Assembly: GCA_014381035.1 (NCBI GenBank)
Contig: JACMIS010000916.1
Span: 1-32,435, forward strand
Direction: 5' to 3'
Origin: Armatimonadota bacterium
GTDB taxonomy: Bacteria; Armatimonadota; Armatimonadia; Armatimonadales; Armatimonadaceae
Length of the DNA: 32,435 nucleotides
A program made the translations under genes and the position numbers. The notes beneath the pieces are model-generated. The model made no database searches. It saw only the letters and a program-made list of their open reading frames with translations, and was not told the DNA's origin. This document shows positions 1 through 32,435 of the stretch, piece by piece; within the stretch, counting starts at the first letter, position 1, and the number at the start of each line of letters is the position of its first letter.

Positions 1-503
1 TGACTGGCGGCAGTCGTGCGGAGGCGGAAGACCTCACACAGGAGACGTTTCTCGCTGCGTATTCCTCCCGGTCGGATTTCGCTGGCATCAACCCGCTGGC
101 GTGGCTATTCGGTGTCGCGCGGCGTCGCCAGCGCGATGCCTTTCGCGCCGCTTCGGTTCGTCCGGCAACGGTACCGGTAGAGTCCACCGAAATCATGGAC
201 GCCACTCAGCCAGTCTCGGAAACCGTGACGCGGCGGATTGTTTTGCAAACCACGCTGGACACCCTGGATGCGCCTGAGCGCGACGCAATCCTGTTGGTCA
301 TTGTGCAAGGTTTGACCTACGCCGAAGCCGCGATCATCACCCAGGAGCCGGTCGGAACCGTGAAATGGCGCGTTCATTCCGGCACGAAACGCTTACGGTT
401 CCTGTTATCCGGCACGTTCGCCGAAGAATCGAACACTCAGACAGCGCGAAAGGATAACGTTTCTCATGCAGAAATCGAGCACACAAAAACCGCTACCGTC
501 TGA
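1..503 (+). CDS. ECF-type RNA polymerase sigma factor, 5' end missing
   Basis: Open from the window edge (codons in frame from base 3) to the TGA at 501-503, so the start and most of region 2 are outside. The visible part begins with the end of sigma region 2 (AEDLTQETFLAAY, then a WLFGVARRR segment) and continues into a sigma-70 region 4 helix-turn-helix (LDAPERDAILL, then LTYAEAAIITQEPVGTVKWR). This is the two-domain layout of extracytoplasmic-function sigma factors, which direct RNA polymerase to stress or envelope regulons. Its last 38 nt overlap the next gene, a membrane protein with the layout of an anti-sigma factor, so the pair is probably co-translated. An internal ATG at 195 is too late to be the real start because it would cut into the linker after region 2. 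Confidence 0.88.
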   Translation, partial: TGGSRAEAEDLTQETFLAAYSSRSDFAGINPLAWLFGVARRRQRDAFRAASVRPATVPVESTEIMDATQPVSETVTRRIVLQTTLDTLDAPERDAILLVIVQGLTYAEAAIITQEPVGTVKWRVHSGTKRLRFLLSGTFAEESNTQTARKDNVSHAEIEHTKTATV

Positions 504-1536
504 CGCGGAAGCGCAAGAGATCACAGATTTAGTCACCGGGCAACTATCCCCCTTTGCGGCATGGAGGCTGCGACGGAAAATTGCGCGTTCCCCGGTGCTT
601 GCTCGCGAACTCGCTGAAACCGACGCATTGCACGCCGGTTTACGTATGCTACAAACGGAGACAGTGACGCGACCCGCCCCGACGTGGAAAACCGCGTCCG
701 TTTCATCCCGTCCTATTGCTTCGCAACCACCATTTTATATTTCTGGGAGAATTGTTATGAACCGCCGCGCTGTTCTTGCCACAACCGCCTCTTTGTGCCT
801 TCTTTGTGTTACCGGAGGATATGCCGCCGTCCGTCATCTGTACAACCCGTTCGCCGACCTGGACGCGGGAAACCGTACGACATGGAGCATCAAGGAAAAT
901 AATTTCCGGGGACAGGTCCGGTTCTACTCGGAGAAAGGAACGTTTCAAGGATCGGTAGCAAGCGATGGCTATATCGGCTCTCCCGTGGTTGCGACGGTCA
1001 AAGTCGGCGAGGAAATATTCGTGGTTTCCGGGGTGGGACGGCACACACTGCGAAGCAAGACGACCGGAAAAATCGCCGGGAGTGTGGAACTGGTCGCCGA
1101 ATCGGGTGCCGAGCGCGAAGCCCTCTGGCAACGACACGACCGCGAAAATGGCATCGAACAACGGCTCTCTATCAATCACGGGGCAAAGGGTGGTTACGGT
1201 AAGTGCGTCGGTTTCTTCGGCGACGCGCCGAACCGACTCACGTGGGAACTTGCCGGTTCCAATGTCCGGGTTCTGTTCTTCGATAGCAAGACCGGTAAGC
1301 AGGTCTATAGCGGGACTGCCGGACCGGTGAATGACACAATCCGCGCCGAGTTGAAACAAACCCTGTCACCGGAATCCTACGCCGCGAGTGTTGCCAATCA
1401 CGTACCCAGTGATCCGCGTTTTTCCTGGCAAACACCGGATGGAAAGTGGCGGGCGTTTATGACATTCCGCTCCTTCCCTATGACACTTCCGGATGGTACC
1501 GAACTGCGCGTCGAACTCGCACCGGGACCGCCATAA
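466..1536 (+). CDS. Putative membrane-anchored anti-sigma factor
   Basis: 356 residues. The ATG at 466 follows an AAAGGAT-like ribosome site (about 449-455) and lies inside the end of the upstream sigma factor gene. Residues 1-98 are soluble and charged, with the short helical layout of an anti-sigma domain (DLVTGQLSPFAAWRLRRK). Residues 101-122 form one membrane helix. About 230 residues follow that should lie outside the membrane. I see no HxxxCxxC zinc motif of the classical ZAS type and do not recognise the outer domain. Known: ECF sigma factors are usually co-transcribed with a one-helix anti-sigma factor whose outer domain senses the signal. Inferred: this protein holds the preceding sigma factor at the membrane. 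The call rests on operon position and topology more than on sequence family. Confidence 0.6.
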   Translation: MQKSSTQKPLPSDAEAQEITDLVTGQLSPFAAWRLRRKIARSPVLARELAETDALHAGLRMLQTETVTRPAPTWKTASVSSRPIASQPPFYISGRIVMNRRAVLATTASLCLLCVTGGYAAVRHLYNPFADLDAGNRTTWSIKENNFRGQVRFYSEKGTFQGSVASDGYIGSPVVATVKVGEEIFVVSGVGRHTLRSKTTGKIAGSVELVAESGAEREALWQRHDRENGIEQRLSINHGAKGGYGKCVGFFGDAPNRLTWELAGSNVRVLFFDSKTGKQVYSGTAGPVNDTIRAELKQTLSPESYAASVANHVPSDPRFSWQTPDGKWRAFMTFRSFPMTLPDGTELRVELAPGPP

Positions 1537-1544
1537 AACTAATC

Positions 1545-1574
1545 TTGCCCTGTCTCCCCGAAGTTTGGTACCAT
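1545..1574 (+). promoter_or_regulatory. Sigma-70-like promoter placed for a near-leaderless transcript
   Basis: TTGCCC at 1545-1550, an 18-nt spacer, then TACCAT at 1569-1574. Transcription would start about 1580-1583, only a few bases before the ATG at 1584. No Shine-Dalgarno sequence precedes that ATG. The same geometry is seen at 2990-3019. Confidence 0.4.
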
Positions 1575-1583
1575 GGTTGCAAC

Positions 1584-2993
1584 ATGTCCATCTTCTTTCC
1601 TCTCTCGCGCCGCTCGTTGCTCCTGTCCGCTCTGGTCACCTTTTGCCCCCTGGTGCTGTGTACAGGGGCAGCGCAGGAGACTTCGCCTGTCCCATCCTTC
1701 ACGGACGCCGAACGTGACGCTGTCCGTGTTTATTGGAACGGAGCGGGTCGCTATACTATTTTGCCCTCGCCGGATGCTCTGGAACGGGTGAATGTCACCG
1801 TGGAAGGCTCGACCTGGTATCTTGTTTTCACTAAAATCGTCGCGGCGTGCCGGAAGACTGATCCGATCACTGCCGCCGTCTGGCAAGGTTGGTGGGATCA
1901 GCATGTCGCGATGCAGAAAGCGGTCGTGTCCGGTGCCAGTGTGCTACCGCTCGATCCCGGTCCCGCTCCGCAAGGATTGGTGAGTGCGGTCGGAACTACC
2001 TGCCCCCCTCTCTACGAAAAAGTAACACCGACCCGATACACGGTGACGTTCGCGCCAAACGATGCCCCGATGCCGTTCGTCTACGAGGACGGGATCGATT
2101 TTGGCAAACGTGCTGCCTACTACGGCTACTACCGGCAAAAAAACGGGGTGATTCGTCCGGGGAAACGCGTCCGGGACGCTTCCGGGGACGAGAAACAGCG
2201 GCTTGAGGCGATATTTGCGAAAGCCGGACGCACCGATTTCGAGCGACGTGTCCTGCAAGCCGTTTCGCAGTACGAGGGCGGTTTCGAGGCGATTAACACC
2301 TACGATACCGGCTTCGTTTCCATCGGTTTTATACAATTCATCACCGCAGTAGACGGCACCGGTTCCCTTGCGGAGGTGTTGTTGCGCTACAAAACCGACG
2401 ATCCGGCAGGCTTCCAGAATGATTTCCGCCGGTTCGGGATAGATGTTTCCCCAAATTCGGTGCTGGTTTGCGTCAATGCGGCGACCGGGACGGAAACGCG
2501 GGGTGCGGAAGCAGTTCGTCAGGTGATTGATGATAAGCGGCTGACTGCGGTATTCGAGCGAGCCGCCGCGTTCGACGGATTTCGGCTGGCACAGGTCGCG
2601 GTAGCGCGGTCGCACTACTGGCCCGGCGATGATACGTTTCCGGTCGGCTCCGGCATGGTTCGCGTCGGGGATGTGATCCGCTCCGAAGCGGGCATGGCGA
2701 CACTGATGGACAAAAAGGTGAACCGGGGAAATATCCGCGATTTCGCCGATGTCGCCGGGCGTATCATGACCGAGCGCGGCTTGACCGACACCCGCGATCT
2801 GGCGAAATACGAGCGTTCCCTGATCGCGGCGATGAAATATCGCGGTGATTTCCTCGCCGACGCAAGTCTGTCGCAGCCCGAACCAGAACCGACTCCTGTC
2901 CCGTCGCCGTCGCCGTCGGTGACTCCTCCGCCTTCTCCCTTACCTACCGCGCCAAGTCCGGTAGCGACCCCGCCCGGTAAACAAAAGCGTTGA
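1584..2993 (+). CDS. Secreted protein with lysozyme-like motif and proline-rich tail
   Basis: 469 residues from the ATG at 1584. An in-frame ATG at 1446 would add 46 residues lying inside the upstream gene and would bury the signal peptide. Residues 1-30 are a signal peptide (basic SRR, hydrophobic core, AXA-like end before QETS). Residues 219-252 contain YEGGF, AINTYD and SIGFIQF, which resembles the catalytic Glu region of lysozyme-fold transglycosylases (Glu231 followed by a GFIQF block). The C-terminal 40 residues are Pro/Ser/Thr repeats ending GKQKR, as in wall-spanning linkers. Inferred: an exported peptidoglycan- or polysaccharide-cleaving enzyme, or an inactive relative. I cannot name the family with confidence, and the first 200 residues match nothing I know. 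Confidence 0.5.
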   Translation: MSIFFPLSRRSLLLSALVTFCPLVLCTGAAQETSPVPSFTDAERDAVRVYWNGAGRYTILPSPDALERVNVTVEGSTWYLVFTKIVAACRKTDPITAAVWQGWWDQHVAMQKAVVSGASVLPLDPGPAPQGLVSAVGTTCPPLYEKVTPTRYTVTFAPNDAPMPFVYEDGIDFGKRAAYYGYYRQKNGVIRPGKRVRDASGDEKQRLEAIFAKAGRTDFERRVLQAVSQYEGGFEAINTYDTGFVSIGFIQFITAVDGTGSLAEVLLRYKTDDPAGFQNDFRRFGIDVSPNSVLVCVNAATGTETRGAEAVRQVIDDKRLTAVFERAAAFDGFRLAQVAVARSHYWPGDDTFPVGSGMVRVGDVIRSEAGMATLMDKKVNRGNIRDFADVAGRIMTERGLTDTRDLAKYERSLIAAMKYRGDFLADASLSQPEPEPTPVPSPSPSVTPPPSPLPTAPSPVATPPGKQKR

Positions 2994-3019
2994 CAGTAGC
3001 CGGGGGATTCCCGTACAAT
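2990..3019 (+). promoter_or_regulatory. Strong sigma-70-like promoter abutting the start codon
   Basis: A perfect TTGACA at 2990-2995 overlaps the stop codon of the upstream gene. It is followed by an 18-nt spacer and TACAAT at 3014-3019. Transcription would start within a base or two of the ATG at 3025, giving a leaderless mRNA. No ribosome-binding site is present. Confidence 0.6.
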
Positions 3020-3024
3020 CGGTC

Positions 3025-4686
3025 ATGCAATCCCCCCGCTTTCTCTCCCGTCGCCGTTTTCTGTTGTGGTCGTTCATCGCGTCTGGCGTGCCAGTACTTG
3101 CCGGTTGCGGCAATGAGGGCGATAAGTCGACCGCGACAACCGGTACGGCGACAACGAAGGGAAGCACTGCCCCCGGCGTTTTGCGCTACGCTATCCGGGA
3201 AGAACCGACCACACTTGACCCGCACCTGGTGATCAGTGACGGAACCATGGACCTTCTACAAAACACGTATGAGGGCTTGGTCATTTACGACGAAAACAAC
3301 AAGATCGTCCCACTCCTCGCTGCCGCACTCCCGACAATCAGCCCCGATGGAAAGACATACACGTTCCAGTTACGCGAGGGCGTGCGATTCCATGACGGCA
3401 ACCCGCTGACCGCGAAGGTTGTGCGCGAGAACGCCCTTCGGATTTTAAGCAAACCGCTCGCCTCCCCCCGCGCCACACTCACGCTCGACGATGTCGTTGG
3501 AGCGAAAGAATATATGGCTGGAAAAACCAGCGATGTTCCCGGCGTGCAGGTCATCGGCGCACTCATCATCCAGTTCGTGCTTACCGAACCCCGCGCTTAT
3601 TTTCTCGATAAACTCACTACGTTTCTGATGGTCTCGCCTGCCGCCGTCGCCAAAGCCGAGAAAAATGAGCGCGGCGTTCCCGAATTAGGGGCGAAGACAG
3701 CGATTGGAACGGGACCGTTTCTACTTACCGAGTATATACGGCAAAGCAAGGTGGTTCAGAACGTCTATGAGAGCTACCACGGCGCGAAGCCGAAACTGAC
3801 CCGAATCGAGCGTCCGATCCTGATCAACCCGAAAACCGCACGAAACCTGTACGATTCGGGCAGTCTGGACGTTTTCCTGGAGAACGTCGCCGAGTATGAA
3901 GCGGATAAAGCGTCCCCGGACACGAAAGACGAGATCGCGGAATGGGCACAATCCGGCGTTTTTTATGTCACGCTCGGACTAAAAAAGTCGGCTACGATGC
4001 GAGACAAGCGCGTCCGACAAGCCCTTTCCCGCGCCATTGATCGGACGGCAATCGCACAAAGCGCACTGGTTGGAATGAACCCGCCCGCGAACGGTCTGCT
4101 CGCGCCCACCCTCATAGGCGGTACCCCCGAAACCGAGACACCCGAAGCCCTGAGGTACGATCCCGAAGTGGCGAAGAAACTGATCGCCGAAGCGGGATAC
4201 GGGCCGGAAAAACCGCTGACGTTCACGATCCTGTATTCGGAAGGCTCCGTCACGGCATCGAAGGTCACGCAGGTTCTTAAAGAGCAGTGGGCGGCTATCG
4301 GTGTCGAGGCGACGTTACAGGAACTGGATTGGGGAACGCTCCTTAAGAGGATGGAGAACGGTGACTTCGACGCCGTGTACAGCGGTTGGTCGGCGAACCC
4401 GGACCCGCATAGCACACTCTGGAACCTGCTCGCGTCCGATTCACCCAACAACCGTGGCGGCTACAAGAGCAAAGCATTCGACGATCAATGCGACGCGGGC
4501 GACCGGGAACAGGACGAAGCGAAACGCGGCGAATACTACAAAATGGCGGTGGCTGTCGCGCTGGACGAGGCACCGATCCTCCCTATCGTCTTTGCGAAAG
4601 AGGTACGTCTGATTCGTCCCTATGTGTCGGGGATCCGCTACAACCTGAGCGGCATGTTGCCGCACACAATAACAGCGGTTTCTTAG
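3025..4686 (+). CDS. ABC transporter substrate-binding lipoprotein, family 5 (peptide/nickel type)
   Basis: 553 residues. The N-terminus has a Tat-like SRRRF followed by a hydrophobic stretch and the lipobox LAGC (Cys28), so the mature protein is lipid-anchored outside the cytoplasmic membrane. A low-complexity Thr/Gly linker follows. The body is a solute-binding protein family 5 fold: REEPTTLDPH near residue 58, the LYEGL-type segment (NTYEGLVIYD), FQLREGVRFHDG, and the late segment around VRQALSRAIDR. Members capture oligopeptides, nickel complexes or other organic ligands for an ABC importer. No permease or ATPase of the matching type lies in the window, so the ligand cannot be deduced. 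It faces the next gene tail to tail, with 18 nt between stop codons. Confidence 0.9.
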   Translation: MQSPRFLSRRRFLLWSFIASGVPVLAGCGNEGDKSTATTGTATTKGSTAPGVLRYAIREEPTTLDPHLVISDGTMDLLQNTYEGLVIYDENNKIVPLLAAALPTISPDGKTYTFQLREGVRFHDGNPLTAKVVRENALRILSKPLASPRATLTLDDVVGAKEYMAGKTSDVPGVQVIGALIIQFVLTEPRAYFLDKLTTFLMVSPAAVAKAEKNERGVPELGAKTAIGTGPFLLTEYIRQSKVVQNVYESYHGAKPKLTRIERPILINPKTARNLYDSGSLDVFLENVAEYEADKASPDTKDEIAEWAQSGVFYVTLGLKKSATMRDKRVRQALSRAIDRTAIAQSALVGMNPPANGLLAPTLIGGTPETETPEALRYDPEVAKKLIAEAGYGPEKPLTFTILYSEGSVTASKVTQVLKEQWAAIGVEATLQELDWGTLLKRMENGDFDAVYSGWSANPDPHSTLWNLLASDSPNNRGGYKSKAFDDQCDAGDREQDEAKRGEYYKMAVAVALDEAPILPIVFAKEVRLIRPYVSGIRYNLSGMLPHTITAVS

Positions 4687-4704
4687 GTTCGCCAATCGGG
4701 GGTT

Positions 4705-5727
4705 TCACCCACCACTCGTTCGCAAATGATCCAGATACCACGGAATCGTTTCGCGCAAGCCGTCTGTGAGTGGTCGCGGCGAATAGACTTTGCCGTACTG
4801 GGTGAAGAGTGTGGTTATCTTCTCTGCGTCGTTGAACTGCGAACCGGGCTCGAATACGCCGACCGCGCCCGGCTGCACGACCGGTTCTGGTCCGGTGATA
4901 CCGAAATCGTCGCGCAGGACCGTTCGGATGGTGTCGATCACTCCCGCAGCCGGTAGCCGCATCCCGCCCGCCACATTGACCGCGACCTGCGACAATTTTC
5001 CCTCGGGGGTTCGGTAGGGTTGGTTGCCGGTCGCGGCGGCGTCTTCGGCGAGTAAACGAAGTGACGCGACGGCGTCGGATACGTGCAGGTACTCCCGTAG
5101 TGCCTCCCCGGCTTTGCCTGAGGTGAGGCGTGGTGCCTCTCCGATCACGGTCCGGCGGATTGTGCCGGGGACGATCCGCGTCCACTGCAAATCGCCGGGA
5201 CCAAAGATATTCACGAGCCGCGCGACGCGAACCGACGGCGCGTCATACAGACCGGCGAAAAGACGCGCGATTTGATCACCCTGTGCTTTGGAAAGTTCGT
5301 ATACCCCGCCGTTCAAAAAAGCCGTGACATCATCGTCGCTGTACGGCGGATTCGCTAACGCGCCGTACTGCTTGTCGGACGAAGCCGCGACGCACACGGG
5401 CACGCCACAGACACGGCAGGTTTCCAGAACATTTGTCGTTCCGGATACATTGACGCGAAGCATTTCCGCCGCCGTGCTTCCCGTCAATACCGAGTGCGCG
5501 GCGAGATGGTAAACGGTGTGCGGCTGAACCGATTCCACAACCGTGTGTATTTGCTCCGCGTCGGTGATGTCGCAGGGCATGAACCCGACACCTGCGTCCA
5601 ACATTTCCGCGCTCAGCGGACGTCGTCCGATGCCGACGACCTTCTTTCCCGCGCCACTTAGCGTCCGCGCCAGATTTCCAGCGATGAACCCACCGATGCC
5701 GGTGATGAGAACGTCCGCGGTTGCCAT
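4705..5727 (-). CDS. NAD-dependent epimerase/dehydratase (sugar-nucleotide 4,6-dehydratase-like)
   Basis: 340 residues, an extended short-chain dehydrogenase. The Rossmann motif appears as GIGGFIAGNL (residues 10-19; the family form is GxxGxxG). The active site is SSDKQYG (116-122) with the YxxxK pair in YELSK (143-147). The pattern SSDK plus YExSK is closest to GDP-mannose and CDP-glucose 4,6-dehydratases. The substrate is probably a nucleotide sugar used for surface glycans (inference). There are no sugar-biosynthesis genes beside it to narrow this down, although a PMT-type mannosyltransferase lies about 25 kb away. The gene points away from the LysR regulator at 5935, and the two share a 207-nt AT-rich intergenic region. 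Confidence 0.9.
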   Translation of the reverse strand: MATADVLITGIGGFIAGNLARTLSGAGKKVVGIGRRPLSAEMLDAGVGFMPCDITDAEQIHTVVESVQPHTVYHLAAHSVLTGSTAAEMLRVNVSGTTNVLETCRVCGVPVCVAASSDKQYGALANPPYSDDDVTAFLNGGVYELSKAQGDQIARLFAGLYDAPSVRVARLVNIFGPGDLQWTRIVPGTIRRTVIGEAPRLTSGKAGEALREYLHVSDAVASLRLLAEDAAATGNQPYRTPEGKLSQVAVNVAGGMRLPAAGVIDTIRTVLRDDFGITGPEPVVQPGAVGVFEPGSQFNDAEKITTLFTQYGKVYSPRPLTDGLRETIPWYLDHLRTSGG

Positions 5728-5774
5728 TAAGACAAGCGTAGCACACCGAACAAAAGCAGGTCAAGCGGGGATAG

Positions 5775-5847
5775 CAAACGTTTGTTGCAATAGAGGAAGA
5801 TTGGACGTATGATTGCCACACAAGCTATAGATAAGTATCATAGATAC
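5775..5847. promoter_or_regulatory. Palindromes in the epimerase/LysR intergenic region
   Basis: The 207-nt space between the divergent genes contains a perfect 10-nt palindrome CAAACGTTTG (5775-5784) and a 5-3-5 inverted repeat GTATC-ATA-GATAC (5835-5847). LysR-type proteins usually bind T-N11-A inverted repeats near their own promoter and regulate a divergent neighbour. These are candidates only; I see no clear promoter hexamers. Confidence 0.3.
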
Positions 5848-5934
5848 AGTCTAAATAATCAATAGGCTTTGTCTGCGCTCACTGTTTTGGATGTTGCGAA
5901 TAACAGCGCAGGAGTTCACCCCGGACAATCACAC

Positions 5935-6855
5935 ATGGAACTGTTTCAATTGCGCTACTTCGCCGCTGCCGCACGCCGGGAAAGTTTCAGTCGCGCCGCC
6001 GATGAATGTTGTGTCTCCCAGCCGAGTTTGTCTCTGCAAATCGCAAATCTGGAAAAAGAGGTGGGAACGCAACTTTTCAACCGACAGGGGCGTTCCGTGC
6101 GGCTCACCGACGCCGGGCGCACGCTTGCCGAATATGCCGAGCGAATCTTGCGCGAAGAGGAGGAAGCACGCCGTGCGGTGCGTGCCGTGGTCGGTTTGGA
6201 ACGGGGGCGACTCTCGATCTGGACGCTTCCCACGCCGGGGCAGAACTTGCTCCCGCCGCATCTCGCTACCTTTCGCCAGGCACACCCGCGCATCGAGATC
6301 ACCGTACATGAGTCGGTCCCGGCTCGCTCCATCGGCGAAGCGGTGACGACCGGGGTTGCCGACCTCGGGTTCGTCCATCTGCCGATGAATCTGCCGGATC
6401 TCGCGATTCAAAACCTGTTCACCGAGGAACTCGCACTCGTGGTGCCACAAACCCACGCTCTTGCCACTCCGGGTGCTAAGCCGCCACGCCTCGCGGACCT
6501 GGCGGCGGAATATTTCGTCTGGGTTCCCGAGGGCACGACCCCCGAACATCCCATCTACGCCGCCTGCATCGCCGCCGGATTCACGCCGCGAATCGCGTGT
6601 GTTTCGGGGTCGGCAACCGGAATGCAGAAAATGGTGGCGGCAGGTCTGGGTATTGCGATCCTGCCTCGTCTCGCACTCCATCCCCCGGACGGCGTAAAAA
6701 TAGTCGAACTCGCCCTCCCTCGCCCGACACGTACCGTCGCCGCCATCTGGCGCGAGCGTGACGGCTTAACTCACGCCGCCGAGTCGTTTCTGAAACGGGT
6801 GACAGAGGGACTAATGGTAAGTGAAAAACGCCTGCTCTCAGAACAGAGGGGATAA
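5935..6855 (+). CDS. LysR-family transcriptional regulator
   Basis: 306 residues from the ATG at 5935. Starting at the upstream TTG (5869) would add 22 residues not found in the family, because MELFQLRYF is the normal LysR N-terminus. A winged helix-turn-helix lies at residues 18-37 (FSRAADECCVSQPSLSLQI). It is followed by the linker helix and a periplasmic-binding-like effector domain (residues about 90-295; PTPGQNLLPPHLATF, GVADLGFVH, GLGIAILPR). LysR proteins act as tetramers and usually control a divergent gene in response to a small molecule. The divergent neighbour here is the sugar-nucleotide dehydratase at 4705-5727. The effector is unknown. Confidence 0.93.
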   Translation: MELFQLRYFAAAARRESFSRAADECCVSQPSLSLQIANLEKEVGTQLFNRQGRSVRLTDAGRTLAEYAERILREEEEARRAVRAVVGLERGRLSIWTLPTPGQNLLPPHLATFRQAHPRIEITVHESVPARSIGEAVTTGVADLGFVHLPMNLPDLAIQNLFTEELALVVPQTHALATPGAKPPRLADLAAEYFVWVPEGTTPEHPIYAACIAAGFTPRIACVSGSATGMQKMVAAGLGIAILPRLALHPPDGVKIVELALPRPTRTVAAIWRERDGLTHAAESFLKRVTEGLMVSEKRLLSEQRG

Positions 6856-6937
6856 ACGTCCTCTTCGCTACGGCAACCTGAACAGACACACTTGCCTCGG
6901 CTGTAGTGAGAGGAGCAACAGACCATCACTCACCAGA

Positions 6938-8140
6938 CTACGACGCCATACGCAGTTTAACGGCTTGTGCCTCGAACTTTGGCTTGTACATCGGGCACTT
7001 GTACGATTTAGAAAAGTCTTTCGGGTTTTCGGCTTCGGCGATAAAAACTTTGGTACCGGTGATGCCGCACTTTTCATACGCACGGTCATAGTTTCCGCAG
7101 TCGTAGCAACGGCGAAGAATCGTCCAGCAAACCGAGCAGCGGAGCGACCCGATCAGTTCGACGCGACCACACAACGGGCAGTGGATATACACTTCGCGGA
7201 ACCCGAAGTCCTTATTCGCGAGCGACTCGCGCAGTTTCATATTGAAGTTTTCGAGTTCGCGGGACAGTTCCGCTGTGGTGGCGAGCAACTGGTTCATCTG
7301 CTCGGCGGTCAAAAACTCGCCGATACGGTCGTCCAGCATTTCACCGAATCCGACCGCGCTTTTTTCCAGTGTTTTGAGGTGCGATTCCGCGGTTACGGCT
7401 TTATAGGGGCGTTTTCGCTCCTCGCGTGCCCCGAGTGAGCGTAGAATCTGCTCCGTCACCGAAACCGGAACGCGCAGGAAGGCTTCTTTGCGTTGCGGAA
7501 ACTGCCGGATCGCGCCGACGATCTTATCCAGGTCCGAAACGTTCAGTTTCTCCTGCTTCACCTTTTGCGCGAGCCGCAGTTGCGCCTGTGCGTCGTCGTT
7601 CATCGCCAGCAGGACGCGGGCGTGCCCTTCGGCGAACGCTCCCTCCCCGGCACCGGGACGTGCAATCAACTCTTGCTGGATGGCGAGAGGCAACTCGAGC
7701 AGTTCGAGGCTACGCCGTATCGTGGTTTCCGAAAGACCGAGCGTTTTTGCCACGCGGTCGTAACTCATGAATTGCAACAACGCTTGCATCGCACGCGCCC
7801 GTTCCACCGGGTTCATGTCTTCGCGTTGCAGGTTTTCCAGAAGCGAGTCGGCGGCGGCTTCTTCATCGGAAAGGTTCTTGATCAGGACCGGGATCGTCGT
7901 CAGTCCCGCCATTTTCGAGGCGCGGAAACGACGCTCGCCCATCACGATTTCGTACAGCCCGTCATTGCGTCCCCCCATCGGCCGGACGACAATCGGTTGC
8001 AGAACGCCACGTTCCTTGATAGACGTGGCTAACTCTTCCAATGATTCCTGAAAAAAACTGCGGCGTGGTTGGGATTCATTGGTGCGAATCTTATCGAGCG
8101 GCAGGCTCTGTGCATTAGTATTTTGCGCCGTGGTTGCCAT
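6938..8140 (-). CDS. ParB/Spo0J-like protein with C-terminal eight-cysteine (zinc-ribbon-like) module
   Basis: 400 residues. The N-terminal half is a ParB CTPase/clamp domain: LPLDKIRTNESQPR, the CTP-binding GERRFRAS (68-75) and ENLQRED (102-108), then a helix-turn-helix (about 128-148, VAKTLGLSETTIRRSLELL). Known ParB proteins load on parS, slide as CTP clamps and work with a ParA ATPase. Here the usual C-terminal dimerisation region is replaced by a helical stretch (about 240-310) and a module with Cys at 321, 324, 335, 338, 345, 348, 358 and 382, arranged as three CxxC pairs plus two single Cys, consistent with two metal sites. No parA lies next to it, so it may be a Noc/nucleoid-occlusion-type or regulatory ParB homologue rather than the chromosomal partition protein. 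An AAAGGA lies directly before the ATG, and an AAAAGGG is 10 nt upstream. Confidence 0.88.
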   Translation of the reverse strand: MATTAQNTNAQSLPLDKIRTNESQPRRSFFQESLEELATSIKERGVLQPIVVRPMGGRNDGLYEIVMGERRFRASKMAGLTTIPVLIKNLSDEEAAADSLLENLQREDMNPVERARAMQALLQFMSYDRVAKTLGLSETTIRRSLELLELPLAIQQELIARPGAGEGAFAEGHARVLLAMNDDAQAQLRLAQKVKQEKLNVSDLDKIVGAIRQFPQRKEAFLRVPVSVTEQILRSLGAREERKRPYKAVTAESHLKTLEKSAVGFGEMLDDRIGEFLTAEQMNQLLATTAELSRELENFNMKLRESLANKDFGFREVYIHCPLCGRVELIGSLRCSVCWTILRRCYDCGNYDRAYEKCGITGTKVFIAEAENPKDFSKSYKCPMYKPKFEAQAVKLRMAS

Positions 8141-8188
8141 AATCCTTTAACCCTTTTGCCGCGTGATTTCCTCAAACGCGGAGATGCC

Positions 8189-8194
8189 ATTATA
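8189..8194 (-). promoter_or_regulatory. Probable -10 box of the parB-like gene
   Basis: On the minus strand the 95-nt gap upstream of the ParB-like gene contains a perfect TATAAT (plus-strand ATTATA, 8189-8194). The region where a -35 should lie (around 8212-8217) is AT-rich without a good TTGACA. The leader would be about 40 nt. This suggests the gene is transcribed independently of the metallopeptidase gene upstream. Confidence 0.45.
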
Positions 8195-8235
8195 CATTGT
8201 GGCTTTTTGTCGAAAATTTTTAAGGTTCGGAATCC

Positions 8236-10539
8236 TCATGGATGGGAATAACTATTCTTAGCCACGCCGTCGGTGATTTCGAGCGGCGTCCATTCCGGCA
8301 AAGCAGAAACCGACTGACGCGCCGATTCGGTCGTCGGGATGCCCCAGAGCGCAAAAAACGGTCCGAGGTTTTTGCCCACCGCCCGCGAGAATCGCATCAG
8401 AAACTGGTCGTGCTTTTCGGTGTCGGTGCGAGGATGCTCGCGGACAGGAAGTTGTTCGTACTCTCGAAAAACGGTCTGAAATGGTTTCCAGCCGAATTCC
8501 TGGCGAAGTTGTATAAAGAATGTAAGTGCCGTAAACGGGTCGCTTTTCCATTTTTCGTAGGGTGCCCCTGCCGCGAAGTAAGCCGTGAGGAGCTTTTTGC
8601 GGGCGTCCGGCGCGATAGCCGGATGGGAGTTGACGTAGTCCGATTTCACGCCATTGAATAGTTCGTCGCCGTAGAGCGCGAAAAAGTTGTTAGTGACTTC
8701 GCCGCATCCGTCCCACGACCAGGCAGGCTTTTGATGATTGTGCCCGAGTTCATGGTAGAAGCCCCACGTTTTGATACCGCTGCTGCCGCGCAAAATCCGG
8801 AGATCCACGAACGTTTTCGCCACGTCGTCCCCGGTCATGATCGGATAGCCGGAGTGCATGTAGCCCGCGCTAATCTGCCGGTCCACACAGTACCGCTCCT
8901 GCCGTCGCCGCTCCCGGGGGATCGCATATAGGTCGGCGGCGGCGTCCATCACCGCGTCCCAATAGGACATCAGCGCGTCCGGGTCATCCAGATCGCGTAC
9001 CACCGACGACGGGACCGTCAGTACACACCGGTCGCCCTGCAATTCCGCCCACGGCCCCGGCGCATGGCGGGTCGTTCGACGCCACGCGTCCAGATCGGTT
9101 TTGCCGCGCACGAAATACGGGGCGGCGACCGCCCCCTTCACGGTGACCGTGACAGTTGCGGGGGGGCAACCGTCGGGAACATCGATCAGGATCGCGCCGC
9201 CGAATGCGTTCGCGATGCGTGTCACCGGCGCGGTGATCGAAAAACTGCGCGTCACTTCGGGAGATCGCTTCCACGTCGGCAGGTGCCAGAGCGTATCCGT
9301 GTGCGTACCGATACGAACCCGTAACCCGAGTTTCGCCCCGATTGCCGAAACGGTCACGGTGAGGGCTTCTCCCGGAGCGGCGTACAGTCCCGTGCTGTGC
9401 CATTCGGGTATCGTGGTGTCTACAGGGAGTGCTCGCGTCACGCGGGGTGCATCGGCGGGGATGGCACCGGGAAACGACGAGGCGGAAGGATGGGCGACCA
9501 ACGACTCCGGCGGAGCAGTCATCGCGGCGCGAATATCCTCCGTCAGGAAGAGGCGGTGCAGGGGCTTTTCCATCGTGACGGGGTTCACATGAAGATCGGC
9601 GAAATTCGGTGTATCCGACTTGCGCAACCGGGCGAGACGGGCGCGGAACGATCTTTCGCCCGGCGGCAGTGCCTGGAGTGCCTGCCCGACCGTCCAAACC
9701 GACTGTGCGTTTTCTGTGGGAGTACCGGTCCCCGCGATGAGAGCATCTAGTGCGTTTGAGGCGTTGATTCCATCCGGCAGTGGTTCGGTGGTCGTGAAAC
9801 CGCGTTTCGTCGTGCGCTCCAGCATCCCGCCCGTCCACAGCAATCCCATCCCGGCGAAGATGTGGTTGCCCCCGTTTTCCGACAGGGTTTTGCCAGGATG
9901 TAGACTCAGCCAGCCCCACCCTGTTTCGGCACCGACCAGCCCCCCTCCCGCCTTCGCAAAAGCCGTATACGCCGCGTGTTCCGCTTCCGGCACGTCAGAG
10001 AAAGTGCCGACGATCACATCGAACTCCTTGAGTCGCTTGGCACTTCCCTTCTCCGGGAGCACTGCCACCAGGACGCCTCCTCGTGCCTTGAGAAGTGCGA
10101 CCACGCCCCCTTGCCGCTTCGCCAGCACGCCGACACGCGGATACATTCGCCCGCCCGCCGCCCAGCGGATGGAGTTGAAGAGCAATTTACCGGTGTCCCC
10201 GGTCCCCAGCGCGTCCGCCGCGAAGTAGCCATCGTGCCCGAACGCGACGCCCCGTCCCTTGCCATACATCGCAGCCGCGACCACCGCCTCGCGGTACTCG
10301 CCGGAGCTAGCTACCACGACGGGAAACGCACTCTTGCTATAAACGCAGACCGAACCCGGCACGCCAGGTGCCGCCACTTCGCGCACGCCATCGAGCATCC
10401 AGGTCGGGGCGTCCATTACAGAAGGTCGGACATGCGCCGCAGGGGAATACGTCTCAGGGGGTACAGCACCGAAGGCAACCCTGACAATCGGCGCAGTGAC
10501 CCATAAGAGCAACAAATAAAGTGCGACAGTCTTGGACAT
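8236..10539 (-). CDS. Secreted M60-type (enhancin/SslE-like) zinc metallopeptidase
   Basis: 767 residues. The N-terminus (1-24) is a signal peptide with an SKTVALYLLLLWV core. Residues about 50-330 resemble the N-terminal region of TCAF/M60-like proteins, with a glutamine-amidotransferase-like fold (VIVGTFSDV, GGGLVGAETGWGW). Residues about 370-480 form a beta-rich domain, and the C-terminal third is the peptidase. The zinc site is HELGH (596-600) with a downstream Glu (Glu614 in GCGEVTNNFF), which fits the M60 pattern HExxH-x(8-24)-E. Known M60 enzymes cut mucins and other O-glycosylated proteins. The natural target in an environmental bacterium is unknown. The gene is divergent from the MFS gene, with a 167-nt gap that contains a GAGCGA/TCGCTC hairpin at 10549-10564. 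Confidence 0.85.
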   Translation of the reverse strand: MSKTVALYLLLLWVTAPIVRVAFGAVPPETYSPAAHVRPSVMDAPTWMLDGVREVAAPGVPGSVCVYSKSAFPVVVASSGEYREAVVAAAMYGKGRGVAFGHDGYFAADALGTGDTGKLLFNSIRWAAGGRMYPRVGVLAKRQGGVVALLKARGGVLVAVLPEKGSAKRLKEFDVIVGTFSDVPEAEHAAYTAFAKAGGGLVGAETGWGWLSLHPGKTLSENGGNHIFAGMGLLWTGGMLERTTKRGFTTTEPLPDGINASNALDALIAGTGTPTENAQSVWTVGQALQALPPGERSFRARLARLRKSDTPNFADLHVNPVTMEKPLHRLFLTEDIRAAMTAPPESLVAHPSASSFPGAIPADAPRVTRALPVDTTIPEWHSTGLYAAPGEALTVTVSAIGAKLGLRVRIGTHTDTLWHLPTWKRSPEVTRSFSITAPVTRIANAFGGAILIDVPDGCPPATVTVTVKGAVAAPYFVRGKTDLDAWRRTTRHAPGPWAELQGDRCVLTVPSSVVRDLDDPDALMSYWDAVMDAAADLYAIPRERRRQERYCVDRQISAGYMHSGYPIMTGDDVAKTFVDLRILRGSSGIKTWGFYHELGHNHQKPAWSWDGCGEVTNNFFALYGDELFNGVKSDYVNSHPAIAPDARKKLLTAYFAAGAPYEKWKSDPFTALTFFIQLRQEFGWKPFQTVFREYEQLPVREHPRTDTEKHDQFLMRFSRAVGKNLGPFFALWGIPTTESARQSVSALPEWTPLEITDGVAKNSYSHP

Positions 10540-10706
10540 GGCGTTTCCGAGCGATGGCTCGCTCCACGAAGCGGGATTTCATGGCTACTTGATTATACTC
10601 GATAAAACAGCAATTTACGGTCAATTCCTCATTGTAAAAAAATCCGCGGCGCATCTTTTTGGGAACGCCAAGCGACGGATGGGTTTCGTTCATTGGAGGC
10701 AGAGCA

Positions 10707-11912
10707 TTGGCACAGAATGACACAGAGCGAGCGGAATCATGGGGAACACGGACTGTGCTACTCGCGGCGAGTAGCTTGACGGTCATGGCGGGCGCGACCA
10801 TCGCCCCCGCACTCCCGGCTATCGAACGCCATTTCACCGGAACCGGCGGTGATATTCCGCTACTCACCCGCCTCGCGCTGACATTCCCTGCGTTATTTAT
10901 CGCCCTTTTCGCGCCCATCGCCGGGACTCTCGCCGACCGTTACGGGCGAAGGCGGCAACTGATCATCGGGATCGCCCTGTACGCATTCGCCGGGGTGTCC
11001 GGATTTTTCGCCCCTTCGCTCCCCCTGATGCTGGTAGGACGCGCCTTGCTCGGGCTGGCGGTCGCGGCGATCATGACGGCGGCGACCGCTCTTATCGCAG
11101 ACTACTACACCGGAACGCGCCGGACGGCGTTCCTCGGGTTACAGGCGGCATTCATGAGCGGCGGCGGCGTCCTGTTTTTAGCCGGCGGGGGCTATCTCGC
11201 CCAGATCGGTTGGCAGTACCCTTTCCTCGTTTACCTACTGTCCCTGTTTATTCTCCCACTCGCGGTCTTGTTCGCGTTCGAGCCGGAAAAGAAATCCGTT
11301 CCAGTTCTTCCCGGAGATACGCCTGTAACGGTGCCTCGGGTTCCGATATCCCTGTTCGTCTTGCTCTATGCCAACATGCTGATCATGCAGATCGTCTTCT
11401 ATCTTATCCCCGTACAACTGCCGTTTTATCTGGAAAAACTCACCGGTGCGAATCCGGCACAAAGCGGACAGGCTCTCGCGCTGGGCACTCTCGCGGGGGC
11501 GGCGATGTCGTTCGGGTTTGGCAAACTTCGCTCCCGTTTCAGCAACGCGACGTTGCTGTCCTGGTTCGCACTTCTGATGGGAACAGGCTATGTCGGGATC
11601 GGTTTATCCCCGAACTATGGGGCGGTGCTGGCATCGCTGATCGTCGCCGGTCTGGGTTTTGGTCTGCTCTTGCCGGTCACGTCGGTCTGGCTTACCAGCG
11701 CGACACCGCCCGCGCTTCGGGGACGCATCATCGGCGGGTTGACCACGGCGATGTTTGCCGGTCAGTTTTTGTCGCCACTGATCACCAAACCGCTTTCCGA
11801 CCAGTTCGGACTTGCCGCGACCTATGTCGGCGCGGGAATCGTCACGCTGTGTATCGGCATCGCTTATTTTTTGTTGCGCCGCACGCTTGACGCTTTCAGC
11901 GACCCCGTTTAA
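10707..11912 (+). CDS. Major facilitator superfamily transporter (drug/solute antiporter type)
   Basis: 401 residues from a TTG at 10707. I chose this start because GGAGG (10695-10699) lies 7 nt before it; the in-frame TTG at 10659 has no ribosome site. About 12 membrane helices can be counted, in two halves around a loop near residue 205. Motif A is present between helices 2 and 3 (GTLADRYGRRRQ, residues 73-84), which places it in the DHA1-like branch, usually proton-coupled exporters of drugs or metabolites. The substrate cannot be read from the sequence. Its stop codon overlaps that of the convergent nuclease gene in a shared TTAA (11909-11912). Confidence 0.9.
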   Translation: MAQNDTERAESWGTRTVLLAASSLTVMAGATIAPALPAIERHFTGTGGDIPLLTRLALTFPALFIALFAPIAGTLADRYGRRRQLIIGIALYAFAGVSGFFAPSLPLMLVGRALLGLAVAAIMTAATALIADYYTGTRRTAFLGLQAAFMSGGGVLFLAGGGYLAQIGWQYPFLVYLLSLFILPLAVLFAFEPEKKSVPVLPGDTPVTVPRVPISLFVLLYANMLIMQIVFYLIPVQLPFYLEKLTGANPAQSGQALALGTLAGAAMSFGFGKLRSRFSNATLLSWFALLMGTGYVGIGLSPNYGAVLASLIVAGLGFGLLLPVTSVWLTSATPPALRGRIIGGLTTAMFAGQFLSPLITKPLSDQFGLAATYVGAGIVTLCIGIAYFLLRRTLDAFSDPV

Positions 11913-12736
11913 ATCCCGCGCCGCCTCTGCCGCGCCCAGAACTTTTCGCAGTGCGGAAGAAAATCGCAGTAGGGGCAGTGATCGTTGACCACCGGCAGAA
12001 CATTCTCCCAGTCTTTCGTACGGATCGTTTCCCCGGTCTCGGTGACATCGGCGAGAAACGCTTCCCGCTCGTCGTCCCCCATCTCATGCGATGCCGAGGT
12101 GCCGGAGCGTAGCGCGATGATGGTCGCGAAGACACGGCGTTCCGGATTTCTGCGCTTCAAGACCGCCTGATACGTATTCATCGCCACGGATTCGGCGACG
12201 TCTTCGGGGGTCACATCCATGCGCCCCGACTTATAATCCACGATCTCCAGTGCGCCCCCGAGTGCGGGATGTTCGTCCACGCGGTCCACACGCCCGGTCA
12301 ACGCAATATCCGGGGTCAGATCAATGCGCAACGCCTTTTCGGCGAGAAACAATCGCGGTGGCTCGGGGAGCGGCTCTCCCGTCTTTGCCGCCTCGACCCG
12401 CGCCGTCTCTGTGCGCATCACTTCCGCAGTATGGTAATCGGTCAGAATGCGCGTCGCCTCTTCCTTGAACGCGGTCTCCTGCTCCTCTCCGGAATACCCC
12501 TTCGCCACCCATGCCCGCTCCAGCGACGCCGAAAGCGTCTCGGCGTCCACATTCTCCGCACCGCCCGCCGTGTGGAACGTTTCCAGAACCCGGTGTAGTG
12601 AGTGTCCGAACGCGAATCCCGCCCGCGCCCGATGATAAAACCGCCCCAACTTATCGATGTACTCCAGACGATATTCCGCGGGGCACCGATACCATATCCG
12701 CAATTTCGTCGGGCTGATCACAAACTTTCGCGCCAT
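11909..12736 (-). CDS. PD-(D/E)XK nuclease, RecB/Cas4-like, with Fe-S cluster cysteines
   Basis: 275 residues from the ATG at 12736. A start 96 nt further upstream would read through the inverted-repeat element and add an unrelated hydrophobic stretch. Motifs: FGHSLHRVLE (His45), GRVDRVD (Asp151) and EIVDYKSG (Asp167-x-Lys169), the catalytic signature of PD-(D/E)XK nucleases of the PDDEXK_1/RecB C-terminal type. Four cysteines frame the domain: Cys18 (YRCPAEY) and C-terminal Cys254, Cys257 and Cys263 in CPYCDFLPHC. This is the 1+3 arrangement that binds a 4Fe-4S cluster in Cas4 and AddB. There is no CRISPR array or cas gene and no helicase partner nearby, so a role in DNA repair is more likely than adaptation. 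Confidence 0.85.
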   Translation of the reverse strand: MARKFVISPTKLRIWYRCPAEYRLEYIDKLGRFYHRARAGFAFGHSLHRVLETFHTAGGAENVDAETLSASLERAWVAKGYSGEEQETAFKEEATRILTDYHTAEVMRTETARVEAAKTGEPLPEPPRLFLAEKALRIDLTPDIALTGRVDRVDEHPALGGALEIVDYKSGRMDVTPEDVAESVAMNTYQAVLKRRNPERRVFATIIALRSGTSASHEMGDDEREAFLADVTETGETIRTKDWENVLPVVNDHCPYCDFLPHCEKFWARQRRRGI

Positions 12737-12740
12737 GAAA

Positions 12741-12925
12741 AGATTTAACCGCCAAGACGCCAAGGACGCCAAGGCAAGGGGAAGGAGAAATTCGATCACA
12801 AAGAACACAAAAGTTTTACAGGTCGGGCTCACCGGGTTCGTCGAGCGTTATCGTGGACGAGCGGAGGGAAACCTTAAAAACCCTTTGTACTCTTCTTTAA
12901 CTTTGTGTTCTTTGTGGTTAAATCT
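12741..12925. repeat. MITE-like inverted-repeat element, 185 bp
   Basis: The ends are a perfect 10-nt inverted repeat: AGATTTAACC (12741-12750) and GGTTAAATCT (12916-12925). The left end continues with a 9-nt tandem repeat (CGCCAAGGA-type, about 12750-12776). A second perfect pair of 15 nt lies at 12797-12811 and 12902-12916 (CACAAAGAACACAAA and its complement). No coding capacity is seen. It sits exactly between the nuclease start and the EEP-family start codon, so its right end forms the 5' flank of the next gene. Confidence 0.7.
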
Positions 12926-12931
12926 GTGTAT

Positions 12932-13660
12932 ATGCGCGTGGCGTGTTTGAATATTCATGCGGGACGATGCGGAACGGGGTCGAATCAGGCGTCGCTACAC
13001 GCGGTTGCCGATCTGCTCCGGTCGGTATCGCCGGATATCTGCCTTTTGCAGGAGGTGGATCGCCGGATGCCGCGTTCCGGGTTTGTAGATCAGGCGGGGC
13101 GACTCGCACGCGCCATGCGACGCGATGGCGAAGAGGAATGGTATTTCGCGTTTTACGGCCGGCTGGACTTCGGACCGTTGGGACAATACGGCAACGCCAT
13201 TTTGTCACGGGAGCCACTGGGGAGCATCCGGCGCGTGCCACTTTCGGCGAACGGTGGCGAGCCACGGGGGGCCATCGGGGTAACATTTCCAGGAGATACT
13301 CCTACCGCTATCTGGACCGCGCATCTGGGTCTACGGGACGAATGGCGGGCAACGCAACTCGCGGATCTCGCCGACGCGTTAAACAGCGACAGGGAAGAGG
13401 GTTATCGCGTGATTGTCGGGGGGGATTTCAACGCCCGCGCCGACGCACCGGAAGTGCTACGTTTTCAGGAACGTACCGGGCTAGTCCTCGCTTCGCTCGA
13501 TGCGCCGACATTCCCGGCGATACAACCGACGCACCGGATAGATTTCCTGTTCGCGTCGCCGGACGGTTTGGTTGCCGGTTCGGGCGTCACCGCCGAGTCG
13601 AATGCTTCCGACCATGCACTTATCTGGATCGAGTTTCAATCCGATGGCGAAACACGATAG
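12932..13660 (+). CDS. Endonuclease/exonuclease/phosphatase (EEP) family hydrolase
   Basis: 242 residues from the ATG at 12932. This start gives the standard family N-terminus MRVACLNIHAG; the ATG at 12905 lies inside the inverted-repeat element. Conserved active-site pieces of the DNase I/exonuclease III/sphingomyelinase fold are present: Asn7 in LNIHAG, Glu41 in LLQEVD, His131 in TAHLGL, Asp165 and Asn167 in GGDFNA, Asp204 in HRIDFLFAS, and Asp227-His228 in ASDHAL. The enzyme is metal-dependent and cuts a phosphodiester. The short form without extra domains could act on nucleic acid, phospholipid or a small nucleotide; the sequence does not decide. No signal peptide is seen. The ABC ATPase gene begins 9 nt after its stop, suggesting one transcript. 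Confidence 0.88.
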   Translation: MRVACLNIHAGRCGTGSNQASLHAVADLLRSVSPDICLLQEVDRRMPRSGFVDQAGRLARAMRRDGEEEWYFAFYGRLDFGPLGQYGNAILSREPLGSIRRVPLSANGGEPRGAIGVTFPGDTPTAIWTAHLGLRDEWRATQLADLADALNSDREEGYRVIVGGDFNARADAPEVLRFQERTGLVLASLDAPTFPAIQPTHRIDFLFASPDGLVAGSGVTAESNASDHALIWIEFQSDGETR

Positions 13661-13669
13661 ACTGTTTTC

Positions 13670-14422
13670 GTGTCGCTTCCCGCTCCCCTACTTGTCGCCG
13701 AGAACATTTCTGTTCGTCACCGAAAGAACGATTCCCCGGCTGTCGAAAACGTCTCGCTGATCGTTTCGCCGGGAGACTGTGTCGCGATTGTCGGACCGAA
13801 CGGCGCGGGGAAATCCACCTTACTCCGCGCCCTCGCCGGATTATCCACCGGGTTCGTTTCCGGGCAAATCAGGATGGGCGGCAACGCTCTTTCGCATCTC
13901 TCCGCTCGCGAACTTGCCCGCTGCCGCGCCTTCGTACCACAGGATAACCCGATGCCGTTCGCGTTCTCGGTGCGCGAGGCGGTGTCGCTCGGTGTAGCAG
14001 ACGGTGCGGCACTGAATACTATAGACGCGGCGTTGTCACGCTTTGACTTGCTCCCGTTCGCGCATCGTTCCGTGCTCGCCCTTTCGGGGGGGGAACGTCA
14101 ACGGGTCGCGCTCGCCCGCGCCTTCGCGCAGGATGCGTCGCTACTAATACTGGATGAGCCAACCGCTCATCAGGATTTACGGTACGCCGGATGGGTACTC
14201 GCCCAGGCGCGAGAGTTCGTAAATGAAAACCGCAAGGAACGCGCCGCGGTCGCGGTGCTACATGATCTGAATCTCGCAAGCCGCTGGGCGGACACGGTTC
14301 TGCTCCTAAAAAACGGACAGACCTACTCCTATGGCTTTCCGGAACAGGTGTTATCCGAGCAAGTGCTTTCCGGTGCCTACGAGACCAGCGTTTCCACGAC
14401 GCCATTCATTCATACGAAATGA
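13670..14422 (+). CDS. ABC transporter ATP-binding protein, iron-siderophore/heme/cobalamin type
   Basis: 250 residues from a GTG at 13670, 9 nt after the EEP gene. All ATPase motifs are intact: Walker A GPNGAGKS (42-49), Q-loop FVPQ (88-91), signature LSGGE (138-142), Walker B LLILDEP (158-164), and the H-loop His in VLHDLN. The spacing and the TAHQDLRY segment after Walker B resemble FecE/HmuV/BtuD subunits that drive uptake of ferric siderophores, heme or vitamin B12. No permease or binding protein of this class is in the window, so it either serves a transporter encoded elsewhere or is a remnant of a dispersed operon. A clear terminator follows its stop codon. Confidence 0.88.
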   Translation: MSLPAPLLVAENISVRHRKNDSPAVENVSLIVSPGDCVAIVGPNGAGKSTLLRALAGLSTGFVSGQIRMGGNALSHLSARELARCRAFVPQDNPMPFAFSVREAVSLGVADGAALNTIDAALSRFDLLPFAHRSVLALSGGERQRVALARAFAQDASLLILDEPTAHQDLRYAGWVLAQAREFVNENRKERAAVAVLHDLNLASRWADTVLLLKNGQTYSYGFPEQVLSEQVLSGAYETSVSTTPFIHTK

Positions 14423-14423
14423 T

Positions 14424-14461
14424 ACACTCCCTTCGCCTCTTTATCCTCGCGAAGAGAGTGT
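14424..14461 (+). terminator. Rho-independent-like terminator after the ABC ATPase gene
   Basis: A 13-nt inverted repeat with one mismatch (ACACTCCCTTCGC at 14424-14436 and GCGAAGAGAGTGT at 14449-14461) starts 2 nt after the stop codon. It is followed by a short T-rich run (CTTATTTC). It separates the preceding genes from the phosphate operon. Confidence 0.65.
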
Positions 14462-14466
14462 CTTAT

Positions 14467-14532
14467 TTCACAAATTTGTCTGATATTATTTAACAAAACC
14501 TTAACCTTCTACTTCAAATGACGTGCTACAAT
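14467..14532 (+). promoter_or_regulatory. Pho-box-like repeat array and promoter of the pst operon
   Basis: TTCACA (14467), TTAACA (14490), TTAACC (14501) and TTCAAA (14513) lie on one strand, with spacings of 23, 11 and 12 bp, that is, on one face of the helix. A TACAAT -10 box follows at 14527-14532, and no good -35 is seen where one would be expected. PhoB/PhoP-type response regulators bind tandem repeats of this kind (TTAACA in Bacillus, CTTAACCT in cyanobacteria; CTTAACCT is present here) and replace the -35 contact. This fits induction by phosphate starvation. No PhoR/PhoB pair is in the window. Confidence 0.6.
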
Positions 14533-14618
14533 CGCTTTTAAGGTAACGAGTGACAAAAGAATCATTTGAATAGCAAGATTACTGCTAACCTAACAAATAC
14601 AAGGACCGCTTTTTAACG

Positions 14619-15560
14619 ATGACTCGAACAACTTTTTCGCGCCGCACCGCATTTCTCGCTGCCGCCGTGCTCGCAATGCCACTTCTCGCCGGTTGTCCCA
14701 CCGCGAACACGGATACCCGCTCCACAACAACCGGGGGCACTGCCACCGGCGGGACTCCCGAGAATAAAGGTGACGACACTACCGGCGGTTCGCTGACGAT
14801 CTCGGGGTCCGACACGATTCGCCCCTTGTCCGAGCGATGGGTCGAGGAGTTCAACAAACAGTCTCCTGCCAGTATCAGTGTCAAGGGCGGTGGCTCCGGG
14901 CAGGGCATCAGTGCCCTGATCAATAAAAGCGTCGACATCGCCAACTCGTCCCGAAAGATGAAGGACGAGGAGATGAAAACAGCCGAAGGGAAGGGATTGA
15001 AGGTTACGGAGATCGCGGTGGCGATGGACGGTATCACGATCATTGTCAATCCGAAGAACCCGATCAAATCGCTCACGATCCAGCAACTTGCCGATATTTA
15101 CACGGGCAAGGTGAAAGATTGGAAAGAGATCGGCGGCACACCGGGCAAGATTGTTGCCATCGGGCGGGATTCTTCCTCCGGAACCTATGAATTCTTCAAG
15201 GAAGACGTCCTGAAGAAGGCGGATTACCGCTCTGACATGGTGCAAAGCAAAGCCAATCCGGCAATCGGTACCAGTGTCGGACAGAACGCCGGTGCCATCG
15301 GCTATATCGGCGTCGCCTTCGCCTCGGAATACGTGAAAGCCGGGAAAGTCAAGGAAATGCCCGTCGCGTTCAAAGACGGGGATGAGCCGATCCTTCCCAC
15401 GGTGGAGAATGTTCACAGCGGCAAGTACCCGATCTCACGGTCGCTCTACAACTACGTCGCCGGGGAACCGGAAGGTCTGACGAAAGCGTACCTCGATTTT
15501 GTCCGGAGCGAAGAGGGTCAGAAAATCGTCGCGGACGAAGGCTATATTACTTTGAAGTAG
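14619..15560 (+). CDS. pstS: Phosphate ABC transporter substrate-binding lipoprotein PstS
   Basis: 313 residues, ATG at 14619 with an AAGGA 13 nt upstream. The N-terminus has SRRTAF, a hydrophobic core and the lipobox LAGC (Cys26), followed by a Thr/Gly linker, so the protein is a membrane-tethered binding protein. The mature part carries the PstS phosphate-binding pattern: SGSDTIRPL (about 63-71), GGGSGQGISALI, IANSSRKM, and GRDSSSGTYEFF around residue 185. It captures orthophosphate for the PstCAB channel. It is first in the operon behind a Pho-box-like array. The 87-nt gap to pstC holds an inverted-repeat element that could lower downstream expression relative to pstS. Confidence 0.96.
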   Translation: MTRTTFSRRTAFLAAAVLAMPLLAGCPTANTDTRSTTTGGTATGGTPENKGDDTTGGSLTISGSDTIRPLSERWVEEFNKQSPASISVKGGGSGQGISALINKSVDIANSSRKMKDEEMKTAEGKGLKVTEIAVAMDGITIIVNPKNPIKSLTIQQLADIYTGKVKDWKEIGGTPGKIVAIGRDSSSGTYEFFKEDVLKKADYRSDMVQSKANPAIGTSVGQNAGAIGYIGVAFASEYVKAGKVKEMPVAFKDGDEPILPTVENVHSGKYPISRSLYNYVAGEPEGLTKAYLDFVRSEEGQKIVADEGYITLK

Positions 15561-15562
15561 GC

Positions 15563-15640
15563 TGTTTGGTGTTAGGTCCAGAGCGTCTGCCGAACCGTTA
15601 CCGGTGCTGAGACGACACCGAACACCAAATACCAAATACT
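15563..15640. repeat. Inverted-repeat element between pstS and pstC
   Basis: The left arm TGTTTGGTGTTAGGT (15563-15577) and right arm ACCGAACACCAAATA (15617-15631) pair at 13 of 15 positions. An inner CGTCT/AGACG pair lies at 15584-15588 and 15610-15614. The right arm continues as a 7-nt tandem repeat (ACCAAAT twice, 15624-15637). It begins 2 nt after the pstS stop and ends 7 nt before the pstC ATG, leaving pstC without a visible ribosome-binding site. It belongs with the elements at 18474 and 29452 by architecture. Confidence 0.6.
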
Positions 15641-15647
15641 TAACTCA

Positions 15648-16643
15648 ATGGCAGTAACCACCGTGAACTCTCATAACGGCACGCCGACCGGCGCGAACAA
15701 TCTTGCTTCGCGCCGGTCGCCGCTTGCCGCCTTCGCGGAGAAGATGATCACCGGTTGGATCTACCTTTGCGGCGGCTTGTCCATTGTGTTCGTGGTAATG
15801 ATCTTCCTGTTTGTTTTCAAGGAAGCGTTCCCGCTTCTGCGCGAGTATTCTATCAGCGCGTTTCTGACCGGGACACTCTGGGCACCGACTGAGCAGCCGG
15901 AAAAGTTCGGTCTGGTCCCGCTTTTGCTATCGTCCGTGATGGTGACGCTCGGCGCGGTGGTGATTGCGATCCCCCTCGGCTTGATGACCGCGATCTACCT
16001 GGCGGAGATCGCCCCTGCACGCATCCGCGATATTTTGAAGCCCGCCGTGGAACTGTTGGCGGCAATCCCTTCCGTGGTACTCGGCTTTTTCGGCGTAACG
16101 GTCCTCGCACCATTTCTGGCGCAGACGCTTAAATTAGACATCGGGCTATCAATGCTCGCCGGGTCGATAACGCTGGCTTTTATGGCGGTCCCAACCATCG
16201 CGACCATCAGCGAGGACGCCTTGTCGTCAGTCGGTAAAGATTTGAAGCAGGGCAGTCTCGCGCTCGGCGCGACGCGCTGGGAGACAATCCGCCGCGTCGG
16301 GGTCCCGGCGGCGTTCTCCGGGATCATGGCGAGCATCATGCTTGGAATCGGTCGCGCCATCGGGGAAACGATGGTGGTGCTGATGGTAACCGGATCCGGG
16401 GTCGGCGACTCCCTCAAAGGCATCATGACGGAACCATTGCAAGCCTTCCGCTGGGTATTTTCCGCGTATGGCGAGATCTGCAACACGATCACCGCGACCA
16501 TCGCATCCGATATGGGTGAGGCGGTCGTCGGCTCTGCGCACTACCACGCGCTGTTTCTGCTGGGCGTGGTCCTTTTCGTAATCACCTTCATCATCAACCT
16601 CGTCGCCGATGCCGCACTACGAAAGGGGCACCTCCAACAATGA
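15648..16643 (+). CDS. pstC: Phosphate ABC transporter permease PstC
   Basis: 331 residues, inner-membrane permease with about six helices (the first around residues 36-62, the last around 300-322). The binding-protein-dependent transport domain carries the EAA loop that contacts PstB (ALGATRWETIRRVGVPAA, about 205-222), followed by GIGRAIGETMVVLMV, typical of PstC. It pairs with PstA to form the phosphate channel. It overlaps pstA by 4 nt (ATGA), so the two are translationally coupled. No Shine-Dalgarno is visible before its ATG; the region directly upstream is the end of an inverted-repeat element. Confidence 0.95.
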   Translation: MAVTTVNSHNGTPTGANNLASRRSPLAAFAEKMITGWIYLCGGLSIVFVVMIFLFVFKEAFPLLREYSISAFLTGTLWAPTEQPEKFGLVPLLLSSVMVTLGAVVIAIPLGLMTAIYLAEIAPARIRDILKPAVELLAAIPSVVLGFFGVTVLAPFLAQTLKLDIGLSMLAGSITLAFMAVPTIATISEDALSSVGKDLKQGSLALGATRWETIRRVGVPAAFSGIMASIMLGIGRAIGETMVVLMVTGSGVGDSLKGIMTEPLQAFRWVFSAYGEICNTITATIASDMGEAVVGSAHYHALFLLGVVLFVITFIINLVADAALRKGHLQQ

Positions 16644-17593
16644 GCACCCCGGCAACTACACTGTTACGCTCCGCGAACACCACGTCGCGGCAGAACTACG
16701 AAAAACTGATGTTCGGCGTGATGGGATTGGGCGCAGTCTGCGTCGTGATCCCGATGGTGTACATCTTCGTTACGCTGTTCATCGGCGGGATCGGCAAAGT
16801 GCTGACGCCCGGATTCCTGACCGAAATTCCGAGCCGGGGTAGCACGCAAGGCGGTATCGGTCCGCAAATCGGCGGCACCATCGCTTTGATGATCGGCACT
16901 ATCGTGCTCGCGCTCCCGCTGGGTATCTCGGCGGCGATCTACCTGACGGAGTATGCGGGTAAGAACGCGCTCACCCGTGCGATCCGGATGGCGATCGTGA
17001 ATCTTGCCGGGGTGCCCTCCATCGTGCATGGGCTGTTCGGTCTGGGATTATTCGTGTACCTGCTCGGCGCGTGGATGGACAAAATCAGCGGCTTTTCGAG
17101 TCTCGACCCGCCGCAGAATTTTTGGGGACGCCCGACATTGTTGTGGGGCGCGGCAACCCTGGCGATTCTGGTTTTGCCGATTGTGATTACCGCGACCGAA
17201 GAATCCTTGAAAACGGTGCCGCGCTCTTTTCGCGAAGGGTCTATCGGGTTAGGCGCGACGAAATGGCAGACGATCTGGAAGGTGGTGTTACCTGCCGCAC
17301 TTCCAGGAATTTTGACCGGTACGATTCTGGCAATCGGGCGGGCGGCGGGTGAAACAGCACCAATTATTCTCGTCGCGGCGGTGGGATACAAGACGAATTT
17401 CGCGCCGATCCCCCCGTTGTATGAGCCTGTTGTTGCTCTGCCCTACCACCTGTTCTACGTGGTAACCGAAGTCGCTCGTGCGACTCCCGCACTCCAGTAC
17501 GGCACGGCACTAACCTTGCTATTGATTGTATTCGGGATGAACCTGGTGGCGATTATTTTGCGGACGCGGCTTCGGAACGCACGGAGATGGTAA
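16640..17593 (+). CDS. pstA: Phosphate ABC transporter permease PstA
   Basis: 317 residues, about six membrane helices. Diagnostic segments are GIGPQIGGTIALM, LPLGISAAIYLTEYAG, the NLAGVPSIVHGLFGLGLF helix typical of PstA, and the EAA loop ALGATKWQTIW-like block (GLGATKWQTIWKVVLPAALP, about 205-224), then AIGRAAGETAPI. It forms the heterodimeric phosphate channel with PstC. It starts 4 nt inside pstC. Its stop is 10 nt before the pstB ATG, and GGAGATGG near its end (17582-17589) may serve as the pstB ribosome site. Confidence 0.95.
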   Translation: MSTPATTLLRSANTTSRQNYEKLMFGVMGLGAVCVVIPMVYIFVTLFIGGIGKVLTPGFLTEIPSRGSTQGGIGPQIGGTIALMIGTIVLALPLGISAAIYLTEYAGKNALTRAIRMAIVNLAGVPSIVHGLFGLGLFVYLLGAWMDKISGFSSLDPPQNFWGRPTLLWGAATLAILVLPIVITATEESLKTVPRSFREGSIGLGATKWQTIWKVVLPAALPGILTGTILAIGRAAGETAPIILVAAVGYKTNFAPIPPLYEPVVALPYHLFYVVTEVARATPALQYGTALTLLLIVFGMNLVAIILRTRLRNARRW

Positions 17594-17603
17594 CGAAACG
17601 ATT

Positions 17604-18473
17604 ATGATTAGCGACGAAAAAATCAGCGCACAGGCGGTCGGCACGTCGCGCAACGGTGTCGGAACGGTATCCCCGGGCAAAGGACGCGGCGCAACGGACC
17701 CGCAACGGGATTTGAAGATTCGTATTCAGGCGAGTGAGGTCGATTTCCATTACGGAGACGGCTTTCACGCGCTGAAAAATATCAACATGCCGCTTTACGA
17801 CCGGCGCATCACCGCGCTGATCGGACCGTCGGGTTGCGGCAAGTCGACATTCCTGCGGTGCCTGAACCGTATGAACGAGGAGATTGACTCCGAATCCCGT
17901 GTCGACGGCAATATCTCGCTCGACGGCATTGATATTTATGGCGCGGACGTGGACAAGCCGGAGTTGCGCAAACGGATCGGGATGATCTTTCAGGCACCGA
18001 ATCCGTTCGGGATGAGCATCTATGACAACGTGGCGTATGGACCGCGCTTACACGGCAAGCAGACGAAAGACGAACTGGATGCACTGGTCAAGAAGTGTTT
18101 AGAGCAAGCCGCGCTTTGGGACGAAGTCAAAGACAAACTGAAAGCCTCGGCGTTCTCGTTGTCGGGCGGTCAGAAGCAGCGGCTGTGTATTGCCCGCACT
18201 CTCGCGACGGAACCGGAAGTCATTCTGATGGACGAACCGACATCCGCACTGGATCCAGCGTCCACCGCAAAAATCGAAGAGATGATGGAGTCGCTAGGAC
18301 GTGAGTACACCATCGTGATCGTGACGCATAACATGGGACAGGCGACACGCATCAGCGACTATACCGGTTTCTTTTATAAAGGCGACCTGATCGAGTTCGG
18401 TGAGTCGGTCGATCTGTTCAATAAGCCATCGCACAAACAAACGGAAGATTACATACGAGGAAAGTTCGGTTAG
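17604..18473 (+). CDS. pstB: Phosphate ABC transporter ATP-binding protein PstB
   Basis: 289 residues, about 35-40 longer at the N-terminus than many PstB proteins because of a Gly/Thr-rich lead before the ATPase domain. Walker A GPSGCGKS (74-81), PstB-specific FLRCLNRMNE, Q-loop FQAPNPFGMSIYDNV (129-143), signature LSGGQ (186-190), Walker B VILMDEP (206-212), and H-loop VTHNMGQATR. It hydrolyses ATP to drive phosphate import. The TNPFPM-like region (PNPFGMSIYDNVAYGPRLHG) is characteristic of the family. The stop codon is immediately followed by a long inverted-repeat element. Confidence 0.97.
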   Translation: MISDEKISAQAVGTSRNGVGTVSPGKGRGATDPQRDLKIRIQASEVDFHYGDGFHALKNINMPLYDRRITALIGPSGCGKSTFLRCLNRMNEEIDSESRVDGNISLDGIDIYGADVDKPELRKRIGMIFQAPNPFGMSIYDNVAYGPRLHGKQTKDELDALVKKCLEQAALWDEVKDKLKASAFSLSGGQKQRLCIARTLATEPEVILMDEPTSALDPASTAKIEEMMESLGREYTIVIVTHNMGQATRISDYTGFFYKGDLIEFGESVDLFNKPSHKQTEDYIRGKFG

Positions 18474-18584
18474 GTGGTCGGGTGGTAGGGTAGTTAGGTT
18501 GCTGGGATCAATTTACCGGGGTCGGATACCGCCCCAGAATTCCCTTCGACACCTGACTGCCGAACCACCCGACCACCCGACCAC
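18474..18584. repeat. Long inverted-repeat element between pstB and phoU
   Basis: It starts at the base after the pstB stop. The left arm GTGGTCGGGTGGT (18474-18486) has two overlapping perfect complements, ACCACCCGACCAC at 18564-18576 and 18572-18584, because the right arm is an 8-nt tandem repeat (ACCACCCG). Inner pairs are AGTTAGGT with ACCTGACT, and a strong core hairpin GGGG-T-CGG-ATA-CCG-CCCC (18518-18535). The whole 111 nt can fold into one imperfect hairpin in the operon mRNA. No Shine-Dalgarno separates it from the phoU ATG. Confidence 0.7.
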
Positions 18585-18594
18585 ACACACAACA

Positions 18595-19401
18595 ATGTCG
18601 CTTACAGTAAACAGTTACAAAAACGGAAACGGATTGCACGAGGATACTTTCATACCGGAGTTCTCGCTTTCCGTGGGTGACAGTGAGAACCTTTCCTCGC
18701 CTGTAGATACGCTGACCGAACTGCGCCGCCGCATTTTAGAAATGGGCGCGGCGACGGAGGAGTTGGTGCGCGACGCCTTGCGGGCATTGACCGAGCAGGA
18801 CAGCTCGCTCGCGGCAACGATTATGCCACGCGACGATGTCGTGGACCGCATGGACATCGAGATCGAAGCCATGTGTCTGCGTCTGCTTGCCGTCCCAAAC
18901 CCCAAGCCGGAAGAGTTGCGCTTGATCAGTGCCGCGCTGAAGGTGATTACCGACATCGAGCGTATCGGCGATCATGCGGTAGACATCGCGAAGATCAGCC
19001 AGCGTATGGGTCGCGAGATGTTCTACAAGCCGCTGGTGGATATTCCGCGACTCGGAGAAATGACGCGCCAGATGCTCCACGACGCTCTGGAAGCGTTCGT
19101 GCATCGCGACCTGGATCGTGTCGAACGCGTGATCGCGGGCGACGACAACGTGGACGCGCTGTACGCACGGATGCGCAAAGAGTTGCAGTTTATTATGCAG
19201 GAGGACCCTTCCTCGGTGCTTCAAGCCTCGTACCTGCTGTTCGTGGCGCACTATCTGGAGCGCATCTGTGACCACTGCACGAATATCGCGGAACGGGTCG
19301 CGTTTATGGAGACCGGTGAGGTCAAACACTCTTCGCCGAAAAAAGCCTCCAAAGACCTGCCTCCGCTCCCCCCGGTGCGCGTCTCCACGAACAACAAGTA
19401 G
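18595..19401 (+). CDS. phoU: Phosphate transport/signalling regulator PhoU
   Basis: 268 residues from the ATG at 18595. An in-frame upstream extension would run through the inverted-repeat element and into pstB, so it is rejected. The protein has two PhoU repeats of three helices. Each carries the metal-binding signature, first as ERIGDHAVDIAK (about residues 121-132) and then as ERICDHCTNIAERV (about 221-234). About 35 residues of N-terminal lead and a basic C-terminal tail (SSPKKASK) lie outside the repeats. PhoU links the Pst transporter to the PhoR kinase and represses the Pho response when phosphate is plentiful; it also limits uptake. Its position at the operon end is standard. Confidence 0.95.
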   Translation: MSLTVNSYKNGNGLHEDTFIPEFSLSVGDSENLSSPVDTLTELRRRILEMGAATEELVRDALRALTEQDSSLAATIMPRDDVVDRMDIEIEAMCLRLLAVPNPKPEELRLISAALKVITDIERIGDHAVDIAKISQRMGREMFYKPLVDIPRLGEMTRQMLHDALEAFVHRDLDRVERVIAGDDNVDALYARMRKELQFIMQEDPSSVLQASYLLFVAHYLERICDHCTNIAERVAFMETGEVKHSSPKKASKDLPPLPPVRVSTNNK

Positions 19402-19466
19402 CCCTCTGCTGACTGTGGGTTCACGCAACCACATGCAGGCGATCTGCGTCAGATACAATAAGCGCG

Positions 19467-20705
19467 ATGGCAACCCGTTTCCAGTTTCAGCAGACCGAGA
19501 CGGGATCCCCCACGCCGACGCAACACCATACCCCGAAGCAGACCGGTACAGCGACTGCTCTACAAACCCCGGTGCGGGTCGTCTCCCCACACCAAATTGA
19601 GCCGGAACTACTCAGTGTTCGCCCACGCTATGTACAATCCAAAAACTCAGTGTCGCTTTTTGGCGCGTGTGCTTTTTCAACCTTGCTCTTCTTGCCAAAC
19701 TTCTATGCGCTGTCTCGACAACATCCGGAGAAAATGCAAGAGATTATTTGCGCCGTTTGTCTAACATTTGTGTTGTGCTATGTGTTATTGTGGTCACTTC
19801 TATCGGATAATCGCCGCATGAACCGGTTATTGCGATACGGTCACCCATTCCCGGCGACGGTTATTGCTATCGAGAAATGTGCCCATGACTCCATAGTCTA
19901 TGCGGTCTATATATCTAACACAGGTCAGAGCACCGAAGTGGTTATACCAGTACCATCCAAGATTTTGGTGACCGAGAGCTTGAAACCACGGGCAACGTTT
20001 ACCCTCCTTGTATCGCCGGATAATCCCAAAGAAACAATCCCTTACTTTTTAGCGACAAAGACATTCACCGTTACTGCCATTGAAGCGACGCAGATCTCGC
20101 ACGATGTTTCCGCCCGCATTGCCGCACAAGCACGGAGCCTTCCTGTGCAATCGGTTGGTCGCTTAGGACCCATCGAAACTGAGTTACTCGGGGAGATGCC
20201 AAGGCAGATACGTGCCACGCGGTCGCAACGCCGTATGCAGGCGTGGTATTTTGGGTCAATCGCTGCTTTAGCGACGCTATTTGTGCTCGCCTACCAGAGG
20301 GGATTGATACCGACTCCCTCCAGCGGATACCCGTTCTTATTCCAAATGGTCGGTCAAACATTATTCGCTCATATGATTGGTTCTATCCGCCGCAGAAACG
20401 AGCTTCTGCGAAACGGGATACCCGCACGTGCATTGGTCACGGCGGAGGAGGACTTGGCGTCCAACGAGCAGAAGCAAATACCGAAGCGAGAGATCTCCTT
20501 TTTGTACCAGTTTGAAGGGCACGGCGCGATTCAGTACGGGCGATTTACGATGCAACGAAAGCGTGCGTGGCAACTCGGTCTGGCCGAAGGTTCCACCTTT
20601 ACGGTGCTGTGTGACAGCAAGAAACCTGCTGATCACGTCCCCTACTTTCAAATCACCGATAGGGAGATTGTCGGGGCGATGGGCGCGAAGATCATACCAC
20701 CGTGA
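19467..20705 (+). CDS. Membrane protein of two tandem DUF3592-like modules
   Basis: 412 residues. After a 55-residue polar lead, one module repeats twice: two membrane helices (about 62-80 and 92-112; then 259-276 and 287-305), a basic RR segment, and a small beta domain. The copies align at RRMNRLLRYGHPFPATVIA (116-134) against RRRNELLRNGIPARALVTA (308-326), and at ATFTLLVSPDNP...IPYF (176-194) against STFTVLCDSKKP...VPYF (376-394). The GxPxxAxV start of the beta domain is like DUF3592 proteins, whose function is unknown. A TACAAT box lies 7 nt before the ATG with no ribosome site, suggesting a short leader. It converges on the AfsR-like gene, with 6 nt between stops. Confidence 0.75.
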   Translation: MATRFQFQQTETGSPTPTQHHTPKQTGTATALQTPVRVVSPHQIEPELLSVRPRYVQSKNSVSLFGACAFSTLLFLPNFYALSRQHPEKMQEIICAVCLTFVLCYVLLWSLLSDNRRMNRLLRYGHPFPATVIAIEKCAHDSIVYAVYISNTGQSTEVVIPVPSKILVTESLKPRATFTLLVSPDNPKETIPYFLATKTFTVTAIEATQISHDVSARIAAQARSLPVQSVGRLGPIETELLGEMPRQIRATRSQRRMQAWYFGSIAALATLFVLAYQRGLIPTPSSGYPFLFQMVGQTLFAHMIGSIRRRNELLRNGIPARALVTAEEDLASNEQKQIPKREISFLYQFEGHGAIQYGRFTMQRKRAWQLGLAEGSTFTVLCDSKKPADHVPYFQITDREIVGAMGAKIIPP

Positions 20706-20711
20706 GGCGAA

Positions 20712-23700
20712 CTAATCGCCGCCGATCAGATTCGTCGCTTCCTGGATCGCTTGCGCGACGGTCCAACGCTCCCCGATCAGCCAGGCGACTTTGTAGGTGG
20801 CGGGCGATACCAGTGATTGCAACCTTCGGACGCGCTCCTGCTCCTCGACTCCCCGAACCGGCAGAGGCTTTACCCCGGAAACCTGATTCAAGCGCATACT
20901 CGCCGCGAACAGTCGTACTGCCCCTTCGTTATCGCCCTGCGATTCCACGACATACGATGCCGAACGGAGCATGTCCGACGTGTCCTGAGGGGCATTCATC
21001 GTTTCTAACAAAGTAAATCCTTCGCGTAGATACCCCCGCGATGTCGGGAGATCCCCCGAGTCCTGCGCGACCGTAGACAGATTATTCAACACCGAGACCA
21101 TGCCGCCTTTATCGCCGATCTCGCGCAAGAGTCGCAGACTTTCTTCCAGATAGGTCCGTGCCGACTCCCGGTCGCCGGTTTCGTACAGCGCGGCAGCCAT
21201 GTTGAACAGTGAGTGGGCGATGTCGTCTTTGTCGCCGGTCCTGCGGCGAATGTCGAGGCTTTCTGTCAGGCAGTTCAGGGCTTCTTCGTGCCGTCCGCAG
21301 TGGCTGTGCAGGTTGCCCAGATTTTGCAGGAACATCGCGATACCACGTTGATCGCCCGTTTTGCGCTGGATCGCGAGCCCCTCTTCGCGCAGATGCCGGG
21401 CAGACTCCAGATCACCCGTGTGATGCGCGACCGTGGCGAGATTCCCCAAAGCGTTCGCGACACCGTTCGGTTCGCCGAGCGTCCGAAAATGCGTCAGGGC
21501 GTTTTCGTGCCAGCATTTCGACATGGCATAATCCCCCTGATGCCGCGCCATATTCCCCGCCCCGGTCAACAGATCGCCGTGCCAACCGTTCAGTTCCGCG
21601 TCCGCGTCGGAAGGATACGGCATTGACAGAGTCCGGGAGATGGCGGAACGCCCCTCGGTCTGTCGCCCCCGTAGAACCCACCAACGGATTAAGGCACGGC
21701 ACAGGGTGTAGGCCGCGCGCGTATCCTCCGACCGAATCGCGGTCTCGACGGCGAAGCGCAGATTGTCGCTCTCACCGTCCAACGCTTGCAGAGCAATCGT
21801 CTGGTCTTCGCTGTACAGTTGTGGTCGCACCATTTTCGCCCATTCCGCGAAAACGCTTGCATGACGAACGGTGATCGCGTTGTCCACTTCGAGTTCGCTG
21901 CATTTCGCGGTCCCGTATTCGCGCAGGGTTTCCAGCAGGCGAAAATGTCCCGTCTCCGCTCGGACCAAAAGCGATTTTTCGGCGAGATTGGCGAGAATAT
22001 CCAGCGTGTCCCATTCCTCGGTATCGGGTTCGCCGCAGATCCGGTGGGCGAACTCCGCCGTGAACGACGCGGGGAACACACAAAGGCGTCGGAACAACCG
22101 TTGCTCCGGTTCCGAAAGCAGGTCGTAACTCCATTCCACGAGAGCGCGAAGGGTTTTCTGACGCGGTATCACGGACACGCTCACGGAGGTCAGCAGACGG
22201 AACCGGTCGGCGAGTCGCGTTTCGATTTCGGTCAATGTCAGCGAGGAGGCACGGGCAGCGGCGAGTTCGATAGCGAGCGGCAAGCCGTCCAGTCGTTGAC
22301 AGAGTCGCCGAACGGTTGCGGGTTCGGGAGCCGCCTGAGGACGCACGGCGCAAAGGCGACTGACGAACAGTTGCTCCGCTCCCTTCGCCGGGAGTGTGGA
22401 CACCGGGTACAGGACTTCGGCTTGCGCATACAGCGGCTGACGCGACGTGGCGAGGATTCGTAGCAGGGGCACGGTCCTGAGTAGCGCATCCGCGAGCGAT
22501 GCGGCGAGCGACGCGATCTGCTCGGCGTTATCCCATAGCAGCAATACCGGTTCGCTCCGGGTTAAAAGAAAGTCGCTCACGATCTGAAGTGTCGGGGTCG
22601 TTGCCGGTGGAGGAGCGATCTGCAGTGCGGACAACAGGGCGCGATGTAGTTCTTCGTTGGTTCGTACCGGGGCAAGATCTACCCAGTAGATTCCCCCGGT
22701 GAAGTATTGGGCGCAGAGCGATTCGCGGGCGATTGCCAGCGCAAGCCGGGTTTTCCCGACACCACCGGTCCCGGTTAATGTCATCAGACGCGGATTTTCC
22801 GGAGCGAGAACCTGCTCGACCAGAGTTTGGATCTCGGCATCCCGCCCGATCATCGGCGTCAACGGTGTGGGGAGCGTCGCATCGACAGCGGTTCGCCCGG
22901 TGACCGTTTTTGACGGTTGCCCGAGCGCGAAATCCTTCCCGCCCGTGCGTGCCGACGACCGGATACGCTGAAATAACGCCGCGGTTTGCGCGGAAGGCTC
23001 GGTCCCGGTCTCGTTCCGTAAACGTTCGCGCAAGGCGCGGTACAGCAGGATCGCCGCCCCGAAGTCGCCGATCCGTGCCAGGATAGATAGCAAACGCCGG
23101 TGCGGCTCTTCGTGGAGCGAGTCCAGAGCGATCAGCCGACGGAGCCACGTTTGCGCGAGTTGATCGTCTCCCTGTAGTTCCGCACGGTCAGCAAGCGCGG
23201 AAAGCACCGAAGCGTACAACGATTCATAGCGGGCGCGTTCCCCGAGGATCCATTCGTCGTCGAAGCCCTGCAAAAGCACGCCCCGGTACGCATCGGCGCA
23301 CACGTTCAAAGCGGCATCGCTCGCCTCGGCAATATTTTTCGGGAGCGCATCGAACAGGGAAAAATCGCTGACAAAACCGGGGTGTGCCACATCCACGCGA
23401 AGCGAACGCGGCGTCGGGGATTGTAGCAGGATTGCCGCGTCGGCGAGTGCGGAGCGCAAGTCGGTCAGCGCACGCCGCAAGGAGCCGAAAGATTGCGTCT
23501 GCTCACTGTCTGCCCAGAGTAAACCCGCGACTGTTTCGCGTTCGACCCGTGCCGACGATTTCCCACTACGCAGTGCAAGGAGTGCGAGAAGAGAAACGCC
23601 TTTACGGGTCCGCAACAGGGGCAAACGAACGCCGTTCATCAAAATAACGGGCTCCCCCAGAAGACGCAGTTCCAAAAGCGGCGTCCGAGGCGGGCTAAGA

Positions 23701-23717
23701 ACTTCCGGTTGCGACAT
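20712..23717 (-). CDS. AfsR/SARP-like regulator: BTAD, NB-ARC ATPase and TPR repeats
   Basis: 1001 residues. Residues 13-110 form an OmpR-like winged helix (LELRLLGEPVILMNG, GLLWADSEQTQSFGSLRRAL). Residues about 115-255 are a bacterial transcriptional activation domain (YRGVLLQGFDDEWI, HRRLLSILARIGDFGAAILLY). Next is an NB-ARC/STAND ATPase: Walker A GTGGVGKT (316-323), Walker B VLLLWDN (391-397), and the GLPLAIELAA motif. The last 350 residues are tetratricopeptide repeats (GDLESARHLREEGLAI, GDRESARTYLEESLRL). Such proteins are signal-gated transcription activators, best known from actinomycete secondary metabolism. Three direct heptamers lie upstream of its own -10 box, suggesting autoregulation. 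No biosynthetic cluster is in the window. Confidence 0.92.
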   Translation of the reverse strand: MSQPEVLSPPRTPLLELRLLGEPVILMNGVRLPLLRTRKGVSLLALLALRSGKSSARVERETVAGLLWADSEQTQSFGSLRRALTDLRSALADAAILLQSPTPRSLRVDVAHPGFVSDFSLFDALPKNIAEASDAALNVCADAYRGVLLQGFDDEWILGERARYESLYASVLSALADRAELQGDDQLAQTWLRRLIALDSLHEEPHRRLLSILARIGDFGAAILLYRALRERLRNETGTEPSAQTAALFQRIRSSARTGGKDFALGQPSKTVTGRTAVDATLPTPLTPMIGRDAEIQTLVEQVLAPENPRLMTLTGTGGVGKTRLALAIARESLCAQYFTGGIYWVDLAPVRTNEELHRALLSALQIAPPPATTPTLQIVSDFLLTRSEPVLLLWDNAEQIASLAASLADALLRTVPLLRILATSRQPLYAQAEVLYPVSTLPAKGAEQLFVSRLCAVRPQAAPEPATVRRLCQRLDGLPLAIELAAARASSLTLTEIETRLADRFRLLTSVSVSVIPRQKTLRALVEWSYDLLSEPEQRLFRRLCVFPASFTAEFAHRICGEPDTEEWDTLDILANLAEKSLLVRAETGHFRLLETLREYGTAKCSELEVDNAITVRHASVFAEWAKMVRPQLYSEDQTIALQALDGESDNLRFAVETAIRSEDTRAAYTLCRALIRWWVLRGRQTEGRSAISRTLSMPYPSDADAELNGWHGDLLTGAGNMARHQGDYAMSKCWHENALTHFRTLGEPNGVANALGNLATVAHHTGDLESARHLREEGLAIQRKTGDQRGIAMFLQNLGNLHSHCGRHEEALNCLTESLDIRRRTGDKDDIAHSLFNMAAALYETGDRESARTYLEESLRLLREIGDKGGMVSVLNNLSTVAQDSGDLPTSRGYLREGFTLLETMNAPQDTSDMLRSASYVVESQGDNEGAVRLFAASMRLNQVSGVKPLPVRGVEEQERVRRLQSLVSPATYKVAWLIGERWTVAQAIQEATNLIGGD

Positions 23718-23750
23718 CGGCGGACATCCCCTCTCCCAAGAACATCCCTC

Positions 23751-23803
23751 ATTCTACCCAATGTCCACGCTTTCGCATCAATTTTGTCCACAGTAATGTC
23801 CAC
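23751..23803 (-). promoter_or_regulatory. Promoter of the AfsR-like gene with three direct heptamers
   Basis: On the minus strand, GTGGACA occurs three times: plus-strand TGTCCAC at 23797-23803, 23785-23791 and 23762-23768, with repeats 12 and 23 bp apart. The last copy is 5 bp before TAGAAT (plus-strand 23751-23756), a plausible -10 about 34 nt upstream of the ATG. SARP-type activators are known to bind direct heptamers spaced about one or two helical turns apart just upstream of the -10. Confidence 0.5.
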
Positions 23804-23947
23804 GCCGCAGTGCGAAACTGTAACCACCGGACACCATTTCCATCGCATCCGGTTTCCGTCGCTGTACTGCATTCCATAGCGAGTGTAGATCAGTTCTCTG
23901 TGTTCTCGCTGGCAATCCGTCGCGTTGCCGAAAGGAGTTTTTGACTT

Positions 23948-24964
23948 ATGCGTAGTGTACATTCGCTCGCCGGGTTGGCGATCATTACGGTAGCATCCCT
24001 CAGCTTCCCTGTATCCGTTCACGCCCAGTTCCTGTACAACGGCGGTGTCGGTGAGATCGAACACGCCGTCTATGGACTCAATGCTGTCGGACCCGCCGCG
24101 CCCGTCTTCGCCTTCGACGACGGGCAACTGCTCGCCCCCGGCGGTTTTTATCCCAGCCTCAACGGGGCACCGATTACGGAAGTGGACACGGGACTGCAAC
24201 CGCTGCCGCTCAATCCCGGCTTCCTTTTCCTGAATACCCCGGGCGGTATCATGCCTGGTTTCGGTCAGGGGACCACGCAGATTCGCGCTGTCAACACCAA
24301 CCGTGCTATCGGCGTCGCCGTTTCCAACCTGTCGCTCGTGGACGCCAGCCCCGCCGGGTTCGCCTCAACCAACACCTTCGGCGGCGACGGCTTGTGGCAA
24401 AATATCAGCGGGCAAAACATCAACTTCGTCGGCGGCAACTTTATGGCGCTCTCCGCGAACCTGAACAAACCGCTCGGCTCCTTTGTTGCGGTCGGAGTCC
24501 GCTCCGTGTTCGAACTGTATAACGGGGGCGGCTTTCTGGTCAACACCTTCACGCCACTCCCGATTGTGTTCGCGTTCGATGGCTTCAACCCGTTAAGTCG
24601 GGCAGATTTCATTCAAGCGGGACTATTCCAGGTACAGGCGACCGGTCCCAACTCGGTGCGGTTCGCGGCGACGAGTCTGCTAAACTTCGCGGTTCCTGCC
24701 GGTCATAGCCTGAGGATTCGCGGCGCGGCGACGCTGATCGCCGACCCCGGCGCGGACATGGAGTTAGAGGCCATGCCCTCCAACTTTACCCTCCCCGACG
24801 CCGGTTCGGGTGCTTCCACCGATGCGGAGGAAGCTTTCGCAACCGGGACCGGGACGGGACCGGTAATCGTACCAGAAGCGGGAACCCTCCCCTTGTTGGT
24901 GACGGGCGGGGCGGCACTGCTTCTTGCTACTGTAGTGATTCACCGCCGCGCTACATCGCAATAA
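23948..24964 (+). CDS. Secreted PEP-CTERM-like surface protein
   Basis: 338 residues. The ATG at 23948 follows a strong AAAGGAG (23931-23937). Residues 1-26 are a signal peptide ending VHA before Gln27. The body is Gly/Asn/Phe-rich, beta-type, with few Cys or Lys, as in extracellular matrix proteins. The C-terminus from residue 308 reads VPEAGTLPLLV, then a hydrophobic stretch, then HRRA. This is a PEP-CTERM sorting signal with PEA in place of the usual PEP. Known: this signal is cleaved by the exosortase EpsH, and the proteins go to the cell surface or exopolysaccharide. No exosortase gene is seen here. The gene is divergent from the AfsR-like regulator, which may control it (inference). Confidence 0.75.
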   Translation: MRSVHSLAGLAIITVASLSFPVSVHAQFLYNGGVGEIEHAVYGLNAVGPAAPVFAFDDGQLLAPGGFYPSLNGAPITEVDTGLQPLPLNPGFLFLNTPGGIMPGFGQGTTQIRAVNTNRAIGVAVSNLSLVDASPAGFASTNTFGGDGLWQNISGQNINFVGGNFMALSANLNKPLGSFVAVGVRSVFELYNGGGFLVNTFTPLPIVFAFDGFNPLSRADFIQAGLFQVQATGPNSVRFAATSLLNFAVPAGHSLRIRGAATLIADPGADMELEAMPSNFTLPDAGSGASTDAEEAFATGTGTGPVIVPEAGTLPLLVTGGAALLLATVVIHRRATSQ

Positions 24965-24994
24965 ATCGGAAGTAAAATCGGAAGACAGGAAAAT

Positions 24995-25028
24995 GGGCAT
25001 CTTTTCCCGAATACAGGGGTAGATGCCC
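24995..25028 (+). promoter_or_regulatory. Hairpin enclosing the start codon of the McsB-like gene
   Basis: A perfect 8-nt inverted repeat, GGGCATCT (24995-25002) and AGATGCCC (25021-25028), has the ATG (25023-25025) inside its right arm. An inner CCC (25006-25008) can pair with GGG of the purine-rich AGGGG just before the start. In mRNA this would hide both the ribosome site and the start codon. There is no T-run after it, so it is not a terminator for the upstream gene. Confidence 0.5.
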
Positions 25029-26162
25029 GAACCCTACGCCGCGCCGCGACCGCTTCCCGAATCGTTGAAAACCCCTGCCTGGGCGGGCGTCGCGACTGCA
25101 ACCGAGGGTGGACCGGACACCGATGTCATTGTTTCTACCCGCGCCCGCCTCGCCCGCAATCTGGAGGGCTACCCTTTTCCAGGGAGAGCCAGTGAAACAG
25201 AACTACGACGCGTCGCGCAATCCGTCCGTCAAGCCGCGCATGCCGATACCGGTCGGCTTTTCGACCTGATCCCGGTCGAGATCGGGTCACTCCCGCCGCG
25301 AGACCGGGCGGACCTCGTGGACGCCCGGCGTATTTCCCCCGACCTTGCGAATGGCGGGACCGAGCGGTACGCACTGCTGGATACGACGGGGCGGATCAGT
25401 ATTTTCGTCAACGAGGAAGACCATGTGCGACTGCAAGCACTCGAACCGGGGAACGCCCCGCAGGTCGCACTGCGCGATGTACAGGACGTGGAATCGCGTC
25501 TCGCTTGCCGTGTGCAGTGGGCACAGGACACGGAAAAGTGGGGATATTTGACCGCCTCGATGAGCAACACGGGCACCGGTCTGCGTCTTTCCGTTCTCGC
25601 ACATTTACCGGCTCTCGTCTTTCTCAACCGGTTGGATCGGGTCTTCGACGCCGCGAGGCAGTTGGGGGTTTCGGTCCGCGGGGCACACGGCGAACATTCC
25701 GTCGCTGCGGGCGATCTGTTTCAGGTCAGCAACGAGCAGACACTCGGGATTTCGGTGGAGAACACGGCGGGGCGGGTCCGCTCGTTCGCGGATATTCTGG
25801 TGCGTGACGAACGAACCGCCCGCCGGGAGGTTGCCGGGGACCGTACCCGGCGCGACCGCGCCATGAGCGCGGCGCGGTTCGCCTGGGAGCGCACCAAAAC
25901 CTCGGACCGGCTTTCCGCCCGCGATTCCCTCGAAATCTTATCGTCGCTACGACTTTGCGCCGTTTGTGGTCTCCTGCCCTGGCGGTACGATTATCAGATC
26001 ACCGCCGCGCCGGACGACCGACTGTTCGCCTATTTGCTCGCCGAGCTACGCACCGGAGGCGGCTTGACGGGAGCCGAAGGAACAGCGGCACTGCGCGACG
26101 CCATCGGACGCCCCGCGCTGCTTCGCTCCGCGCTCGCCCCGATCTATATCGGCTCGGTTTGA
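25023..26162 (+). CDS. mcsB: McsB-like protein arginine kinase (guanido kinase fold)
   Basis: 379 residues, with the phosphagen/protein-arginine kinase catalytic domain across most of the length: STRARLARNL (38-47), the NEEDH loop (130-134), GYLT followed by NTGTGLR (174-188), and RGAHGEHS...QVSNEQTLG (219-242) with catalytic Glu224. Known: McsB phosphorylates arginine residues on proteins, marks them for ClpCP and inactivates the heat-shock repressor CtsR. Oddities: the active-site Cys of TSCPTN in McsB is replaced by Ser179 (TASMSN), and the C-terminal RDxxRA allosteric motif appears altered (RDAIGRPA, about 358-365). The usual partners ctsR, mcsA and clpC are absent. The start codon lies in a predicted hairpin. 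It overlaps the convergent thrB by 19 nt. Confidence 0.88.
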   Translation: MPEPYAAPRPLPESLKTPAWAGVATATEGGPDTDVIVSTRARLARNLEGYPFPGRASETELRRVAQSVRQAAHADTGRLFDLIPVEIGSLPPRDRADLVDARRISPDLANGGTERYALLDTTGRISIFVNEEDHVRLQALEPGNAPQVALRDVQDVESRLACRVQWAQDTEKWGYLTASMSNTGTGLRLSVLAHLPALVFLNRLDRVFDAARQLGVSVRGAHGEHSVAAGDLFQVSNEQTLGISVENTAGRVRSFADILVRDERTARREVAGDRTRRDRAMSAARFAWERTKTSDRLSARDSLEILSSLRLCAVCGLLPWRYDYQITAAPDDRLFAYLLAELRTGGGLTGAEGTAALRDAIGRPALLRSALAPIYIGSV

Positions 26163-27103
26163 ACCGTCGCGCCGGAAGTGTCCATGCGCACGACATGAAC
26201 GGCGTCTACCGGGGTTCCGTTCGCTTCCAGTGCCGCTCGCATCGCGCCTCCCACCTGTAGCGCGACTTCCTCACTCGGGCAAAAAGAAAGGATGGTCGAG
26301 CCGCTCCCGCTCAAACACGCCCCGTAGTCGCCGGACGCCACCGCAACGCCAATCGCCTCGGTCAATCCCTTGATCTCCCCCCAGCGGTACGGCTGGTGCA
26401 GATCGTCCGCGAGCCCGTAGCGTAAGAGTGCCGGTTCGCCGTTGATAAAAGCGATCATCAACAGTGCCAGCCGGTTGATGGAGAACGCCGCATTGTCGAA
26501 GGATACACTGCGCGGCAACACCCGCCGTGACGCGTCCGTCCCCATCCGTTTCGAGGGCACTAACGCGACGATGTACAGCTTCTCGAACAAGAGCGGCGAA
26601 ACGGGTACGGCGCGGTGAAAAAGCAACGGTCCGACGTTGTCGCGCCCGGTCGTGACGCATTCGATGCCGCCGAAGATCGCCGCGGCGGCGTTATCCGCGT
26701 GCCCCTCCATCGCATAGGCGATAGCGAGGAGTTGGTCCCGCGACGCGCCGAAATTAAACAGCGTGTTCGCGCCAAGCAGACCACCCACGACCGCACTCGC
26801 GCTGCTACCCAGACCGCGCTGCACGGGAATCTGGATGTTCGCCTCGACCGATAGCGGAGGCAGGTCGCCGAAACCGGTCTGCATCGCCAGTTCCTGCGCC
26901 GCCTCCAGAAGCAGACTGTCTTTCACATGCGCAGTCGTGAGCGGTTCACCGAAACCGCTTATGTGGTGCTGGTCATCGGGAGACGGACGAAATGTCCACG
27001 TGTTATAGAGGGTGATCGCCATACCCAGTGTATCAAAGCCAGGTCCAAGGTTCGCGGAGGAGGCGGGGACACGCACAGTGACGGAAGAAAAACGGGAGTC
27101 CAT
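26144..27103 (-). CDS. thrB: Homoserine kinase (GHMP family)
   Basis: 319 residues, close to the family length of 300-320. GHMP motif 1 is SSANLGPGFDTLG (15-27), motif 2 the ATP-binding PVQRGLGSSASA (93-104), and motif 3 near the C-terminus is ACLSGSGSTIL (about 270-280). It phosphorylates L-homoserine with ATP, the step before threonine synthase, in the cytoplasm. The GFDTLG and PVQRGLGSSASA forms are specific to ThrB rather than to mevalonate or galactokinases. It stands alone, without thrC or hom beside it, and its 3' end overlaps the arginine kinase gene by 19 nt on the opposite strand. Confidence 0.95.
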   Translation of the reverse strand: MDSRFSSVTVRVPASSANLGPGFDTLGMAITLYNTWTFRPSPDDQHHISGFGEPLTTAHVKDSLLLEAAQELAMQTGFGDLPPLSVEANIQIPVQRGLGSSASAVVGGLLGANTLFNFGASRDQLLAIAYAMEGHADNAAAAIFGGIECVTTGRDNVGPLLFHRAVPVSPLLFEKLYIVALVPSKRMGTDASRRVLPRSVSFDNAAFSINRLALLMIAFINGEPALLRYGLADDLHQPYRWGEIKGLTEAIGVAVASGDYGACLSGSGSTILSFCPSEEVALQVGGAMRAALEANGTPVDAVHVVRMDTSGATVQTEPI

Positions 27104-27233
27104 ATTAGAGGTAGTTTATCACTATATCCAGGCGGCAAGCCTTCCCGAATAAATTTATCTCTCCCGAATTGATCGGTATTTCATCAAAAAATAGGTATTT
27201 TGCAGGATAGCAAACACTTGACAGGAAGTTCGC

Positions 27234-27830
27234 ATGGACGCTATACCTCAGAGCAGTTTTCTGGCAATGTTGCCTACCACTCCCGCTTTTAATTGTCCGT
27301 CAATAACTCCCGCACGACGGGACAGAAAAGGTGTCACCCGTGTTCGCTCGCGCCCTACGATTTGGCAGGATTTTCGCCGCTTTTTGTGCCTTACGTTCTC
27401 CCCGACGGCAGGCAACTTCGAGAAGTTAGTCAAAAACGCGAACGGCACGTACACGCTGGCCAAAAAAGACCTGACCGTCTGGGCGTTCAAAACCAACTAC
27501 TCGCCAAAGGGTCGAGTGACTGAGGCGGAGTAGGTGTTATCCCAACGATAGCTATAGTAAATGCTAACCCTCGGACAGATGTAGGCGAGAAAGTCAGTCG
27601 AATAATCAGACTATCGAAGCCAAAAAACGTGATAGCCCTGTCACGCGCAAGCCGTCGTCGGCAACGCGGGCACTGTTTCCGCGACCCGCGAGACGGACGC
27701 GTTCGGCAATGTGTGGGCACCGGACACGACCGGGACGAGCGCGACGCCGTTCGGGTTCGCCGGGCAACACGGCTACCAGACTGACGCCGACTCTGGATTG
27801 ATACGAGTTGGATACAACCCGGTGATGTGA
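27234..27830 (+). pseudogene. Decayed RHS/YD-repeat gene remnant
   Basis: Two coding fragments of an RHS protein survive in the same frame. The first ends at 27533 and shows the RHS pattern NFEKLVKNANGTYTLAKK then VWAFKTN...KGRVTEAE, stopping where DRNGN is expected. The second (27636-27830) reads RETDAFGNVWAP, GFAGQHGYQTDADSGL and IRVGYNPVM, stopping just before the conserved RYYDPxTGRF core. About 100 nt between them contain several stops in all likely frames. RHS proteins are large surface or toxin-delivery shells of over 1000 residues; this is a scrap. The upstream 130 nt are AT-rich with a TTGACA at 27218. Apart from this remnant I see nothing coding in the 816 nt between thrB and rpoN. 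Confidence 0.75.
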
Positions 27831-27878
27831 TGCTTGTACAATAACTACACAGCGTCGGCAGAATTCATCTAAATTACT

Positions 27879-27893
27879 CTCATTTGAAATGAG
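27879..27893. terminator. Short palindrome downstream of rpoN
   Basis: CTCATTT-G-AAATGAG is a perfect 15-nt palindrome located 26-40 nt beyond the rpoN stop codon on the minus strand, in a locally AT-rich stretch. It could act as a weak terminator for rpoN. There is no long T-run on either side, so the assignment is tentative. Confidence 0.3.
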
Positions 27894-27919
27894 GAGATGT
27901 AACGACGCGAGCCGGAGAA

Positions 27920-29386
27920 TCAAGCCGCCGCGAGTGCGATTTCCGCGTCCTCGGTTTCGCCGCGCTTGCGCAGACGTGCCGGGAGGATCTTTTCCAGACC
28001 GCGATATTTTGCGACGGTCCGGCGGGCGAGTGGAAAGCCCTGCGCGGTCAAATGGTCGGCGATCTCGTCGTCGCTGAACGGATGTTGTGGGTCTTCGCTG
28101 GCGACGAGGGAGACCAGGGCTTCGCGGACGGCGTGCGCGTTCCCGAAGAAGGCGTCCAGAGGCACCATCTCGCCGCCGGGAAGTTGCGCCCATTTTTCGG
28201 CGACCGCTCGGCTGATCACCGATTCGTCCAATTCCAACTCTTCCGCGAGTATCTGCCGCGTTAGCGGACGCAGGAACGCGCGGTTGCCGGTTTCCAGAAA
28301 CCCCTGTTGGACATGCGCCAGTGCGTGCGCGATCAAACGCAGGGTGCGCCCGCGCCGCGACAAGCCGTTCAGGAACGTTTGCGCCCGCTCGACATGCTCC
28401 TTGATATACCGGCGCAACGATTCGTCGGTTTGCGCGTCCCCGCGCTCGGAAAGTTTACGCCACATCGGTGCGATGATAAGCGCGTCCTCGTAATCGCGGG
28501 CGATCTCCACGCTGAACCCGGCTTCGGTGCGCTGATAGACGATGTCGGGACGCACCGCGAAGCCGGACTCGACGCTGCCGCCTTTGCCGGAAGAGCTGGG
28601 GCGGAACGCCGCGCCGGGATACGGGGTGAGGGCGTGACGCAGATAGCGCAGGGCGTTTCGTACATCGGGAAGCGTGCTACGCAGACGGGAGGCGATCCGC
28701 TCTTCACGGTGCGCGACCAGATCATCCCAGCAGGTATTCAAAATCCGTTTCGCGAGCGGGTGCGCCTCGCCGGTCGTACTCAGGTATTCCACCTGTATCC
28801 GCAAGCACTCCCGCACATCCCGCGCCCCGACGCCGCACGGTTCCATGCTTTGCAGAGCAGTGATCGCTTCCTCGACGCAGGACGGTAGTACCTGGAACTT
28901 TTCCGCGACCTCGGCGAGGTCCGCGGTCAAATAGCCACGTTCATCTACCCATTCGATCAGGTAGCGCAGAACATCGGCGACAGAATCATCCGCGACCTGA
29001 CCGACCTGATCGCGCAGAAAATCGCGCAAGGAGCGCGAGACTGCGATTCGCTCCAGCGGATCATCTTCCCAGGTTTCGCTTCCCGCCGGCTGATTTATGG
29101 AGGGTCCCCGCTCCGGGATATTCGAGTCATCGACTTTTTGCCCGCCCGCGATCATCGTCAGGGAGACGCCGCGCGATTCGCTATCTCCCATACTCGACGC
29201 GCCGCTCACCCCCCAAACCGTCGCGCCGTCGCGGGTTTCGAGAGCCGGATTTTCAGCCAATTCGCGGTCCACCGCCGCTTCCAGCTCCGCCGTGGTCCAT
29301 GCAAGGATTTCACTGGCGAGAATCTGGCGGGGGTCTATGCGTTGTGTCTGTTGTTGTCTGTTTTCTACGGAATGCGTCAGTCGCAT
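27920..29386 (-). CDS. rpoN: RNA polymerase sigma-54 factor RpoN
   Basis: 488 residues from the ATG at 29386, which has AAAGGTG 11 nt upstream. A GTG at 29428 would add 14 residues but lacks such a site. Region I is recognisable (RQILASEILAWTTAELEAAVDR then ELAENPALE), although its Leu/Gln-rich core is weaker than usual. An acidic linker follows, then the core-binding domain (DVRECLRIQVEYL, LIEWVDERGYL), a helix-turn-helix (DESVISRAVAEKW), and the RpoN box ARRTVAKYRG (454-463), which contacts the -24 element. Sigma-54 needs enhancer-binding ATPases to open promoters; none is in the window. The next gene upstream, ridA, is separated from it by an inverted-repeat element. Confidence 0.96.
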   Translation of the reverse strand: MRLTHSVENRQQQTQRIDPRQILASEILAWTTAELEAAVDRELAENPALETRDGATVWGVSGASSMGDSESRGVSLTMIAGGQKVDDSNIPERGPSINQPAGSETWEDDPLERIAVSRSLRDFLRDQVGQVADDSVADVLRYLIEWVDERGYLTADLAEVAEKFQVLPSCVEEAITALQSMEPCGVGARDVRECLRIQVEYLSTTGEAHPLAKRILNTCWDDLVAHREERIASRLRSTLPDVRNALRYLRHALTPYPGAAFRPSSSGKGGSVESGFAVRPDIVYQRTEAGFSVEIARDYEDALIIAPMWRKLSERGDAQTDESLRRYIKEHVERAQTFLNGLSRRGRTLRLIAHALAHVQQGFLETGNRAFLRPLTRQILAEELELDESVISRAVAEKWAQLPGGEMVPLDAFFGNAHAVREALVSLVASEDPQHPFSDDEIADHLTAQGFPLARRTVAKYRGLEKILPARLRKRGETEDAEIALAAA

Positions 29387-29451
29387 AGTAGAGAAGTCAC
29401 CTTTACACCCCTCATTATTGGCAGACACTTCTGCAGTATTTAGGGTGAGTT

Positions 29452-29531
29452 AGTGAGTTAGTGGCAAGTGGTCAGCGATGAGAGAGCCGCTCCGGAAAGC
29501 ACTGACCACTGACCACTTGCCACTACTCACT
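29452..29531. repeat. Inverted-repeat element between ridA and rpoN
   Basis: The left arm at 29452-29475 (AGTGAGTTAGTGGCAAGTGG then TCAG) and right arm at 29509-29531 pair along 23 bp with a single bulged base. Both arms sit in short tandem repeats: GTGAGTTA (8 nt) on the left from 29446 and CTGACCA (7 nt) on the right from 29502. The loop is 33 nt. The right arm overlaps the last codons and stop of ridA (29523-29531). It could act as a terminator or RNA-stability hairpin after ridA. Confidence 0.7.
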
Positions 29532-29915
29532 GATCACCGCTACCGCCTCGATCTCGACCGCAGCACCGAGCGGCAGGGCGGCGACCTGAAAGGTCGAGCG
29601 TGCCGGTCGTATGTCTCCCGTGAAGTGTTTCGCATAGATCGTATTCAGTGTCGAAAACTGCCCGAGGTCTGCGAGAAAGACCGTGGTTTTCACGATGCTG
29701 TTTAGCGATCCCCCTGCCGCTTCACAAAGATTTTTCAGACCCGTGATCGCCCCTTCTACCTGCGCCTCGAATGCTTCGAACGGCTTCCCGGTCGCGGGGT
29801 CCAGCCCGAGTTGCCCCGAAATATAAACCGTGTTTCCTGTCTTTACCGCGGGAGTGTAGGGGGCTCCCCCGACCGGGGCACCACCCTGACTGGGGTATAT
29901 CGCTTGTTTGCTCAT
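29523..29915 (-). CDS. ridA: RidA-family (YjgF/UK114) enamine/imine deaminase
   Basis: 130 residues, normal for this trimeric family. Conserved segments are VYISGQLGLDP (30-40), the catalytic Arg106 in RPARSTFQVAALPLGA, and Glu121 in VEIEAVA. RidA hydrolyses reactive enamine or imine intermediates such as 2-aminoacrylate formed by PLP enzymes, protecting those enzymes in the cytoplasm. AAGAGAG lies just upstream of the ATG on the minus strand. The last two codons and the stop fall in the arm of an inverted-repeat element, so the C-terminus (VISE) was probably fixed or altered by that insertion (inference). It is divergent from the mannosyltransferase gene. Confidence 0.95.
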   Translation of the reverse strand: MSKQAIYPSQGGAPVGGAPYTPAVKTGNTVYISGQLGLDPATGKPFEAFEAQVEGAITGLKNLCEAAGGSLNSIVKTTVFLADLGQFSTLNTIYAKHFTGDIRPARSTFQVAALPLGAAVEIEAVAVISE

Positions 29916-29980
29916 ATCGCTCTCTTTTTCTATTCGTACAGTGCGTGACTATTGGAAGTCAGCATGTTCACCGGTAATTT

Positions 29981-30052
29981 ATGCAGACGGTTGCATAGTT
30001 CCTGCTCCCCCCGCATTTATCCTCGGAAGCAGGAGACAGGAATCCTCCTGCC
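29981..30052 (+). promoter_or_regulatory. Leader with mutually exclusive hairpins upstream of the PMT gene
   Basis: GCAGGAG (30029-30035) can pair with CTCCTGC downstream (30045-30051, 9-nt loop), while the overlapping AGCAGGA (30028-30034) is complementary to TCCTGCT upstream (30000-30006). The two stems exclude each other. A small ATGCA/TGCAT hairpin precedes them (29981-29996). This is the layout of a leader switch, but it matches no riboswitch class that I know. Confidence 0.35.
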
Positions 30053-30085
30053 GAACAAAGTTTTACTCGAAAAGGAATCCTGACC

Positions 30086-31705
30086 GTGCCACTATTCACC
30101 GTGCCACTATTCGCCCTGAACCAGATGCCCGGACTGGTACCAAAGGTGTTTCTTTATCCTTTGCTAACGATATTCGTCCTCGGTGCCATTCTGGCGATTT
30201 TTTTTAGTCGCCACCCGGACGCAACACCCCCGGTCGAACCGGACACCGCCGACGAAGAAGACGAGTCCGATGGTCGCTCCCCGGCACGCCCTTTCTTTTT
30301 CGTACATTACGATCGCGTGGTTCCCGCAGTGATCGCCACTCTATTTTACCTTCTTGCTTTGTGGCGATTGGACTATCCCCACAAACAGGTTTTCGACGAA
30401 GTACACCACGTTCGCACCGCGATGGAGTTCGTGCAAGGAGCGAATCCGCATGAGTGGACCCATCCGCACTTATCGAAACTGTTGCAAGCCGGAAGCCTCG
30501 CACTTGCCCGCGAGTACTTTGATCCTTCGGATAACGCCTGGTCCCCAGATCAGGTGATGACCAGTCGGGCGGCGATGGCGTGGCGTTTACCGTCGGTCCT
30601 GTTCGGCAGTCTCGCGCTGCTCGGCGTGTACGCGCTCGCCCGTGCCTTGTTCAAAAACCGTCCGGTGGCAACGATTGCGATGCTCTTGCTGGCGATGGAC
30701 GGTGTATTCTTCGTTCAATCGCGCATCGCGATGACCAATATTTTCACGGTTTGCTTCATCACCTGGGCAGCATGGGCAGCTTGGCGCTGGACAGAGGAGC
30801 AAAAAGCGCGACATATTTTCGCTACCGGTGCCTTTCTGGGTCTGGCACTGGCAACACGTTGGTCGAGCCTGTACGCATTTGTCCTGCTTGTGGTGTTCAT
30901 TCTCGCGGATGGTATCTCCCGCTGGAAAAAAACAGAATACTCTGCAGGATTCTTTTTTGCGCGTGCCGCGCTTTTTATCCCTGCTTTCGTGTTGGTCCCT
31001 GTTATTATTTATGCATTATCGTACATTCCCTACGTTTTACAAGGAGATGGCAATCTGGCACAGAAGTTGCTATCTTGGAATTATAACAGTAACGGTTGGG
31101 AGAAGGTACTTTCCATGCAGGGGGATATGTATCGTTACCATAGCGAACTGAAGGCGGACCATGGTTATGATTCGCCGGCGTGGTCCTGGCCGCTGATGCT
31201 TCGCCCGGTCTGGTATTTTTACGAGCAGAGCGGGGCGCAAGGCGCGGAAAAGGTACGCGGTATCTGGTGCATCGGTAATGCGTTCATATGGTGGGCGATT
31301 CTGCCCACGATGGCAATCGGGACGTGGCTGGCGGTCCGGTTTCGGCGCGGGAATCTTGCTCTACTCTGTTTGCTCGGCTTAGGACAGTGGTTTTGCTGGC
31401 TGGCGAAAGCGCGTGGGTTAAACTTCATGCACTACCTGTTTGAAGCGATACCGTTTGTTTGTATATCGCTCGCGTACTTCATGGTCACGCTGTGGGCTGG
31501 TAACGGCGAAAAAAATACGCACAAAAACAGGCATTTATACGGGGATGTTCCGGCGGAAAATCGGGAACAATGGAGAACAGTCGTACTGTCCTACCTAACA
31601 GCTACCGTGCTTTGGTTTGTTTTTTATTATCCAATGCTGACCGCGTACCAGATTCCTGGTAGGTACTCGCAAATGCATTTTTGGTTGGAGCGTATCTGGA
31701 TCTAA
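30086..31705 (+). CDS. Dolichyl-phosphate-mannose-protein mannosyltransferase (PMT)-family protein
   Basis: 539 residues from a GTG at 30086, with AAAAGGA 9 nt upstream. A second GTG at 30101 lies in a 15-bp tandem duplication and is also possible. It is an integral membrane protein with about ten or more helices; residues 45-70 are an acidic cytoplasmic loop. The catalytic loop of the GT-C fold is FDEVHH (103-108), followed by EWTHPHLSKLL (123-133), equivalent to the DE and HPPLGKLL motifs of PMTs. The C-terminal part (WPLMLRPVWYFYEQ, then ARGLNFMHYLFEAIPF) matches the PMT four-helix C-terminal region. These enzymes transfer mannose from polyprenyl-phosphate-mannose to Ser/Thr of exported proteins. 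The next gene is a prepilin, a possible substrate (inference). Confidence 0.87.
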   Translation: MPLFTVPLFALNQMPGLVPKVFLYPLLTIFVLGAILAIFFSRHPDATPPVEPDTADEEDESDGRSPARPFFFVHYDRVVPAVIATLFYLLALWRLDYPHKQVFDEVHHVRTAMEFVQGANPHEWTHPHLSKLLQAGSLALAREYFDPSDNAWSPDQVMTSRAAMAWRLPSVLFGSLALLGVYALARALFKNRPVATIAMLLLAMDGVFFVQSRIAMTNIFTVCFITWAAWAAWRWTEEQKARHIFATGAFLGLALATRWSSLYAFVLLVVFILADGISRWKKTEYSAGFFFARAALFIPAFVLVPVIIYALSYIPYVLQGDGNLAQKLLSWNYNSNGWEKVLSMQGDMYRYHSELKADHGYDSPAWSWPLMLRPVWYFYEQSGAQGAEKVRGIWCIGNAFIWWAILPTMAIGTWLAVRFRRGNLALLCLLGLGQWFCWLAKARGLNFMHYLFEAIPFVCISLAYFMVTLWAGNGEKNTHKNRHLYGDVPAENREQWRTVVLSYLTATVLWFVFYYPMLTAYQIPGRYSQMHFWLERIWI

Positions 31706-31926
31706 CGACGGCGACACCAGGGTCCGAAGCGGCGGTTAAAGAGTGGGGATAGATTTATTATATCAAATTCCAACTTTCAGGCGGCATACACTATACGAAA
31801 GCATAGAGAAAAGTGGTAGCCATATTCCTGTTTCGACGGATGCAAAAACCAAGCGATTTCACCGGGTAAATATGTTCGGGCTTTCGACCGATTTATTAAA
31901 AGGATACTACACTTGCGGAGAAAGAC
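31706..31926. other. Intergenic leader before the prepilin gene
   Basis: 221 nt, clearly more AT-rich than its surroundings. It contains -10-like TATACG/TATATC words (around 31760 and 31793) but no convincing paired -35, and no GG-N10-GC sigma-54 promoter. A GTG-started frame through it lacks coding character. I see no defined RNA fold. GGAG at 31917-31920 is the ribosome site of the next gene. Confidence 0.4.
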
Positions 31927-32435
31927 ATGGGAACGATGAGTAAAACAACTACCACACGACGATCAAGGATACGCGGCTTTAATCTGATTGAAGTGCTGAT
32001 AGCCGCTTTCATTCTGGTTGCGATGGCGTTGATGTTCGCCGCAGTCGTTCCCACCACGATGCGTAGCGTAAAAACGTCGAGCTATTATACGCTTGCCGCG
32101 ATGGTCGCACAACGCAAGATAGAACAATTGGTTGATCCCTCAATAGGCTACGCGAATTTAAACGTCGCGGCGTTAGCGGGCGACGGATCATACGTCGATG
32201 GTAGGATCATCAGCAAGAGTGTTACCCCCACTTCCCCCTGTCAATGGGTTGACCCGGCAGGGACTTCCACGGGCACGGGACCGAGCGGCACCGCCTACGC
32301 GAAAACAAACTACAAACTCACGGGATATTTCACGACGCTGGACGGTCTGCGCAAATACAAGTCTAACGGGACCACCGCGTGTCAGGAGATGATGTCTCAG
32401 AATGCTTTTCCCGGAGATAGCGATGTCGAAGGCAA
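31927..32435 (+). CDS. Type IV pilin-like/type II secretion pseudopilin, 3' end missing
   Basis: Open from the ATG at 31927 to the window edge, 169 residues visible. GGAG 6 nt upstream favours this ATG over the one at 31936. The basic leader (RRSRIRG) ends at Gly17, followed by F-N-L-I-E, the class III prepilin peptidase site with Glu at +5. A hydrophobic helix follows to about residue 41. It is processed by PilD and assembled into a pilus or pseudopilus. The rest is Ser/Thr/Gly-rich with single Cys residues. The long helix and lack of a DUF1559 pattern within the visible part suggest a PilV/minor-pilin type rather than the major pilin, but this cannot be settled from a partial gene. Confidence 0.85.
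   Translation, partial: MGTMSKTTTTRRSRIRGFNLIEVLIAAFILVAMALMFAAVVPTTMRSVKTSSYYTLAAMVAQRKIEQLVDPSIGYANLNVAALAGDGSYVDGRIISKSVTPTSPCQWVDPAGTSTGTGPSGTAYAKTNYKLTGYFTTLDGLRKYKSNGTTACQEMMSQNAFPGDSDVEG

Follow-up and report, generated by a model that had tools for sequence, protein, structure and literature searches.

The window, by which we mean the whole 32,435-nucleotide stretch of Armatimonadota DNA analysed here (GenBank assembly GCA_014381035.1, contig JACMIS010000916.1), carries a gene for an eight-cysteine orphan ParB of 400 amino acids (6938..8140, ATG start). The gene lies on the minus strand, which the initial annotation left unstated while giving the coordinates exactly. The nearest relative of its product, 96% identical, comes from the Armatimonadota MAG ES-bin-63. 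Both ParB domains are intact, as had been proposed from the CTP-binding motifs and the helix-turn-helix. A ParB_N CTP-binding domain (residues 10–105; 7826..8113, minus strand; E 4.6e-34) containing GERRFRA and ENLQRED scores 116.8 bits against a cut-off of 26.3, and an HTH_ParB DNA-binding domain (residues 107–211; 7508..7822, minus strand; E 1.4e-16) scores 60.9 bits against 22.6. The protein also reaches 172.5 bits with TIGR00180 (cut-off 58.45), which places it in the ParB/Spo0J superfamily. Among the matches listed in our searches, GERRxRA and ENxQR are present in all 231 relatives of at least 370 aa. After these domains comes a helical region (residues 215–310; 7211..7498, minus strand), assigned from the secondary structure of the models, which stands in place of the linker and of the C-terminal dimerisation domain, ParB_C (PF23552). 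ParB_C gave no match in the window protein at E <= 1 or in two further eight-cysteine proteins at E <= 0.01, and the single ordinary ParB examined, from a relative, does contain it (E 8e-11). Its absence from three eight-cysteine proteins, together with the invariance of the cysteines described below, upholds the initial view that a helix and a cysteine module have replaced the usual dimerisation domain.

Upstream of the gene, a 95-base gap (8141..8235, minus strand) separates the parB start from the end of an M60 (enhancin-like) peptidase gene (8236-10539, minus strand). The gap contains a TATAAT and a short stretch that are conserved in alignment with the two closest relatives, L016 and L017, and is perhaps the gene's own promoter. 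Elsewhere in the window are what we take, from reading the sequence, to be a likely phosphate-uptake cluster in the order PstS, PstC, PstA, PstB, PhoU (14619-19401) and a likely McsB-type guanido phosphotransferase (25023-26162). Besides the gene itself, no neighbour cluster recurred in more than 6 of 34 loci when genes were called simply as longest ORFs (2 of 36 loci gave no focal ORF). A DUF4446 neighbour occurs in five loci (L018, L019, L020, L021 and L069), with the Pfam assignment made for L018, where the gene (9187-10053) is divergent from the eight-cysteine parB. No paper treating DUF4446 and ParB together was found in the open-access literature.

Conservation and putative metal sites of the C-terminal module

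The module, delimited by cysteine conservation and spacing, spans residues 318–388 (6977..7189, minus strand). It holds the only cysteines of the window protein, at positions 321, 324, 335, 338, 345, 348, 358 and 382, which confirms the three CxxC pairs plus Cys358 and Cys382 noticed at the outset. Relatives were collected with the C-terminal half of the protein (best 120 of 361 proteins at E <= 1e-3) and in a second search with a 50%-identical member from locus L043 (best 120 of 231 proteins at E <= 0.1). The listed matches of both searches plus the second query make up an alignment of 241 rows, with 10 short fragments excluded. Among these matches cysteine occupies all eight positions without exception (241 of 241), and no row departs from the spacing C-x2-C-x10-C-x2-C-x6-C-x2-C-x9-C-x23-C, which the genome loci keep exactly as well (31 of 31). 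When the 120 matches listed of 361 were read through, 118 showed both ParB domains, and the other two, both short, have the HTH only (P0105) or neither ParB domain (P0088). A search with the module alone returned 10 short matches, seven with the exact spacing. P0129 and P0131 start within the module, giving an incomplete cysteine pattern, and P0130 is without the last cysteine, its sequence looking out of frame beyond C358. Since all ten are collinear with residues 250–400 of the window protein, they were taken as gene fragments and rejected as stand-alone copies of the module. No Pfam or NCBIfam family matched the module over its cut-off.

Because the cysteine spacing is invariant, the module probably holds two metal centres. 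Site 1 would consist of C321, C324, C335 and C338 (CPLCG...RCSVC; 7127..7180, minus strand) and is zinc-ribbon-like. Site 2 would consist of C345, C348, C358 and C382 (RCYDCxNY...C...KCPxYKPKF; 6995..7108, minus strand), and is a candidate for a HiPIP-like [4Fe-4S] cluster or for zinc. That both sites are structural zinc, so that the module is a rigid dimerisation or docking unit with no sensing, is a serious contender, if one to which we give not quite an even chance. Site 1 has the look of a zinc ribbon: its CPLCG/CSVC spacing is of that kind, and among the weak Pfam matches of the module the best are to zinc ribbons, namely DZR (13.9 of 27.3 bits, E 0.064), where the cysteine spacing fits the CPxCG-x(n)-CxxC knuckles, and DZR_2 (E 0.11). 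Zinc-finger folds are also among the weak structural neighbours of the module. On the other hand, these matches all fall short of their cut-offs, and for site 2 taken by itself the best zinc family, zf-ChsH2, came up in one of 22 members, at E 0.047. The models of the C-terminal region were modest (best mean pLDDT 78.4, the remaining four 57.6–63.4), and Foldseek with the module found no match at E <= 0.001 among solved structures or viral structures.

Alternatively, the protein could be a redox-responsive clamp, with zinc at site 1 and at site 2 a HiPIP-like [4Fe-4S] cluster whose oxidation or loss would alter dimerisation and hence clamp loading or release. Site 2 bears a weak resemblance to HpdC (2y8n_B), the small, [4Fe-4S]-carrying subunit of 4-hydroxyphenylacetate decarboxylase, in what look to be the order and surroundings of four ligands, but the controls disagree, one of them speaking against the resemblance. 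HpdC is an enzyme accessory subunit, and its sequence likeness to site 2 is not significant by HMMER. We regard a redox-responsive clamp as possible but on the unlikely side.

Distribution and DNA-contact residues

The eight-cysteine ParB family looks nearly restricted to the Armatimonadota. One genome per species was scanned with two peptide patterns, a method that detects only variants holding these peptides, and 48 stretches matched. A relative is encoded by 31 of them, and all 31 loci carry Armatimonadota-group names or are labelled as unnamed bacteria. At E <= 1e-70 the family was found in 47 of the 291 Armatimonadota genomes searched, six of the carriers having two or three copies. The fusion bears one non-Armatimonadota name among the matches listed, Candidatus Coatesbacteria, and that protein possibly comes from a mis-binned contig. 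Viral loci were rejected as relatives: 15 match within residues 1–200 only, which is ordinary ParB homology.

According to PMC7383237, Arg173 and Gly201 are the specificity residues of ParB, and Gln173, Lys179, Lys184 and Arg201 those of Noc, with Lys171 and Asn178 among the DNA contacts common to both. We mapped this Caulobacter numbering onto the family ourselves, counting from the conserved Gly170. The recognition-helix region so defined (residues 133–152; 7685..7744, minus strand) contains E138 and R143, the roles of which are taken from the same paper and the conservation from our alignment counts. Position 138 (equivalent to 173) is E in the window protein and E or D in 237 of 241 eight-cysteine proteins, position 143 (178) is Arg in 239 of 241, and position 184 in Caulobacter numbering is acidic in 239 of 241. 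At position 172 (201), 188 of 241 have Gly, the window protein included, and 238 of 241 have Gly or Ala; all of these counts are among the matches listed. Of the 15 ordinary ParBs, 13 carry Arg at 173 and all 15 carry Asn at 178. In the alignment of the matches listed, the parS-reading Arg173 is thus not kept in the eight-cysteine family. At the NBS residues of Noc, Q173, K179, K184 and R201, the window protein has E, S, E and G, and the family, among the matches listed, mostly E/D, S/Y/H, E/D and G/A. Since these DNA-contact residues are changed, we infer that the eight-cysteine ParB reads neither parS nor the NBS of Noc but some other site. A search for such a site among 32 stretches (31 loci plus the window) found no perfect palindrome of 12–16 bases common to more than three. 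One-mismatch palindromes upstream of the gene were scattered, with no shared site across 28 upstream regions, for which starts were approximate and set by hand and 4 of the 31 loci were left out.

The same residues bear on the idea of a Noc-like nucleoid occlusion factor, which would keep the division ring off the chromosome. Like Noc, the eight-cysteine protein is an orphan ParB paralogue, and it is without the N-terminal ParA motif. Noc is the closest solved fold to the window protein, and nucleoid_noc (TIGR04285) gave the lowest NCBIfam E-value, 3.9e-52. That match stays below the score cut-off, however, at 177.1 of the 315 bits required, a cut-off that one ordinary ParB and one ParB of a third type (see below) likewise miss. 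In addition, the common residues of the family, among the matches listed, differ from those of Noc at all four NBS-specificity positions, a cysteine module has been added, and the family has no conserved neighbour. We consider a Noc-like function improbable. Noc itself has a membrane-binding N-terminal amphipathic helix; in the window protein about nine residues lie ahead of ParB_N.

Relation to ParA and to the ordinary parABS of carrier genomes

The eight-cysteine protein is an extra ParB paralogue beside the normal partition ParB. Of 23 carrier genomes, 20 proved to have an adjacent parA-parB pair separate from the eight-cysteine gene: in a first set of 16 genomes, 14 have a ParA and, within ~0.4 kb after it, a ParB distinct from the eight-cysteine one, and an adjacent pair is present in 6 of 7 in a further set. 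As for the other three, no second ParB was found in G009, G016 has a ParB with no adjacent ParA match, and in G230 the ParA of the pair was not found. parS lies beside the pair in 16 of the 20 genomes that have one. In the first set, TGTTNCACGTGNAACA (parS) matched within ~1.1 kb of the ordinary ParB in 11 of 14 genomes, and also by the ParB of G016, and a reversed TGTTNCACGTGNAACA control matched in none of the 16 genomes. In the further set a search permitting one mismatch found an exact parS by the pair in 5 of 6 genomes, and the reversed parS control with one mismatch gave 1, 2 and 2 matches in three genomes. Where the two are on the same contig, contig coordinates put the eight-cysteine gene 0.1 to 3.0 Mb from parAB.

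The ParA-binding motif at the N-terminus, (L/F/I)G(K/R)G(L/F/I) as defined in PMC12704722, is present in 14 of 15 ordinary ParBs from the first set of carrier genomes. It was found at the N-terminus of none of 231 eight-cysteine proteins among the matches listed, two of which have a motif-like string at residues 298 and 314, far from the N-terminus. Because an ordinary parAB exists separately in most carriers, the protein probably does something other than standard partition, as the initial annotation had suggested, and the absence of both ParB_C and the N-terminal ParA motif points the same way. The accompanying remark that there is no ParA holds in part. It is true for the window, where tblastn with seven ParA ORFs from the loci of relatives gave a best E of 0.21, and not for the family: in L022 and L023 a second eight-cysteine copy adjoins a divergent ParA-like ATPase (AAA_31, E 5.0e-48 and 7.7e-49), so the family as a whole cannot be called independent of ParA. 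These ATPases would suit a second partition system, in which the eight-cysteine protein cooperates with a ParA from another locus in segregating a different region or replicon, but the complete lack of the N-terminal motif among the matches listed, and ParA matches (E <= 1e-15) in only 2 of 31 family loci, many on short contigs, make such a system very doubtful.

In L022, an ordinary parAB lies 1.5 kb from the second copy that is associated with the ParA-like gene. An exact parS in this locus was considered as the eight-cysteine site and rejected, as it adjoins the ordinary parAB there. A compact arrangement is also seen in L072 (3047-8966), where parS, an ordinary parA-parB, an eight-cysteine ParB copy and a second, divergent ParA-like ATPase are found within ~6 kb.

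Proposed role

We think it likely, from sequence comparison, that the eight-cysteine protein is an orphan, lineage-specific ParB paralogue that joins a CTP clamp to a two-metal module, recognises its own site and has an organising or regulatory role apart from ParA. Two subunits would bind CTP via the intact N-terminal pocket, as in ParB and Noc, and the CTP-bound dimer would close as a DNA clamp after loading at a specific site, which, owing to the changed recognition helix, would be neither parS nor the Noc site. The helical segment and the terminal eight-cysteine module would hold the dimer in place of ParB_C, and the module may offer a partner- or DNA-binding surface. Within it, C321/324/335/338 would form a structural zinc ribbon and C345/348/358/382 a second Cys4 centre, occupied by zinc or else by a HiPIP-like [4Fe-4S] cluster. 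The protein may organise or regulate chromosomal regions separately from ParA-driven segregation, and segregation itself would be left to the ordinary parABS that most carrier genomes have. One could go further and picture an iron-sulfur-gated, phylum-specific CTP clamp, in which a zinc ribbon and a HiPIP-like [4Fe-4S] centre took over the dimerisation end and redox state or iron supply sets how long the clamp stays closed at its own chromosomal sites; we hold this to be unlikely.

The putative clamp has in common with canonical ParB/Spo0J (TIGR00180) of ParABS systems the ParB_N domain with its CTP motifs and HTH_ParB. Unlike canonical ParB, the eight-cysteine protein has no N-terminal ParA motif, no ParB_C and changed DNA-contact residues, and the window gene encodes an eight-cysteine module and has no adjacent parA. 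According to PMC12704722, ParBs that lack a ParA and carry additional domains are an established class, and the eight-cysteine protein is like the orphan and fused ParB-CTPase-fold proteins described there in having a ParB fold outside parAB and a lineage-specific added domain. That survey enumerated fusions by Pfam-A domains, so it could hardly have named a module with no Pfam match over cut-off. Its main text contains none of the terms 'Armatimon', 'metal' and 'ribbon', and 'zinc' in a reference only. Judged by titles and the openings of abstracts, the open-access literature yielded no paper on a cysteine-rich or metal-binding ParB tail. Orphan ParBs with added domains are already published, and the eight-cysteine variant itself did not turn up in the open-access literature. 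ParB-type CTP clamps are known beyond segregation. If the module is metal-bound, metal or redox chemistry would be coupled directly to a sliding DNA clamp, and the little-studied phylum Armatimonadota would gain a distinct chromosome-binding factor.

A third ParB type

Seven carrier genomes encode, in loci of ~2 kb (L079-L085), a third orphan ParB type with no CxxC, no ParA motif and a recognition helix of its own. A tree was built from 46 rows, comprising 24 of the 241 eight-cysteine proteins, 15 ordinary ParBs and 7 of the third type, without CxxC. Each ParB type forms one side of a branch, with supports of 100/100 for the ordinary, 100/99 for the third and 90/96 for the eight-cysteine type. 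As the root was set at the midpoint solely to draw the tree, and the program issued a long-branch warning, the tree cannot tell which two types are sisters. All seven third-type ParBs, like most eight-cysteine proteins, have acidic residues at 138, 146 and 149, but they have Gly-Tyr rather than Arg-Arg at 142–143 and, again unlike the eight-cysteine proteins, no CxxC. Our guess is that a cysteine-less orphan ParB later acquired the module. Finally, a genome with three eight-cysteine copies (G024) carries an additional pair of ParA-like and ParB_N genes on contig C13 (37863-39033).
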